DNA from: Lachnospiraceae bacterium
GTDB taxonomy: Bacteria; Bacillota; Clostridia; Lachnospirales; Lachnospiraceae
NCBI GenBank assembly: GCA_029053015.1
Contig: JAIDHX010000036.1
Span: forward strand, 124,001 to 188,000
DNA length: 64,000 nucleotides
Direction: 5' to 3'
The position numbers were made by a program, and so were the translations under genes. The notes below the pieces were generated by a model that did no database searches, was not told where the DNA came from, and saw only the letters and a list, made by a program, of their open reading frames with translations. Positions 1 through 64,000 of the stretch are shown here, piece by piece (the stretch's first letter is position 1; the number at the start of each line of letters is the position of its first letter).

Positions 1-54
1 AACTCACACAATTCATAAGGAAACCAAGTAGTTTCCGGCGGGAAAGGAGAGACA

Positions 55-258
55 ATGGCAGATTCAGCGGAAAAGACGAAGAAGCAGAGCTTCTTTAAAA
101 ACGTTCAGATTGAATTTAAAAAGATTTCGTGGCCTGACAGGAAAACCATGTTCAAACAGTCCGTTGCGGTTGTTGCAATTTCACTTGTGGCAGGAGTCAT
201 CATTGCCATTATTGATGTTGCGGCTCAGTACGGTGTGAACTTCCTGACATCATTATAG
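55..258 (+). CDS. secE: Preprotein translocase subunit SecE
   Basis: Small essential subunit of the SecYEG channel in the cytoplasmic membrane, where it clamps SecY. The 67-residue protein has the short single-span form usual in Gram-positives. A charged N-terminus leads into the typical FKKISWPDRK amphipathic stretch (residues about 22-31), followed by one membrane segment rich in Val, Ala and Ile (about 37-57). A GGAAAGGAGAG ribosome binding site precedes the ATG. The gene lies 14 nt upstream of nusG, the classic order at the head of the ribosomal protein and RNA polymerase block. Confidence 0.96.
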   Translation: MADSAEKTKKQSFFKNVQIEFKKISWPDRKTMFKQSVAVVAISLVAGVIIAIIDVAAQYGVNFLTSL

Positions 259-272
259 GCAGGGGGGATTGT

Positions 273-791
273 ATGGCAGAGGCAAATTGGTATGTAGTGC
301 ACACATACTCCGGATACGAAAACAAGGTGAAAGCCAATATCGAGAAAACCATTGAGAACAATAAGCATCTTGCGGAAGAGATTCTGGAAGTGAGGGTTCC
401 CCTGCAGGACGTTGTGGAGATTAAGAACGGCGTCAAAAAGACGGTGCAGAAAAAAATGTTCCCCGGCTATGTTCTGATTAATATGGTAATGAATGACGAT
501 ACCTGGTATGTTGTCCGCAACACCAGAGGCGTAACCGGATTCGTGGGACCGGGAAGTAAGGCTGTGCCGCTGACGGAGGCAGAGATGAAGCCGCTCGGCA
601 TCAAGTTGGAAAATGTATCCATCGATTTTGGCGAAGGCGACAGCATTGCAGTTGTTGCAGGCGTATGGAAGGATACGGTTGGTGTTGTGCAGAAGCTTGA
701 TTATGGCAAGCAGACGGCCACCATCAATGTAGAGCTGTTTGGCAGGGAAACACCTGTTGAGATAGGCTTTGCAGAAGTAAGAAAGCTGTAA
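273..791 (+). CDS. nusG: Transcription termination/antitermination factor NusG
   Basis: General elongation factor that binds RNA polymerase through its N-terminal NGN domain and contacts ribosomal S10 or Rho through its C-terminal KOW domain. The 172-residue length is standard. It opens with the family's WYVVHTYSGYE motif and contains the FPGYVL segment. The KOW domain starts near AGVWKDTVG and ends in VEIGFAEVRKL. An AGGCAGGGGGG site lies upstream of the ATG. It sits between secE and the L11-L1 genes, as in most Firmicutes, so linked transcription is likely. Confidence 0.97.
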   Translation: MAEANWYVVHTYSGYENKVKANIEKTIENNKHLAEEILEVRVPLQDVVEIKNGVKKTVQKKMFPGYVLINMVMNDDTWYVVRNTRGVTGFVGPGSKAVPLTEAEMKPLGIKLENVSIDFGEGDSIAVVAGVWKDTVGVVQKLDYGKQTATINVELFGRETPVEIGFAEVRKL

Positions 792-866
792 ACAGCAGAA
801 AAACGGTATTCTCTGACGGGGACGGGGTATCTTCCCAAGCCGGCAGATAATATAGGCAGCAACAAA

Positions 867-888
867 GTGCATTTTTTCGAAAATGCAC
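867..888 (+). other. Hairpin in the nusG-rplK intergenic leader
   Basis: A perfect 9-bp stem (GTGCATTTT / AAAATGCAC) closed by a TTCG tetraloop sits in the 157-nt gap upstream of rplK. No clear U-tract follows, so it is not an obvious terminator. It could be an RNA processing or stability element, or part of a ribosomal protein leader. It is seen in sequence only; its function is inferred. Confidence 0.5.
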
Positions 889-948
889 CGTGGGAGTTCT
901 GCAGATGACTGCGGGACGCCAAACTACCACATTATAGGAGGTGCCATT

Positions 949-1374
949 ATGGCAAAGAAAGTAGAAGGATATATCAAGTTACAGATTCCTGCCGGCAAAG
1001 CAACACCGGCTCCGCCTGTTGGTCCTGCACTGGGACAGCACGGCGTAAACATCGTTGAATTTACAAAGCAGTTCAACGCAAGGACAGCAGATAAGGGCGA
1101 CGTAATCATCCCTGTTGTCATCACCGTATATGCAGACAGAAGCTTCAGCTTTATTACAAAGACTCCGCCTGCTGCAGTACTTTTAAAGAAGGCATGTAAC
1201 ATCAAGTCCGGTTCGGGCGTGCCCAATAAAACCAAGGTAGCAACCATCTCCAAGGCAAAGGTTCAGGAGATTGCAGAGATGAAGATGCCGGATTTGAATG
1301 CGGCAAGCCTTGAGGCAGCTATGAGCATGATAGCCGGAACTGCAAGAAGTATGGGTATTGTAGTAGAGGATTAA
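949..1374 (+). CDS. rplK: 50S ribosomal protein L11
   Basis: Binds the GTPase-associated centre of 23S rRNA. The track ORF begins at 883, but the true start is the ATG at 949, preceded by ATAGGAGGTG. This gives [18 protein letters not shown] and 141 residues, exactly the family norm. The N-terminal domain carries the conserved proline-rich [15 protein letters not shown] segment, the proline switch to which thiopeptides bind. The C-terminal rRNA-binding domain follows. The gene pairs with rplA 76 nt downstream. Confidence 0.97.
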
Positions 1375-1450
1375 TGCCGTAGTGGCAAAGTAGCTGAAAA
1401 CAGAACTGGGAGACAGGAAACTGTCGTTGGAACCATAGGAGGATTTTATA

Positions 1451-2140
1451 ATGAAGCATGGTAAGAAATATAGCGAAGCTGCCAAACTGGTAGATCGCAC
1501 AACATTTTATGAGACAGCAGATGCAATCGCTCTGGTAAAGAAGACGGCAACTGCAAAATTTGATGAGACAATCGAAGTGCATATCAGAACCGGCTGTGAC
1601 GGACGTCATGCAGAGCAGCAGGTTCGTGGTGCGGTAGTGCTTCCCAACGGAACAGGTAAGACGGTTAAGGTGCTGGTTTTTGCAAAGGGCGACAAGGTTG
1701 CCGAAGCAGAAGCAGCAGGTGCAGATTATGTTGGCGGCGACGAGCTTGTGCCGAAGATTCAGAACGACGGATTTCTGGATTTTGACGTAGTAGTAGCAAC
1801 TCCTGATATGATGGGTGTTGTTGGACGTCTTGGTAAAGTGCTCGGTCCCAAAGGCTTGATGCCCAACCCCAAGGCCGGAACCGTAACCATGGATGTAACC
1901 AAGGCAATTAACGATATCAAAGCTGGTAAGATTGAGTACAGGCTTGACAAGGCAAATATCATCCATGTGCCGGTGGGCAAGGCTTCCTTTACGGAGCAGC
2001 AGCTTCAGGAAAACTTCGATGCGCTTATCGAGGCAATCATAAAGGCAAGACCTTCCGCATTGAAGGGACAGTACCTGAGAAGCGTTACTTTGACTTCCAC
2101 GATGGGACCCGGCGTAAAGGTCAGCGTTGCAAAGTTCTAG
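1451..2140 (+). CDS. rplA: 50S ribosomal protein L1
   Basis: L1-stalk protein of the large subunit, 229 residues as usual. Recognisable parts are the N-terminal [14 protein letters not shown] region, the central [22 protein letters not shown] loop, which is the RNA-contact signature, and the C-terminal STMGPGVKV end. The ATG is preceded by CATAGGAGG. In many bacteria L1 represses its own L11-L1 message. The 76-nt gap upstream contains a small GACAG-GAAA-CTGTC hairpin, but I cannot show it is the L1 site. Confidence 0.97.
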
Positions 2141-2141
2141 C

Positions 2142-2170
2142 TTGACAGGCAGCGGTTCCTGTGATATTCT
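2142..2170 (+). promoter_or_regulatory. Promoter for the L10 leader and rplJL
   Basis: TTGACA (2142-2147) and TATTCT (2165-2170) are separated by exactly 17 nt. The pair begins one base after the rplA stop codon. It would start a separate rplJL transcript carrying the full L10 leader. Confidence 0.72.
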
Positions 2171-2182
2171 ATACAAGGTTTT

Positions 2183-2364
2183 AAAGGAAGATTTTCCTTT
2201 AAATATATTGCCGAAGACAGTAGGTCCCGAAGTCTGCTTCGCGAACCGCGCAGATGGCGTCATTTGTGCGAACGCGGCGGAAGAAGGGGTAAGGAACAAC
2301 GCCTACCGAGGAAAGAGTTTGGATTTGAGACTTTCTGCCCTCCTGTCTTCAGGAGGGCTTCTCT
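2183..2364 (+). ncRNA. Ribosomal protein L10 leader with attenuator-like hairpin
   Basis: The 285-nt gap before rplJ contains the paired segments GCCGAAGACAGTAGGT and GCCTACCGAGG, hallmarks of the autoregulatory L10 leader of Firmicutes, with an internal stem between them. Downstream, a perfect hairpin (GCCCTCCTG, TCTT loop, CAGGAGGGC; 2337-2358) is followed by a weak pyrimidine tract, which fits an attenuator. In known cases the L10(L12)4 complex binds this RNA to limit rplJL expression. Boundaries are approximate. Confidence 0.85.
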
Positions 2365-2425
2365 TATATAAGGCTCCTTTCGGCAGGGAAGCAATTCCCA
2401 CAATATTCTATAAGGAGGTAAAGAA

Positions 2426-3046
2426 ATGGCAAAGGTTGAATTAAAACAGCCCATTGTACAGGAGATTTCTGAGCGTATCAAGGATGCACAGTCTGTTGTG
2501 CTGGTTGACCCCAGAGGACTTACTGTAGAGCAGGATACACAGCTTCGCCGTGCATTGAGGGAAGCCGGAGTAGTCTACAAGGTTTATAAAAATACCATGA
2601 TGAATTTTGCATTCAAGGATACGGACTTTGAAGGACTTTCCAAATATCTCGAAGGCCCCAGCGCGATGGCAGTATCTTCCACAGACGCAACTGCGCCCGC
2701 AAGAGAGCTTGCAAAGTTTGCAAAGACGGCTGACAAGCTGGAAATCAAGGGCGGTGTTGTAGAAGGAACGCTGTATGATGCAGCAGGCATCGCAAGCATT
2801 GCAAGTATTCCGGCAAGGGAAGAACTTATTTCCAGACTGCTTGGAAGCTTACAGGCTCCTATCACAAACTTCGCACGCGTTATGAATCAGTTGGCTGAAA
2901 AAGGCGGCGCAGCAGCGGTAGAAGCAGCCCCGGCAGAGGAAGCACCCGCAGCAGAAGCGGAAGCTCCCGCGGAAGAGGCACCTGCAGCAGAGGCCCCGGC
3001 AGAGGAAGCGCCTGCAGCAGAAGCAGAGGCTCCCGCAGCAGAATAA
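2426..3046 (+). CDS. rplJ: 50S ribosomal protein L10 with extended Ala/Glu/Pro tail
   Basis: L10 anchors the L7/L12 dimers of the ribosomal stalk. The start follows a TAAGGAGGT site and gives MAKVELKQPIVQ. The conserved body (about residues 1-165) includes SVVLVDPRGLTVEQDTQLR and the KNTMMNFAF segment, followed by the C-terminal helix that binds L7/L12. The last 40 or so residues are a low-complexity tail built from repeated PAEEAPAAEAEA units, taking the protein to 206 residues against a usual 165-175. The repeats make the tail prone to length change. It lies upstream of rplL and under the L10 leader. Confidence 0.95.
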   Translation: MAKVELKQPIVQEISERIKDAQSVVLVDPRGLTVEQDTQLRRALREAGVVYKVYKNTMMNFAFKDTDFEGLSKYLEGPSAMAVSSTDATAPARELAKFAKTADKLEIKGGVVEGTLYDAAGIASIASIPAREELISRLLGSLQAPITNFARVMNQLAEKGGAAAVEAAPAEEAPAAEAEAPAEEAPAAEAPAEEAPAAEAEAPAAE

Positions 3047-3126
3047 TCTGCCGCGAAGGCTTAACGGGTGACAAACCCGAAACGAAAACAAACTATTGAA
3101 AATTATCATTAACGGAGGGAATAAAA

Positions 3127-3504
3127 ATGGCTAAATTAACAGCTCAGGAACTTATCGATGCAGTAAAAGAGTTGACTGTACTTGAATTAAATGAATTGGT
3201 AAAAGCTTGTGAAGAAGAGTTCGGCGTATCCGCAGCAGCAGGCGTTGTTGTTGCAGCAGCAGGCCCCGGCGCAGGCGCAGAAGTAGAAGAGAAGACCGAG
3301 TTTGACGTAGAGCTTACTGAAATCGGTGCTGAAAAGGTTAAGGTTATCAAGGTAGTTCGTGAAATTACCGGTCTTGGCCTGAAGGAAGCAAAGGACCTTG
3401 TTGAAGGCGCACCTAAGGCAGTAAAGGAAGGCGTTTCTAAGGACGAAGCTGAAGAAGTTAAGAAGAAACTGGAAGAAGTTGGCGCAAAGGTTACTCTGAA
3501 GTAA
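3127..3504 (+). CDS. rplL: 50S ribosomal protein L7/L12
   Basis: Stalk protein that recruits the translational GTPases EF-Tu and EF-G. At 125 residues it has the N-terminal dimerisation domain ([16 protein letters not shown]), an Ala/Gly hinge ([14 protein letters not shown]) and the C-terminal factor-binding domain with [29 protein letters not shown] site precedes the ATG. A strong terminator lies about 40 nt after the stop. rpoB is 820 nt away behind its own promoter, so the rplJL and rpoBC units look at least partly separable. Confidence 0.97.
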
Positions 3505-3540
3505 TTGCGGCGTTACGTCTGAAAAAGTTAAGGAATATGC

Positions 3541-3588
3541 AAAAGTGCTGTGGAAGCTTACGGATTAAGAGCCACGGCACTTTTTCTT
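3541..3588 (+). terminator. Rho-independent terminator after rplL
   Basis: AAGTGCTGTGG pairs with CCACGGCACTT across an 18-nt loop, followed by TTTTTC. Strong stem with one G-U wobble. It would end most rplJL transcription before rpoB. Confidence 0.85.
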
Positions 3589-3617
3589 TACGGGGAAGGA
3601 GGCTGCGGCGGGGGCAC

Positions 3618-3796
3618 TTACAGAAGGCCACGGGAGGGTTACGGCGGGGGACGCCCGAGTGGCAGTCTGTTCCCAAGGAGCCGCGCTCTCGCTCGAAAAA
3701 AAGCGTAGTGGTACTAAGCTCGAAAGAACCTCGCTAAGTACCAACGCTTTTTAACGGGCTCCTTCGGGAACAGCCTGCCCCTCGGGCTGTCACCGG
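3618..3796 (+). repeat. Palindromic repeat, left copy of an inverted pair
   Basis: This GC-rich stretch aligns over about 180 nt with the reverse complement of 3990-4175. The longest exact blocks are 26 nt (3669-3694 against 4098-4123) and 16 nt (3756-3771 against 4019-4034). Within the copy, 3661-3778 is itself a long imperfect hairpin: GTTCCCaaGGAGCC with GGCTCCttcGGGAAC, AAAAAGCGT with ACGCTTTTT, and GGTACTAAGC with GCTAAGTACC. No reading frame is supported. It behaves like a mobile or dispersed palindromic element. Family membership was not checked. Confidence 0.8.
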
Positions 3797-3989
3797 CCGG
3801 AAGCAGCGTGCGGCGATTCGGCTGCGCCTCCGCCGCAAGGCGCTTTGGGGATAAGGCCGCGATGGCGACGTTGCGCACCACCCAAAGATTGCGTATGCGT
3901 ACGCCTTTGCTATTTTACGCTCTCCGCCTTTGCGGCGGCTTGCCGCCTCGCAAATGTGGAGAGCGCTGAGACGGCGCGGTAGCGATGCG
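3797..3989 (+). other. GC-rich spacer between the two inverted repeats
   Basis: About 190 nt of GC-rich DNA with many GCCGC and GGCGG runs separates the two repeat copies. Short ORFs cross it on both strands, but they run into the repeats and have no ribosome binding site or recognisable protein, so I treat it as non-coding. It contains local stems such as CCGCCTTTGCGGCGG. Confidence 0.5.
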
Positions 3990-4175
3990 ATAGCCGGCGA
4001 CAGCCCGTACAGCAAGCGGTTCCCGAAGGAGCCCTTTAAAAAACGTCAGCGCTTAGCGAGGTCCCTCACGAGCTTAGCGTCTGCTACGTTTTTTGCTGAG
4101 CGAGAGCGCGGCTCCTTGGGAACCGCTTGCTGCACGGGCGTCCCCTGCCATATCCCTCTTCGCGACTATCTGCAA
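3990..4175 (-). repeat. Palindromic repeat, right copy of an inverted pair
   Basis: Reverse-complement counterpart of 3618-3796. Its own hairpin spans about 4003-4139, with outer arms CAGCAAGCGGTTCCC and GGGAACCGCTTGCTG. The outer stem here is better paired than in the left copy, where the matching positions have diverged in compensating ways (CTGTTCCC with GGGAACAG). This suggests the fold itself is kept. It ends about 30 nt upstream of the rpoB promoter. Confidence 0.8.
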
Positions 4176-4204
4176 ACCAAATAGAGCCACCGCAAAAAAA
4201 ATCC

Positions 4205-4233
4205 TTGACTCCTTTTCCAATTTGTAGTAATAT
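4205..4233 (+). promoter_or_regulatory. Promoter for rpoBC
   Basis: TTGACT (4205-4210) and TAATAT (4228-4233) lie 17 nt apart, just after the right foldback repeat and about 95 nt upstream of the rpoB start. Confidence 0.75.
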
Positions 4234-4327
4234 GGATAGTGCACTATTGTGGTGTGTTATGTCTATTTTGCGTGTGAAATACCGGTAGAATAGGGTTAAA
4301 ATCATATAAGAACGGGGTGAAATGTCA

Positions 4328-7300
4328 ATGGAAAAAAACAGAATACGTCCCATTGCCGCAGGCAAAAACATACGTATGAGTTATTCACGACAAAAAGAGG
4401 TTTTGGAAATGCCTAATCTGATTGAAGTCCAGAAGGACTCCTATCAGTGGTTTTTGAAAGAAGGCCTGAAAGAGGTATTTGACGACATCTCTCCGATCGC
4501 GGATTACAGCGGTTCCCTGAGTCTGGAATTCGTGGATTTTGAATTGTGTGAAAAAGATGTAAAGTATTCGATTGAAGAATGCAAGGAGCGGGATGCCAAT
4601 TACGCGGCTCCTCTCAAAGTAAAGGTGCGTCTGTACAACAAGGAAAAGGAAGAAATCAGCGAGCATGAGATTTTTATGGGCGATCTTCCCCTGATGACGG
4701 AGACCGGAACCTTTATCATCAACGGTGCAGAGCGTGTTATCGTAAGCCAGTTGGTGCGTTCTCCCGGAATCTACTATGCTATCGGACATGACAAAATCGG
4801 AAAGAGACTGTTTTCCTGTACCGTAATTCCCAACCGCGGCGCGTGGCTGGAGTATGAGACAGATTCCAACGATGTTTTCTATGTACGTGTGGACAGAACC
4901 AGAAAAGTACCCATTACCGTTCTTATCAGGGCGCTTGGCATCGGCACCAATGATGAAATCCGTGAGGTGTTTGGTGATGAGCCCAAGATAGAGGCAAGCT
5001 TTACAAAGGACACTTCTGAGAATTATCAGGAGGGTCTGCTTGAGCTGTACAAGAAAATCCGTCCCGGCGAGCCTTTGAGCGTGGAAAGTGCGGAGAGCCT
5101 TATCAACGCTATGTTCTTTGACCCCAGAAGATATGATTTGGCGAAAGTCGGCAGATATAAATTCAATAAAAAGCTGTCCCTCAGAAACAGAATCAGAAAT
5201 CAGGTTTTGGCGGCGGATGTTGTGGACCCTTCCACAGGCGAGGTTCTCGCAGCGGCGGGCACGACGGTGAGCGCAGAACTGGCTGACGACATCCAGAATT
5301 CTGCTGTGCCTTTCGTGTATGTGCAGACAGAGGAGCGCAATGTCAAGGTGCTGTCCAATATGATGGTAGATATCCGTCACTTTGTGGACTGCAATCCCAG
5401 AGAACTGGGCGTTACGGAGAGGGTATACTATCCGGTTCTTGCACAGATTCTCGAAGAGTTTTCTGAGGATGCAGAGGCGCTTGCCGAAGCAATCCGGAAA
5501 AATGTGCATGAGTTAATTCCGAAGCATATTACAAAGGAAGATATTTTTGCTTCCATTAATTATAACATTCATCTGGAGTACGGTCTGGGCAATGGTGACG
5601 ATATTGACCACCTTGGCAACAGACGTATCCGTGCGGTTGGTGAGCTTTTACAGAACCAGTACCGCATCGGTCTTTCCAGAATGGAGAGAGTGGTAAGGGA
5701 GAGAATGACGACGCATGACACGGAAGAGGTGTCACCGCAGTCCCTGATTAATATCAAGCCCGTTACCGCAGCCGTAAAGGAGTTCTTTGGTTCTTCACAG
5801 CTTTCACAGTTTATGGACCAGAACAATCCTCTGGGCGAGCTGACACACAAGAGACGTCTGTCGGCGTTAGGACCCGGCGGTCTTTCCAGAGAGCGTGCCG
5901 GATTTGAGGTTCGTGACGTACATTACTCCCACTATGGCAGGATGTGCCCGATTGAGACGCCTGAAGGTCCCAACATCGGTCTGATCAACTCACTGGCAAG
6001 CTATGCGCGAATCAATGAGTATGGTTTTGTGGAAGCGCCCTATCGTGTGATTGATAAATCCGATCCGACGAATCCCCGTGTTACCGACGAAGTTGTCTAT
6101 ATGACGGCGGATGAAGAGGACAATTACCATGTAGCGCAGGCGAATGAGGCGCTGGACGAGAAAGGACATTTTGTCCGTAATTCCGTATCCGGACGTTACC
6201 GCGCTGAGACGCAGGAATATCCCAAGGCGATGTTTGATTATATGGACGTGTCGCCTAAGATGGTATTTTCCGTGGCTACGGCGTTGATTCCTTTCCTTGA
6301 AAATGACGATGCGAACCGTGCGCTGATGGGTTCCAACATGCAGCGTCAGGCAGTTCCCCTTCTGGTGACGGAAGCACCGGTAGTAGGAACCGGTATGGAG
6401 CCGAAGGTTGCAGTTGACTCCGGTGTCTGCGTGATTGCGAAAAAAGCAGGTACCATCACTTATGTATCTTCCAATCTGATCAAGATTACCTATGACGACG
6501 GGGAGAAGGAGGAATTCCGTCTTTCCAAGTTTACGAGAAGTAACCAGAGCAACTGCTACAACCAGAAGCCGATTGTATTTAAGGGAGACCATGTCGCAGA
6601 GGGACAGGTGATTGCAGACGGTCCGTCCACTTCCGAAGGTGAGCTGGCACTGGGCAAGAATCCGCTGATTGGATTTATGACCTGGGAAGGCTACAACTAC
6701 GAGGACGCCGTACTGTTAAGCGAGAGACTGGTGCAGGAGGATGTTTATACCTCTGTGCACATTGAAGAATATGAGGCGGAAGCCCGTGACACCAAATTAG
6801 GGCCCGAGGAAATCACGAGGGACGTTCCGGGCGTTGGTGACGATGCCTTAAAGGATTTGGACGACAGGGGCATTATCCGTATCGGTGCAGAAGTGCGCGC
6901 CGGTGATATTTTGGTAGGCAAGGTGACGCCCAAGGGAGAAACCGAGCTTACGGCAGAAGAAAGACTTCTGCGTGCTATTTTCGGCGAAAAGGCGAGAGAA
7001 GTAAGGGATACTTCCCTGAAGGTTCCTCACGGCGAATATGGTATTGTTGTGGACGCCAAGGTGTTTACAAGGGAAAACAGTGATGAACTGTCCCCCGGCG
7101 TCAATCAGGCAGTCCGCATTTACATTGCACAGAAGAGAAAGATTTCCGTAGGTGACAAGATGGCAGGCCGTCATGGTAATAAGGGTGTTGTTTCCCGTGT
7201 GCTTCCTGTGGAGGATATGCCCTATCTGCCCAACGGACGCCCGCTTGACATCGTGTTAAATCCGCTCGGCGTGCCTTCCCGTATGAACATTGGACAGGTA

Positions 7301-8182
7301 CTGGAAATCCATCTGTCCCTGGCTGCAAAGGCGCTCGGCTTTAATGTGGCAACGCCTGTATTTGACGGTGCCAACGAGCAGGATATCATGGATACGCTGG
7401 ATTTGGCGAACGATTATGTCAATCTGGAGTGGGAAGAGTTTGAGAAAAAGCATGGTGCGGAGCTGCTGCCTGAGGTATTGCAGTACTTATCGGACAACAG
7501 AGAGCACAGAAAGCTTTGGAAGGGCGTTCCGATTTCAAGGGATGGTAAGGTAAGACTGCGCGACGGCAGAACCGGAGAGTATTTTGACGGACCGGTTACC
7601 ATTGGTCACATGCACTACTTAAAACTCCACCATCTGGTAGACGACAAGATCCATGCGCGTTCCACGGGACCGTACAGTCTGGTTACGCAGCAGCCTCTGG
7701 GTGGTAAAGCACAGTTCGGCGGACAGCGTTTCGGTGAGATGGAGGTTTGGGCGCTCGAGGCATACGGTGCATCCTATACGCTTCAGGAAATTCTGACAGT
7801 GAAGTCCGATGATGTGGTGGGACGTGTCAAGACCTACGAAGCAATCATCAAGGGCGACAATATTCCTGAACCCGGTATTCCGGAATCCTTCAAGGTTCTG
7901 CTCAAGGAACTGCAGGCACTCGGTCTGGATGTAAGGGTATTGCGCGAGGACAACACGGAAGTTGAAATCATGGAAAGCGTGGATTACAGCGATACCGATT
8001 ACCGGTATGAAATTGAAGGTGACAGAAAAGACTACGATGACTATGAAAAGAATTCTCTTGATGAATTCGGTTATCAGCAGCAGGAGTTTGACGACGACGG
8101 CGAGCTGATAAGCGCGGACGACGATTTCGAGGAGGAATTTGGCGAAGACGAAGTTCTTGTAGATGAGCTGGACGAATTCTAA
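4328..8182 (+). CDS. rpoB: DNA-directed RNA polymerase subunit beta
   Basis: Catalytic beta subunit of RNA polymerase. The track starts at 4322, but the second ATG (4328) is better spaced from the ACGGGGTGA site and gives [12 protein letters not shown], 1284 residues. Family landmarks include the rifampicin region ([22 protein letters not shown], with wild-type-looking Asp and His), the [15 protein letters not shown] block, [12 protein letters not shown] with its active-centre lysines, and the C-terminal [24 protein letters not shown]. The final 60 or so residues are a very acidic Asp/Glu tail, common in Clostridia. rpoC follows after 32 nt. Confidence 0.97.
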
Positions 8183-8214
8183 AATAGACTTTAGCATGGA
8201 AGGGAGTGCCATAG

Positions 8215-11200
8215 ATGTCGGAAATAAAAAATGAAGTGTATCAACCCATGACATTTGATGCCATTAAAATCGGTCTGGCTTCCCCTGAAAAAATCAGGGA
8301 GTGGTCAAGGGGCGAGGTCTTAAAGCCTGAGACTATCAATTACAGAACTTTAAAGCCTGAGAGAGACGGTTTGTTCTGTGAAAAGATTTTCGGGCCGAAC
8401 AAGGACTGGGAATGTCATTGCGGTAAATATAAGAAGATCAGGTATAAGGGCGTTGTCTGCGACCGCTGCGGCGTTGAGGTGACGAAGGCGAGCGTGCGCA
8501 GGGAGCGTATGGGACATATTGAACTGGCGGCTCCTGTTTCCCATATCTGGTATTTTAAGGGAATCCCCAGCCGTATGGGACTGATTCTTGATCTGTCACC
8601 CAGAGTGCTGGAGAAGGTGCTTTACTTTGCTTCCTATATTGTATTGGATGCAGGAAGTTCCAATCTGGAGTATAAGCAGATTCTCTCCGAAAAGGAATAT
8701 CAGGATGCAAGGGAAACCTGGGGCAACAAATTCCGCGTAGGAATGGGTGCGGAAGCAATCAAGGAGCTTTTGCAGGCGATTGATTTGGAGCTGGAAGCAG
8801 AGGAATTAAAGACCGGACTGAAAGAATCCACCGGACAGAAGCGCGCACGTATCATCAAGCGGCTTGAGGTGGTGGAGGCATTCCGTGAATCCGGCAACCA
8901 GCCGGAGTGGATGATTCTGGATGTCATACCGGTTATCCCGCCCGATATCCGTCCCATGGTACAGTTGGACGGCGGACGTTTTGCAACGTCTGATTTGAAT
9001 GATTTATACAGAAGAATTATCAACAGAAATAACCGTTTAAAGAGGCTTCTGGAGCTGGGCGCTCCCGATATCATTGTCCGCAATGAGAAGAGGATGCTGC
9101 AGGAGGCTGTGGATGCCCTGATTGACAACGGCAGGCGTGGACGTCCCGTGACAGGACCCGGCAACAGAGCGTTGAAGTCCCTGTCAGATATGTTAAAGGG
9201 TAAGTCAGGACGTTTCCGTCAGAACCTTCTGGGTAAGCGTGTGGACTACTCCGGACGTTCCGTTATCGTGGTTGGTCCTGAGTTAAAGATTTACCAGTGC
9301 GGTCTGCCCAAGGAGATGGCGATCGAGCTGTTTAAGCCCTTTGTGATGAAGGAGCTGGTGGCAAGAGGCATCAGCCAGAATATTAAAAATGCAAAGAAGC
9401 TGGTGGAGAGACTGGATACCAGCGTATGGGATGTGCTGGAAGAGGTAATCAAGGAGCATCCGGTTATGCTGAACCGTGCACCTACACTGCACAGACTTGG
9501 TATTCAGGCGTTCGAGCCGATTCTGGTAGAGGGTAAGGCAATTAAGCTGCATCCGTTGGTATGTACCGCGTTCAATGCCGACTTTGACGGCGACCAGATG
9601 GCGGTTCACCTTCCTTTGTCCGTGGAAGCACAGGCGGAGTGCCGTTTCCTGCTGCTCTCCCCGAACAACCTGTTAAAGCCTTCCGACGGCGGTCCCGTGG
9701 CGGTTCCGACGCAGGATATGGTGCTTGGTATCTACTATCTGACACAGGAGAGAGAGGGCGCTAAGGGCGAAGGCAAATATTTTAAGAATGTAAACGAAGC
9801 AATACTGGCATATGAGAATCAGGCAATCACCCTGCAGTCCCGCATCAAGGTAAGAGTTACCAAGAAGCGTGAGGACGGCGAAGAGGTTTCGGGTATTGTG
9901 GAGTCCACCTTGGGACGCTTTATCTTCAATGAAGTGCTTCCGCAGGATTTAGGCTTTGTGGACAGAAGCGACCCGGAGAATTTCTTAAAGCTGGAAGTTG
10001 ACTTCCATGTCGGCAAAAAGGGTCTGAAGCAGATTCTGGAAAAGGTAATCAACACCCACGGCGCATTCAAGAATGCGGAGGTGCTTGACTATATCAAGTC
10101 CATGGGCTACAAATACTCTACCAGAGCGGCGATGACCGTATCCATTTCCGATATGACGGTGCCTGCCGAGAAGCCCGAGCTGCTTGCACAGGCGCAGGCG
10201 ACGGTGGATAAGATTTCCACAAACTTCAGGCGCGGTCTCATCACCGAAGAGGAGAGATACCGTGCGGTGGTAGAGACGTGGAATGAGACGGATAAGGAGT
10301 TGACTGACAGGCTGATTGGCGGACTGGATAAGTACAACAACATCTTTATGATGTCTGACTCCGGTGCCCGTGGTTCCAATCAGCAGATTAAACAGCTTGC
10401 AGGTATGCGTGGTCTGATGGCAGATACCACCGGACGTACCATCGAGCTGCCCATCAAGTCAAACTTCCGTGAAGGACTGGACGTACTGGAATACTTTATG
10501 TCCGCTCACGGTGCAAGAAAGGGTCTGTCCGATACCGCGCTGCGTACCGCGGACTCCGGTTATCTGACCAGACGTATGGTTGACGTGTCACAGGAGCTTT
10601 CCATCAGGGAAATCGACTGCAGCGAAGGCAGGGCTGATATCCCGGGTATGTGGGTCAAAGCCTTTATGGATGGCAAGGAAACCATTGAGGGATTGAAGGA
10701 CAGAATCACAGGACGTGTTTCCTGTGAGGATATTTACGATAAAGATGGCAATATGATTGTAAAACACAACCATATGATTACGCCGAGCCGCGCTGCTAAA
10801 ATTTTGAGCGTCGGTGTAAATGCCGAGGGAGAGCCGATTGAAGAGGTCAAGATTCGTACCATTCTGACCTGCCGTTCCCATAACGGTATCTGTGCAAAGT
10901 GCTACGGCGCTAACATGGCAACCGGTGAGGCAGTACAGGTCGGCGAGGCGGTCGGCATCATTGCGGCACAGTCCATCGGTGAGCCCGGTACACAGCTTAC
11001 CATGCGTACCTTCCATACGGGCGGTGTTGCCGGTGACGATATCACACAGGGTCTTCCCCGTGTAGAGGAGCTTTTTGAGGCAAGAAAGCCGAAGGGTCTT
11101 GCGATTATATCGGAGTTTGCCGGAAGGGTTGAAATCCGCGACACGAAGAAAAAACGTGAAGTAGTTGTGACCAACGACGAGACCGGCGAGAGCAAGGCAT

Positions 11201-11907
11201 ACCTGATTCCTTACGGTTCCCGTATCAAGGTAGTGGACAGTCAGGTACTGGAAGCCGGCGATGAGCTGACAGAAGGTAGTGTCAATCCGCACGATTTGCT
11301 GAAAATCAAGGGTATTCGTGCCGTACAGGACTATATGCTTAGGGAAGTACAGCGTGTATACCGTCTGCAGGGCGTTGATATTGCCGACAAGCACATTGAA
11401 GTCATTGTGCGCCAGATGTTAAAGAAGATTCGCATTGAGAATAACGGCGATACCGAGTTCTTGCCCGGTACGCTGGTAGATGTACTGGACTTCGAAGAAA
11501 TGAACGAGCGGCTTGTTGCAGAAGGCAAAGAGCCGGCAGAAGGCAAGCAGGTTATGCTGGGTATCACCAAGGCAGCGCTTGCTACCAATTCCTTCCTGTC
11601 TGCAGCGTCCTTCCAGGAGACCACAAAGGTTCTGACGGAGGCGGCAATCAAGGGCAAAGTTGACCCGCTGATTGGTCTTAAGGAAAATGTTATTATCGGT
11701 AAGCTGATTCCTGTTGGTACAGGTATGAAGCGTTATCGCTCCACGCATTTGAGCACGGACGATGTCCTTGAGATTTCCGGCGACGATGAAATCAGCTTTA
11801 GCGATGAGGCTCCCGCCGAAGCGCTTATGGAGGAGGAAGTCATTTCCGCCGAAGAGCCTGTGGAGGAAGCAGAACCCGAAGAGGCAGAGTTGATTACAGA
11901 AGAATAA
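8215..11907 (+). CDS. rpoC: DNA-directed RNA polymerase subunit beta'
   Basis: Largest RNA polymerase subunit, 1230 residues. It carries the N-terminal zinc-binding [20 protein letters not shown] motif, the universal catalytic NADFDGD motif that holds the active-site magnesium, the bridge-helix and trigger-loop region including MRTFHTGG, and the second zinc site [13 protein letters not shown]. It ends in an acidic tail rich in Glu ([14 protein letters not shown]). The start ATG follows GGAAGGGAGTG. It is cotranscribed with rpoB and stopped by the hairpin at 11918. Confidence 0.97.
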
Positions 11908-11917
11908 AGCTTATATG

Positions 11918-11958
11918 CAAAAACGGTTTTGGTATCATTGCCAAAACCGTTTTTTTTC
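11918..11958 (+). terminator. Rho-independent terminator after rpoC
   Basis: AAAACGGTTTTGG and CCAAAACCGTTTT form a perfect long stem around a short TATCATTG loop, followed by a run of T. It ends the rpoBC unit. Confidence 0.92.
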
Positions 11959-12075
11959 TTGCCGGCAGATAGAAAATCCGGTCCCAAAAGCTTTTATAGA
12001 GACAAACAGAAGCGGAAATACTGTGAACAAAAAAGAAAATATCGTGAACAAAATGGACAAGAATAAGGAGAAAAC

Positions 12076-12104
12076 TTGTTACAAAAAAATGGGAATGATA
12101 TAAT
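12076..12104 (+). promoter_or_regulatory. Promoter for the STAND NTPase gene
   Basis: TTGTTA (12076-12081) and a consensus TATAAT (12099-12104) are separated by 17 nt. The predicted start site would leave a very short leader before the first ATG, which favours one of the later in-frame ATGs (12136 or 12148). Confidence 0.65.
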
Positions 12105-12123
12105 GAAAAAATAGTCAAAAATC

Positions 12124-15096
12124 ATGATAAAAGGTATGGTCGGTGGTATGAAAAATGACATTCTTTCGTTGAAAAGCATCTATCAGTTTCTTTTTATAAG
12201 CGATTATCCCACATTTTGCGTAGGAATTATTACCAAAAATAACCGTACAGGGCTTACGTTGACAAAATTTTGGAAGGATAATATTTTAATTCCTTTTCGT
12301 AACCAAAAATATGGGAAACAGATATGGCGTGCAGAAGGCGGGCGCAACCGTTATATATCTGACATCTGTAACCGGAGCGATAGGATTTCTTTTTACGGTG
12401 AATATGCGGAGGAAATAGAAAATGCAGCAGATACGGAGACGGTATTGCGGCAAATCAGGCAGTTTGCCAGTTTTCTGTTGGAAAGACAGTTCAGTTATGA
12501 TGCTTTTATGCAGAAATTTCCCTCATATATTCAATTCCTTTCCGGCAGGGATGCCTGTTTTACAGAAGAAGTAAAGCGTTTTTTTGAAAAAGAACTGGAG
12601 GAAAAGAAGAGATACGACGAACAAGGAAACATGGGAAAGGCTTTTTACTGTGGTTATCTTTTGACGTTTCTGATGTTTCATGCACTTTCGGGTAACGGGG
12701 AAGGCGGAGAAAGTCTGCGGAATCTGCGGGGAAGACGGGAATTGTCCTTGGAAGCGATGGAAAAGGCAAACAGAAAGGCAGCCGGAACACGCGGCGGAGA
12801 GCCTGTGTTTCTGACGGGAAAAAATACAGAGCTTTGCAGCATACCTCTGATGGCAAGGCATTTTTTTGGCAGGGAAAGGGAATTGTTTGAACTGAGGGAA
12901 ATGCTGGCGCAGGGTGGCAGGTATCTTGTGAGCGGCATTGGCGGTATTGGAAAGACGGAGTTGATGCGCCAGTTTATCAAATGTTGCGTGGAAGAGCGGC
13001 TTGTGGATTATATTTGCACCGTACAATATGAAAACAGTCTGGCAGACAGCCTGATAAAAGCATTTCCGGAAGTGCGCGGCATAGACAGGGAAAATAACTT
13101 CAGGGAGGCGCTGGCGCGGATTCGTGTCCATGCAGGAGCAGGGATCCTGCTGGTGATTGACAATATGAATTGTGAGCAGGGGGAGCAGGGCTGGGAGGAG
13201 TTTTGTGAACTGCCGGCGACTATTTTTGTGACCTCGCGTCAGCAGAAGCTGGACAGATTTGAAACTTATCGGATAGAGCCGGTGGGAAAAGAAGCGCGCG
13301 CCCTTGTTTTTCGGGATAATTACCAAAAATCTCTTTCGGAGGCGGACAGAAAGGCGCTCGAAGAGATGACAGACAGAGAAGTCTGGCAGCATACACTGAC
13401 GCTCCGGCTTTTAGGCTGCGTGGCAAGGACAAGGAACTGGACCGTACCGGAGCTGCTGGAGCGGCTTGAAAAAGGAGAGTCTCATATATCGTGGGAGGCA
13501 CAGGAGGGCTATGCGGGGCTGCAGCAGGTATATCGCAGGACTTACGCTGTTTCAGGATTGAAGAAAAGTATGAACAGGTTGCTTAGGGTCTATGCGGCGC
13601 TGCCTTATGAGAGCTATGATAAATCTTTCGCAGAAAGCTATTTGCAGGGCTTTTTGGAGGATGGAATGGATATGGGCGAGAGCTTGGAAAAGCTCTGGAA
13701 AGGCGGCTGGCTGGAAAAGCGCGGCAATGGCTATTCCATGCATCCCTTCATTGCAGAATGTATGCTGGCAAAGCCTTTGACAGAGGCAGATGCTGCTCCC
13801 TTTTTTGAGAGTGTGTATGCAGCGTGTGCGAATGTACAGCAAGGTTTTGCGATTGAGACCGTGCGGGAGATTTTTTTCAATTCGTCCGAGGAGAATGGCA
13901 GTACGGGACAGGCGCTGCAAAGAGTGTTGTCTCTTGCCTATTCCGTGGCACAGAAGATATCCGGCGGTCTGTGTGAGAAATTTCTGCAGCTTATCCTGCT
14001 GGCAGCAGAGTCCGCATACTGCCTTTTGGGATTTGACAAGGAAAAGCTGAACTATTTGACAGGCTTGCAGCAGAATTGCAGAAATACTTCTGCAAAAACG
14101 CAGGCATACTGGTATATTCTTTTATGCACATATAATTATGGTGATATTGAGAAGCTGGAAAGAGAGTATGAAAAGTATGTGGAAGATGTGGCGATATCAA
14201 AGGAGCTTAAGCTGGCATTTGCAAATGGGCTGGCGCTTCGGAATCTGAATAGCGGCAATATAGAACGTGCAAAAGAGCTGGCACAGTATATATGGGAAAA
14301 TACGCAGAATTCTGACAGTAAAATGGGCGCCTGCTATATCATGGCAGAGTCCCTGGAGCAGGCTGGAGATTTGGAGGGCTGTATTCTCTGGGCGGATAGA
14401 GGAGAGGAAATCGGCAAGGGCGTTAAAAATAAAAATACCTGGAACAGGCACCAGATTATGTTTTTGCAGTGCGTTCTGAATATAGCTGTCAGAAATCTTG
14501 AAAAGGTAAAGCGCATTTTGGAGGAAGAGCAGGAAATTCTGAAAAATGAAAAGAGCTATTGCTATAAGTCCCAGCTCTTGTTTTATGAGGGTTCCTATAA
14601 ACTGCAGGCCGGAGAGGAAGATTGCGGCATACCGCAGCTTGAGGAAGCTTGTAAAATGGCGAAAATTGTCTTTGGAACCGCGGAAAGCGCATACTATGCG
14701 ACTGTTTTGACGGAGCTTGCCATGGCGTATAATAAGGCGGGGCGCAGGGAGGAGGCATGCGAACAGTACAAAAAGGTACTGCATATTTATGATACCGTAG
14801 AGGGACATGCTTTTGAACGGCACCGTATTCTAAACAATATGGGAGTGATGTATCTGGACTGGGAAAAGCCGAGAGAGGCATTGCCCTGTCTGGAAGAGGC
14901 GTACAGGGCAGGTGTAGATATGGGCGGTCTTGCGGCGGCAGAGCCCGCAAATAATCTGTCCAGAGCATACAGGCTGTTGGGAGACAGGGAGAAGGAGCTT
15001 CAATATTTACGGGAAGCCGCGCCTGTTTTGGAGCAGTTTTATGGAAGTGCGCATCCGAAGGTGGTGGCTGCAAAAGAAAGACTAATGCAAGAATAA
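12124..15096 (+). CDS. STAND-type NTPase with C-terminal TPR-like repeats
   Basis: A 990-residue protein with the signal-transducing ATPase layout. An N-terminal region of about 240 residues has no recognised domain. An NB-ARC-like NTPase follows, with Walker A GIGGIGKTE near residue 273, Walker B GILLVIDNMN near 340 and the sensor-like ATIFVTSRQ. Winged-helix-like and helical arms come next, then tandem helical repeats resembling TPRs (from about 600; for example YNKAGRREEACEQYKKVL and NNMGVMYLDWEKPREALPCLEEAY). Such proteins sense a ligand through the repeats and oligomerise. Some are regulators, others antiphage sensors. No toxic effector domain is visible at the N-terminus, so the output is unknown. 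It has its own promoter after the rpoC terminator. The start is uncertain: ATG 12124, 12136 or 12148. Confidence 0.8.
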   Translation: MIKGMVGGMKNDILSLKSIYQFLFISDYPTFCVGIITKNNRTGLTLTKFWKDNILIPFRNQKYGKQIWRAEGGRNRYISDICNRSDRISFYGEYAEEIENAADTETVLRQIRQFASFLLERQFSYDAFMQKFPSYIQFLSGRDACFTEEVKRFFEKELEEKKRYDEQGNMGKAFYCGYLLTFLMFHALSGNGEGGESLRNLRGRRELSLEAMEKANRKAAGTRGGEPVFLTGKNTELCSIPLMARHFFGRERELFELREMLAQGGRYLVSGIGGIGKTELMRQFIKCCVEERLVDYICTVQYENSLADSLIKAFPEVRGIDRENNFREALARIRVHAGAGILLVIDNMNCEQGEQGWEEFCELPATIFVTSRQQKLDRFETYRIEPVGKEARALVFRDNYQKSLSEADRKALEEMTDREVWQHTLTLRLLGCVARTRNWTVPELLERLEKGESHISWEAQEGYAGLQQVYRRTYAVSGLKKSMNRLLRVYAALPYESYDKSFAESYLQGFLEDGMDMGESLEKLWKGGWLEKRGNGYSMHPFIAECMLAKPLTEADAAPFFESVYAACANVQQGFAIETVREIFFNSSEENGSTGQALQRVLSLAYSVAQKISGGLCEKFLQLILLAAESAYCLLGFDKEKLNYLTGLQQNCRNTSAKTQAYWYILLCTYNYGDIEKLEREYEKYVEDVAISKELKLAFANGLALRNLNSGNIERAKELAQYIWENTQNSDSKMGACYIMAESLEQAGDLEGCILWADRGEEIGKGVKNKNTWNRHQIMFLQCVLNIAVRNLEKVKRILEEEQEILKNEKSYCYKSQLLFYEGSYKLQAGEEDCGIPQLEEACKMAKIVFGTAESAYYATVLTELAMAYNKAGRREEACEQYKKVLHIYDTVEGHAFERHRILNNMGVMYLDWEKPREALPCLEEAYRAGVDMGGLAAAEPANNLSRAYRLLGDREKELQYLREAAPVLEQFYGSAHPKVVAAKERLMQE

Positions 15097-15133
15097 ACAT
15101 TTGTGTAGATTCTTAGTGGAAAGGATGATTAAT

Positions 15134-16297
15134 ATGAAGAGAAAAATTAGTTGTATGATAGGAATTGTAACATTATTTGTGTTAGCGGGATGTGGGTCTC
15201 AACGAGCTAAGAGTGATAAGGAAATTTTGCAGGAACTTAATACCGGGACAATTCAATATGAGTCTCAAGAGTTAACGATTCAAGAAATTGAAATTACAGA
15301 TAGACGCACAGATACAGCGAACAAAAAAGATACAGTATATGTTTCTGTTATAGCAGATAATAATATGGTTTCATGTGAAATGAGCTATGTTGCAGAATAT
15401 AGTTTGTACGACCAAGGTTGGATTTTAGACTATTTCCTGGAAAGTAATAGAGGCAGTTGGATCATTAAACCTGTTTCTGCTCCTGAAAATAAGCTGCTTG
15501 CAGAACATTCGCATGATAGTTATATAGATAGCGATATTCTGCTGGACGAAGAAACAGCTTTTTACTATTATGAAAAAGTTGAAGATGAGGTTTATTGTTG
15601 CACAAAATATTTATATAAAGCAAGATATGAATTTGACACGAAGGAAACAATATGGAAATACATAGACTCAGAAGCAATTGAAATGGAATCTGAGTGGGAT
15701 ATTGATGGTACTTGGTCTTATGTTAGCACGCCGGGATTTACTGTAATGGGAGGAACTGCCTTGGAGACTGAAAACCATCACATGACGCTGAATATCGAAG
15801 TGAATGATGGTGTAGCACATGTAATAGCATATACACAAGGAGATAATATAGTTTATTTTGATGGAGACATAATGCTTACACCCGGTAAAGGCGGCTGTTC
15901 AGATTCTGTAGAGTTTTCATATGAAGCTCCGGGATTTATGCCAATCATATTTCGGGGCGAAATCTATATTACCCCGGACAGGATATTTATAAGTAATGCC
16001 AGTCAATTTGAAAGAATTACGACTGATAAACTTTATTCAGATAGCAATTCTTCCATGGTAACAATAGCATATGATGCAAATGGAGGATATGGAGCCCCGG
16101 AAGCGCAATCGATAATCATTGTTGATGGTGTGGCAAGCTATATATTGTCAGAGCAACAACCTTCCAGAGATGGCTATAGTTTTGCAGGGTGGCGGCTGGA
16201 AAATAGTAGTTTATATGATATAGACATTCCGGGCCAATCAATCACAATAGCAGTACCGGAAGGCTGCACATTGACATATTATGCACAATGGAATTAG
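15134..16297 (+). CDS. Lipoprotein with C-terminal InlB B-repeat-like domain
   Basis: The ORF opens at 15101, but ATG 15134 (after AAAGGATGATT) gives MKRKISCMIGIVTLFVLAGCGS. This is a clear lipoprotein signal with lipobox LAGC, so the mature protein should be anchored on the outer face of the membrane. The middle is a beta-rich region of unknown type. The last 80 residues have the YDANGG ... GYSFAGWRLE ... LTYYAQWN pattern of InlB B-repeat/Flg_new domains, found in surface proteins of Firmicutes. It lies 37 nt after the STAND gene on the same strand. A functional link is possible but unproven. Confidence 0.75.
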   Translation: MKRKISCMIGIVTLFVLAGCGSQRAKSDKEILQELNTGTIQYESQELTIQEIEITDRRTDTANKKDTVYVSVIADNNMVSCEMSYVAEYSLYDQGWILDYFLESNRGSWIIKPVSAPENKLLAEHSHDSYIDSDILLDEETAFYYYEKVEDEVYCCTKYLYKARYEFDTKETIWKYIDSEAIEMESEWDIDGTWSYVSTPGFTVMGGTALETENHHMTLNIEVNDGVAHVIAYTQGDNIVYFDGDIMLTPGKGGCSDSVEFSYEAPGFMPIIFRGEIYITPDRIFISNASQFERITTDKLYSDSNSSMVTIAYDANGGYGAPEAQSIIIVDGVASYILSEQQPSRDGYSFAGWRLENSSLYDIDIPGQSITIAVPEGCTLTYYAQWN

Positions 16298-16315
16298 CGG
16301 TAATACTAAGCTGTC

Positions 16316-16768
16316 CTATTGTATCACATTCAAAGTCCCTTCATAATCAAGATCACTGGTAATCACGGTTTGCCACGAGGAGATGCTGTAAAAGGTATCT
16401 CCTGTTTTTTTGGGGTATTGGATGCGGACAACCACTTTCAGGGTCTGGATGTTGGAGAGGGGGAAGGAAAAGGTCCTTTCTTCTCCGGCAGCCTTAAAAT
16501 ATGCCGTCTCGGAGGAACTGCTCTCATAGAGGGCAGAAAGCTCCGCATCGAGGGCGGCGAGTGATGCCTGTGCCTGTCCCTCCGCCTCGTAGTAGGCGGT
16601 GGTGCGGTCCAATACCTTTTTGCTCAGCTTGTAGTCCGCGTTGGCGCTGACAATGGAGAGCGTGGCAAAGGACACAAGGCAGAGGATTACGAATATCACC
16701 AGTATGGAAGAAGAGCCAATCCCGCTGCTGAAGGAAAGACCGGATTTTTTTGACTTATTTTCATTCAT
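16316..16768 (-). CDS. PilX/GspK-like minor pilin-type membrane protein
   Basis: The start is taken at 16768 (MNENKSKKSG), with GAGGAGGAT just upstream. The longer ORF start has no such site. The 150-residue protein has one N-terminal membrane helix (SSSILVIFVILCLVSFATLSIVSA) followed by a charged helix with repeated Ala and Glu (YYEAEGQAQASLAALDAEL). This pattern is typical of PilX- or GspK-type minor pilins, although the classic prepilin cleavage motif is not obvious. It is the last gene of the pilin-like operon and overlaps the preceding gene by 8 nt. It is probably assembled by the GspF-like protein encoded upstream. Confidence 0.6.
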   Translation of the reverse strand: MNENKSKKSGLSFSSGIGSSSILVIFVILCLVSFATLSIVSANADYKLSKKVLDRTTAYYEAEGQAQASLAALDAELSALYESSSSETAYFKAAGEERTFSFPLSNIQTLKVVVRIQYPKKTGDTFYSISSWQTVITSDLDYEGTLNVIQ

Positions 16769-17270
16769 GGGCGTATCCTCCTCTTGTAGCCGGGTGGTAT
16801 TGCAGGGGCAGGGTGTAAAGGGTTTCATAGTTTGAGAGATTGCCGTTTCTGTCAAAAATATTTTGGATAAAAGTGATTTCCGCCGTGTGAAGCCCGGTCT
16901 CGGCATTGTATCCGTTATCTACAAAGTCAATGTGGTATACGATACGGGTGCTCACATTGTCGGAAAATTCCCAGTTTTCATCAAAGTAAAAGAAAATGGC
17001 ATCGCAGTCATTATTCATGTAAAAGCCATTCTGCTCGCTGCCGTACTGTTCGCACAGACAGGTATATACCGACAGCATATCTGCATCGGAAGCGTTCCAC
17101 AGCTCAGCAAGGTTCTGCGACCATATGACCGTCTGGTTTAATTCCTGCGTGTTTTGGTCGAGCAGGTGTGCCTTGACAAAAAGCTGGATACATGCCGCGC
17201 TTGCAAGGGCAAAGAACAGGATGGAAATGATTAATTCAATTAAAAATAAACTGGAGCGAGATGCTTTCAT
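16761..17270 (-). CDS. Prepilin-like protein (type IV/type II pseudopilin)
   Basis: A 169-residue protein with a short basic leader and then SLFLIELIISILFFALASA, a match to the prepilin motif GFTLIEL with Glu at +5 but Ser instead of Gly before the cleavage site. One hydrophobic helix is followed by a globular part with few motifs. It is most like the GspI/PilV class of minor pilins. It sits in the minus-strand pilin operon and overlaps the next gene. Whether it is processed is unclear, because no prepilin peptidase gene is visible in this window. Confidence 0.65.
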   Translation of the reverse strand: MKASRSSLFLIELIISILFFALASAACIQLFVKAHLLDQNTQELNQTVIWSQNLAELWNASDADMLSVYTCLCEQYGSEQNGFYMNNDCDAIFFYFDENWEFSDNVSTRIVYHIDFVDNGYNAETGLHTAEITFIQNIFDRNGNLSNYETLYTLPLQYHPATRGGYAHE

Positions 17271-17319
17271 ACGATTCCTCGTTTCTGTACTGATTCATTG
17301 CGGTACTACCCGCCGTAAC

Positions 17320-17826
17320 TTATTGTCCGTTGTCGGAGCGCAGCGAAGCATACAAGGTAAGCGGCTTGCTGCCGGTGTCCATGGTAAGCCGGATAAGTCC
17401 GGGCTTCACCTCTTCCATGGAAAGAGAGGATAAAGGCATAATATCCTGTCCTGCCTGCAGAATGTTGGTTCCGGTGATGGAATCCCTTCTGATAAACAAT
17501 TCCTTTAAATAGCCGTCATAGAAATAGAGGCAGGTACAATACTCGTCATCCCCCACTCTGCGGATAAACAGCAGGGCGGAGACGCCTTCCAGATCTCCGA
17601 TTTCAACGGAATCATATATGTCATTCTGACGTATCTTTTCACTGATATAAGAATACGCGGTGCGCTCTTCAAAATTGTCATTCATATTGGAGACGGTTTT
17701 TTTGTAAACATTGGCGCCGATTGTAACCAGCATAAGGGCGGAGGCGGCAAAAACGCCGAACAGCGCCAACACGAAAAGCACATCTACAATATGGCGGTTG
17801 TTGGATTCGTTGGATTTAAAATTCAT
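17320..17826 (-). CDS. DUF4860-like pilin-operon protein
   Basis: The start at 17826 (MNFKSNESNNRHIVDVL) follows a GGGAGAATAA site, and the upstream extension in the ORF track is not needed. The 168-residue protein has one N-terminal membrane helix (VLFVLALFGVFAASALMLVTIG), then a soluble domain with DSVEIGDLEGVSALLFIRR and YLYFYDGYLKELFIRR-like strands. This matches my recollection of DUF4860 proteins found beside GspF-like genes in Clostridia. The gene begins one base after its upstream neighbour ends. It is probably a minor pilin-like component. Confidence 0.6.
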   Translation of the reverse strand: MNFKSNESNNRHIVDVLFVLALFGVFAASALMLVTIGANVYKKTVSNMNDNFEERTAYSYISEKIRQNDIYDSVEIGDLEGVSALLFIRRVGDDEYCTCLYFYDGYLKELFIRRDSITGTNILQAGQDIMPLSSLSMEEVKPGLIRLTMDTGSKPLTLYASLRSDNGQ

Positions 17827-17827
17827 G

Positions 17828-18178
17828 TTATTCTCCCTGCGTTCTGTCCAAAATGGTAACGTCCGGCATAATGTTGGAGCCGATGGGCTGATAGTCCACA
17901 TAAAAGAGCTCTTCATTATAAATCAAGCCGTAATGCTCCTTGATATAGTCCAGACTGGGCGGATAGGCTCCTTCCACGGCATAGCACTGCGCGATACTGC
18001 GGTTTAATGCGGTTTCCAGGCTTTCCCGCTGCTTTTCCAACGTGGTGTCGGAAACAGATTTCAAGCTGCCGTAAAAAAGAAAGAACAGCACCAGAAAAGC
18101 GGCAAGGGGAAGTAAATATACAAGTTTTAAAAACGGAAGCTGTTTATCCCGTTCAAAACGGTTGCGGTAAAGACTCAT
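17828..18178 (-). CDS. Small single-pass pilin-operon protein
   Basis: A 116-residue protein with a basic N-terminus, one membrane helix (LVYLLPLAAFLVLFFLFYG) and a short extracytoplasmic domain containing CYAVEGAYPPSLDYIKEHYGL. That segment resembles the pilin-like AxxGxYPxSLxxL theme of pseudopilins. It lies between the GspF-like gene and the DUF4860-like gene with 13- and 1-nt gaps, so it is almost certainly cotranscribed. No enzyme motif was seen. Confidence 0.6.
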   Translation of the reverse strand: MSLYRNRFERDKQLPFLKLVYLLPLAAFLVLFFLFYGSLKSVSDTTLEKQRESLETALNRSIAQCYAVEGAYPPSLDYIKEHYGLIYNEELFYVDYQPIGSNIMPDVTILDRTQGE

Positions 18179-18191
18179 AGTAGTTTCTCCT

Positions 18192-19235
18192 TTAACCGAT
18201 GCTGGACATGATTCCCATAAGAGGGAAGATAACGGACATCAGAATCAGTCCCACAATAACGGATAAAATAATGACCAGGGTAGGCTCTAAAATCGATATA
18301 ATGGAACGGATTTTTCGCTCGGTTTCCCTGTCGTAGTTGTCAGCTATTTTCTGCATAACGGTATCGATGGCGCCGGTTCTGAAACCAACGGCAACCATGC
18401 GCGAGTAGAGGTTGGAAAAAATACCGGAAGCAGTCAGCGCCTCTGAAAAGTTGGCACCCTCTCTGATTGATTTTTTGCAGGCTTCGATTTTTTCCTGCAT
18501 ACCCTTGTGCTCTGTCAGCTCGGAAACCATATCCAGACTGTTAAAGGTGTCCATGCCGCTGCTGATGGTGAGCGCCATACCGCTTGCAAAGCGTCCGGCG
18601 GCAAGCTTCTCATAAAAGCCCTTTGTCAACGGAAAGGCGGAGAGGATGCGTCTTGAGAGAGCGCGCCCCTTCCTGGTCTTGGTTGACAGAATATAGAGTG
18701 CTGCGATGACAAGCAGAATCGCAACAAAGATAACGGAATAGCGGTTTAAGGAGTTGCCCATACGGAGAAGCGTCCCGGATATACCGCTCATTTCGCTGCC
18801 GAGCTGGATAAAGACCTGATTGAAAATGGGCAGTACCTTGCCGAGCAGTACAAAAATGACGAGTACCATGATACCAATCATAATGAAGGGGTAACTCACG
18901 GCGCTGCGGATGCTGTCGGAAATGGAATCCTCCCGCTCATAATATGCGGCAAGCGACTGCATAACCGAATCCAGATTGCCGGATTCCTCGCCGATGGCAA
19001 TCATATGCAGTACATAGTCGGGAAAGACGTTAGATGCGCGCAGTGCCTCGGCAAAAGGCTCGCCCTGCCTGCAGACATCCAGTATGCCCTGAATGATGTC
19101 CTTTCCTTCCTTTGTTTTGCTGTCGTTTAACAGGATACTCATACTTTCCATCGGTGTGATACCGGCGTTAAACAGCATGGCGGTCTGATTGCAGAAGGAG
19201 GCAATCTCCTGATTGGATAATCTTTTTTTGCCCAT
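18192..19235 (-). CDS. Type II secretion/type IV pilus inner-membrane protein GspF/PilC
   Basis: The polytopic platform protein that works with a secretion ATPase to extrude pilins. At 347 residues it shows two tandem GspF domains, each starting with the same theme (FCNQTAMLFNAGITPMESMSILL and FASGMALTISSGMDTFNSLDMV). Hydrophobic spans lie between them and at the C-terminus (TLVIILSVIVGLILMSVIFPLM). It is slightly shorter than typical PilC (about 400). It heads the pilin-like genes. No GspE/PilB ATPase or prepilin peptidase lies nearby in this window, so those partners must be encoded elsewhere or be lost. Confidence 0.88.
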   Translation of the reverse strand: MGKKRLSNQEIASFCNQTAMLFNAGITPMESMSILLNDSKTKEGKDIIQGILDVCRQGEPFAEALRASNVFPDYVLHMIAIGEESGNLDSVMQSLAAYYEREDSISDSIRSAVSYPFIMIGIMVLVIFVLLGKVLPIFNQVFIQLGSEMSGISGTLLRMGNSLNRYSVIFVAILLVIAALYILSTKTRKGRALSRRILSAFPLTKGFYEKLAAGRFASGMALTISSGMDTFNSLDMVSELTEHKGMQEKIEACKKSIREGANFSEALTASGIFSNLYSRMVAVGFRTGAIDTVMQKIADNYDRETERKIRSIISILEPTLVIILSVIVGLILMSVIFPLMGIMSSIG

Positions 19236-19253
19236 TGTCTTTATTCTCCTTAT

Positions 19254-20393
19254 TTAATATAAATATTTGACAACATAGTTACTTCCATTGCTGATAAAGT
19301 CCCTCAGTTCACTTTCATCGACCATGGATGCGAAGGTAGGATCCATAAGCTCCCATTCATTTCCGTTAAACTGTACGATGCCGTTGACCCAGCCGACATC
19401 GGAAATATAAGCGCTAATCCACGCGTGGTACGCATCTCCGGCGTAGCCCACTTCCAAGCGGGTGGGAATCCGCTGGCTTCGCAGCATGCTGGTCATAACA
19501 GCGGCGTAATCCAGACATATGCCCTTGCCGCTGGACAGAACGGAATCTACATTGGGAATGTAGCCGCTGGGAACGGTTGCCGCCTTGTCGTAATCATAGG
19601 AAATGGATTCTATCACGTAGTTGTATATATTTGTAATCACGTCCAAATCGGTATTGGCGGGTTCGGCAAGTTCCTTTGCCAAAGAGACCGTCCGGCTTGA
19701 GGAACTAAACATACAGTACTGGTTGGGATACAGATAAGGTCCAAACTCGTTGGACAGGGTAACATTGATGGTTTCTGCCAGGCAAATTGCGTAATTGTTG
19801 TCAAAAACATTCTCCAAAATCGTAATATCATAAGAGCCGCTGCCGGACGACAGGGGAAAAGCCACGTACTCGCTGTTGTTCAGATTGTAGGTGTAGGTAA
19901 CGCCGTTGCTCCCCTTTACCTGCATTTTAACCTTGGCGCAGGTGCCGGTGTAGCATGCCATGAAATAACCTTCCGAAGCGTTGGAGTAGTCGATGGAGGC
20001 ATAATCATTGTGCGTTTCCGCCGAACCGCTTGCCGTAGGCACAAGGCAGCGGGGCGTATTATCCCTGAGCCCCGTTACCGGCTCGGGAGAAGTCTCCGGT
20101 TCCGGTTCGGTAGAAGCGTCCGGCTCTTCCACAGATGGAGTGGAGGAGGCAGAAGGGTCTACATCCGGTGCAGGCGTTGCGTCATCCGGTACGTTTGATT
20201 CAGTCGGTACGGTTGGATCATCCGGTGTGGTTGTGTTATCCGGTACCGTTGCATCGGGTGCGGGTGAGCCTGTTTCGTCAGTCGCAGGCGGGATGGTGCC
20301 GGAAGGCTGGAGATCGGTGTTTGTGCCGCAGCCTGCAAGCGCCATGCATGACAAATATAAAATTAAGAAAAATATAAAAGTCTTTTTTTTCAT
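19254..20393 (-). CDS. Transglutaminase-like lipoprotein
   Basis: The second ATG (20393, MKKKTFIFF) is preferred because AAGGATGG lies 6 nt upstream. The signal ends in the lipobox ALAGC. A Pro/Thr/Asp/Glu-rich linker of about 90 residues follows, which would lift the domain away from the membrane. The C-terminal half is a transglutaminase-like cysteine-protease fold. The catalytic Cys is in GKGICLDYA, His in DAYHAWIS and Asp in LMDPTFA. Such domains act as proteases or amidases as often as crosslinkers. It lies between the anti-sigma gene and the GspF-like gene, so a role in assembling or processing the surface structure is plausible. Confidence 0.8.
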   Translation of the reverse strand: MKKKTFIFFLILYLSCMALAGCGTNTDLQPSGTIPPATDETGSPAPDATVPDNTTTPDDPTVPTESNVPDDATPAPDVDPSASSTPSVEEPDASTEPEPETSPEPVTGLRDNTPRCLVPTASGSAETHNDYASIDYSNASEGYFMACYTGTCAKVKMQVKGSNGVTYTYNLNNSEYVAFPLSSGSGSYDITILENVFDNNYAICLAETINVTLSNEFGPYLYPNQYCMFSSSSRTVSLAKELAEPANTDLDVITNIYNYVIESISYDYDKAATVPSGYIPNVDSVLSSGKGICLDYAAVMTSMLRSQRIPTRLEVGYAGDAYHAWISAYISDVGWVNGIVQFNGNEWELMDPTFASMVDESELRDFISNGSNYVVKYLY

Positions 20394-20415
20394 AGCCATC
20401 CTTCAATTTATTGAT

Positions 20416-20901
20416 TTAGCGGGGAGAAAGCCAAAGATGAAAATCAGGTGCATTCTCCAAAGGAATATAAATATTGGTCTCAGTTCCATAGTAGGAAAAA
20501 GAAATAACGCCGGTTTTTTCGTTGTAGGAAAGCGCCGGCTCAATGATGCCGGAGTCAGTTTCCTGATATGCCTCACTGTAGCATATGCCGCTGCCCGATA
20601 AAGTCAACTTCAGCACATCGCCGGAGAGCGTGTCGGATATCAGCATGACCTCAGAGGTTTCGCTGCCATTCAGAAAAGAAGCGGCAGGTACAACGATGAG
20701 GGGCAGGACAAAGGTAAAAAGCAGCAGAAGCGCCGTTATGGCGAGCAGTCTGTTGTAAATGCGGGTATTCAGTTTGCGGCGGAATGCCAGTCTGTCGAAA
20801 GCCACGGTGTTCGGAGGAATATGGCATGCCTTAAACACATTCTGCAGAGTGGCGTCAGCCTGCTTTAAATCCATTTGATGTCTTTTTTTGTCAAAAAGCA
20901 T
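20416..20901 (-). CDS. Putative membrane anti-sigma factor
   Basis: The ORF track uses a GTG at 20905-20907, but ATG 20901 sits 7 nt after a perfect GGAGG. The 161-residue protein has a cytoplasmic N-terminus of about 55 residues, one membrane helix (AITALLLLFTFVLPLIVVPAASF) and an external beta-rich domain. This is the layout of ECF anti-sigma factors. It is encoded 12 nt after the sigma factor gene. The call rests on this pairing and topology; there is no clear zinc-binding anti-sigma motif. Confidence 0.6.
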   Translation of the reverse strand: MLFDKKRHQMDLKQADATLQNVFKACHIPPNTVAFDRLAFRRKLNTRIYNRLLAITALLLLFTFVLPLIVVPAASFLNGSETSEVMLISDTLSGDVLKLTLSGSGICYSEAYQETDSGIIEPALSYNEKTGVISFSYYGTETNIYIPLENAPDFHLWLSPR

Positions 20902-20913
20902 ATTCACACCTCC

Positions 20914-21471
20914 TTAACTCTTAAGCAGTACCAGCAAATGTGCATTGCCGGAGGCGATGTAGCGTTTTACGCTGCTCCGGCTGATTTCCATCGCGGCAGC
21001 AATTTCCTGAAGCTTCATATTGTTGTAGTAGCGCATCGTCAATACCTGCTTTTCCTGAAAAGGCAGTGCATCCATTGCTTTGTTCAGACGCTCATATTCA
21101 TCCTTTTGCAGACAGCGCGCTTCCGGATTTGTATCGGTGGAGTCATCCTGCAGAAGCTCTAAAATTTCGGGATCTGCAATGTCCTGAAACTGGTTTAGCT
21201 TTTTGCTCATGTCATAACAGACATGGAAAGAAATCCGGTTCAGCCATGCGATGAATAAGGTCGGATCGTTCAGCTTATTTAGATTTTTCAGTGCCGATAT
21301 ATATATTTCCTGCACCGCATCGTGGGCAAGGAAATCATCGCGCAGATAATGTCTTGCATAGTTGTATACCTTGTTAAAGGTCAGGGCATACAGTTCAGCA
21401 AAGGCATCACTGTCATTTTGTCTGGCGCGTATCACAAGACCCGCCAGATAGGGGATATTGGATTCTTTCAT
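20914..21471 (-). CDS. ECF-type RNA polymerase sigma factor
   Basis: A 185-residue sigma-70 family protein with region 2 (AFAELYALTFNKVYNYARHYLRDDFLAHDAVQEIYISAL, then WLNRISFHVCYD) and region 4 (LPFQEKQVLTMRYYNNMKLQEIAAAMEISRSSVKRYI) joined by a short linker. Regions 1 and 3 are missing, as in extracytoplasmic-function sigma factors. It is likely to direct expression of the minus-strand operon beneath it, held in check by the membrane protein encoded next. Its own promoter motif could not be identified. Confidence 0.88.
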   Translation of the reverse strand: MKESNIPYLAGLVIRARQNDSDAFAELYALTFNKVYNYARHYLRDDFLAHDAVQEIYISALKNLNKLNDPTLFIAWLNRISFHVCYDMSKKLNQFQDIADPEILELLQDDSTDTNPEARCLQKDEYERLNKAMDALPFQEKQVLTMRYYNNMKLQEIAAAMEISRSSVKRYIASGNAHLLVLLKS

Positions 21472-21498
21472 AATATTACGGCGCTTTCTCTACGAGTG

Positions 21499-22206
21499 TC
21501 AGGAAATATGATACAGCTTGTTGTAGGTTGCGGTTAAAAGCTGGGTGAATGCCTGCACTTGTTCTTCCCCTGCCAGTGTGTAGGCGGAACGCAGCTTAAT
21601 CGGTGTTTTGTCATGCTCTTCATTATATAAGGTAATCTTTGCTTCCAGCCCGGCAATAAACTTCTCCATGGACTCTTTGCTGCAGTCGTCGAGCACTACA
21701 ACAAATTCATTGCCGCCGTTGCGGCAGACAAAACCGGTGGAATCGCCGCTCTCTTCCAATATGCCGCAGAAATCCTGAATCAGCCTGTCTCCGGTCTTGT
21801 GCCCTTCCGTCTCGTTGATACGTTTCAGATTGCTGATGGTAAACATGGCGCAGCCGGTATTTTGTAAGGACTTGCGGCTTGTATAGGTTCTGAAAACAGC
21901 ATCCAGACTATGTCTGTTGGGCATGCCGGTCATGCTGTCGAGATAGGCCGTCTGTATCAGCGCATGGCTGCCGACGGCAAGAGCGCGCAGCTTGAAAAAA
22001 TCATTGAGCAGGCAGACAAAGCTGAAAATCATCAGCACCCAGATGGTGGCGCACAGGATAAAAAGAGTCCTGTCGGCATAAATCATGTGCCTGAGCCGCG
22101 AATCCATAATTAGTGTAACGAAAAATATAATTTCAATGACTGCCAGAAGGCCTAACTGTATGATTTTGGCAGTGCGGAAGGTTTTGATAAATTTCTGCTC
22201 CGGCAT
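21499..22206 (-). CDS. Membrane GGDEF-domain protein with altered signature (GGNEF)
   Basis: A 235-residue protein. Two membrane helices at the N-terminus (IIQLGLLAVIEIIFFVTLI and LFILCATIWVLMIFSFVCLL) are followed by a diguanylate-cyclase-type domain that starts at YLDSMTGMPNRHSLD. The active-site loop reads RNGGNEFVVV, so the third residue of GGDEF is Asn. Also, the metal-ligand region reads FTISNLKRINE, where active enzymes have a DxDxFK-like motif. Catalytic activity is therefore doubtful, and it may be a receptor or a degenerate cyclase. It lies 27 nt upstream of the sigma factor gene on the same strand. Confidence 0.82.
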   Translation of the reverse strand: MPEQKFIKTFRTAKIIQLGLLAVIEIIFFVTLIMDSRLRHMIYADRTLFILCATIWVLMIFSFVCLLNDFFKLRALAVGSHALIQTAYLDSMTGMPNRHSLDAVFRTYTSRKSLQNTGCAMFTISNLKRINETEGHKTGDRLIQDFCGILEESGDSTGFVCRNGGNEFVVVLDDCSKESMEKFIAGLEAKITLYNEEHDKTPIKLRSAYTLAGEEQVQAFTQLLTATYNKLYHIS

Positions 22207-22398
22207 GGACTCACGCCTCCTTTCTGTCGCCGCTTAAAATTTGTTTCAAGAGATACTACTATTATAAAGTAATGATGCAAAAAAGGGAAGATGAAAATTC
22301 ATTTTGTCTGAATGGACCGTTTGGAGGAAAAAGGCAGTCTTTATACTTGAATGAATTTAAGTAATTATAAAAAATGAATGAAAGGAGTCTGTATTCAT

Positions 22399-22737
22399 TT
22401 GGACGGATTATTTGTACACGGTGTGACGGAAGTAATGAGCACTATGGACACGGCAGCACAGGGATTGGGTTACAGATTATACGTGATTAAGGAAGGGACA
22501 GTGCCTTTGGCGGGAAATATTGCTCACAGCGTTTTTTTCCCGGGAACAATGGCGGTGATGACATTTATGCTTCTGGGGGCGGCAGTCGGTTTATACATTG
22601 CGGCATGCAGGCAGTACCGCCGCAGAATTGCCGAACTGACCGGACGCAAACCCAAGTCGCTTACCGGCTGGAAGCTTTGGCGGCTGAAAGAAATTGCGCA
22701 GGAGATAGAATATGAACTGACGGGGGAAAACATATGA
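22399..22737 (+). CDS. Small single-pass membrane protein upstream of rfbD
   Basis: Not recognised. The track ORF begins at ATG 22378, but AAAGGAG lies inside it. A TTG at 22399, 11 nt after that site, is a better start and gives about 112 residues. There is one hydrophobic segment (AVMTFMLLGAAVGLYIAA), then a basic helix-rich tail (QYRRRIAELTGRKPKSLTGWKLWRLK). Its stop overlaps the rfbD start as ATGA, indicating translational coupling. The start is uncertain. Confidence 0.55.
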   Translation: MDGLFVHGVTEVMSTMDTAAQGLGYRLYVIKEGTVPLAGNIAHSVFFPGTMAVMTFMLLGAAVGLYIAACRQYRRRIAELTGRKPKSLTGWKLWRLKEIAQEIEYELTGENI

Positions 22738-23588
22738 AGGTATTGGTGACAGGAGTAAAGGGACAGCTCGGATATGATGTGGCAGAGGAGCTTGAAAAAA
22801 GAGGAACGGAGGTTGTCGGCGTTGATGTTGACGAGATGGACATCACGGACGAGGCAGCAGTACGAAGGGTGATTCTGGGAGCGGCTCCCGACGCCGTAAT
22901 CCACTGTGCCGCTTATACGGCGGTGGACGCGGCGGAGGACAATGAGGAAATGTGCCGCAGAGTCAATGCGGACGGCACGGGGTATATTGCCGATGTGTGC
23001 AAAGAACTTGACATTAAAATGCTCTATATCAGCACGGATTATGTGTTTGACGGACAGGGAACAAGGCCCTGGGAGCCGGACGACGAAAGAAAACCGCTCA
23101 GCGTGTACGGGCAGACCAAGTATGAGGGCGAGCTGGCAGTGCAGAATACGCTGGACAAATACTTTATCGTAAGAATCACGTGGACATTCGGTGTGAACGG
23201 CAAAAATTTTGTAAAAACCATGCTGCGTCTTGCAGAGACGAACAAGAGGATTACTGTTGTAAACGACCAGTACGGTTCGCCCACGGCAACCGCAGATTTG
23301 GCAGTTCTGCTGTCAGATATGATAGAGACGGAAAAATACGGCATTTACCATGCCACAAATGAAGGTATCTGCACATGGTATGAATTTACCTGTGAGATAT
23401 TCAGGCAGGCGGGCATAGACGTCGAGGTGGTTCCCGTTACCTCAGAAGAGTACAATGCCAAGGCAAAGAGGCCGGCAAACAGCAGGATGAGCAAGGACAA
23501 GCTGGACGCGAACGGCTTCAAGCGCCTCCCTCCCTGGCAGGATGCGCTCACGCGCTATCTTACCAAGTTAGGCAGATATGCGCTTTAA
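22734..23588 (+). CDS. rfbD: dTDP-4-dehydrorhamnose reductase
   Basis: Last step of dTDP-L-rhamnose synthesis: NAD(P)H reduction of dTDP-4-keto-L-rhamnose in the cytoplasm. The 284-residue length fits. The N-terminal Rossmann motif is GVKGQLG, followed by HCAAYTAVDAAE and STDYVFDG, the catalytic YGQTKYEGE (Tyr-xxx-Lys) and RITWTFGVNGKNF. No rfbA, B or C lies next to it, so the rest of the pathway must be elsewhere. It is the last gene before the str operon and overlaps the small membrane protein gene by 4 nt. Confidence 0.93.
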   Translation: MKVLVTGVKGQLGYDVAEELEKRGTEVVGVDVDEMDITDEAAVRRVILGAAPDAVIHCAAYTAVDAAEDNEEMCRRVNADGTGYIADVCKELDIKMLYISTDYVFDGQGTRPWEPDDERKPLSVYGQTKYEGELAVQNTLDKYFIVRITWTFGVNGKNFVKTMLRLAETNKRITVVNDQYGSPTATADLAVLLSDMIETEKYGIYHATNEGICTWYEFTCEIFRQAGIDVEVVPVTSEEYNAKAKRPANSRMSKDKLDANGFKRLPPWQDALTRYLTKLGRYAL

Positions 23589-23623
23589 ATCTTTAAAATA
23601 TCGCAAAACCCGCGAAAAAGTTA

Positions 23624-23652
23624 TTGACAATGCATTTGCAAGCACGTATACT
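23624..23652 (+). promoter_or_regulatory. str operon promoter (rpsL)
   Basis: TTGACA (23624-23629) and TATACT (23647-23652) are separated by 17 nt, giving a near-consensus promoter about 115 nt upstream of rpsL. Confidence 0.85.
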
Positions 23653-23677
23653 ATCATAGTGTGCACGCAAATGCATT
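23629..23677. promoter_or_regulatory. Long dyad centred on the str promoter -10
   Basis: Perfect 11-bp arms AATGCATTTGC (23629-23639) and GCAAATGCATT (23667-23677) flank an inner GCAC/GTGC pair, with the centre next to the -10 hexamer. The left arm lies upstream of the expected start site, so this cannot be an RNA hairpin in the main transcript. It looks like a protein-binding operator or a DNA cruciform. Confidence 0.6.
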
Positions 23678-23766
23678 CTTTTTTTGTGACCTTAATATGG
23701 AAGAAGATGTATATTTGCGCAGTACATGGAAAATATTATTTTATATTAAGAAAGAGGTGAAACAGA

Positions 23767-24186
23767 ATGCCAACATTTAACCAGTTAGTAAGAAAAGGAC
23801 GCCAGACAACGCAAAAGAAGTCTACAGCACCTGCTCTGCAGAAGGGCTTCAACTCTCTGCACAAGAAAGCTATCAATACTTCTTCTCCTCAGAAGAGAGG
23901 CGTATGTACCGCTGTTAAGACTGCGACTCCTAAGAAGCCTAACTCTGCACTGAGAAAGATTGCCAGAGTTCGTCTGTCAAACGGAATCGAAGTGACAAGC
24001 TATATCCCCGGAGAAGGACACAACCTGCAGGAGCATAGCGTTGTTCTGATTAGAGGCGGCAGGGTTAAAGACTTACCCGGTACCAGATACCACATCATCA
24101 GAGGTACACTGGATACAGCGGGAGTTGCTAACAGGAAACAGGCTCGCTCCAAGTACGGCGCGAAGAGACCCAAAGCTTCCAAGTAG
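23767..24186 (+). CDS. rpsL: 30S ribosomal protein S12
   Basis: Decoding-centre protein, 139 residues. The start [12 protein letters not shown] follows GAGGTGA. The [11 protein letters not shown] loop keeps the lysines whose mutation gives streptomycin resistance, and [13 protein letters not shown] is intact, so the sequence looks wild type. First gene of the str operon; 193 nt separate it from rpsG. Confidence 0.97.
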
Positions 24187-24235
24187 TGACTTGTTCACTT
24201 GTAGTCAACTGGATTCACATAACGTAACTATTTGA

Positions 24236-24850
<615 letters not shown>

Positions 24851-24927
24851 TTGCCGCTGTCTGAAGGACGTTTCAAGGCATATACTGACAGAAACGCCCG
24901 TTTTACTAATATAAGGAGGAAAAAACC

Positions 24928-27045
24928 TTGGCTGGAAGAGATTATCCATTGGAGAGAACCAGAAACATCGGTATTATGGCGCACATCGACGCTGGTAAGA
25001 CAACGTTGACCGAGCGTATTCTCTATTATACCGGTGTTAATTATAAGATTGGTGATACTCATGAAGGCACTGCTACCATGGACTGGATGGAGCAGGAACA
25101 GGAGAGAGGTATTACCATTACTTCTGCTGCGACTACCTGCCATTGGACTCTGGAAAAGGAGACAAAGCCCATGCCCGGGGCACTGGAGCATCGTATCAAT
25201 ATCATCGATACGCCGGGACACGTTGACTTCACGGTAGAAGTTGAACGTTCTCTGCGTGTGCTGGACGGTGCGGTTGGTGTGTTCTGTGCAAAAGGCGGCG
25301 TAGAGCCTCAGTCCGAGAACGTATGGCGTCAGGCTGACACCTACAACGTTCCCCGTATGGCGTTCATCAACAAGATGGACATTTTGGGAGCAAATTTCTA
25401 CGGTGCAGTAGAGCAGATTAAGACAAGGCTTGGCAAAAATGCCATCTGCCTGCAGCTGCCTATCGGCAAAGAAGACAGTTTCAAAGGAATCATTGATTTG
25501 TTTGAAATGAAAGCCTACATCTTTAATGATGATAAGGGCGAAGACATCACCGTTACAGACGACCTCGGCGACATGAAGGAGGATGCAGAGCTGTATCGCT
25601 CCGAGTTGATTGAGAAAATCTGCGAGCTGGATGATGATTTGATGATGGCGTATCTGGAGGGTGAAGAGCCTTCCGTGGAAGAATTAAAGAAGGTGCTCAG
25701 AAAGGCAACCTGCGAATGTGCGGCAATTCCCGTGTGCTGCGGTTCTGCTTACCGCAACAGGGGCGTACAGAAGCTTTTGGATGCAGTTCTGGAATATATG
25801 CCCGCACCTACAGACATTCCCGCAATCAAGGGCGTGGATCTGGAAGGAAACGAAGTAGAGAGGCATGCTTCCGATGAGGAGCCTTTCTCCGCGCTGGCAT
25901 TTAAGATTATGGCTGACCCGTTTGTCGGAAAGCTTGCATTCTTCAGAGTATATTCCGGTACCGTGAACTCCGGTTCTTACGTACTGAACGCTACAAAGGA
26001 TAAGAAAGAGCGTGTCGGCAGAATCCTGCAGATGCACGCAAACAAGAGAGCAGAGCTGGATAAGGTTTACTCCGGTGATATCGCGGCAGCGGTAGGCTTT
26101 AAGTTTACCACCACAGGCGATACCATCTGTGACGAGCAGCATCCCGTAATCCTCGAATCCATGGAGTTCCCTGAGCCGGTTATCGAGCTTGCAATCGAGC
26201 CCAAGACCAAGGCAGGACAGGGCAAGATGGGCGAGGCACTGGCAAAGCTTGCTGAAGAAGACCCGACCTTCCGCGCTCATACCAATCAGGAAACGGGACA
26301 GACGATTATCGCAGGTATGGGTGAGCTTCACCTCGAAATCATCGTTGACCGTCTGCTTCGTGAATTTAAGGTAGAGGCTAACGTAGGTGCACCTCAGGTT
26401 GCTTATAAGGAAACCTTCACAAAGCCTGTTGACCAGGAATACAAATATGCAAAACAGTCCGGCGGTCGTGGACAGTACGGACACTGTAAGGTTAAATTCG
26501 AGCCCATGGATGCAAACGGCGAAGAACTGTTCAAGTTTGAATCTTCCGTTGTCGGCGGTGCGATTCCGAAGGAATACATCCCCGCTGTCGGCGAGGGTAT
26601 CGAAGAAGCTACCAAGGCAGGTATTCTCGGTGGATTCCCGGTAGTCGGCGTTTACGCAAACGTATACGACGGTACCTACCACGAAGTCGATTCTTCCGAA
26701 ATGGCATTCCATATTGCCGGTTCCATGGCATTTAAGGAAGCAATGAAGAAGGCGGCGCCTGTACTGCTTGAGCCTATCATGAAAGTAGAAGTAACCATGC
26801 CGGAGGAGTATATGGGCGATGTAATCGGCGATATCAACTCCCGCCGCGGACGTATCGAGGGTATGGAAGATATCGGCGGAGGCAAGATGGTGAAGGCGTT
26901 CGTTCCGCTGGCTGAGATGTTCGGTTATGCGACCGACCTGAGAAGCAAGACACAGGGACGCGGCAACTACTCCATGTTCTTCGAGAAGTACGAGCAGGTT
27001 CCCAAGAACGTACAGGAAAAGGTACTTGCAGCGAAAGCGAAGTAA
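24928..27045 (+). CDS. fusA: Elongation factor G (TTG start)
   Basis: Ribosomal translocase GTPase, 705 residues. Translation begins at a TTG (24928) 8 nt after ATAAGGAGG, giving [13 protein letters not shown]. No nearby ATG fits the conserved N-terminus. G motifs: AHIDAGKTT (G1), DTPGHVDF (G3) and NKMD (G4). Domains II-V follow, with GGRGQYGH in domain IV and [14 protein letters not shown] in domain V. It lies 77 nt downstream of rpsG in the normal str order. Confidence 0.97.
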
Positions 27046-27069
27046 ATACACGCATGTACAAAATAATGC

Positions 27070-27098
27070 TTGAAAAAACTGGTTATTTTTAATATAAT
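27070..27098 (+). promoter_or_regulatory. tuf promoter
   Basis: TTGAAA (27070-27075), a 17-nt spacer and a perfect TATAAT (27093-27098) lie in the 119-nt gap between fusA and tuf. This gives tuf its own start in addition to read-through. Confidence 0.8.
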
Positions 27099-27164
27099 TA
27101 GAAATAGCCGAGTAATATTGAACAATTAAAGTCGAATCAACAATTTTAAGGAGGACTCATAAAA

Positions 27165-28352
27165 ATGGCTAAAGCTAAATTTGAAAGAAATAAGCCCCAT
27201 TGTAACATTGGTACCATCGGTCACGTTGACCATGGCAAAACCACTTTGACCGCAGCAATCACCAAGGTTCTGGCTGAGAGAGTTGCCGGAAACGAGAAGG
27301 TAGATTTCGAGAATATCGATAAGGCTCCCGAAGAGAGAGAGCGTGGTATTACCATTTCTACCGCACACGTAGAGTATCAGACAGAGAAGAGACATTACGC
27401 ACACGTTGACTGCCCGGGCCATGCTGACTACGTTAAGAACATGATCACCGGTGCTGCACAGATGGACGGCGCTATTCTGGTTGTTGCTGCAACCGACGGC
27501 GTTATGGCTCAGACCAAGGAGCACATCCTTCTGTCCCGTCAGGTAGGCGTACCTTACATCGTTGTTTTCATGAACAAGTGCGATATGGTAGACGATCCTG
27601 AACTGCTTGAGCTGGTTGAGATGGAAATCACAGAGCAGCTTGAAGAATATGACTTCACAGACTGCCCTATCGTTAAGGGTTCCGCTCTGAAGGCTTTGGA
27701 AGATCCCAACGGCGAGTGGGGCGACAAGGTTATGGAGCTCATGAGCACTGTTGACGAGTATATTCCGGATCCTCAGCGTGATACTGACAAGCCTTTCCTT
27801 ATGCCTGTCGAGGACGTATTCACCATTACCGGACGTGGTACTGTTGCAACCGGTAGAGTAGAGCGTGGTACACTGAAACTGAACGACGAAGTTGAAATCA
27901 TCGGTATCAAGGAAGACACCAAGAAGACCGTTGTAACCGGTATCGAAATGTTCCGTAAGATGCTTGACGAGGCTCAGGCTGGTGATAACATCGGCGCACT
28001 GCTTCGTGGTGTTCAGAGAACTGAAATCGAAAGAGGACAGGTTCTTTCAAAACCCGGCAGCGTTACCTGCCACAAGAAATTCACCGCTCAGGTTTACGTA
28101 CTGACCAAGGACGAAGGTGGACGTCATACTCCTTTCTTCAACAACTATCGTCCTCAGTTCTACTTCAGAACAACTGACGTAACCGGCGTTTGCGCACTGC
28201 CTGCTGGCACCGAGATGTGCATGCCTGGTGATAACGTAGAGATGACCATCGAACTGATTCATCCCATCGCTATGGAGCAGGGTCTTACCTTCGCTATCCG
28301 TGAGGGTGGTAGAACAGTTGGTTCAGGCCGTGTTGCTACTATCATCGAGTAA
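27165..28352 (+). CDS. tuf: Elongation factor Tu
   Basis: Delivers aminoacyl-tRNA to the ribosome. 395 residues, start after TAAGGAGGA. G motifs [17 protein letters not shown] and NKCD are intact, and the effector-loop region ERERGITI is present. The C-terminus [13 protein letters not shown] is canonical. The last 63 nt of the gene region (28296-28358, including the stop) are duplicated perfectly at 38372, which marks this 3' end as a junction for foreign DNA. Confidence 0.98.
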
Positions 28353-28358
28353 TCAATA
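28296..28358 (+). repeat. 63-bp direct repeat at the tuf 3' end (att-like, copy 1)
   Basis: Covers the last 18 codons of tuf, the stop and 6 nt beyond (to TAATCAATA). It is identical over 63 bp to 38372-38434 and matches 48330-48361 at 30 of 32 positions. Restoring a gene's 3' end on integration is the usual signature of an attachment site. Confidence 0.85.
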
Positions 28359-28372
28359 AAAAGCTAGATTTC

Positions 28373-28452
28373 ATGGGGCTTTCCAAGTAATCGGGAAGCC
28401 CTTTTTACGTCCTGAAATAGGTGGAAAGCCTTGACAAAAGTTGATTATATGA
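28373..28452 (+). repeat. 80-bp tuf-downstream repeat (terminator plus -35 region, copy 1)
   Basis: The terminator, the ACGTCCTGAAATAGGTGG stretch and the TTGACAAAAGTTGATTATATGA stretch recur at 46522-46600 with a handful of changes and one indel. Beyond the final TATATGA the two copies differ completely, so the break lies between a -35 hexamer and where the -10 should be. Confidence 0.8.
28375..28406 (+). terminator. Rho-independent terminator after tuf
   Basis: GGGGCTTTCC and GGGAAGCCC form a stem around AAGTAATC, followed by TTTTTA. It is also present in repeat copy 2 at 46524. Confidence 0.85.
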
Positions 28453-28453
28453 G

Positions 28454-28486
28454 AAAATGTGGAGCGAAAACAGCTCCACATTTTTG
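28454..28486 (+). terminator. Second terminator at the tuf/island junction
   Basis: AAAATGTGGAGC and GCTCCACATTTTT form a perfect 12-bp stem with a short GAAAACA loop and a T-run. It starts right where the two tuf-downstream repeat copies diverge, so it belongs to the first cargo module and insulates it from tuf. Confidence 0.85.
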
Positions 28487-28560
28487 CAATGAAAAGCGTA
28501 GAAAAATAAAAGACAGTATGATATACTTTAGTTCAAATATACATAGAAGGAGAAGTCATT

Positions 28561-29322
28561 TTGAAATACGAAGATTTAATATTAAAACAGCCAGTTGAAT
28601 CAGCAACATATAAAGAAGATTCTGAATTTGTCATTAATCAAATTAGAAATATACTCGGTAGACAGAAGAAAATCGGTGATGATAAGATCATTATAAATAC
28701 AAATTTGAAAATGGGATTACCGCTTGAAAATATTAATAAAATCGCGGGACCTATGATAGAAGCTTGGGCAGGAGAAGTGTTTGCTGGCATTAGAGATGAT
28801 ATGGACAATCCATATTATCTAATAAATGTTGAGGCTCAAGAACGGTTAGGTATGGCTGATATTGTTTTACAATTTAAGAAAGGAAATAATGTGCTAACAG
28901 GGAATGTTGATGTCAAAGCTACTGCAAATGATATTCCTAATAGTGGTAAAGGACCGAATATCACTAGTTTTAGTAGAATACGCACAGCATATGTTAAGGA
29001 TCCAGATTTTATGTTTATTATTCTTTCTATTAAACATAGGGTATATGTACAAAAAAATGCTAATACGGGATTAATGGATGGGGTTATGGAAGTAGTAGAT
29101 TATAATGCTTATGATTTAAAATTTATTAGTGATGTAGATATTAATTATAATCCAGCATTGGGAACGGGACAGATACAAATAAAAGATATTCATTATGTAT
29201 CATATCAATACCGGACGACATGGGAAATGTGTCAGTTATTAGACAGTAAATATCTGCATAGTAGTCGAAGGACAATCGAGGATTTTTATAGAGAGGCAAA
29301 GAAGAACGGATGGATAAAATAG
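28561..29322 (+). CDS. Probable type II restriction endonuclease
   Basis: A 253-residue protein starting at TTG (28561) after AGAAGGAGAAG. Context is the main evidence: it overlaps a DNA methyltransferase gene by 13 nt on the same strand. Its middle has a PD-(D/E)XK-like arrangement, with ERLGMADIVLQF followed by LTGNVDVKAT (acidic residue, then Asp-Val-Lys), typical of restriction nucleases that bind magnesium there. An N-terminal Glu-containing helix (PMIEAWAGEVFAGI) would complete the site. The recognition sequence cannot be read from the protein. Base composition is much more AT-rich than in tuf, fitting transfer. Confidence 0.72.
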   Translation: MKYEDLILKQPVESATYKEDSEFVINQIRNILGRQKKIGDDKIIINTNLKMGLPLENINKIAGPMIEAWAGEVFAGIRDDMDNPYYLINVEAQERLGMADIVLQFKKGNNVLTGNVDVKATANDIPNSGKGPNITSFSRIRTAYVKDPDFMFIILSIKHRVYVQKNANTGLMDGVMEVVDYNAYDLKFISDVDINYNPALGTGQIQIKDIHYVSYQYRTTWEMCQLLDSKYLHSSRRTIEDFYREAKKNGWIK

Positions 29323-30257
29323 ACAATCAATTATTAATTATGGGAGATGCGATTGAAAAATTAAAAGAGCTACCAGATAAATCGGTCGATTTGGTTGTAA
29401 CGGATCCACCATATAACTTAAATAAAGATTACGGTAAAAGTCAAGATAAGTTAGAATTTGATGAGTATATTAATTTTAGCAAAAAATGGATAACGGAATG
29501 TGATAGAATATTAAATGATAATGGAAGCATTTATATTTTTATGGGAATGAGGTATATCTCATATATATATGAGATATTAGAGCAAGATTTTGGTTTTTCT
29601 TTTAATGGTTGGATTACTTGGTATTATACTCAAGGAATCGGAAAAACAAAAGGATTTAGTCCTAGACATGATGATATTTTGTTTTTTACGAAAAATCCCA
29701 AAAAGTTTACATTTAACTTGGATGATATAAGAGTACCACAAAAATTTTATAGAAGTATAAATAATATGCGTGGAGCAAATCCTGGAAATGTTTGGGAGTT
29801 TTCACATATGCATTATTGTAATACTAATCGTAAACCGCATCCTACACAAAAACCTGAAGGGCTTTATGAACGAATGATACTAGCAAGTTCTAACAAGGGA
29901 GACATTGTACTAGATCCTTTTTTGGGTTCTGGCACCTTATTAAGAGTGTGCCAACAATTAGAAAGAAAAGGTATTGGGATTGATAATAATCCAGAATATA
30001 TTGAAATGGCAAAAAACAGGTTAAAAGAACCATTTGTAGGCTTTGATAGTATGGATGAAAGAATGGGTAGAGTGCCTAATGACCTTAATGATCCAGATAT
30101 AAGAATTAATTATTTATACAATCATATAAATTGGTTTTTGAAAAATCATAAAGATGCTATACCGGACTTTCTTGAAGAAGTTAAAGAAAAGTATTTAGTT
30201 AAAATGGTGGAAACAGGTCAAATTTCAATTTTTGATGATTATGGGGTGAAAATATAA
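29310..30257 (+). CDS. Type II DNA methyltransferase (adenine-N6 or cytosine-N4, beta class order)
   Basis: A 315-residue methylase. The catalytic motif IV DPPYNLNKDYG is near the N-terminus (about residue 32) and the AdoMet-binding motif LDPFLGSGT is towards the C-terminus (about 207), with the target-recognition region between them. This is the beta-class order. HPTQKPEGLYERMI, which commonly precedes the AdoMet motif, is also present. It protects host DNA from the overlapping endonuclease gene product upstream. DPPY favours amino-group methylation of A or C; the exact target is unknown. Confidence 0.92.
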   Translation: MDKIDNQLLIMGDAIEKLKELPDKSVDLVVTDPPYNLNKDYGKSQDKLEFDEYINFSKKWITECDRILNDNGSIYIFMGMRYISYIYEILEQDFGFSFNGWITWYYTQGIGKTKGFSPRHDDILFFTKNPKKFTFNLDDIRVPQKFYRSINNMRGANPGNVWEFSHMHYCNTNRKPHPTQKPEGLYERMILASSNKGDIVLDPFLGSGTLLRVCQQLERKGIGIDNNPEYIEMAKNRLKEPFVGFDSMDERMGRVPNDLNDPDIRINYLYNHINWFLKNHKDAIPDFLEEVKEKYLVKMVETGQISIFDDYGVKI

Positions 30258-30347
30258 AAAGAGTTGAATAAAAGATATGCCGTTGTAGACTTGTAATTTA
30301 CTTGTTGCTATTTATAAAAAAATAAAGTAGATATAGGATGCAGATTA

Positions 30348-31157
30348 ATGAGGAAACAATTATTACTATTAATAAGAATTTCAACACCAGCTTATAATAA
30401 GACTTTATACGATGAATATAAGATTTATATGAATCATCAAATGGCTTTTACAAAAGAGAAATTGAAAAGCGGGCAGTATGATGGATATGAGGGTGCAATC
30501 TCAACAATGCCGTTCAAATTACGATATTCCATAGATGATAAAGTGACATGGAAAGAGCTGTCAAGTGAAGTAAAGATGATGAGAAAAGATAATAATGCAT
30601 ATATTTATTGTATGTATGGAGTTACTTTTGCTGAAGAACAGTATGATAAAGAAAATAACAAATTTTATCATTTGATTCCATGGGAATATATCGAGCCGCT
30701 ATGGCAAGGTGATAACAATACAGAAATGATGGTAATAAAGAATACTTCTGTATTTAAAAATAAGTTTCATGAAGCAGCAGAACGAGACGGCCTTAGTCAT
30801 GCTTATGGGCAAATACATTATGACCTTGAAGAAAAGCTAACGGATATTGAATATATGAATATAGCCATGAGGGATTCTTTTGAAGCGGTATATCATAAGC
30901 CAAAGCTGGGATATGAAATGCAGAATGAAGTACGTATGTCAGTATTATGTCCGAATAAACCAGATAAATATGAATTGCAACTTACTAACGATGGAGCATT
31001 ACAATTTACTTTGATTCCGCTTGTATATGGAAAGCCTGTTTTAATAGAATTGCAAGGATTAGAATTTGAGAATGATATGCCTGTAAGATTTTCAAATGAT
31101 ATAAAGTATTATGAGCCTACTGACGACAGTGTAACTCCTGATTTGATTTTGAGGTAA
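30348..31157 (+). CDS. Hypothetical protein of the tuf-adjacent island
   Basis: Not recognised. A 269-residue soluble protein with no signal or membrane segment, rich in Tyr, Lys and Asn. A NEVRMSVLCP stretch near residue 205 loosely recalls the E-x-R segment of DUF2971-type proteins such as the next gene product. It lies 90 nt after the methylase on the same strand, with only a weak ribosome binding site. It could be an accessory factor of the island. Confidence 0.55.
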   Translation: MRKQLLLLIRISTPAYNKTLYDEYKIYMNHQMAFTKEKLKSGQYDGYEGAISTMPFKLRYSIDDKVTWKELSSEVKMMRKDNNAYIYCMYGVTFAEEQYDKENNKFYHLIPWEYIEPLWQGDNNTEMMVIKNTSVFKNKFHEAAERDGLSHAYGQIHYDLEEKLTDIEYMNIAMRDSFEAVYHKPKLGYEMQNEVRMSVLCPNKPDKYELQLTNDGALQFTLIPLVYGKPVLIELQGLEFENDMPVRFSNDIKYYEPTDDSVTPDLILR

Positions 31158-31224
31158 TAATTATTGCTACTGATATAAATACTGCTCTCGAACTTAAAAT
31201 AATATTAAATTTTGGAGGGAAAGC

Positions 31225-32343
31225 ATGAATCAAGATAAATTTATTATAAGAGGACAGGTATTTAATCAGCAACAAATACAAAATATGAGCCTGTCGGATT
31301 TGGTTGTAAATAATATGAACAATATGCCCCGATACCTTTACAAATATTATAGTAATGTTTTAGATGAAGAGACGGGTAAAAATTATTCATTAATGGCATT
31401 AGAAAATAATACTGTATATTTACAATCACCAGACAAGTTTGATGATATTTATGATTGTTCAATAGTATTTGATGAACATGAATATTCTTTTATAAGGTTA
31501 AGATATTATGCTAATCACTGTGGCTTTATAATAAATGAATGTAATTATTGGAGATATTTAGATATATTTGCCCGCAATATATATGATAAAATATTATCCT
31601 TACAAAATAAAGGTATGACATTGAATGATGCAATAATGCAGACATTTCTAATTTGTAATAATAATACGAACGTAGATTTAGTACATAATTTGTTTGCATT
31701 AAATTTAAAGAATAACCTTGTAGAAAATTGGGATAAGGATTCAACGATACAATTTGCAATTCTATATGCATTGGATAAAGAGATGGAGTTTGTAACAAAA
31801 GGCTTGAGTAAAAAGTTTAGGGTTTCTTGCTTTTCTACATCGCCGTTTATGAATCGTATGTGGGCAGCACAGTATGCCAATAACCATAAAGGGTTTTGTA
31901 TAGAATATGAAATACCAGAATATTCTAAAGTTTATGCGAATATCTTTCATAGTCTTTTTCCGGTCATTTACAGTGATGTGCGTGTTAGTATTTTAGATGA
32001 GTGTCTAAAATATATCCAGGATGAACCCGACCAAGAATTGGTACAAAAAATATATAAATATGGAATCTTAATGAAAAGTACTGATTGGAAAGAGCAAAAT
32101 GAATGGCGATTGGTTAGTCCCGGAAATATGCTTGCAGATGATTATAACTGTGAATTTTTCAAAATCAGCAAAGTATATTTGGGCAATAGGATGTCAAAAG
32201 AAGATAGAAAACAAATAATTGATATATGCAGAAGAAAGAATATAAAATATGCAGGTATTATACATAAGAAAGATATGTTTGAATTGACTGAGTGTCCGAA
32301 TTTATGTGAAAAGTGTTATCGCTTTAAATTGGATAATTGCTAA
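31225..32343 (+). CDS. DUF2971-family protein
   Basis: A 372-residue protein with the DUF2971 pattern: LYKYYSNV then LQSPDKFDDIYDC near the N-terminus, CFSTSPFMNRMWAAQYANNHKGFCIEYEI in the middle, and WKEQNEWRLV towards the end. The family is common in phage-defense and mobile regions, but its biochemical role is not established. A C-terminal CPNLCEKCYRFKLDNC stretch has four cysteines and might bind metal. The start ATG follows TTGGAGGG. It lies downstream of the unknown 269-residue gene, probably in one unit. Confidence 0.72.
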   Translation: MNQDKFIIRGQVFNQQQIQNMSLSDLVVNNMNNMPRYLYKYYSNVLDEETGKNYSLMALENNTVYLQSPDKFDDIYDCSIVFDEHEYSFIRLRYYANHCGFIINECNYWRYLDIFARNIYDKILSLQNKGMTLNDAIMQTFLICNNNTNVDLVHNLFALNLKNNLVENWDKDSTIQFAILYALDKEMEFVTKGLSKKFRVSCFSTSPFMNRMWAAQYANNHKGFCIEYEIPEYSKVYANIFHSLFPVIYSDVRVSILDECLKYIQDEPDQELVQKIYKYGILMKSTDWKEQNEWRLVSPGNMLADDYNCEFFKISKVYLGNRMSKEDRKQIIDICRRKNIKYAGIIHKKDMFELTECPNLCEKCYRFKLDNC

Positions 32344-32447
32344 AAAGCAAAACGAAGGGGTCTTAGCCCTACACTTCTGTTGCAAAAGTTAGTCGAATTA
32401 TTTGACCACTGAAATACCGGAAGCCGTGGCTTCCGGTATCATTTGTT

Positions 32448-32918
32448 TCAAACAGCTATTTTGTCCAGTGCCTCATACATTTTCTCTGTCAAAGATCGGA
32501 TGTGGTAGTCACTGTTAATACTGCTGTATGTCTCATCAGGCGAAATATCATCGATAAAGTTTGGGATAATCTCGCCCAGAACGGTAGCAATGACAGCGTT
32601 CGCCAATTGCTCAAGCCGATGCTTGCGCTGCGTGGCTGAATCTTTGTAAGTATCCACATAATATCTAGTACATATGATCGGAGCGCCACAATCTTTTCGT
32701 AGTTCTACTTGAGCAATACAGGTGCCATAACAAGTAGGAGGCATTTCGAACAGATAGACTGGATACTCGATGTCATCTAGCTTGTCAAACATGACTTCCA
32801 ACGCGTTTGGAATGAGATCTATGTTTGTTTTACCAAGCGTATACAATCCCGTGCATAACCCTTCGACGATTTCGCATGATAGATCGTATCCACACGGGGA
32901 TAAACTTTGATCTTTCAT
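32448..32918 (-). CDS. Hypothetical protein downstream of an XRE regulator
   Basis: Not recognised. ATG 32918 is chosen over the track start 32939 because TTGGAG lies 8 nt upstream. The 156-residue acidic soluble protein has several Cys residues (CGYDLSC, PTCYGTC) but no metal motif that I can name. It is on the minus strand, 213 nt downstream of the XRE gene. That gap contains a 9-bp inverted repeat (CCATACCAT/ATGGTATGG, 33009-33096) but no terminator, so cotranscription is possible. Confidence 0.5.
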   Translation of the reverse strand: MKDQSLSPCGYDLSCEIVEGLCTGLYTLGKTNIDLIPNALEVMFDKLDDIEYPVYLFEMPPTCYGTCIAQVELRKDCGAPIICTRYYVDTYKDSATQRKHRLEQLANAVIATVLGEIIPNFIDDISPDETYSSINSDYHIRSLTEKMYEALDKIAV

Positions 32919-33131
32919 AAAAAATCTCCAATTTCTCATAATTAATTGGCACGCGGAACCGTGTCCGTATGCCGAGGGTTTTCATGCTACTTTAGCGTTT
33001 CGCCCATGCCATACCATAAAACTATAGGGTCATTCCATCAATAATTATGCCTAACTGAATTTCCTTGGCCCTTGGAGGTTAAAAGTAATGGTATGGGCCG
33101 TCTGTGAATGTTGGATCACTATTCATGATAT

Positions 33132-33683
33132 TCATTTGGGGGACAACGAGTCGGTATCCACAAGTGCCGTAAGGATGAACCTTTTTAGTGCTTTGAAAGT
33201 GTTCTGAAATAAACTGTTTCCGCCGTTTTCCCTTAATTCGACCTCCTTTCTCATAGAGTGCAATAATACTTTCAGGACTCTGACATTTTCTTCATCACCA
33301 ATTTCATCAAAATTCTGAAAGCATTCCAATAAGCTGCTATCGGCCTTGTAGATAGAAGAAACAAGATTATATGTGTCGAGTTTCTTGCCCTCTTTATTGA
33401 AAAGGGTTTCTTCACCTTTAGCGTTGCTGTATCCAGCTATGCTTAATAATTCTGAGTAAGGGATATCGATATATGCTGAGAGTTTCTGGAGCGTTGGCTT
33501 GGTGGGCCGACTATCAGCATTCTCGATTCTACATAATTGAGCAGGCGAAATTCCGATAAGATCGGCAAGCTCCTTCTGACCGAGGCGTTTCTGCATCCGT
33601 GCATCACGTATCGTTTCAGCAATCTTCTTGCGGTAGCGGGAATAAAGTTCCTCTCGTGATGGTTTTTTTGCATTTGCATCCAA
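33132..33683 (-). CDS. XRE-family transcriptional regulator
   Basis: The HTH domain (about residues 20-75) reads IRDARMQKRLGQKELADLIGISPAQLCRIEN, a clear Cro/C1 type. The remaining 110 or so residues are a helical effector or dimer domain. The track starts at a TTG directly abutting GGAGG. The next TTG (33683) has better spacing and gives about 183 residues. It is divergent from the P-loop ATPase gene, and the two consensus promoters between them are a natural target for it. Confidence 0.82.
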   Translation of the reverse strand: MDANAKKPSREELYSRYRKKIAETIRDARMQKRLGQKELADLIGISPAQLCRIENADSRPTKPTLQKLSAYIDIPYSELLSIAGYSNAKGEETLFNKEGKKLDTYNLVSSIYKADSSLLECFQNFDEIGDEENVRVLKVLLHSMRKEVELRENGGNSLFQNTFKALKRFILTALVDTDSLSPK

Positions 33684-33850
33684 TATTAAATTCAACCTCC
33701 TGCCTTCCCCTGGACTGTCCCCTGTCAGCAGACAGAGCGCTGGTTAAGTGGAGACCTCCGCAGTGAAGCCACAGTGCACCGCCGTGCATCCGCCAGAACC
33801 AGGGTGATTATTTTTGTGAATCAGCAACTAGTATGATTACTGATATAGTT

Positions 33851-33929
33851 ATTTTACATCCAGGAAACTAATATGTCAATACTTATTGTTAAAGTTTGCA
33901 TTGACATACATACTTTGTTAGCATATAAT
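33851..33929. promoter_or_regulatory. Divergent promoter pair between XRE and ATPase genes
   Basis: Plus strand: TTGACA (33901-33906), 17 nt, TATAAT (33924-33929), a perfect consensus, for the ATPase gene. Minus strand: TTGACA (complement of 33874-33879), 17 nt, TAAAAT (complement of 33851-33856), for the XRE gene. The -35 boxes face each other and form the inverted repeat TGTCAAT/ATTGACA, a likely place for shared repression. Confidence 0.8.
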
Positions 33930-33974
33930 AGAACCAGAATTTCATAATATGTGCAATAGAGAGGAAGGATCGAG

Positions 33975-35858
33975 ATGCAAGAATATCGAAAAATCAACCA
34001 GATTGCTGGCAGGTTGCGGGATTATTGGAAAAATCCCCTATATGAGGAATTAAAGGAACCTTTTAGGTACTTCTTGAATGCTGATCCGGGAGGAATATGG
34101 CCATATATAAAAGATAAAAATGCTGATGAGGAACTTGAGGCAGTCAAGACAAGGTATATGGATGCGGTCACGTTGTTCATTGGGGGAAAAGGTAATGGCA
34201 AGACAATAGAGATCATGAATGTGTTTGGCTGTGTGAACAATGCCATTCAAATTGATGGAAGAGCAGTCATTATTCCTGTATTCAAACATAGTGCTGCACT
34301 CAGTAATGGAGGGATTGATGAAATCCGTTATGACATATCGCGAACTGCAGGCGCCGTCTGTGGAAAGATTGAAAGCGAATTCACGGATGTCAAGGAGTGG
34401 TTTGAAAAAAAGGAAACAAAAGAGAATTTCGAGGACTTTGTGTGGAACACAAATCCTAAGGTTCTATACTCACTTGGCAATAGGGATGGTGGAACTACAG
34501 AGAATAAGCTTAATGCAGCAAAGGAGGAATTCTTTATATATGAGGCTTCAAAGTTAAAGTTTTATCTTTCTAAGGCTGATGTGCCACTGGATCGTGTCAT
34601 AATTATTATAGATGGGATAGAGTCCGTCCGCGAAGAAGTAAGGAAGAATATTGTTATGCAATATATTCGGTTTTTTGAATGCATGCAAAATTACCCCAAA
34701 GGCTGGAATGGACGGAGAGTTCATGTTCAGCTTGTTATTTCCATGCGTACAGAGACAGATGAGGTATTTAGGCAGGATAAAGCTTTTGATGGCTTGGAAA
34801 CGGCGGTAATTATTCAAAAAAAACGTGATATAGATCTTTCACTGTATTTTAGGGAAAAGTATAATGCGCTTCCTGATAATGTCAAATATTCAGAAGATGG
34901 AAAGTGGGAAAAGGCACTGAAGATATTGCTTCTTCTTAGTGAAAAATATGAGAAAAAGTATGCTGACATCATAAAAGGGCTGACTGGACATGATATGCGA
35001 CAGGTGATGAGGATTTATAATGATATCCTATCAAATCCGGTATGGGTAACTAGGGATGCGCTGACAGATCCAAGTGTGGCATTAGGCAAGGACGAATATG
35101 TGTTGAACAACATTACTGTCGAAAGAAGCATTGCCTGTGGAGCTGATCTTGTATATATGGGGGGAACCGATGGTTATATACCAAGTATCTTTGACAGTAG
35201 AGTGGAAGAAAATGAAAAAGGGGCAAGTGACAATGCGTTGATGACTCTCTACATCATGGCTTACAATATCCGCCTTTTAGATATTCAGGGCAGAGATGAG
35301 AACAAACCTGTTAAGTTAAGAGACATGCAGCGGGATTTTAGGGATATATTTGGCGATACATTTGGGGAGAGAGATGATATTTACAAATTGCTTAATGACG
35401 CTGTACATCATCTGGTCGCGTGTGGAGTCCTTGAAATGAAAGATAATGGGGAGAGTATTAAATTTGCCTCAAAAGGTGTGGAGCTCTGGAAATTGATGGC
35501 TAGGGACTCCGTTGTGCTGGAAATGTACAGAGAAGACATGTACATGGTATTTGACAAGGGGAATCCAGATGCGTTTAAATCGAGTTATGAGCTGATGCGT
35601 GAAAACAAGCAGGCATTGATTTTTGAATATCTTATCAATATATTGCGGGATCTTTTTAAGAGAGAGGAGAAAATCATAAATAGGGCAAAGAGCGCGTGGG
35701 CATTCGATAACTATGAGAGTCTTTTCGGTAAGGTCTCAATGACGGGCCATTTACTTGAAGGAGTGGGGGCATCAATGGATTTTTCAGGAAAGGCTGACAG
35801 CGATACTGAGGAAGCACGCAAAAATCTCTCTGAGGCAATAACGAATTTATTTAAGTAG
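33975..35858 (+). CDS. P-loop ATPase, divergent from an XRE regulator
   Basis: A 627-residue protein of unknown role. Walker A GGKGNGKT lies near residue 70 (preceded by VTLFI) and Walker B VIIIIDGIES near 210. Between them comes a charged region, and afterwards a helical and winged-helix-like part (DIYKLLNDAVHHLVACGVLEMKDNG). The C-terminal 150 residues are predicted helical. It resembles AAA+/STAND-like ATPases found in defense islands, but I cannot assign it to a named system and no nuclease or other effector is fused. The strong consensus promoter suggests high expression unless repressed by the divergent XRE protein. Confidence 0.75.
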   Translation: MQEYRKINQIAGRLRDYWKNPLYEELKEPFRYFLNADPGGIWPYIKDKNADEELEAVKTRYMDAVTLFIGGKGNGKTIEIMNVFGCVNNAIQIDGRAVIIPVFKHSAALSNGGIDEIRYDISRTAGAVCGKIESEFTDVKEWFEKKETKENFEDFVWNTNPKVLYSLGNRDGGTTENKLNAAKEEFFIYEASKLKFYLSKADVPLDRVIIIIDGIESVREEVRKNIVMQYIRFFECMQNYPKGWNGRRVHVQLVISMRTETDEVFRQDKAFDGLETAVIIQKKRDIDLSLYFREKYNALPDNVKYSEDGKWEKALKILLLLSEKYEKKYADIIKGLTGHDMRQVMRIYNDILSNPVWVTRDALTDPSVALGKDEYVLNNITVERSIACGADLVYMGGTDGYIPSIFDSRVEENEKGASDNALMTLYIMAYNIRLLDIQGRDENKPVKLRDMQRDFRDIFGDTFGERDDIYKLLNDAVHHLVACGVLEMKDNGESIKFASKGVELWKLMARDSVVLEMYREDMYMVFDKGNPDAFKSSYELMRENKQALIFEYLINILRDLFKREEKIINRAKSAWAFDNYESLFGKVSMTGHLLEGVGASMDFSGKADSDTEEARKNLSEAITNLFK

Positions 35859-35875
35859 AAAGAAGAGTAGAAACT

Positions 35876-35998
35876 ATGTTTATGGAAGATTCAATTACGG
35901 AGCAGTATTATGCATGGCTGCCATATAAAATGGCAGAGAGGCAGTCGTGTCGGGGATTAGGGCGAATGAGCTTGGGATATAATATAAAATTAGCTTAG
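35876..35998 (+). CDS. Possible small protein (40 aa)
   Basis: A short frame too small for the ORF track: MFMEDSITEQYYAWLPYKMA and onward to a TAG at 35996. It starts 17 nt after the ATPase stop with only a weak AGAAG site. It has no recognisable motif. A terminator-like hairpin follows at 36025, which is consistent with it being the last gene of that unit. Weak evidence. Confidence 0.25.
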   Translation: MFMEDSITEQYYAWLPYKMAERQSCRGLGRMSLGYNIKLA

Positions 35999-36024
35999 CG
36001 GACTGCTGGCGCAGAAAGGCAGAG

Positions 36025-36092
36025 ACCGGAGCAGAGCAATGACAGGATGGGATAACTATGCCCAACTGCCATTATCTGCCCGGTTTTTTTGT
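36025..36092 (+). terminator. Imperfect long terminator hairpin after the ATPase unit
   Basis: ACCGGAGCAGA...AATGaCAG...GGG pairs stepwise with CCC...CTGcCATT...TCTGCCCGGT, followed by TTTTTTT. Interrupted stem, but the T-run is strong. Confidence 0.65.
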
Positions 36093-36148
36093 CCAAGCTC
36101 TTTATCGCTAAATCTTCCTAGAGGATTGTGTTGAAGGGAGGTGAGACA

Positions 36149-36529
36149 ATGGGTGAAGCCAGCACTTCTGCTGCAAAAGAAATTGGCAGTAAAATTAGAT
36201 TATTTCGCAAGCAAAAAGGTTGGACGCAGGAAGTGCTGGCTTATGAGGTCGGGACATCACCTGCCACAATTTGTATTATTGAACAAGGAAATAGAGATCT
36301 AGGTGTGGATCTTTTTTGTAGAATAGCAAGGGCACTAGGACATGAGTTGTCTGACTTTCAACCAGAGAGTGTATATATCTGTTCCGAAAATGGTGCCAAT
36401 ATTGATAAAGTATTAAGTGGTATAAGAGACTTTTATATGGGGTTGGATACTGAGAATAAAGCTTTGATGCTCAAGCAAATAAAGGTATTTGATGAATTAT
36501 GTGTATCATTATGGGCGGCTGAGAAATAA
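36149..36529 (+). CDS. Small XRE-family regulator
   Basis: ATG 36149 follows GGGAGGTGAGA. The track's earlier TTG lies upstream of this ribosome binding site. The 126-residue protein has an HTH (IGSKIRLFRKQKGWTQEVLAYEVGTSPATICIIEQGNRDL) covering about residues 10-60 and a helical tail (IRDFYMGLDTENKALMLKQIKVFDEL) probably used for dimerisation. It stands alone between two terminators, so its target is not clear from context. Confidence 0.82.
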   Translation: MGEASTSAAKEIGSKIRLFRKQKGWTQEVLAYEVGTSPATICIIEQGNRDLGVDLFCRIARALGHELSDFQPESVYICSENGANIDKVLSGIRDFYMGLDTENKALMLKQIKVFDELCVSLWAAEK

Positions 36530-36550
36530 TTTTCTCGCCGCTCTTTTTTA
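36514..36550 (+). terminator. Terminator overlapping the XRE stop codon
   Basis: GCGGC-t-GAGAAA pairs with TTTTCTCGCCGC across a tiny loop and is followed by TCTTTTTT. The stem includes the end of the coding sequence. Confidence 0.75.
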
Positions 36551-37242
36551 AGAAAATTACCGAATGTGATAATATTTTACGAACGAAAATATCGAATGCG
36601 AAAATGATAACAATAATAGAAACTGGTATAATTTGTATATCAGATAGGAAACTAAATTTCATAAAGCCTGATCTATGTGCACAGGGCAAATGATATTTAC
36701 ATACGGATTCAATGCAGCAGAGTTTTTTTCTGTTGGGGAATTCCATGCAAATGTCTGATTGTTCCGTGCTTTTTTATTGACTATATGGGTATGTTTGCTT
36801 TGCTTTTAGTAAAACATCTAATGTTATGTATTGACACTTATTTCAATATACAGAGTAGAATCGTTCATAGTTCAACGAAAAGCTGAGAAAAAAAGTTTTT
36901 GTGCGATTCTGGTGATGCAAAAAAGGCTGGTAGTCGCATAAATGAGCAGTCTGGAAAGAATAGCTTACTCGTGAGTGGCTCGGCGCCTCACTCTGGGAGT
37001 GCAAAAAGGGAAGCATTTCTTTGAAATTAGGAGACTTTGAAAAAGATTGCTTTAAGGAGGTGTATGGAATTTATGAATAAATAAAAATTGAATTATAACT
37101 TTATCAGGTTACTTATATTATTGGAAATCATGAAGGTTTATGGAGTTGATTTTTGCATTCAATAAAATATCAATCATTGTCAACTAATTTTTAGTGCAGG
37201 CAGTAGAACTGCTTGTCGAGTTTATAACTGGAGGGAATAATT
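36551..37242 (+). other. Intergenic region, AT-rich, with a hairpin cluster and an orphan ribosome binding site
   Basis: About 690 nt with no supported gene. The only ORFs here (69 aa at 36677 plus, 91 aa at 36471 minus) lack a ribosome binding site and recognisable sequence. A denser, structured stretch at about 36945-37003 has overlapping stems (GTGAG/CTCAC and CACTC-TGG-GAGTG). At 37054 a perfect AAGGAGG precedes a six-codon frame (MEFMNK, 37064-37084), which looks like a leader peptide or a decayed gene start. Confidence 0.5.
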
Positions 37243-37932
37243 ATGAGAAATAGGAAAAACATGAACAACAGAATTATAGCACTCGTAGGAGTTGTAGCGA
37301 TGACAGTAGGTATTTTAGAATTTAATAGGATGGATTATGTTGATACTAGAGAGATGATGGTCACGGAAAATGTGGTATTACCTAATTCTGTTCAGCTACC
37401 TGTTTCGCTGAGTTTGACAACAGATCCGACAAGTATCACTATTTTTGACGTTATTTCTGCAGGAAAGTATATCCTTTATTTACAGTCATTAGGGGTATTT
37501 CTTGTGGACAGCGGTGGTGAAGACGAAGGAATGGTTATAGTAACACATATGGAAGCAGAGCGACTAAAGTGCACGGAAGGAAATGAATTGGATAATATGG
37601 TAACGAGGGGCAATTCTGTAACCGCCACAATTATAAATGTACCTGTTATGCTTAGATCTTTGGTTGGCTACATAGGAGCACTGACATTTATAAGAAGAAA
37701 CGAGAGTCAATTCATGTGGAGGTGTTGGTTTATTCGAATACTAACTGATGTCTGTAAAGTGCTCTTAGCAAATTTGTCGTTTGCTATAAAGATTAAGATA
37801 GTCATAAAGGACAAAGATAATTTAGATGGCTATCCAGAGGTTGAATCAGACAATGATGAGGAACTGGGAGAAGAACTGGAGGCAGAGCAGAAAAGAAAAA
37901 GTATACATACAAAAGGTTCATTAATAAGATGA
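37243..37932 (+). CDS. Hypothetical membrane-associated protein
   Basis: Not recognised. Good start: ATG 37243 after CTGGAGGGAATAATT. 229 residues with an N-terminal hydrophobic segment (RIIALVGVVAMTVGIL) after a basic stretch, which could be an uncleaved signal. A mostly beta region follows, then a second hydrophobic patch (VPVMLRSLVGYIGALTFI) and an acidic/basic tail (ESDNDEELGEELEAEQKRK). It lies alone in the distal part of the first tuf-end module. It may be a short or decayed gene. Confidence 0.45.
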   Translation: MRNRKNMNNRIIALVGVVAMTVGILEFNRMDYVDTREMMVTENVVLPNSVQLPVSLSLTTDPTSITIFDVISAGKYILYLQSLGVFLVDSGGEDEGMVIVTHMEAERLKCTEGNELDNMVTRGNSVTATIINVPVMLRSLVGYIGALTFIRRNESQFMWRCWFIRILTDVCKVLLANLSFAIKIKIVIKDKDNLDGYPEVESDNDEELGEELEAEQKRKSIHTKGSLIR

Positions 37933-38371
37933 ACTGACCATCACAAACATATATTGAAGCTGACACTTTAAATCTCATTCCTTGAAGAAAAAGAATCACA
38001 CCTAGCAACCTTGGAAGGCACTGTTTTGAAAGGGATTCCGTAAAGGAATGGATTGTATGAATGAAGGATGTTTTATTCATACTTTGATAAAAACTTCGTT
38101 CAAAAAAAGAGTGCAGTTTTAACAAAAAATGTAGTAACCCGATTTTGAAGTTAGATTTCCTAAACGGTGATTAGGGAATTTGCATATGAGATTGAAATTT
38201 TGTGGCAAACACAACGAGAACATATTGTCTGGGAAAGATGGTATTGGTGTCCTTGGCTACAAATTGGCTACAAAAATTCTGAAAATACAGAGAAAATCAA
38301 TATTTTCAGAAAAACTAGCGACAGAAAACCCCGAAAACACGCCATTTGTCACACAAGGTTCTTCTAACCTA
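37933..38371 (+). other. Right end of the first module: decayed DNA with arm-site-like repeats
   Basis: No supported gene. At 38253-38274 an 11-bp unit TTGGCTACAAA occurs twice in perfect tandem, and at 38279-38309 there is a 9-bp inverted repeat (CTGAAAATA/TATTTTCAG). Short repeats about 100 bp from an attachment site are typical of tyrosine-recombinase arm sites. A frame through here (38180-38428) runs into the duplicated tuf end and looks like a relic, not a gene. Confidence 0.5.
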
Positions 38372-38434
38372 ATCCGTGAGGGTGGTAGAACAGTTGGTTC
38401 AGGCCGTGTTGCTACTATCATCGAGTAATCAATA
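38372..38434 (+). repeat. 63-bp tuf-end direct repeat (att-like, copy 2)
   Basis: Identical to 28296-28358, including the tuf stop codon and TCAATA after it. Downstream sequence then differs from copy 1. It marks the right boundary of the 28.4-38.4 kb module and the left boundary of the sulfoquinovose module. Confidence 0.85.
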
Positions 38435-38452
38435 GAATTACAGTAAATTCAG

Positions 38453-38485
38453 GGGTTTCGGAGATTTCTCCGGAACCCTTTTTTC
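38453..38485 (+). terminator. Terminator after tuf-end copy 2
   Basis: GGGTTTCGGAG and CTCCGGAACCC around ATTT, followed by TTTTTTC. It has the position expected of a tuf terminator but is a different sequence from the one at 28375. Confidence 0.88.
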
Positions 38486-38539
38486 TACTTTGCAACAAGT
38501 TCCGGTAATGTTCGGTAAAGTAAGACTATTGCAGCGTAC

Positions 38540-38568
38540 TTGTAAAGACCGGTCATAAGCGGTATAAT
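38540..38568 (+). promoter_or_regulatory. Promoter and possible operator of the sulfoquinovose operon
   Basis: TTGTAA (38540-38545), 17 nt, TATAAT (38563-38568). The spacer holds the 8-bp palindrome GACCGGTC (38547-38554), with a CCGG centre like LacI-type operators, so repression by a sugar-responsive regulator is plausible. No regulator gene is in the operon. Confidence 0.65.
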
Positions 38569-38617
38569 TAATTAAAACAGTTAATTCATTCAAAGAGAAG
38601 GTGAGAGGAGGATTGCG

Positions 38618-40582
38618 TTGCAGTTTGATATTAAGAGATTTGAGAATATGAGACTGGAAATCGGTATGGGGAAGAACTGTTTTTCCATGAAACGGGGGAG
38701 TTTTGTATATAGGCAGAAAAATGTAAGAATGCAGAAGCTGTCTATGAAGGAAAAAACAGCGCTTTCGGATGGGTTCGAATTGCACTATGAGGATGAAGCA
38801 GGAAGCTATGCAGGAAAAATATGCGTAAAAGTGCAGGAAAACAGGATGCAGATAGTCTGCAGAGACATGCCCTCCGAGAAAGTGAACCGTTACAGGCTGA
38901 TATTTCCGACGAATGAAGGAGAGCATATTTACGGTTGCGGAGAGACTTATTCCAAATTGGACTTAAAAGGTGAGAAGGTGCGGATCTGGGTGGCGGAGCA
39001 CCAGAATACCAGACGGATATCGAGTAAAATTATTCGCGAGAAGCTGCTGGGAAAGCACCCTGAGAGAACGCTTAAGTTTTCTGAATATGAGTCCTATTAT
39101 GCGCAGCCAACCTTTGTTTCCAGCGATAAGTATTTTGTTCATGTCAATACGAACGCCTTTGCCGAGTTTGATTTCAGCAATCGCGGGCAGATTGCGCTGG
39201 AGCTTCAGGAATCGCCGGAGATTACGATTGGATGGGGAGACAGCTTTGAGGCGGTTTCCGAGGGATTAAGCGATGTGTTAGGCAGGCAGAAGATATTGCC
39301 GGATTGGATTTATGACGGTGGGATTTTGGCTGTGCAGGAAGGCTGCGATGCAGTTGACAGAAAGATTGAGACCGCACAGAGAGCAGGCGTGAAAATAAAC
39401 GCGGTCTGGTGTCAGGACTGGTCCGGATGCAGGAGAACCGGGTTTGGATATCAGGTGATGTGGAACTGGCAGCGGGACGATGAACTGTATCCGAAACTGC
39501 CGGATAAGATAGCAGAATGGAAGAAAAAAGGTGTACGCTTTCTGGGATATATCAATCCTTTCCTTGCGATTGAGAAAAATATCTACCGGGAGGCTTCCGA
39601 AAAAGGCTACTGCGTGAAAAATAAAAAAGGGGAGGACTACATGGTAACGATCACCACCTTCCCGGCGGCCATGATAGATTTCACGAATCCGAAGGCGTAT
39701 GAATGGTATAAGAATCTAATCAAGGAAAATATGATTGGTATCGGGATGAGCGGCTGGATGGCGGATTTCGGGGAATATCTGCCGATAGACAGCGTGCTCT
39801 ACAGCGGTGAGGATCCGGAAATCCTACATAACCAGTGGCCGGCTATCTGGGCGAAGCTCAACAGAGAGGCGATTCGGGAATGTCAGATGGAGAATGAGGT
39901 TTTCTTTTTTACCCGTGCAGGGCATACGGGGACGATCGCTCACTCGGATATGATGTGGACCGGAGACCAGCATGTGGACTGGTCGGTGGACGACGGGCTG
40001 CCGTCGGTCATTCCGGCAACTCTTTCGCTGGCGATGAGCGGATTCGGGATTACCCATTCCGATGCCGGCGGTTATACGACGATCATGCATATGCGCCGCA
40101 GCAAAGAACTTCTGATGCGGTGGGAAGAGATGAATGTTTTCTCTCCGCTGTTCCGGACCCATGAGGGAAATCAACCGGTAAATAATGTACAATTTGACAG
40201 CGATGAGGAGCTGCTTGCCCATCTGGCAAAATGCACGGCAATCCATGTTTCCTTAAAAAATTATATTAAGGATTGTGTTGTGGAAGCAGTGCAGAAAGGT
40301 ATTCCTGTGATGCGTCCTCTCTTCTATCATTACGACGAGGAGGAACTGTATCAGGAGAAGGGAGAATACCTGTTAGGCAGGGATATCCTGGTGGCTCCGG
40401 TACTGCAGGAAGGCGTTAGCGAGAGAACTTGTCTTCTGCCTTCAGAGAAATGGGTGCACTTATTTTCCGGACAAGAATATGGCGGCGGGAAGGTAACAGT
40501 ACAGGCGCCAATCGGGCAGCCGCCTGTATTTATCCGCAGGAATAGTGAGAGATTTGAAGAATTAATGAAAATAACAGAATAA
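38618..40582 (+). CDS. sftG: GH31 sulfoquinovosidase
   Basis: Releases sulfoquinovose from sulfoquinovosyl glycerol, the head group of plant sulfolipid. Translation starts at a TTG (38618) 8 nt after AGAGGAGG; 654 residues. It is clearly related to E. coli YihQ. The predicted nucleophile is Asp383 in GWMADFGEY and the acid/base is Asp450 in GDQHVDWSVDDGL, with the same 67-residue spacing as YihQ Asp405/Asp472. Of the sulfonate-pocket residues recalled for YihQ (Gln262, Gln288, Arg301, Trp304, Tyr508), four are kept as Gln240, Gln266, Trp282 and Tyr486, but the Arg position is Gln279. No signal peptide, so it acts inside the cell after import. First gene of the operon. Confidence 0.9.
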   Translation: MQFDIKRFENMRLEIGMGKNCFSMKRGSFVYRQKNVRMQKLSMKEKTALSDGFELHYEDEAGSYAGKICVKVQENRMQIVCRDMPSEKVNRYRLIFPTNEGEHIYGCGETYSKLDLKGEKVRIWVAEHQNTRRISSKIIREKLLGKHPERTLKFSEYESYYAQPTFVSSDKYFVHVNTNAFAEFDFSNRGQIALELQESPEITIGWGDSFEAVSEGLSDVLGRQKILPDWIYDGGILAVQEGCDAVDRKIETAQRAGVKINAVWCQDWSGCRRTGFGYQVMWNWQRDDELYPKLPDKIAEWKKKGVRFLGYINPFLAIEKNIYREASEKGYCVKNKKGEDYMVTITTFPAAMIDFTNPKAYEWYKNLIKENMIGIGMSGWMADFGEYLPIDSVLYSGEDPEILHNQWPAIWAKLNREAIRECQMENEVFFFTRAGHTGTIAHSDMMWTGDQHVDWSVDDGLPSVIPATLSLAMSGFGITHSDAGGYTTIMHMRRSKELLMRWEEMNVFSPLFRTHEGNQPVNNVQFDSDEELLAHLAKCTAIHVSLKNYIKDCVVEAVQKGIPVMRPLFYHYDEEELYQEKGEYLLGRDILVAPVLQEGVSERTCLLPSEKWVHLFSGQEYGGGKVTVQAPIGQPPVFIRRNSERFEELMKITE

Positions 40583-40593
40583 GGAGGGCGTTT

Positions 40594-42072
40594 ATGAACA
40601 CGAAGGAAAAGAGAGAGCGGAGCATGCGTGCCAAATGTGCTTACGGCTTCGCGGATATCTACGGAGGCGGCGCTTTTGTCGTTATCAGTACCTTTTTTAC
40701 CGTATTTCTCACGAAATCACTGGGCATGTCTACTGCACTGGCAGGAACCATTCCGCTGATCGGTAAAGTATGGGATGCAATCACAGATCCGCTGATGGGG
40801 AATATCTGCGACAGAACCAAGTGCCGGTTTGGCGCCAAGAGGCTGTACATATTGATCGGAAGTGTGATATCGGCGATTACATTTGTGCTGATGTGGATTA
40901 CTTTTCCGGGAAGCACAACCGGCGGACAGTATTTCTTTTATATGCTGATGTATATGTTATTCTCGACCGGCTTTACCATTGTAATGGTTCCCTATAACGC
41001 ACTGCTTCCGGATATGGTGGATGACTATACGCTGCGCAGCCAGTTTTCCGGCGTGCGTATGATCTTTTCGACATTCGGGGCAATCCTGGCCGGATTGATC
41101 CCGACGCTGATGGTGAAAGACAATACGGACGCGTCGGCTTACCTGCGGGTGGCGATCATTTTCGGAGTCATTTTCTTTATTACGATCCTGCTGACTTTCC
41201 TCGGAACGTGGGAGCGTGAAAAAGAAGTAGTGAAGATCGGCTTTGCGCAGAGCTTTGTACAGTCGCTTACGGTATATAAGAGCAGAAGTTTCCGGCTGCT
41301 GATTGCAATTTTCCTGTGCGGACAGGGGGCGGCGGATTTCGTGACGGGACTTGCCGTGTATTATGTGGATGATGTGCTCAATGCTTACGGAGGCGGAAGG
41401 TTTACCTATCTGATGGCGATTATTCTGCTGTCGCAGTTTGTAGGCACCATCCTGTTTACGCCGATTATGGCGAAGACATCCAAGAAGTTTCCGATTATGG
41501 TAGGATTTCCTGTGAGAATTGCGGCGACATTGGCTATGCTTCTGTTCTCCCATGAAGGAGCGAACTTTACGATCATTCTGGTACTGTCGTTTATTATCGG
41601 TCTGGGAATGGCGGGTTCTTCCACCAGTATCTATGCGATATTGGCAGACTTAGCGGATGTGGATGAGCTGATTACGTCCATCAACCGACCGGCTACCTGT
41701 TCTGCAATGGCAACTTTTGTGAGAAAGATTGCTACAGGTTGTTCAAGCGCCGTGATTGGTATCCTGCTCGGATGGGTCGGATACAATGAGGTCATCGCCT
41801 CCTCCGGCGGAAGGCAGAGTGCGGCAACGCAGTCCGGGATAGCCTACATTTATGTATTTGCCCCGGTCGTACTGATGGTGGCGGCCTTGGTATTTGCCAA
41901 GATATTCCCGATGAACAAGGCGGAATTTGAAGTGGTTAAAAAAGAAATCGCCCGCAGAAAAGGCGAGGATAACAGTAAGGCCAGTGCAGAAGAGATTGCG
42001 ATCTGTGAAAAGGTAACCGGCTATTCTTACGACAGACTTTGGAACAAAGAGAATGCATTAAAATTCAAATAA
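40594..42072 (+). CDS. GPH-family cation symporter, probable sulfoquinovose (glycoside) importer
   Basis: A 492-residue, twelve-span transporter of the glycoside-pentoside-hexuronide family (MFS_2). Signatures are KCAYGFADIYGGGAFVVISTFF at the N-terminus, VWDAITDPLMGNICDRTKCRFGAKR after span 2, and YNALLPDMVDDYTLRSQFSGVRMIF. This family includes E. coli YihO, the predicted SQ importer. It begins 11 nt after the sulfoquinovosidase gene with an AAGGAGG site. Since the glycosidase lacks a signal peptide, intact SQ-glycerol is the likely substrate alongside SQ. Confidence 0.87.
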   Translation: MNTKEKRERSMRAKCAYGFADIYGGGAFVVISTFFTVFLTKSLGMSTALAGTIPLIGKVWDAITDPLMGNICDRTKCRFGAKRLYILIGSVISAITFVLMWITFPGSTTGGQYFFYMLMYMLFSTGFTIVMVPYNALLPDMVDDYTLRSQFSGVRMIFSTFGAILAGLIPTLMVKDNTDASAYLRVAIIFGVIFFITILLTFLGTWEREKEVVKIGFAQSFVQSLTVYKSRSFRLLIAIFLCGQGAADFVTGLAVYYVDDVLNAYGGGRFTYLMAIILLSQFVGTILFTPIMAKTSKKFPIMVGFPVRIAATLAMLLFSHEGANFTIILVLSFIIGLGMAGSSTSIYAILADLADVDELITSINRPATCSAMATFVRKIATGCSSAVIGILLGWVGYNEVIASSGGRQSAATQSGIAYIYVFAPVVLMVAALVFAKIFPMNKAEFEVVKKEIARRKGEDNSKASAEEIAICEKVTGYSYDRLWNKENALKFK

Positions 42073-42105
42073 AAATTACATCAAAAATCGAAGGAGAGAG
42101 AAAAG

Positions 42106-42792
42106 ATGAAATATTTTTTAGACAGCGCAAAAATGGATGAAATTAAATATGCTTATGAGACATTCGGAATTGACGGAGTGACAACGAATCCGAAACATAT
42201 CATGCTGAGCGGCAAACCGTTTCTGCGTGCAATTACGGATATTGCAGAGTGGATTAAGGAGCAGGGATTAGAGGGTTATGAGAAATTCCCGGTTTCCGTG
42301 GAAATCAATCCGCATCTTGACAATGCGCAGGAAATGATTGCCGAAGCAGAGAAAATTTCGGCAATCAGCAGTAATTTTGTCATTAAGATTCCGGCAACGG
42401 AGGCAGGTATAACCGCAGCGAGAAAATTAGAGGAAAAGGGAATCCGCACAAATGTGACATTGATCTTTTCAGCGGCACAGGCAATCCTGCCGGCGAAGAA
42501 CGGTTCGAAATTCGTATCTCCGTTTATCGGATGGAAGGAGTCAAACGGAGAGGATTGTAAGGAATATATAGAGAACATCGTAAAAATCTACAAAAATTAC
42601 GGATTTTACGGGAAGACAGAGATTATATGCGCAGCAGTGCGTACCCCCAAACAGTTTGTGGACTGTGCGGTAGCGGGAGCCGATATTGTGACAGCGGGAC
42701 TTGAAGTATATCGTGACAGCATGAAACACGCATATACCAGACAGGGCATAGAGACATTTGTGGATGCATGGGATCACACTGCAACAGAGTAA
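42106..42792 (+). CDS. sftT: 6-deoxy-6-sulfofructose transaldolase
   Basis: A 228-residue transaldolase of the short (FSA/TalC-like) type. It should cleave sulfofructose and pass the C3 ketol unit to glyceraldehyde-3-phosphate, yielding fructose-6-phosphate and sulfolactaldehyde. This is the defining step of the transaldolase sulfoglycolysis pathway (SftT, also called SqvA). The Schiff-base lysine is predicted as Lys94 in FVIKIPAT. The opening MKYFLDSAKMDEI and GVTTNPKHI are typical of the family. The substrate is assigned from the surrounding SQ genes; the fold alone would not separate it from other small transaldolases. Confidence 0.88.
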   Translation: MKYFLDSAKMDEIKYAYETFGIDGVTTNPKHIMLSGKPFLRAITDIAEWIKEQGLEGYEKFPVSVEINPHLDNAQEMIAEAEKISAISSNFVIKIPATEAGITAARKLEEKGIRTNVTLIFSAAQAILPAKNGSKFVSPFIGWKESNGEDCKEYIENIVKIYKNYGFYGKTEIICAAVRTPKQFVDCAVAGADIVTAGLEVYRDSMKHAYTRQGIETFVDAWDHTATE

Positions 42793-42820
42793 CAGAAGAG
42801 ACAGGGAAAGGATGCGGAAA

Positions 42821-43681
42821 ATGAAAATCGGATTTATAGGTTTGGGTATCATGGGTGAATCCATGTGTGAGAATATCATCAAAAAACATGACGATCAGGT
42901 ATTTGTATTTGATTTTGTGGAAGAGAAAGTAAAGCAGCTGGCCGCTAAAGGCGCCGCAGCCTGCAAGAATTCAACGGAAGTGGCAAAGCAATCGCAGGTG
43001 ATTATTTCCATGGTTCCGAAGTCGGAGCACTCTAAAAGCGTCTACACAGAGATTCTTCCGGTACTGAACGAATCAAAGACATGTATCGATATGAGTACGA
43101 TTGATCCGGCCGTTTCCGTGGAGATATCGAAGATGGTCAAAGCAACCGGAGCACAGTTCCTGGACGCTCCTGTCGTAAAGAGTAAACCGGCTGCCATTGC
43201 CGGAAAGCTCGGCATCTATGTGGGCGGCGATGAAGAGGCTTATGAGCAGATCAAACCGATTCTGTCTTATATGGGAGAAAATGTAATCCGCATGGGCGGC
43301 AACGGAAAAGGTCTGGTCATGAAGATCTGTCACAATGCGCTGGTGGCGCAGATTCAGAACGGAGTCAACGAGACTTCCGTATTGGCGGCGGCAAACGGTA
43401 TCGATATTATGACTTTTGCCCAGGCAATTTCTTACGGCGGAGGGCAGAACTTCTATCTGGATTCGAAAAAAGAAGTGATTTCCAAAGAGGATTACACGAC
43501 GGCATTTTCTGTGGAAAATATGTCCAAAGACGTCAATATCTGCATGGAACTTGCGAAAGAGTGCCAGGTATCCATGCCGGGCGCGGCGAATGTAAAGCGC
43601 GTCTATGATACAGCCATGGAAGCCGGTTACGGGAAAGAGGACTTCTGTGCTACAGTCAAAGTTGTCAGGGAGCAGAAATAA
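42821..43681 (+). CDS. Sulfolactaldehyde reductase (3-hydroxyisobutyrate dehydrogenase family)
   Basis: Predicted to reduce 3-sulfolactaldehyde to 2,3-dihydroxypropane-1-sulfonate with NADH, regenerating NAD in a fermenter. ATG 42821 (MKIGFIGLGIMG) is chosen because AAAGGA lies 8 nt upstream; the track start at 42758 lies inside sftT. 286 residues. A Rossmann GLGIMG motif is followed by SMVPKSEHS, DAPVVKSKPAAIAGKLGIYVGG and the catalytic-lysine segment GNGKGLVMKICHN. E. coli YihU, a known SLA reductase, belongs to the same family. Its stop overlaps the next start by one base. Confidence 0.87.
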   Translation: MKIGFIGLGIMGESMCENIIKKHDDQVFVFDFVEEKVKQLAAKGAAACKNSTEVAKQSQVIISMVPKSEHSKSVYTEILPVLNESKTCIDMSTIDPAVSVEISKMVKATGAQFLDAPVVKSKPAAIAGKLGIYVGGDEEAYEQIKPILSYMGENVIRMGGNGKGLVMKICHNALVAQIQNGVNETSVLAAANGIDIMTFAQAISYGGGQNFYLDSKKEVISKEDYTTAFSVENMSKDVNICMELAKECQVSMPGAANVKRVYDTAMEAGYGKEDFCATVKVVREQK

Positions 43682-44364
43682 TGGAACGTTTAGAACGCCT
43701 GAATCAGGTAAATAATGTAAAAATTTATCCGGTGGAATCGGAAGAATTTGCAAGTTACGGGAGGATTCTTCACGGATATGATTTTTCGGAAGCCATTTCC
43801 TATATGGAAAAAGAGACTTCCGTTCCGAAGAATGGAAATATCTATATTGCTTCACAGGAGGAGCTGGAAGCGCTTCCCGTTATGCAGAACGTATCCCGCC
43901 TGCTTTACGGCGGGATGCTGGTTCAGGCGGGATACTGTAACGGAAGAAACAGTACATATAATGGTTTTGAGTACCATAAAGGAAGCGAAATCAACATAGC
44001 GGTTACGGATTTTATGCTGGTGCTCGGGCATACCTGGGATATTCGGGACAATCACTACCGGAATGAGGACGCGCAGGTATTTTTCCTGCAAAAAGGAACG
44101 GCTATCGAGATGTATCAGACAACCCTGCACCTTTCGCCGCTGCGCGTGATGGAGGAAGGCTTTAAAGATATCGTAATTCTGCCCAAAGGCACCAATACTC
44201 CGCTGACGGAAGAGGAAAAAGAAAGCGCAGGTGTTGGTGACAGGGAGAAAGAGCTTCTGCTTATGCGCAATAAATGGGTGTTAGCGCATCCGGACAGAGA
44301 ACCGTTGATCAGGCAGGGTGCATATCCCGGCATCATCGGCGAGAACAAGGAATTGTTTTTTTAA
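43681..44364 (+). CDS. DUF4867-like protein of the sulfoquinovose operon
   Basis: A 227-residue cytosolic protein matching my recollection of DUF4867 proteins that travel with transaldolase-type SQ clusters. It has a beta-rich, cupin-like feel, with VQAGYCNGRNSTYNGFEYHKGSEINIAVTDFMLVLGH and FLQKGTAIEMYQTTLHLSPL. Several His and Glu residues could form a metal site. It may be an SQ isomerase, a mutarotase-like helper, or a protein still without an assigned role. The last gene of the operon is the other isomerase candidate. Start and stop overlap its neighbour by one base, so it is tightly coupled. Confidence 0.68.
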   Translation: MERLERLNQVNNVKIYPVESEEFASYGRILHGYDFSEAISYMEKETSVPKNGNIYIASQEELEALPVMQNVSRLLYGGMLVQAGYCNGRNSTYNGFEYHKGSEINIAVTDFMLVLGHTWDIRDNHYRNEDAQVFFLQKGTAIEMYQTTLHLSPLRVMEEGFKDIVILPKGTNTPLTEEEKESAGVGDREKELLLMRNKWVLAHPDREPLIRQGAYPGIIGENKELFF

Positions 44365-44382
44365 AAGGAGTATGGAAGAAAA

Positions 44383-45126
44383 ATGAAAGAATTATTTTTC
44401 TTTTTGACAATCTTCCTTGCAAATATTATCCAGGGAATTACAGGATTTGCGGGAACCATTCTTGCGATGCCGTTTGGTATTATGCTGATGGGATATGATG
44501 TGACAAAGCCGGTATTGAATGTGCTGGGATTATTGTCAGGTATCTACGTATTTCTGGGTAACCGCGAGCATGTGAACCGGAAAGAATTAAAGCGGATTGT
44601 TCTTGTCATGGTAATCGGTATCTTTGCAGGCATGGGGCTGAAAAATTTTGTCGGAACCAACCAAATGATTTTATATCAGGCATTGGGAAGCTTCGTAGTC
44701 CTGCTTGCCGTGCATGGTCTGTACCGGATGATGGCAGCTAGGAAAAAGCAGGAAGAGGACGGGCAAAAGGAACACCGCCTGAAGGACTTCCTGCTCTTAA
44801 CTGCGGCGGGAGTCGTACATGGCATCTTTGTGTCAGGAGGTCCGCTGCTGATTGGATATCTGACCGGAAGGATATCTGACAAAAGGTCTTTTCGGGCTAC
44901 GATTTCCACTGTCTGGATTTTGCTGAATACCATTATATTGATTGGGGATATCCATGCGGGGATGTGGAATAAAGACAATCTGTGCATTCTGGGTATCTCT
45001 TTTCCGGTTTTGATGGCCGGAATGTTTGTAGGCGGGAAATTGTATCGGATTATGAGCCAGAAATTTTTCATGATTCTGACATATGTTTTGCTGCTGATTT
45101 CGGGAGTGACACTATTTTGCAAATAG
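44383..45126 (+). CDS. TauE/SafE-family sulfonate exporter
   Basis: A 247-residue membrane protein with about eight spans and the family's two-half layout. GITGFAGTILAMPFGIMLMG near the N-terminus is echoed by AAGVVHGIFVSGGPLLIGYL in the second half. Members export organosulfonates or sulfite. Here the natural cargo is dihydroxypropanesulfonate made by the reductase two genes upstream. It lies 18 nt after the DUF4867-like gene with an AAAGGAG site. Confidence 0.85.
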   Translation: MKELFFFLTIFLANIIQGITGFAGTILAMPFGIMLMGYDVTKPVLNVLGLLSGIYVFLGNREHVNRKELKRIVLVMVIGIFAGMGLKNFVGTNQMILYQALGSFVVLLAVHGLYRMMAARKKQEEDGQKEHRLKDFLLLTAAGVVHGIFVSGGPLLIGYLTGRISDKRSFRATISTVWILLNTIILIGDIHAGMWNKDNLCILGISFPVLMAGMFVGGKLYRIMSQKFFMILTYVLLLISGVTLFCK

Positions 45127-45170
45127 GAAGATGAAAAGGAGAAGGTTGAGAAAGGAGCAAGGGTATCATA

Positions 45171-46511
45171 ATGAAAAAATTTGAAGTTGCATATATACCG
45201 GTGGGAGTTCCCACATTTCATTTGGAAAGCGCAGGTAAAGAATTCGAGAAGTCGATCGCTTTGTTGCGGTCCGTTGCGGAAGATGTGAAGGTTCCTGATG
45301 AGATGTTGTTGTCGTTAGACCTCTTGAAAGAATTTATGAAGGATTTACATCCGGATCTGATTGTGCTGCAGAATATTACGTTTGCAAACTCAGCCTATGT
45401 TTCAGAGGTGCTGGCAGCATTCGATTGTCCGATACTGCTCTGGACGCTCAGGGAGCCGGTGATAGACGGCGGAAGACTTCGTCTGAATTCTCTGACAGGC
45501 GCATATTCTGCGGCAAATATGATTAAAACATTTCGCGAGGAGCCGTTTACCTATGTATTCGGCGCGCCGCAGGAAGAAGAAGTAATCGCTGCGGTGACTT
45601 CTGCCGTGCGGGCGGCAAAGCTGAAATTTGATATGAAGAATCTGAAATTAACGGCAATCGGACATACGCCGCAGGGATTTGGTTTTGGCCGTGCACTGGA
45701 TTCGGAGCTCTTAAAAACATTTGGTGTGAGACTGGAGTCTATCGAGGCAAGGGAATTAATTGACAGAGCGAAAACCTTTTCCGATGAGGAAGTATCGGAG
45801 TATCTGGATGATGCGCGGAGCCGTATATGCGGATTAGAGAATATTGCGCAAGAGAATGTTTTGAATTTTGCAAGGCTGTATAAGGCATATAAGGAATATG
45901 TGAAAGAAAATCATGTCGGTGCGATCGCTTCCCGCTGCTGGCCGGACTTTTTTACCGCGTTTGGAACACCGGTATGTGCTGTTCTGGCAATGCTGAATGA
46001 TCTTGGGGTGGCTGCAAGCTGCGAGGCGGATACCTATGGAGCTTTATCGATGTATCTGGGGATGCGGCTGACAGATAAGCCGGTATTCTTCGGTGATCCG
46101 GTCTCCATGGATGAAAAAGAGAACACGATCACATATTGGCACTGTGGGACAGCGGCATGTTCTCTGGCAAAGGAAGAACCGGGGGCATGCGCGGATGTGC
46201 ACTGCAACAGGAAAATCGGCCCGACACTGGATTTCGCCTGTAAGGCAGCGGAAAGTGTTACGGTATTCCGGATAGGAAGAAAGCCGGACGGGACATTCCG
46301 CTTCTTTATCACAGAAGGAGAGGCATTGGATACGCCAAAGCAGTTTAACGGAACCTCCATTGTCGTGAAAACCTGCAATCCTGCAAGGCAGATTGTGGAA
46401 AACAGTGTACTGGCAGGCTGGGAGCCGCATTTTGTCGTAATCTACGGAAATGTAAAAAAAGAACTTGAAATATTAGGAAATATGCTTAATGTAGAAGTGG
46501 TTAATTATTGA
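45171..46511 (+). CDS. L-fucose/L-arabinose isomerase-like protein, probable sulfoquinovose isomerase
   Basis: A 446-residue protein of the fucose/arabinose isomerase superfamily. It has an N-terminal Rossmann-like region (HPDLIVLQNITFANSAYVSEVLAAF), a central region with ASRCWPDFFTAFGTPVCAVLAMLNDLGVAASCEADTYGALSMYL (the Glu and Asp there are candidate metal ligands) and a C-terminal region with WHCGTAACSLA and CNPARQIVENS. The superfamily performs aldose-ketose isomerisation, the step needed to turn SQ into sulfofructose, so this is my preferred SQ isomerase. The DUF4867-like protein is the alternative. Last gene before the operon terminator. Confidence 0.75.
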   Translation: MKKFEVAYIPVGVPTFHLESAGKEFEKSIALLRSVAEDVKVPDEMLLSLDLLKEFMKDLHPDLIVLQNITFANSAYVSEVLAAFDCPILLWTLREPVIDGGRLRLNSLTGAYSAANMIKTFREEPFTYVFGAPQEEEVIAAVTSAVRAAKLKFDMKNLKLTAIGHTPQGFGFGRALDSELLKTFGVRLESIEARELIDRAKTFSDEEVSEYLDDARSRICGLENIAQENVLNFARLYKAYKEYVKENHVGAIASRCWPDFFTAFGTPVCAVLAMLNDLGVAASCEADTYGALSMYLGMRLTDKPVFFGDPVSMDEKENTITYWHCGTAACSLAKEEPGACADVHCNRKIGPTLDFACKAAESVTVFRIGRKPDGTFRFFITEGEALDTPKQFNGTSIVVKTCNPARQIVENSVLAGWEPHFVVIYGNVKKELEILGNMLNVEVVNY

Positions 46512-46521
46512 GCGAATTTTT

Positions 46522-46600
46522 ATGGGGCTTTCCGAGAAATCGGGAGGCCCTTTTTACGTTCTGAAATAGGTGGAAGGGTTGACAAAAGTTGATTATATGA
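46522..46600 (+). repeat. tuf-downstream repeat (terminator plus -35 region, copy 2)
   Basis: About 90 percent identical to 28373-28452. It serves here as the terminator of the SQ operon and supplies the -35 box (TTGACA) of the tetR promoter. This DNA evidently came from a tuf-flanking module. Confidence 0.8.
46524..46557 (+). terminator. Terminator of the sulfoquinovose operon
   Basis: GGGGCTTTCC / GGGAGGCCC stem with a GAGAAATC loop and TTTTTA tail. It is part of the repeated tuf-downstream segment. Confidence 0.82.
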
Positions 46601-46622
46601 TAAACTTAACAGTGTTAAGTTT
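46579..46622 (+). promoter_or_regulatory. tetR promoter with 21-bp palindromic operator
   Basis: TTGACA (46579-46584), 16 nt, TAAACT (46601-46606). Overlapping the -10 is a perfect palindrome: AAACTTAACA (46602-46611), one central G, then TGTTAAGTTT (46613-46622). Its right end abuts the ribosome binding site of the TetR gene at 46633, so autorepression is very likely. Confidence 0.85.
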
Positions 46623-46632
46623 GGAGGTTGAG

Positions 46633-47208
46633 ATGGATAAAAAATATCATCATGGAGATTTAAAAATTCAATTAATAAAGACCGGTTTGCATATGATACA
46701 AGAAGACGGAATTCATAAGTTGTCTTTAAGAAAACTGGCGCAGTTGTGTAATGTCAGCGAAGCTGCGCCTTATAGTCATTTTAAAAATAAGGGCGAATTA
46801 TTGATTGCAATTCAAGAATATATAACCGAACAATTGCAAAAATGTCTGGAAGATGCCTATGAGAGAACAGAGCATGGTAATTCCCCGATAGCAATATTAA
46901 ACATGGGAAAAGCTTATGTCCAATTTTTTATTAGGTATCCCGAATACTATTCATTTTTATTTGCACAACCTTATTTGAAGATAGATTTATCTATGGGTAA
47001 TGAACCAAATGCATTTGAGCCTTTTCAATACTATAAGGAGAAGGCATATACGATTTATAAGAACGAAGGTTTCAGTGAGGAACGTATTAAGTATGGTATT
47101 ATCGCCATGTGGGCAAAGGTTCATGGTATTGCAGCTATTGCTTCGATGCAAGGCGTAAAGAGAGATTTTGAATGGGAAGATGTTTTAGATAAAATATTGG
47201 TTGAATAG
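46633..47208 (+). CDS. TetR/AcrR-family transcriptional regulator
   Basis: The track begins at 46570, upstream of the promoter. The true start is ATG 46633 after TTGGAGGTTGAG, giving 191 residues. The N-terminal HTH reads ALIKTGLHMI-like helix 1, then GIHKLSLRKLAQLCNVSEAAPYSHFKNKGELLIAI, the standard TetR signature. The C-terminal ligand domain resembles the WHG type (KYGIIAMWAKVHGIAAIASM). It probably binds the adjoining 21-bp palindrome and controls itself and the hydrolase gene that starts 10 nt later. Confidence 0.92.
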   Translation: MDKKYHHGDLKIQLIKTGLHMIQEDGIHKLSLRKLAQLCNVSEAAPYSHFKNKGELLIAIQEYITEQLQKCLEDAYERTEHGNSPIAILNMGKAYVQFFIRYPEYYSFLFAQPYLKIDLSMGNEPNAFEPFQYYKEKAYTIYKNEGFSEERIKYGIIAMWAKVHGIAAIASMQGVKRDFEWEDVLDKILVE

Positions 47209-47218
47209 GTGATACATA

Positions 47219-48316
47219 ATGAAAAGAAAGAGAGTGCCTAAAATGATAATAGGTTTTTCGGTGTTTGCTGCAGTTTTACTGCTGTTAATTTTAATTGTTT
47301 TTCCACCAAGCAGGGGCATAATACCGCAATTTTGTAATGAAAATGGAGAAATTATTGAGAATAGCATAGCCGAAAAGTGTTATTTAGAAGTTGAAGATGG
47401 AAATCTCGGAATGATTATTATGGCAAAGGATATTAGTAATCCGGTCTTATTGGTTTGCGGAGGGGGACCGGGAATTCCGGAATATTTGATGGAATATAGG
47501 TATCCGTCCGGTCTTGCAGATAAATTTGTGGTTTGCTATTTGGAATATAGGGGAACCGGATTATCATACAGCTCTGATATCAAAGCAGAAGAGATGACCA
47601 CGGAAATATATATATCAGATGTTGTTGCAGTAAGCAAATATTTGTCCGAAAGATTTGGACAAGAGAAAATATATATTATGGGACATTCGTTTGGTACATA
47701 TATTGCCATCAAAACAGTACAGCGATATCCGGATTATTATCATGCATATATAGCAATGGCGCAGATTTGCAATCAGACAGAGTCTGAATATATGGCATAT
47801 GATTATATGAAAGCTCAATATGAGCAGCTAGGTAATACCAAAATGGTTGAGAAATTTGAGAATTGTCCGATTCGAGAATCCGATGAAATGTATGCAAAGT
47901 ATTTTTCATCTTCTTTGCGTGATACAGCAATGCATGAGTTAGGCGTTGGTACAACAAGAGATATGGACTCTGTAATTACCGGAATTTTCTTCCCAAGTTT
48001 GAGATGTAAGGCTTATACCTGGCAGGAAAGAATAAATATATGGAGAGGGAAAGGGCTGTCTGCACAATTTCCTGTTGTAAAGGATTCTACGCATTTCAAT
48101 GCTTTTAGTGAAGTACCTTCTTTACAGATTCCTATTTACTTTTTTGCAGGAAAATACGATTATACATGCAGTTTTGATTTGCAATATGAGTATTATTTAC
48201 AAATTGATGCACCAATAAAAGAATTTTATGTGTTTAATAATTCGGCGCATAGTCCTATATTTGAAGAGCCGGAAGCGGCATCTAAATTGATTGAAGAGAT
48301 ATTAGAAGTAGAATAG
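47219..48316 (+). CDS. Membrane-anchored alpha/beta hydrolase
   Basis: A 365-residue alpha/beta hydrolase. A basic N-terminus and one membrane helix (MIIGFSVFAAVLLLLILIVF) place it at the membrane. The oxyanion region CGGGPGIPEY, the nucleophile elbow GHSFGTYIA and the C-terminal His in NSAHSPIFEEP are as in proline iminopeptidase-like enzymes. The substrate is unknown. Its position directly behind a TetR gene suggests it is induced by the small molecule that TetR senses, perhaps a detoxification or antibiotic-modifying role. Confidence 0.82.
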   Translation: MKRKRVPKMIIGFSVFAAVLLLLILIVFPPSRGIIPQFCNENGEIIENSIAEKCYLEVEDGNLGMIIMAKDISNPVLLVCGGGPGIPEYLMEYRYPSGLADKFVVCYLEYRGTGLSYSSDIKAEEMTTEIYISDVVAVSKYLSERFGQEKIYIMGHSFGTYIAIKTVQRYPDYYHAYIAMAQICNQTESEYMAYDYMKAQYEQLGNTKMVEKFENCPIRESDEMYAKYFSSSLRDTAMHELGVGTTRDMDSVITGIFFPSLRCKAYTWQERINIWRGKGLSAQFPVVKDSTHFNAFSEVPSLQIPIYFFAGKYDYTCSFDLQYEYYLQIDAPIKEFYVFNNSAHSPIFEEPEAASKLIEEILEVE

Positions 48317-48329
48317 TACGAAATTCAGT

Positions 48330-48361
48330 TTGGTTAAGGCAGTGTTGCTACTATCATCGAG
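48330..48361 (+). repeat. Degraded tuf-end repeat (copy 3)
   Basis: 32 nt matching the tuf 3' end at 30 positions, with the last 20 (GTGTTGCTACTATCATCGAG) exact. The match stops just before the tuf stop codon. It lies at the boundary between the TetR/hydrolase module and the Fic gene. Confidence 0.75.
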
Positions 48362-48385
48362 GGGATGGCCTTGTTGTTTGGGGTG

Positions 48386-48394
48386 TGGTATAAT
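48386..48394 (+). promoter_or_regulatory. Extended -10 promoter element upstream of fic
   Basis: TGTGGTATAATC contains a TG one base before a perfect TATAAT (48389-48394). There is no convincing -35. It lies about 76 nt before the Fic start. Confidence 0.45.
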
Positions 48395-48469
48395 CAGATA
48401 AACAAATCAGAATCAGCAAACAAGCGGAGTTATAAGCTTGGATTGCCTGAATCATGATCGGAGAATAAT

Positions 48470-49462
48470 ATGGGTGAAAATTATAAACCTCCTTTTACAA
48501 TGAATGAGGAGATAACAAATTTAATAGTAGAGATAGGAGAGTATGTTGGTACAATCACAACTTACGATGCTATGCGTCCGAATCCAATTCTCCGCAGGGA
48601 AAATAGGATCAAGACGATACACTCATCTCTGGCGATAGAGCAGAACACGCTTACTTTGGAACAGGTTACGGATGTGATAAATGGAAAGCGGATATTAGGA
48701 CCGCCACAGGATATTCGCGAAGTAAAGAATGCATATGAGGCTTATGAAAGAGTATCCGTGCTTGATCCATACAGTGTGAAAAACCTTTTGCTGGCCCATA
48801 AGATTATGATGGAAGGGCTTGTGAAAGAAGCAGGAAGTTTTCGAAGCGGGAATGTTGGCGTTTATGCCGGAACAGAACTGATTCATGCAGGATCACCGGC
48901 AAAATATGTGCCGGATTTAATGAATCAGTTGTTCACATGGCTGAAGCAATCGAAATATCATCCGCTTGTGAAGTCTTGCGTCTTTCATTATGAGTTTGAG
49001 TTTATTCATCCTTTTGCTGATGGCAATGGTCGGACAGGGAGATTGTGGCAGTCATTGATTTTGCAGAAATGGAAAGAAGTTTTTGCATGGATTCCGGTAG
49101 AAACGCTTGTGTATGAAAATCAGGGGGAATATTATAAGGTACTGAAGCGGGCTGATAACACTGGGGATTCTACCGAATTTGTAGAGTTTATGCTTGGGAT
49201 GATTCGCAATGCCTTAAAGGAGATCAGCGAATCACATAACGGAACAAATGTCGTAATAAATGTCGGCGTAAATGTCGTGACAAATGAGGAAAAAATAATA
49301 GCTCTTTTAAGGCAAGATGGCAATATGTCAGCTAATATGTTGTCTGTATCTGTGGGAATTACCGGAAGGCAGGCACAGCGTATTTTGGCTAAACTAAAGG
49401 CGGAAGGAAAAATAATACGACATGGGGCAAATAAAAACGGTTACTGGGAAGTTATAGATTAA
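48470..49462 (+). CDS. Fic-family protein with C-terminal winged helix
   Basis: A 330-residue Fic protein. The catalytic motif is perfect, HPFADGNGRTGR near residue 184, so AMP transfer (or a related nucleotide transfer) onto a target hydroxyl is expected. An N-terminal helix with SSLAIEQNTL resembles the inhibitory (S/T)xxxE(G/N) motif of self-inhibited class II Fic proteins, although Gln follows the Glu here. A C-terminal domain (EKIIALLRQDGNMSANMLSVSVGITGRQAQRILAKLK) is a winged helix. The target is unknown. It is not next to an antitoxin gene. Confidence 0.9.
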   Translation: MGENYKPPFTMNEEITNLIVEIGEYVGTITTYDAMRPNPILRRENRIKTIHSSLAIEQNTLTLEQVTDVINGKRILGPPQDIREVKNAYEAYERVSVLDPYSVKNLLLAHKIMMEGLVKEAGSFRSGNVGVYAGTELIHAGSPAKYVPDLMNQLFTWLKQSKYHPLVKSCVFHYEFEFIHPFADGNGRTGRLWQSLILQKWKEVFAWIPVETLVYENQGEYYKVLKRADNTGDSTEFVEFMLGMIRNALKEISESHNGTNVVINVGVNVVTNEEKIIALLRQDGNMSANMLSVSVGITGRQAQRILAKLKAEGKIIRHGANKNGYWEVID

Positions 49463-49503
49463 AAATCCGAAACAGTGTATAGCTTTTTGGTGAGGAAATG
49501 ATA

Positions 49504-49965
49504 ATGAAAGAAATAATTGCATATGAGATGTCTTTCGATAAAACATTGGAGTATCAGAATGATATAAATTGTGTTCCTTTTCAAGAACAATACTGGAATG
49601 AGTATATGAGAATATATAATGAATGTTTTTATCAAATGAGAAAAGTATTGGAGGTTGAGCCAATAAACTTTTATTCTGACTACTCTCAAATCAAAGATAA
49701 AATAAACGATATCTTTCTTTATTTGCAAAATGGAGTAATAGTAGGAGCTGTTTCCTGCTATGGAAATGAGTTAGATGATTTAATTGTCGCGAAATCGTTT
49801 CAAGGACAGGGGATAGGGCAAAAACTGTTATTATGGGGAATGAATCATATAAAGGAACAAAGCTACGAAGAAATTCTTTTACATGTAGCTGAATGGAACC
49901 AAAATGCAGTGAAGTTGTATTTGAAAAATGGATTTAGTATCAAGAAAAAGGAAAAGGTTCGTTAG
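49504..49965 (+). CDS. GNAT-family N-acetyltransferase
   Basis: A small acetyltransferase of about 153 residues. The acetyl-CoA-binding motif is DDLIVAKSFQGQGIGQKLLLWGMNHI (Q-x-x-G-x-G), followed by VAEWNQNAVKLYLKNGFSIKKKEKV, the usual GNAT end. ATG 49504 is preferred over 49498 because GAGG is then 8 nt away. The substrate cannot be predicted. It lies 41 nt after fic, so the two may be cotranscribed. Confidence 0.85.
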   Translation: MKEIIAYEMSFDKTLEYQNDINCVPFQEQYWNEYMRIYNECFYQMRKVLEVEPINFYSDYSQIKDKINDIFLYLQNGVIVGAVSCYGNELDDLIVAKSFQGQGIGQKLLLWGMNHIKEQSYEEILLHVAEWNQNAVKLYLKNGFSIKKKEKVR

Positions 49966-50076
49966 AGTTGGGTTCGCTTGGGGGAAGTAGAATGTTTAGT
50001 ATGTTTTGTCTTTAGTGATATGAAAGATGTGGTGCTGCTGTTATGGAGTAAGATTGATTTTATCAGTAAAGCTACT

Positions 50077-50109
50077 ATATCCCGTCGAGAAATCGACGGG
50101 ATATTTTTG
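50077..50109 (+). terminator. Perfect terminator upstream of the defense island
   Basis: ATATCCCGTCGA and TCGACGGGATAT form a 12-bp stem around a GAAA tetraloop, followed by TTTTT. It runs through the track ORF 49978-50169, which I therefore reject as a gene. Confidence 0.93.
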
Positions 50110-50197
50110 CATAGACTATTTATTTGGAAACATAGGATGATTTCTTGGACGGAAAAGAGTATCATGTAATTATGATGATTTAGAAGGAGGAGTCATA

Positions 50198-50596
50198 ATG
50201 CAGAATAAAGCGCAGGCACTTATGGAAAAAATAGGTATTAAAGAATTATTTGAAATTCCGCATGGAAAATTACAAGGCAGCACAGTACTTGCTACAAATG
50301 AAAAAGAAAATTTAACGGTTTCACAATTGCTGAAATCTGCGGAGTATTTAATTAAATTTATAAAAAGTAATTTTGATGTAGATGAATATCGGTATTCGAC
50401 TACTATAATTTTCTTAAAGTCAGTGCAATTAGTGCTAAATAATGGGAAAGCAGATAAACCAAGTAAAGAGGATGCACACATTATTATAGATGTTATACAT
50501 GAGATAGCGGATATGCGTGCTAAAAACGACTATGAAAAGAAATTAAATGAAGAAATTGCAGTGTCATTAAACTGTCTGATTGAAATATTAAAATAG
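50198..50596 (+). CDS. Hypothetical protein preceding the type I island
   Basis: Not recognised. A 132-residue soluble, mostly helical protein with a strong start (AGAAGGAGGAGTCAT then ATG). No motif is visible. It lies between a perfect terminator and the paired operators of the XRE/hsd unit, on the same strand. It is probably a separate small transcription unit. Confidence 0.55.
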   Translation: MQNKAQALMEKIGIKELFEIPHGKLQGSTVLATNEKENLTVSQLLKSAEYLIKFIKSNFDVDEYRYSTTIIFLKSVQLVLNNGKADKPSKEDAHIIIDVIHEIADMRAKNDYEKKLNEEIAVSLNCLIEILK

Positions 50597-50634
50597 ACCA
50601 TGTATTTTACATCTTTTGGAATAATATTTAATTT

Positions 50635-50697
50635 TCAAATTATAATATTTGATTTTTCAAATTGTTAATTTGATAAAATAGTGTTACAATTTATAAT
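50635..50697 (+). promoter_or_regulatory. Paired operators and promoter of the XRE-hsd operon
   Basis: Two palindromes with the same half-site: TCAAAT-TATAAT-ATTTGA (50635-50652) and TCAAATT-GTT-AATTTGA (50657-50673). Their centres are about 21.5 bp apart, two helical turns, so both face the same side of the DNA. A promoter TTGATA (50670-50675), 16 nt, TATAAT (50692-50697) overlaps the second. This is the layout of a cooperative, autoregulated phage-type repressor site. Confidence 0.8.
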
Positions 50698-50741
50698 AAG
50701 GTATTCAGCGCTGACTTATAGAAAGCGAGAGGAATAAAATT

Positions 50742-50945
50742 ATGGCAATCAGTTATAACGGATTATGGAAGTTATTGATTGATAAGGGTATGAAAAAGGG
50801 CGATTTATGTAAAAGTACAGGTTTAAGCTCTAGTACCATGGCGAAAATGACTAATGGAGAGTCTGTGAATTTATCTGTTCTGGAACGTATATGCGCAGAA
50901 CTTGATTGTGATTTTGGAGACTTAGTAAATTATAAAAAACCTTAG
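50742..50945 (+). CDS. Small Cro/C1-type regulator of the type I locus
   Basis: A 67-residue protein that is almost entirely an HTH domain (LWKLLIDKGMKKGDLCKSTGLSSSTMAKMTNGESVNLSVLERICAELDCDFGDLV), similar to the controller proteins of restriction systems. It follows a double operator and precedes hsdM by 16 nt, so it probably times or limits expression of the type I enzyme. Start by AAGCGAGAGGAA before the ATG. Confidence 0.87.
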   Translation: MAISYNGLWKLLIDKGMKKGDLCKSTGLSSSTMAKMTNGESVNLSVLERICAELDCDFGDLVNYKKP

Positions 50946-50961
50946 GAGGAAGCTGATAAAG

Positions 50962-52719
50962 ATGAGCAACGATAAAATCAGTGATGTTGGAATAAATATT
51001 GCGGAAAAGGCTACTGTTATTTGGAATGTGGCAGATATGCTTCGTGGACCATTCAAACCGCATGAATATGGTCTTGTTATCTTACCGATGACAGTGGTTA
51101 AGAGATTTCATGATTGTTTGTTACCTACCCATGATAATGTGCTTGCGCAATATGAAAAAGTAAAACATTTGGCAGTCATTGATGGATTTTTGACAAGAGC
51201 ATCCGGATATCAATTTTATAACACAAGTAAATTTACTTTTGAGACACTTTTGGCTGATCCGGATAATATAGAAACAAACTTTAAAGATTATTTAGCAGGT
51301 TTTTCAGCAAATGCGCAGGATGTATTATCTAAGTTTGATTTTGATAATATTATCAAAAGAATGGTGGAGAGCAATACACTGTATCTTATTATCAAAGAAT
51401 TTAATTCTGAAAAAGGATACTTAGGAGCTGACAAAATCAGTGCCGTGGACTGTGGTTACATTTTTGAAGATTTAGTACGGCGCTTTTCAGAGTCCTTTGG
51501 CGAGGAAGCGGGAGCACATTTTACCAGTAGGGATATTATATATCTTATGACAGATTTGCTTCTTGCGGATGCCAATTTAGATACAGGTGGAATGACTGTT
51601 TATGATATGACCATGGGAACATCCCAGATGCTTTCTTGTATGGAGGAGAGAATTCATGATCTGAATAGCGATATAGAGGTTACTTGTTTTGGACAGGAGT
51701 TCAACCCATCCACCTATGCGATAGCAAAAGCAGATATGATGATTCGCGGCGGAGATCCGGATAATATGCGGTTTGGAGATACCTTGTCTGATGATCAGTT
51801 TGCAGGTTTTACCTTTGATTATTGTATTTCTAATCCGCCTTTTGGAATTGACTGGAAGCGTGAACAGAAAAAGGTGGAAGAAGAAGCAGCAAGAGGAGAA
51901 CAGGGAAGATTTGCACCCGGACTTCCTAAAATCAGTGATGGTCAGCAGTTATTTGTGTTAAACGGACTTTCTAAACTAGCACCAGATGGGAAAATGGCAA
52001 TTATACAAAATGGTTCTCCGCTATTTTCAGGAGATGCGGGGAGCGGCCCATCAGAGATTAGAAGATATATTTTGGAAAACGATTGGTTGGACTGTATAGT
52101 GCAGCTTTCTACAGATATGTTTATGAATACGGGTATCAGCACCTATATTTGGATCTGTTCCAAAAATAAGCCTACATATAGGGAGGGAAAGGTACAACTT
52201 ATCGATGCTTCTCATTGTTATGAGGCTAGAAGAAAAAGTATTGGAATGAAACGGAATGATATTACAGACAAATGTCGGGAACTGATTGTAAAGGCTTATG
52301 GTTCCTTTGAAAATTGTGCTGTGTACGGAGATAAGAACGGAATATATTGTGAGAGTAAAATATTTGAGACGGTAGAGTTTGGATATAACAAAATTGTGGT
52401 GGAAAGACCTGAACGAGATGAGAATGGGGAAATCGTCTTGAAAAAAGGAAAGCCTGTTGCAGATGCAAATTTGCGTGATACGGAGAATGTACCGCTGGTG
52501 CAGGATATCGATAGGTACTTTGAGAGAGAAGTGCTCCCCTATGCGGAAGATGCATGGATTGATAAGAAAAAGACTAAGGTGGGGTATGAAATACCTATGA
52601 CAAGATATTTCTATGAGTATCAGGCTCCGGAAAAGGTGGAGGATATTGTGGCTCGGATTCATGTGTTAGAGGCTGATATTTCTGCATCTTTAGAGAAATT
52701 GTTTGCTGAGGAGAAATAG
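50962..52719 (+). CDS. hsdM: Type I restriction-modification methyltransferase subunit HsdM
   Basis: A 585-residue DNA adenine methylase subunit. It has an N-terminal HsdM_N helical domain (RGPFKPHEYGLVILPMTVVKRFHD), then the N6-Mtase domain: GAHFTSRDIIYLMTDLL, AdoMet motif VYDMTMGTSQMLSCM near 213, and the catalytic ISNPPFGIDWK near 287. The AdoMet motif departs from the usual DP-x-x-GSGG, which I believe is a subfamily trait, though not verified. The C-terminal part binds HsdS. It overlaps nothing and runs into hsdS with a 2-nt gap. Confidence 0.93.
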   Translation: MSNDKISDVGINIAEKATVIWNVADMLRGPFKPHEYGLVILPMTVVKRFHDCLLPTHDNVLAQYEKVKHLAVIDGFLTRASGYQFYNTSKFTFETLLADPDNIETNFKDYLAGFSANAQDVLSKFDFDNIIKRMVESNTLYLIIKEFNSEKGYLGADKISAVDCGYIFEDLVRRFSESFGEEAGAHFTSRDIIYLMTDLLLADANLDTGGMTVYDMTMGTSQMLSCMEERIHDLNSDIEVTCFGQEFNPSTYAIAKADMMIRGGDPDNMRFGDTLSDDQFAGFTFDYCISNPPFGIDWKREQKKVEEEAARGEQGRFAPGLPKISDGQQLFVLNGLSKLAPDGKMAIIQNGSPLFSGDAGSGPSEIRRYILENDWLDCIVQLSTDMFMNTGISTYIWICSKNKPTYREGKVQLIDASHCYEARRKSIGMKRNDITDKCRELIVKAYGSFENCAVYGDKNGIYCESKIFETVEFGYNKIVVERPERDENGEIVLKKGKPVADANLRDTENVPLVQDIDRYFEREVLPYAEDAWIDKKKTKVGYEIPMTRYFYEYQAPEKVEDIVARIHVLEADISASLEKLFAEEK

Positions 52720-52721
52720 GT

Positions 52722-54011
52722 ATGGCTAGAGAAATGAAGGTTAGTGGGGTTGAGTGGATTGGAGAGATTCCGGTAGATTGGAATATAAAAAGAAATAAAC
52801 TGCTTTTTGTTGAGGTAAACAATAGGTGTGAAAACGGTAATGAACATATGTTACTTTCAGTTTCTGAATATTATGGGGTCGCACCTAAATCTGAAAAAGT
52901 ATCTGATGGAGAGTTTGAAACCCGAGCAGAGACACTAGACGGATATAAATTGTGTCAATCAGAAGATATTGTTATGAATATTATGCTTGCGTGGAAACGC
53001 TCTACAGGAAGAAGCGCTTATGATGGCATAGTAAGCCCTGCATACTGTGTATATAGAAAAAAAGCTGATATAGACACAAAGTATTATCACTATCTTTTTA
53101 GAACAGATATAGTAGCAGAGTTATTTAAAAGGTACTCAACAGGAATTATAGATTCTCGTTTAAGGCTATATCCTGATAAATTTATGGGTTTGAATATGAT
53201 TGTTCCCCCTTGCGACGAACAGTGTCAAATAGCAGAATATCTTGATCAGCAATGCGTCTATATAGATTCCGTTATAGAAAAAACAAAAGTTTCTATAGAC
53301 GAATATATAAAATTAAAACAGGCAATTATCACGCGGACAGTAACTAAAGGTGTGCGTGGTGATAGGGAAATGAAGGACAGTGGAATTGAGTGTATTGGGC
53401 AGATTCCTAGTAACTGGGATATGAGAAAGATTAAATATATTTTCAAAATTCAGAAAGAAATTGCTGGAGAAGAAGGACATACTGTGCTATCTATAACACA
53501 AAAAGGGATTAAGCCAAAAGATTTAACTAGAAATGAGGGGCAATTAGCTGAAAACTATAGTAATTATCAACTTGTACATATGGGTGATTTTGCTATGAAT
53601 CATATGGACTTATTAACCGGTTGGGTAGATATTTCCAAATATGAGGGCGTAACAAGTCCCGATTATAGGGTGTTTCGGTTAATTGATAAGGATAATTATT
53701 ATAGTAAATACTACTTATATTTGATGCAGATGTGTTATACGAATCGTATTTTTTATGGATTAGGGCAAGGAGTAAGTGGATTAGGAAGATGGAGATTGCA
53801 AGCGGATAAATTTTTGAATTTTTCTATTACAGTACCAAGTTATGAAGAACAGGAAGAGATTGCGGATTATCTTGACAAAAAATGTTATGCAATAGATGAC
53901 CTTATTGCCAAGAAAGAGCAATATCTTTCCGAGATAGAAAATTATAAAAAATCTCTGATTTACGAATATGTTACAGGTAAAAAAGAAGTACCACAGGAAT
54001 ATCAAGCATAA
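52722..54011 (+). CDS. hsdS: Type I specificity subunit HsdS
   Basis: A 429-residue specificity subunit with two target-recognition domains. Each starts with the same theme (VSGVEWIGEIPVDWNIKRNKLLF and DSGIECIGQIPSNWDMRKIKYIF) and ends in a conserved helical spacer (IAEYLDQQCVYIDSVIEKTKVSIDEYIKLKQAI and IADYLDKKCYAIDDLIAKKEQYLSEI). The enzyme should therefore recognise a split, two-part site. There is no second hsdS copy or inverted repeat in the window that would allow phase-variable switching. Confidence 0.93.
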   Translation: MAREMKVSGVEWIGEIPVDWNIKRNKLLFVEVNNRCENGNEHMLLSVSEYYGVAPKSEKVSDGEFETRAETLDGYKLCQSEDIVMNIMLAWKRSTGRSAYDGIVSPAYCVYRKKADIDTKYYHYLFRTDIVAELFKRYSTGIIDSRLRLYPDKFMGLNMIVPPCDEQCQIAEYLDQQCVYIDSVIEKTKVSIDEYIKLKQAIITRTVTKGVRGDREMKDSGIECIGQIPSNWDMRKIKYIFKIQKEIAGEEGHTVLSITQKGIKPKDLTRNEGQLAENYSNYQLVHMGDFAMNHMDLLTGWVDISKYEGVTSPDYRVFRLIDKDNYYSKYYLYLMQMCYTNRIFYGLGQGVSGLGRWRLQADKFLNFSITVPSYEEQEEIADYLDKKCYAIDDLIAKKEQYLSEIENYKKSLIYEYVTGKKEVPQEYQA

Positions 54012-54048
54012 GGTGCAGATATTATCCATAATTTGGAGGGGGAAATCA

Positions 54049-56160
54049 ATGAAACATATAGAAATTGAATCTACATGGGATATGTTTTTAGATGTCATTA
54101 ATGGCTTATATCTCGAATTTAATCCTATGTCTGTAGCAGATACATGCTATGTTGATATTGAGGAGGCATGCAAAAAACTTGCTTGTTATTCCGTTTCACA
54201 GGATATGGGGCATGGTAAAAAATCGCCAAAAGAGCTGTTGGAGATGGAAAAATGTGGGCTGATTGTAAACAGCCATATTTTAGTTCGATTAACGAGGCAT
54301 TATTATCTGTTGGGTGTTATAGATGGGAAAGATACCAAACAGTTATGTGATTTATTGAAAACGCTCCATGATTATTTAGGAAATCAGTATTACTATTCTG
54401 TGGATAGGAAAATTATAGAACAACTGCTTGCATTAAGCATTAGCCTCCCAACTATATGTCGCCATCAACATAATGTATATGACGAAAGGATGGCACAGTC
54501 TGCTCGATTTTTAAAGGAACAGGGTTTTTCGTTATCTGTGAAAATGGGCACTATTTCCTATTCTGATGAAACTGGTCAGGAATTTTTTAATCTTCTGGAA
54601 CGAAAAATAGCAACAATAGGCGGCAACACAGTGTATAAAGCGATTATGGAAAAATATGTGGCACAACGGTATTTTTCGGATATGGATCGCTACCTATATG
54701 GAAGAACACTTGACCAAGAAAGAAATGAGCCGTTTAATCTTTTGCTTCAGATATCTGCAAAGCATCTGAGACAGGGTCGGGATTTACAGATAACTGAAGA
54801 TGTAAAAGGATATGTGGATGGAATTATAACTCTTGCAGAGGCTATTTTGGATGTCTGTGATGTTCAGGGAACCTCTGGAATTGAATATGGCATGATGAAC
54901 CTGGAACTTTTCCCTCTTTTTCTAATAAATGAAATGATATTTGATAAAATTTGTGTGGCGCGACAGTACAGTGCAAGATATATTCTGTTGTCTTTGGATT
55001 ATTTGATAAAACCATGGTTTAATTATGCCCAAAGGGACTATTCTTATGAGGATTATTATAAGGTAGCTGACTATATATTAAAGAGACCAACTTACTGTGG
55101 ATATGTGGATACAAAGATATTGAGAGAAGAAACGGGTATTGCATTTTATCGGTTGAAACAGATTTTAAAAGATATATCTCTTCCAGCAAAGGATGTGAAT
55201 CGTGAATTTACCTCTTTAGATGGCAGAATAAATCTGTTTACCAGGCCGATTATTGGTTTTGCATCAGAACCATATCTGTTTCTGGATGAACATTTTTGTG
55301 GAATCGGTTTTTTTTATGCTGCCTGCGACATAATACGCCAAAATTATTCTATTTTGGAACGTAAGCAGGGGGAGGCTGTTGAGCAGATGCTTCGAGATGA
55401 AATGGAGAAAAAAGGTTATGGCATTAAATATGGAACTTATCCGGAAAAAAATGGCATCAAATCTGGACAATGTGACCTTGTGTTACAAAATACAAAATTA
55501 GCTTTTTTTGAAATAAAGAAAAAAAGTATCACAAACGAACTTGATGTTTTAGATGATGTTACTGTATTAGAAAATATGACATTTGGCATGGTGCGGGCAC
55601 AGAAACAATGTTTTTTTCATGAATGCTATCTAAAATCAAATGGAGAAATGCTTTTGCAGGATTGTCAGCAGAAAATCACCTGTGAAAACGGATCTATTCC
55701 AGCTTATAAAATTAGTGTATGTTATCCGGAATATATGTTTTTAACTAATAAAATGTTCAGTATGAACTTGTTGGAAATATTGTTGTTAGGTGAATTTAAG
55801 ACGAACGATCCGAATCTCCAAGGGAAATTGGATAAATTGAATCAAGTCGGTGAGGAAATTCGTAAATGTGTTATCTCCCAAAATCCAGGGCATTCCATTC
55901 ATGCACGGGAAATCTCTTTCTATTCGCTGTTCTGTAGCATGCAGCAAATTTTGACGGCGGTTTGGTGGTGTGCGGATGAGAAGGAATTTTTTCAGGTACT
56001 TGATGCTTGGTTCTATTCAACTGATAAAACATTGGATCCATACATATCTCTTTTTGCAACAAAGGTTATAAACATTGATTCGCAAGAAAACTCAGTAAGG
56101 AAAGCAATGCTAGAATTGGTGAAGAACAGGGAAACGCCCACTATGATAATAGGAGGATGA
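54049..56160 (+). CDS. Uncharacterised protein with PD-(D/E)XK nuclease-like motif between hsdS and hsdR
   Basis: ATG 54049 (after TTGGAGGGGGAAATCA) gives 703 residues; the track extension to 53968 overlaps hsdS. The first 430 or so residues are mostly helical with no recognised domain. Around 449-491 there is a PD-(D/E)XK-like core: EMEKKGYGIKYGTYPEK, then Asp476 in GQCDLVLQ, then Glu488 and Lys490 in AFFEIKKKS. This spacing matches magnesium-dependent nucleases. The rest is helical. It lies in line with hsdM and hsdS and before hsdR, a place normally empty or filled by known extras such as anticodon nuclease. Role unknown; nuclease activity is inferred. Confidence 0.7.
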   Translation: MKHIEIESTWDMFLDVINGLYLEFNPMSVADTCYVDIEEACKKLACYSVSQDMGHGKKSPKELLEMEKCGLIVNSHILVRLTRHYYLLGVIDGKDTKQLCDLLKTLHDYLGNQYYYSVDRKIIEQLLALSISLPTICRHQHNVYDERMAQSARFLKEQGFSLSVKMGTISYSDETGQEFFNLLERKIATIGGNTVYKAIMEKYVAQRYFSDMDRYLYGRTLDQERNEPFNLLLQISAKHLRQGRDLQITEDVKGYVDGIITLAEAILDVCDVQGTSGIEYGMMNLELFPLFLINEMIFDKICVARQYSARYILLSLDYLIKPWFNYAQRDYSYEDYYKVADYILKRPTYCGYVDTKILREETGIAFYRLKQILKDISLPAKDVNREFTSLDGRINLFTRPIIGFASEPYLFLDEHFCGIGFFYAACDIIRQNYSILERKQGEAVEQMLRDEMEKKGYGIKYGTYPEKNGIKSGQCDLVLQNTKLAFFEIKKKSITNELDVLDDVTVLENMTFGMVRAQKQCFFHECYLKSNGEMLLQDCQQKITCENGSIPAYKISVCYPEYMFLTNKMFSMNLLEILLLGEFKTNDPNLQGKLDKLNQVGEEIRKCVISQNPGHSIHAREISFYSLFCSMQQILTAVWWCADEKEFFQVLDAWFYSTDKTLDPYISLFATKVINIDSQENSVRKAMLELVKNRETPTMIIGG

Positions 56161-56404
56161 GTAAAAAGATTATTACGCAAATGATAGAATTATTAAATGT
56201 TTCCATAAATTTGTTATAATGAAATCCTGTTAATAACTATTTACAAAAATTATTATTCCTTACTTGATACAGGCAGATCTGGCCTTTTTATAATTGGCTT
56301 TTGCGTTGTTATATTTTGATTGATTTAAAGGTAGACAAGCTGACGTATCAGGACATCATATTACTGCAGGATAAGGTCAGACAATGGATTGCGGAGGAAG
56401 AAGC
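56161..56404 (+). other. Intergenic region before hsdR with its own extended -10 element
   Basis: Contains TGTTATAAT (56212-56220), an extended -10 lacking a clear -35, then a small AGGC...GCCT hairpin followed by TTTTT (about 56270-56290) that could attenuate. From 56316 a 30-codon frame (TTG start, ending QWIAEEEA) overlaps the hsdR start as ATGA. It may be the tail of a lost gene or a coupling peptide. Confidence 0.4.
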
Positions 56405-59400
56405 ATGAGCATAACAATTACCACAGAAAAACAATTTGAATCGGATATTGAGGCTTTTCTCATATCAACCGAAGGTGGATATACAAAGGGAAATGGAACA
56501 TATAATCCGAAGCTGGGTTTATATCCGGATAAACTGATTTCTTTCATCCAGCGTACCCAGCCAAGGGAGTGGGCAGCATTCGAGAGGCAGAATGATATAG
56601 ATCCTGTGCGTAAATTTTGTGTTGCGTTTAATAATGCTTGTGATATGGATGGAGTGCTTCATGTTTTGCGTAATGGATTCAAACATAGAGGTACTACCTT
56701 TAAAGTCTGCTATTTTAAGCCTGAATCTGGATTAAATGATACGGCTGGGGTTCAGTATGCGGAAAACGAAGTAGAGTGTTATAGACAATGGCATTATTCT
56801 GCTGATACGAAAAAATCAGTGGACATGGTACTTGTCGTGAATGGTATTCCGGTGTTTGCATTTGAACTAAAAAACCAGTATACAGGACAAAATGTAGATA
56901 ATGCCAAAGCGCAATGGATGTACGATAGAGATTCGCGAGAAATATGCTTTCAATTTAATAAGAGAATTTTGGCGTATTTTTGTGTAGATCATACAGAAGT
57001 TTGGATGACAACGAAACTGGCAGGAAAAGATACCTATTTTTTGCCCTTTAACCAAGGTTCTAATGGAGCCGGTTCTGATGGCGGCGCAGGAAATCCGCCC
57101 AATCCGGATGGATATCCTACGGCGTACCTTTGGGAAAATGTATTCCAGAAAGACAGCATGTTAGATATTATCCGAAAGTTTATCAATTTGCAGAAAAAGA
57201 AAATATTAATATTTCCTCGCTATCATCAGTTGGATGTTGTTCGGAAGCTTATTGCAGATGTACGGAAAAATGGAGCAGGTAAGAATTACCTGATTCAACA
57301 TAGTGCAGGTTCCGGTAAATCTAATTCTATCGCGTGGACAGCATATCGTCTTGCGTCACTTTACAATGAAAATAATAAGCCGGTATTTTCCAGTGTGATT
57401 GTTGTGACGGATCGTACTGTATTAGATGCACAGCTTCAGGAAACGATTTCGGGATTTGACCATAAGCTAGGTGCAGTGGAGACTATAGGAGAGGATAAAA
57501 CTTCTCAAAATTTGAAAGACGCAATCAATGACGGAGTGCGTATTATTGTTACAACCTTACAGAAGTTTCCGGTCATTTACACAGAGGTTGATAAGGCAAA
57601 TGGCAGGTGCTTTGCGATTATTGTGGATGAGGCACATTCTTCTCAGACGGGTAGTTCAGCATTGAAACTAAAGACTGCACTGGCAGACACAGAAGAAGCC
57701 CTGAGGGAGTATGCAGAGCGCGAAGGTTTGGCTGAGGAAGAAGTTGATCCTGAGGACAAGCTCGTGAAAGAAATGCTTGCCCAAGGAAAGCATAAGAACT
57801 TATCTTTTTTTGCCTTTACTGCAACGCCAAAGGCTACCACGTTGGAAATGTTTGGGCAGGAGCAGGAGGACGGCTCTTTCCATCCATTTCATGTGTATAG
57901 CATGAGGCAGGCGATTGAGGAGAAGTTTATTTTGGATGTCCTTCAAAATTATATGACCTACAATACTTGTTTCCGAATTGCAAAGACCATGACAGATAAT
58001 CCGGATGTTCCTTCCAGCAGGGCGGCAAAAGTCATTCGTAAATATCAGGAATTACATCCTTATAATATCAGTCAGAAATCGCAGATTATCGTGGAAACAT
58101 TCAGAGATACCACAAGGCATAAGATTGACGGCAAAGGAAAGATGATGGTGATTACATCGTCCAGACTGGCTGCTGTCCGCTATTATCATGAAATCAAGCG
58201 ATATATCGAGGAAAAGAAGTACGATGATGTGGATATTCTGGTGGCTTTTTCCGGTGTAATTGATGACAGAGGAGAGGAATACACAGAATCAAAATTGAAT
58301 GTGCGTAAAGACGGTTCCCACATTTCGGAGAATCAGACCAAGGCGGAGTTTCATGATAATTTTAATGTGTTGATTGTAGCGGAAAAATATCAGACAGGAT
58401 TTGATGAGCCGCTTTTACATACGATGATTGTGGACAAGAAGTTAAAGAATGTGAAAGCAGTACAGACTTTATCAAGACTAAACCGGACTTGCGAGGGCAA
58501 GACAGATACTTTTGTGCTGGATTTTGTAAATAAAGCGGAGGATATAAAGGACGCATTTCAGCCGTTCTATCAGGAAACATTTTTGCAGGAAGAGGTAAAT
58601 GCGGATTTATTATACCAGACGCAGAGAGAATTGCGAGCTTATGGTATTTACTCGGATGAGGATATTGAAGCCTTTACAAACGAGTATTACAAAAAAGGCA
58701 AACAGGACGACAGGGCAATGGGACGGATGAGCAGCATTTTGCTCCCTGTTTCTAACCGTTATAACAAAAAGACCCAGAACGAAAGATACCAATTCCGTAG
58801 ACAGGTTCGCAACCTGATTAAATGGTATAGCTACATATCGCAGATATTAAGAATGTTTGATAAAGAGTTACAGAAAGAGTATGTGTTCTGCTCTTATCTG
58901 ATTGGATTATTGCCCAAAGACCCTGTGGAGTTGATTGATCTAGAGGGTAAACTGAAACTGGAATATTACAAGTTGCAAAAGACATTTCAGGGTGAAATTG
59001 CTTTGGAAGAAGCAAAGACTATGTATGTTCCGGCAAAGCACAAAGGTGTCAAGGGAATGGATGAAAAAACACCTTTAGATGAAGTGATTGCGAAGATCAA
59101 TGAAAAGTTTAAAGGGAATTTCACAGAGGGAGATAAAGTTATTCTGTCAGCATTGAGAGACAAGCTGCTTTCTGATAAGAAATTGAAAAAGATGGCACAG
59201 TCCTCTGACCCGCAGATTTTTGTGGAAAGTATTTTCCCTAAAGCGTTTGGTACAGCAGCGCAAGATGGGTATATGGAATCGCAGGAATCGTATCAGAGTT
59301 TGTTCGAGGATACGGCTAAGTATAATGCAATTATGAGTGCGTTGGCAGAGGTTGTGTATCGGGAGATGAGGAAGAAAGGAGCTAAGACTTCAGAGGAAAC

Positions 59401-59488
59401 AGTAGCATATATGTATGATGAGTCGCGGAATCTGTCTATGGTGGCGGAAGAGTCTGCATCATGCAGTAATGGAATGGAGTTCAAATAG
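56405..59488 (+). CDS. hsdR: Type I restriction endonuclease subunit HsdR
   Basis: Motor and nuclease subunit of the type I complex. ATG 56405 ([14 protein letters not shown], after GGAGGAAGAA) is preferred over 56384. 1027 residues: N-terminal PD-(D/E)XK nuclease ([20 protein letters not shown], about residues 138-156), then a superfamily 2 helicase with Walker [11 protein letters not shown] (about 300), the DEAH box in IVDEAHSSQ (about 407), [23 protein letters not shown] and [11 protein letters not shown]-terminal helices bind HsdM. Intact by eye. Confidence 0.94.
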
Positions 59489-59531
59489 TATACCATATCA
59501 ATAGAAAAGATAATATCTTTTGAGGACAATT

Positions 59532-62500
59532 ATGAATTATAAGTTGTTAAATAATGAGCAAAGAAAAAGAATGAGACAGATAATTAATAGTGAGTTTGAA
59601 ATGGAGTGGGAAGAACCTGACTTTTTTAATACTCTTATAGGAAAACTGCCGTCTGTCCGTCATAGTCAAAGTGAGAAAGAGATTCAAGCGGAACTAGCGA
59701 CATTAGAAAAAATGCTTTCGCAATATAATGCTTTTTTTGAAAATAGGGAAATATTTATAAAGAATATAGAAAATATAATTACAGCTATACAACATAAAAA
59801 AGCAAACTGGTATGGTCTAAGTATTTATGAAGTGGAAGAGTCTATTCGACAACAAGAATGCTGCTTGATTTCAGGTGAAGGAGGTATTGGAAAAAGTTAC
59901 TTTATTAAGTGTTTAGAAGAAGAATTTGAACAGAGGAATATTCCACATTTATGTATATATGGAAAGTTTGAAAAAGATACAAATAATATTGAATTGAATG
60001 AAATTATTAAAGATAGTCAAAATGGATTTGTGTTTATAGTTGATGCTATAAATGAGATGTCTAAAAATGGACAAGAGAATCTGCTTAATATACTTCATTC
60101 TCTAAGGCAATACAATAATATTAGAATTATCCTTACATATCGTACAAATGCGATGGATGTAGCTATATTGGATCAATATAAAGAAATAGCAAAGGCAGAG
60201 TATACTTTTCCGGGAGTTTCTTTTGAATCGGCACTTGGAGAACTTTTAAAGTTATCAATTCCGGATATTTATAAATATGAGGATATATTATATTCAAATA
60301 ACGCATTGCTCTTAAGTATGCTTTGTAGTGTTCTTAGTGATAAAAAAATAATTGATGAAACAGAAAACGGTATTGCCACGATTACATTTATACTAGAACA
60401 TTACATTATAAAGTCTATTAAAAGGATATTTAAAGGAAAAATTTCGGATGAGGATCCAGTTAAAATCTGGAAAGATACTAAAGAAGTTGCAAAATGGATG
60501 TATAGAAATGAAAGCAAAGAAATTGATGAAAAAAACTTGCGTTTAATTGTGAAAACAGGTGAAACCTTTATACAGGTAATGATGCAAGCTGGATTTCTAC
60601 GGGAATATGATTATAATGAAATTCACTATTTTTTCTTTGCAATAGACTCACTTACTGATTTTTTAATTGCTCGCTCATTATTTGAAGATATTGCGGAAAG
60701 AACATTTGAAGTACAAGTAGAGGCTATATCCAAGAAGGTTGGGAGACTCTATAGCTTGGTAGAAGCTTTGATTATTGCAATATTTGATAATTATGCTCCA
60801 GATTATCAATATATTGTTAAACTATTAAAAGCGACAGATTTACTTGCTTCTGTGCAATACGAAACATTGCTTAAAATTAATTTTAAGGAGGAGCATATTA
60901 CAGATTTTATAAAGGCATTTCAACCTACGGAAAGCAGTCAATTAATCACTATTTTTGGTGGGTATACGAATAAACCATTTAACTGTACATATTATTTAAA
61001 TGCGTACTATAAGTCGAGCATGTGTCAGTTAAGAGAATTATCGACGGTGTTATCTGGCTCACATTTCTTAGAACGTGTGAAAGGGAGATTGAAAAATATC
61101 ATTTATTTTGTTACGTTAAACAATAGTGATAATAGAAGAATTGAAGAGGCATTTTATTTTGCGTTGTGGTGTTGTGCTGCACCAAATAAAGATGTACGTT
61201 GTCTTGCTATGAAACTATTGTATGAAATTGTAAGGCAAAATAATGAATATAAGTACAGATTGATAAAAGAATATGAAAAAAATATACTTGACCCATACAT
61301 AAAAGAGAATATCATTTATGTTCTTGCGATTTGTTCCCCAGATGATGTAGATATTGTCGCTTTTTTTAGAAAACTGATAATTAATGAGAAACAACTAGTG
61401 GCGAAAAGTATTAAACGAATTTCTACTTACTTGAAAGATAAGTATGGGTACATTAAATGGAATAGGGAAAGTTTATATGATATTCATTCGGGAACAGTCA
61501 TTTCTGATTTTTTAAATGATGTTCTTTTTAGCGTTGATCTTATGAATAAAGATTTTTTTGATTTCCGATATTGGGGAAAAGATCACATTGATATGCATAC
61601 AGAATTTCTAAATATAGATAAAAAAGAGATTTTCAAGCTTAATAATTCATTAGAGAAAAAGTATATATGTGTAAAAACAGGTGAATGTAATGGAAGTATG
61701 TCTTTTGAGGATTTTGCTATAGGGGAGTATAATATTGGTTCAGAGAAGCCAGTGCTAGAAATAGGAGCCTTCTTTTGCTCATATGAAGTTGTTTTGAGAC
61801 AGGTATTTAATTTGTTTGAAGAATCTTTTAGCCAAACTGATAGCTATATGCGAGAAGAGAACTTTACTAATTCAACTTTTATGAAGTGTGTTGACATTGC
61901 TACAGGGTATTATTATGGTAGCTTAATGTGTAATTATTATACAAATGAATTTGCAACATATAACAATTGGCAAGAAAATATTGGATATGAAGTATATGAT
62001 CCGATAGAATATGGCGAAGATATTTACATTGCTACACCAGTACCTACATATCAGGATTTTATTGAAAAGTTAGGAGATATGGTGGTCAATCGCATTGAGA
62101 TCCCTGCAGAGAAAGATTTAATGTGGGTAAGAGATGCTGCCATTACACGAAAAAATTTGTTGTCTCTTATAGAACCCTTAAAAACTAAAGATGTTGAATG
62201 GGTAATGATTGCTGGGAGAATTTCGATTCATGAAGATACTAAATGGGAAACGAGGTGGAAAGATACTTATGATATTTGGTGTTGTACATCAGAAAAAGAA
62301 ACGATAATGGATGATGGTGAAGCGAGGTATCTTACTATTGAGTTGGATGAGTATTCTGGAAATTTAGATAATTATGGGAAGTGTACTTTAAAACCATGGT
62401 TATGCAAAGATGTAAAAAGTATAAATTATTTGTCAAGTATATTTGATGATACGGCGTTAGTACTGCCACCGGCTGAGTTAATATCATATTTTCAGTTAAG

Positions 62501-62939
62501 TCCGGTTTATGCAGATATGTCATGGGTTGACAAAGAAGGGAAAAAGATTATACTGTGCAATAATAATAAAAATTCATATTATAAAGATCCTATAGGCGGA
62601 ACAGTGTTTATTAGGAAAGAGTATCTTGATGAATATTTAAAGAGTCATGTTTTGAAATATTTTGCTTTTACAGAAAAATTTATTCCCGAAACAGGTTATG
62701 CTGACGAAACATCTTTGCATTTTGAAATTCAAGAAGGAAAGATTATTAAGGAAATTCTTAATAATGGTGAGAGGGGATGGCGCTCAATAGAAACAAATCC
62801 GTTATGCGCTAATTGTCCATATGGGTTGAATAAAAAAAATTCATATGATAATGCGGATATAAATGAATGGATCAAATTATTGATGGAAAATAGATATTTA
62901 ACAGCAGAAGAGGATGAAGAAAATAGAACATTAGATTAA
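59532..62939 (+). CDS. Large STAND/NACHT-like NTPase of the defense island
   Basis: ATG 59532 follows TTTTGAGGACA; the earlier TTG in the track is unlikely. A 1135-residue protein. The N-terminal 110 residues are helical. The NTPase then has Walker A SGEGGIGKSYF near 115, Walker B GFVFIVDAINEM near 168 and an ILTYRTNAMD sensor-like segment. A long helical array (about 330-650) follows, and the C-terminal 400 residues have no domain I recognise. STAND proteins of this size are frequent antiphage sensors. It starts 43 nt after hsdR on the same strand and is followed by a GHKL ATPase gene. Confidence 0.75.
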   Translation: MNYKLLNNEQRKRMRQIINSEFEMEWEEPDFFNTLIGKLPSVRHSQSEKEIQAELATLEKMLSQYNAFFENREIFIKNIENIITAIQHKKANWYGLSIYEVEESIRQQECCLISGEGGIGKSYFIKCLEEEFEQRNIPHLCIYGKFEKDTNNIELNEIIKDSQNGFVFIVDAINEMSKNGQENLLNILHSLRQYNNIRIILTYRTNAMDVAILDQYKEIAKAEYTFPGVSFESALGELLKLSIPDIYKYEDILYSNNALLLSMLCSVLSDKKIIDETENGIATITFILEHYIIKSIKRIFKGKISDEDPVKIWKDTKEVAKWMYRNESKEIDEKNLRLIVKTGETFIQVMMQAGFLREYDYNEIHYFFFAIDSLTDFLIARSLFEDIAERTFEVQVEAISKKVGRLYSLVEALIIAIFDNYAPDYQYIVKLLKATDLLASVQYETLLKINFKEEHITDFIKAFQPTESSQLITIFGGYTNKPFNCTYYLNAYYKSSMCQLRELSTVLSGSHFLERVKGRLKNIIYFVTLNNSDNRRIEEAFYFALWCCAAPNKDVRCLAMKLLYEIVRQNNEYKYRLIKEYEKNILDPYIKENIIYVLAICSPDDVDIVAFFRKLIINEKQLVAKSIKRISTYLKDKYGYIKWNRESLYDIHSGTVISDFLNDVLFSVDLMNKDFFDFRYWGKDHIDMHTEFLNIDKKEIFKLNNSLEKKYICVKTGECNGSMSFEDFAIGEYNIGSEKPVLEIGAFFCSYEVVLRQVFNLFEESFSQTDSYMREENFTNSTFMKCVDIATGYYYGSLMCNYYTNEFATYNNWQENIGYEVYDPIEYGEDIYIATPVPTYQDFIEKLGDMVVNRIEIPAEKDLMWVRDAAITRKNLLSLIEPLKTKDVEWVMIAGRISIHEDTKWETRWKDTYDIWCCTSEKETIMDDGEARYLTIELDEYSGNLDNYGKCTLKPWLCKDVKSINYLSSIFDDTALVLPPAELISYFQLSPVYADMSWVDKEGKKIILCNNNKNSYYKDPIGGTVFIRKEYLDEYLKSHVLKYFAFTEKFIPETGYADETSLHFEIQEGKIIKEILNNGERGWRSIETNPLCANCPYGLNKKNSYDNADINEWIKLLMENRYLTAEEDEENRTLD

Positions 62940-62976
62940 AAAACAGCTTACATAAATCAATGAGAAGGGGTGAGGG

Positions 62977-64000
62977 ATGATGAATTATTCTGATAAAGTA
63001 CAAGCTGCCGTAAACAGTGCGCATGACACAGCAATTGCAAATAAGATACTTGATATGATGCAGGACTTGCTATTAAAAAATGATGAGAATACAGCTCGCC
63101 GATGGATTTGGGAACTGATTCAAAATGCTAAAGATGTGTCTGGTAACAAGGAAATGGTAAATATCGAAATTGATTTTAATGAGAATGAAAGATATTTATC
63201 CTTTAAACATGATGGAAAATGTTTTACGACAGAGAATATTGTTTATTTGATTTCACAGGTTTCTTCAAAAGAAAGAAATCAATCTCCGAATAATGGAATT
63301 ACAGGAAAATTTGGAACAGGATTTTTAACTACCCATTTACTATCACAAAAAGTAGTTGTAGATGCTTTTTTGCAGGATGAAAATGAGCTGTTAAAGAAAA
63401 TACATATATTATTAGATAGAAGCGGTGAAACTAAGGAAGAGGTTATTGCTGCAGTAAACGAGAGTTTTAGACAGCTTAAAGAAAGCAAAGAAATAGATAT
63501 TTCTGTTTTGGGGGAAACGGGAGGTTTCAATACTTGTTTTTTATATGAATTGGATAATAGAGGAATCGAGATTGCAAAAAACGGATTAAAAAGCTTTTAT
63601 GCTTCAATTCCTTATGTATTTGCCTTCGTAGAAAAAATTAATTCTGTAAAAGTAAATGATTCATTGTACATAGAACGTGGAGAAAAAGGAGTACTTGGGA
63701 TAGCGGAGGTACATACAATTTATGTAACTGAGAATGGAAGCAAGAATAAAATATATATATTAACATATCATGAAGAAAAAATAGATTTGGCAATACCTAT
63801 CATAGCAAAAAATAATGAGATTTTTATAGATGAGTATCCAAAGGACGTTCCTAAGTTATTTTGTACGTTTCCCCTTATTGGAACAGAGGATTTTTCATTT
63901 CCAGTTATTGTAAACAGTGCATATTTTAATCCGAATGACCCACGAAGTGGGATTTACTTAACTGATGTCGAGAACAAAGTTGTTGATGAGAACAAGGATT
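62977..64000 (+). CDS. GHKL (Hsp90-like) ATPase, truncated by the window end
   Basis: An open frame of more than 340 codons running off the window, so absent from the ORF track. It starts at ATG 62977 or 62980 after GAAGGGGTGAGGG. The N-box is RRWIWELIQNAKDVSG (Glu-xxx-Asn-Ala-x-Asp) and the glycine-rich lid is GITGKFGTGFLTTHLL, both diagnostic of GHKL ATPases (Hsp90, gyrase B, MutL, histidine kinases, sacsin-type). Residues such as SSKERNQSPN fit the family. No kinase phospho-acceptor domain is seen so far, so a defense-type Hsp90/sacsin-like protein is more likely. It lies 37 nt after the STAND gene and may function with it. Confidence 0.8.
   Translation, partial: MMNYSDKVQAAVNSAHDTAIANKILDMMQDLLLKNDENTARRWIWELIQNAKDVSGNKEMVNIEIDFNENERYLSFKHDGKCFTTENIVYLISQVSSKERNQSPNNGITGKFGTGFLTTHLLSQKVVVDAFLQDENELLKKIHILLDRSGETKEEVIAAVNESFRQLKESKEIDISVLGETGGFNTCFLYELDNRGIEIAKNGLKSFYASIPYVFAFVEKINSVKVNDSLYIERGEKGVLGIAEVHTIYVTENGSKNKIYILTYHEEKIDLAIPIIAKNNEIFIDEYPKDVPKLFCTFPLIGTEDFSFPVIVNSAYFNPNDPRSGIYLTDVENKVVDENKD

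Follow-up and report, generated by a model that had tools for sequence, protein, structure and literature searches.

The gene between hsdS and hsdR in a type I restriction-modification (R-M) operon of this Lachnospiraceae genome probably encodes a PD-(D/E)XK nuclease from an undescribed family, one that stands as a self-contained, single-gene unit and is most likely directed against phages or plasmids. The gene entered the slot, displaced a YhcG-type nuclease, and is probably transcribed together with the R-M operon. The protein is here called P0001, and related loci carry L numbers. Positions refer to the window, by which we mean the whole 64,000-nucleotide stretch that was analysed; the features discussed are collected in Table 1.

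The open reading frame is a real gene. The ATG follows a GGAGG motif (54035-54039) at a distance of 9 nt, the gene starts 37 nt past the end of hsdS on the same strand, and its two closest homologs in the genome collection (L002, 80% identical, and L003, 66% identical) start at the position equivalent to 54049; an alternative in-frame ATG upstream, at 53968, would overlap hsdS. The coordinates of the frame and the numbering of Asp476, Glu488, and Lys490 in the first-pass annotation are right, and its placement of the gene between hsdS and hsdR also holds: both flanking genes are complete and on the same strand, so that P0001 is embedded inside a known defence system. The gene is under purifying selection, strongest in the PD-(D/E)XK domain, with a dN/dS against L002 of 0.136 for the whole gene and 0.072 in the domain.

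Table 1. Features of the hsd locus and of the gene for P0001 (window coordinates).
Feature	Position	Strand	Evidence
hsdM, type I methyltransferase	50962..52719	+	family and PADLOC matches
hsdS, type I specificity subunit	52722..54011	+	family and PADLOC matches
Swapped-in unit without homology to L074, containing the 703-aa gene	54031..56275	+	DNA comparison
PD-(D/E)XK family protein gene, 703 aa (P0001)	54049..56160	+	ORF, RBS, 12 homologs, dN/dS
Possible helix-turn-helix-like segment, residues ~327-392	55027..55224	+	alignment pattern; helices in low-confidence model
PD-(D/E)XK domain, residues ~395-600	55231..55848	+	invariant residues, profile matches, dN/dS
E445 codon	55381	+	invariant residue
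Y464 codon	55438	+	invariant residue
D476 codon	55474	+	invariant residue
E488 codon	55510	+	invariant residue
K490 codon	55516	+	invariant residue
Q520 codon	55606	+	invariant residue
yhcG (DUF1016) relic, internal piece, 89% identical to L074	56276..56357	+	DNA comparison
yhcG 3'-end relic, 16 protein letters and stop, overlapping hsdR start	56361..56405	+	DNA comparison
hsdR, type I restriction subunit	56384..59488	+	family and PADLOC matches
STAND-like NTPase gene, 1139 aa	59520..62939	+	nSTAND3 27.4 bits (cut-off 27.2); DNA comparison
TmtA-type (sacsin/HSP90-like ATPase) gene, running off the window	62977..63999	+	PADLOC TmtA 2.3e-92

The first-pass annotation had read P0001 as a PD-(D/E)XK-like protein of unknown family with a core of D476, E488, and K490, and this description is borne out by both conservation and profile comparison. 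Searches of the 703-aa protein against Pfam and NCBIfam found no family at its cut-off, PADLOC gave no match (the family is absent from PADLOC-DB 2.0.0), and a single-sequence search against solved structures matched none. We discounted weak matches to DUF5460/SrfE, SNaCT8, Csx1/CARF, and Card1, which missed cut-offs or came from individual members, as chance or generic resemblance among PD-(D/E)XK proteins.

The hallmark of the PD-(D/E)XK superfamily is a D...(D/E)xK motif, often preceded by a Glu. In P0001 this corresponds to E445, D476, E488, and K490, all four of which are kept in 12 of 12 sequences of a homolog alignment whose members are in some cases only 16-22% identical. The alignment has 15 invariant positions, Y464 and Q520 among them. 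The proposed triad does not vary freely among homologs and stands out beyond chance, because only 5 of the 145 D/E/K residues in P0001 are invariant (D299, E445, D476, E488, and K490) and the triad is among them; by simple arithmetic on the alignment, the chance that three randomly picked D/E/K residues would all fall among these five is ~2e-5.

Profile comparison points the same way. When a profile of residues 395-600 was compared with solved structures, the only significant match was 3fov (UPF0102), at E 5e-4; weak, non-significant matches were obtained to 2eo0 (0.3) and 1y88 (1.5). All three are of PD-(D/E)XK type and align in register on the same motif, and no other structure types were matched. 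Against a YraN profile the domain scores 70.1, compared with at most 20.6 for 60 column-shuffled controls; the parts of P0001 beyond the domain give 24.7 and 13.7. As the YraN sequences came from a family-profile search, the shuffles and the 3fov match serve as the stronger controls. Structural models add little: a full-length AlphaFold model from three close homologs has a pLDDT of 33, too low for use, and a domain model from five sequences (pLDDT 43, pTM 0.40) gives, at low confidence, the expected order of elements for this fold: helix, three strands, helix, strand. Foldseek found no significant fold match for this low-confidence domain model. Taken on sequence evidence, the assignment of residues ~395-600 to the PD-(D/E)XK superfamily, with YraN/UPF0102 as the nearest group, is well supported.

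YraN is a widespread protein of ~120 aa. P0001 shares its E-D-ExK core motif and a clear profile match, but is 703 aa long with 394 extra N-terminal residues, and its score of 12.4 bits against TIGR00252 (YraN), far below the cut-off of 69.05, places it outside the YraN family. Searches found no known relative of the 394 N-terminal residues; the alignment pattern and the low-confidence model hint at a helix-turn-helix at residues ~327-392, which we offer as a weak guess.

The hsdS-hsdR slot has variable contents among loci with an hsdR 45-94% identical to that of the window. In the closest relative locus (L074, HsdR 94% identical) it holds a YhcG/DUF1016 gene, in L075 a 211-aa gene at 11119-11754 with no Pfam match, and in L077 a DUF4238 gene; in L078-L080, L082, and L083 it is empty. 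The hsdM-hsdS interval carries cargo as well—AbiJ_NTD4 in L075 and RhuM in L081. The slot has been put forward as a possible hotspot where defence genes recombine, and DarTG2 lies between hsdS and hsdR just as the P0001 gene does, although DarTG2 is a toxin-antitoxin pair and the P0001 gene stands singly (PMC12255303). Overall, the slot resembles a socket at which bacteria exchange candidate antiviral genes.

DNA comparison with L074 delimits one such swap. Homology extends as far as 54030, a unique stretch follows, and from 56361 onward the window again matches the end of the L074 yhcG gene and hsdR, at 87%. Relics of yhcG at 56276-56405 separate the 703-aa gene from hsdR, and therefore the locus once had yhcG in the slot; the gene has since lost ~800 bp from its 5' part and another 177 bp internally. 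The view that the new gene took the place of an older YhcG-type PD-(D/E)XK nuclease is thus well supported by the sequence comparison. The start of hsdR may instead be the ATG at 56405, past the yhcG relic. The STAND-like NTPase gene, which lies between hsdR and the TmtA-type gene and is missing from L074, is by the same comparison a second inserted gene of the island. The TmtA-type gene itself is 90% identical in L074, where it directly follows hsdR. Upstream of hsdM, a 132-aa open reading frame (50198-50596) with no family match is 81% identical in L074, and may belong to the R-M locus.

The displaced and the displacing protein resemble each other in plan: YhcG/DUF1016 (Pfam PF17761 and PF06250, PADLOC PDC-S02) also has a YraN-type PD-(D/E)XK domain behind a helical N-terminal part; its presence in the same slot is shown by L074 and by the relics in the window. 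A 2005 study placed YhcG in the YraN-like group and noted one occurrence with a type I cluster (PMC1189080). In contrast to this shared architecture, pairwise comparison of YhcG (368 aa) with P0001 (703 aa) yields no sequence match, and the DUF1016_N and YhcG_C domains have no match in P0001 at E 1, so that P0001 is not a member of the YhcG family.

The P0001 family is rare but broadly spread. Among 392 genomes of the order, the only full copy is that of the window, and one other genome has a marginal 80-residue match. Tblastn searches of plasmids uncovered relatives (16-22% identical) in Xanthomonas, Methylobacter, Acinetobacter, Rhizobium, Bradyrhizobium, and Alteromonas, together with an interrupted copy in Shewanella. 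A motif-pattern search of viral contigs added two homologs in prophage contigs; the phage records searched contained none. Members thus span Bacillota, Gammaproteobacteria, and Alphaproteobacteria, on plasmids and in prophages. The family profile also gave 140 matches in the phylum, mostly short YraN genes that are not members. Two longer matches look like other families: an 810-aa protein with a C-terminal SEC-C-like motif (L046, 7549-9981) and a 521-aa protein (L047, 1503-3068), each with a similar PD-(D/E)XK-like stretch and each probably of another unnamed family. Broken copies were observed in Xanthomonas strain LMG930 (L008, 6775-8876), where the gene is split into two open reading frames, and in Shewanella baltica (L045, 5299-8627), where it is apparently interrupted by an IS3 element.

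Linkage to a type I R-M operon is seen in the window only. No hsd genes surround the homologs in L002, which begins 1.4 kb from a contig end, or L003, and searches of both genomes with the window's HsdM and HsdR gave distant matches only; the distant homologs, most of them plasmid-borne, stand alone, away from any type I R-M operon. Neighbours of family members include Bil genes (L005), Gabija (L006), Dsr1 (L009), Hma (L042), and a DNA cytosine methyltransferase gene (L043); L044 lies on a conjugative plasmid close to replication or conjugation genes, and in L090 a lysozyme-type gene occurs within a few kb, at a contig end. Taken as raw co-occurrence, these neighbourhoods fit a defence gene, with the caveat that plasmids are rich in such genes. 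In L002, the two copies of an 81-nt direct repeat (1279-1359 and 3594-3674, 91%) bracket the homolog; the repeat occurs nowhere else in that genome and is perhaps an insertion trace.

The first-pass annotation had compared P0001 to PrrC, which guards EcoprrI, and had suggested that a second nuclease beside HsdR has a different substrate. The latter cannot be deduced from position; the former is not supported. A guard of this kind would bind the type I enzyme, be silenced by it, and be released against RNA or DNA when anti-restriction factors block R-M. P0001 shares with PrrC a nuclease-type gene inside a type I R-M operon (PMC3874165), and the close spacing after hsdS on one strand would suit such coupling, but the homologs at 80% and 66% identity stand apart from hsd genes, the distant ones are solo, and the slot in relatives holds unrelated genes or none. 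The fold class also differs, and Pfam and NCBIfam reveal no P-loop family match in P0001 where PrrC has an ABC-type ATPase N-terminal part. We therefore consider a PrrC-like guard very unlikely, although such coupling is possible at this one locus because genes taken up by an operon can become coupled to it. Slightly less probable again is a guard built from an unrelated PD-(D/E)XK enzyme, which would be held in check by HsdMSR and freed when phages block restriction, with the slot housing exchangeable guards of the R-M enzyme.

Solo, single-gene spread and a large N-terminal region would also fit a sensor-effector that causes abortive infection, acting alone on RNA or host DNA to kill or arrest the infected cell, and one homolog does adjoin Dsr1; however, DNA is the predicted target of the YraN-like group (PMC1189080) and nothing here points to RNA or self-killing, which makes this reading unlikely. 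We also regard as rather improbable, more so than abortive infection, that the nuclease serves plasmid or prophage maintenance or DNA repair, processing DNA for the upkeep of mobile elements with no part in defence. The conjugative plasmid context of L044 and the link of YraN and Hjc-like relatives to recombination favour such upkeep, but the rarity of the family in the order, its swap with the defence-candidate family PDC-S02, and its frequent defence neighbours do not.

We thus return to a single-gene defence nuclease as the probable reading. On this reading the gene entered the variable cargo slot between hsdS and hsdR, displacing the YhcG-type nuclease; its large N-terminal region would sense or bind invading DNA or a phage-caused state, whereupon the PD-(D/E)XK domain would cut DNA, using metal ions bound by E445, D476, and E488 and helped by K490. 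As an independent sensor-nuclease it may profit from the transcription of the R-M operon. We infer the catalytic activity and the DNA substrate of P0001, and likewise its N-terminal sensing, anti-phage role, and co-transcription with the R-M operon.

Defence-gene candidates nested in R-M loci are already a known kind—PADLOC lists phage-defence candidates by guilt by embedding (PMC12988326, PMC10855318). As far as the tools show, three things are new: the family to which P0001 belongs, the motif that it conserves, and the yhcG relics. The relics are direct sequence evidence that one PD-(D/E)XK nuclease replaced another in the same R-M slot, and they mark a precise junction, which makes the idea of a defence-gene exchange site between hsdS and hsdR testable there. 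The family, with no Pfam, NCBIfam, or PADLOC entry yet with a broad spread, is a candidate for a new single-gene defence system in which specific residues can be targeted by mutation.
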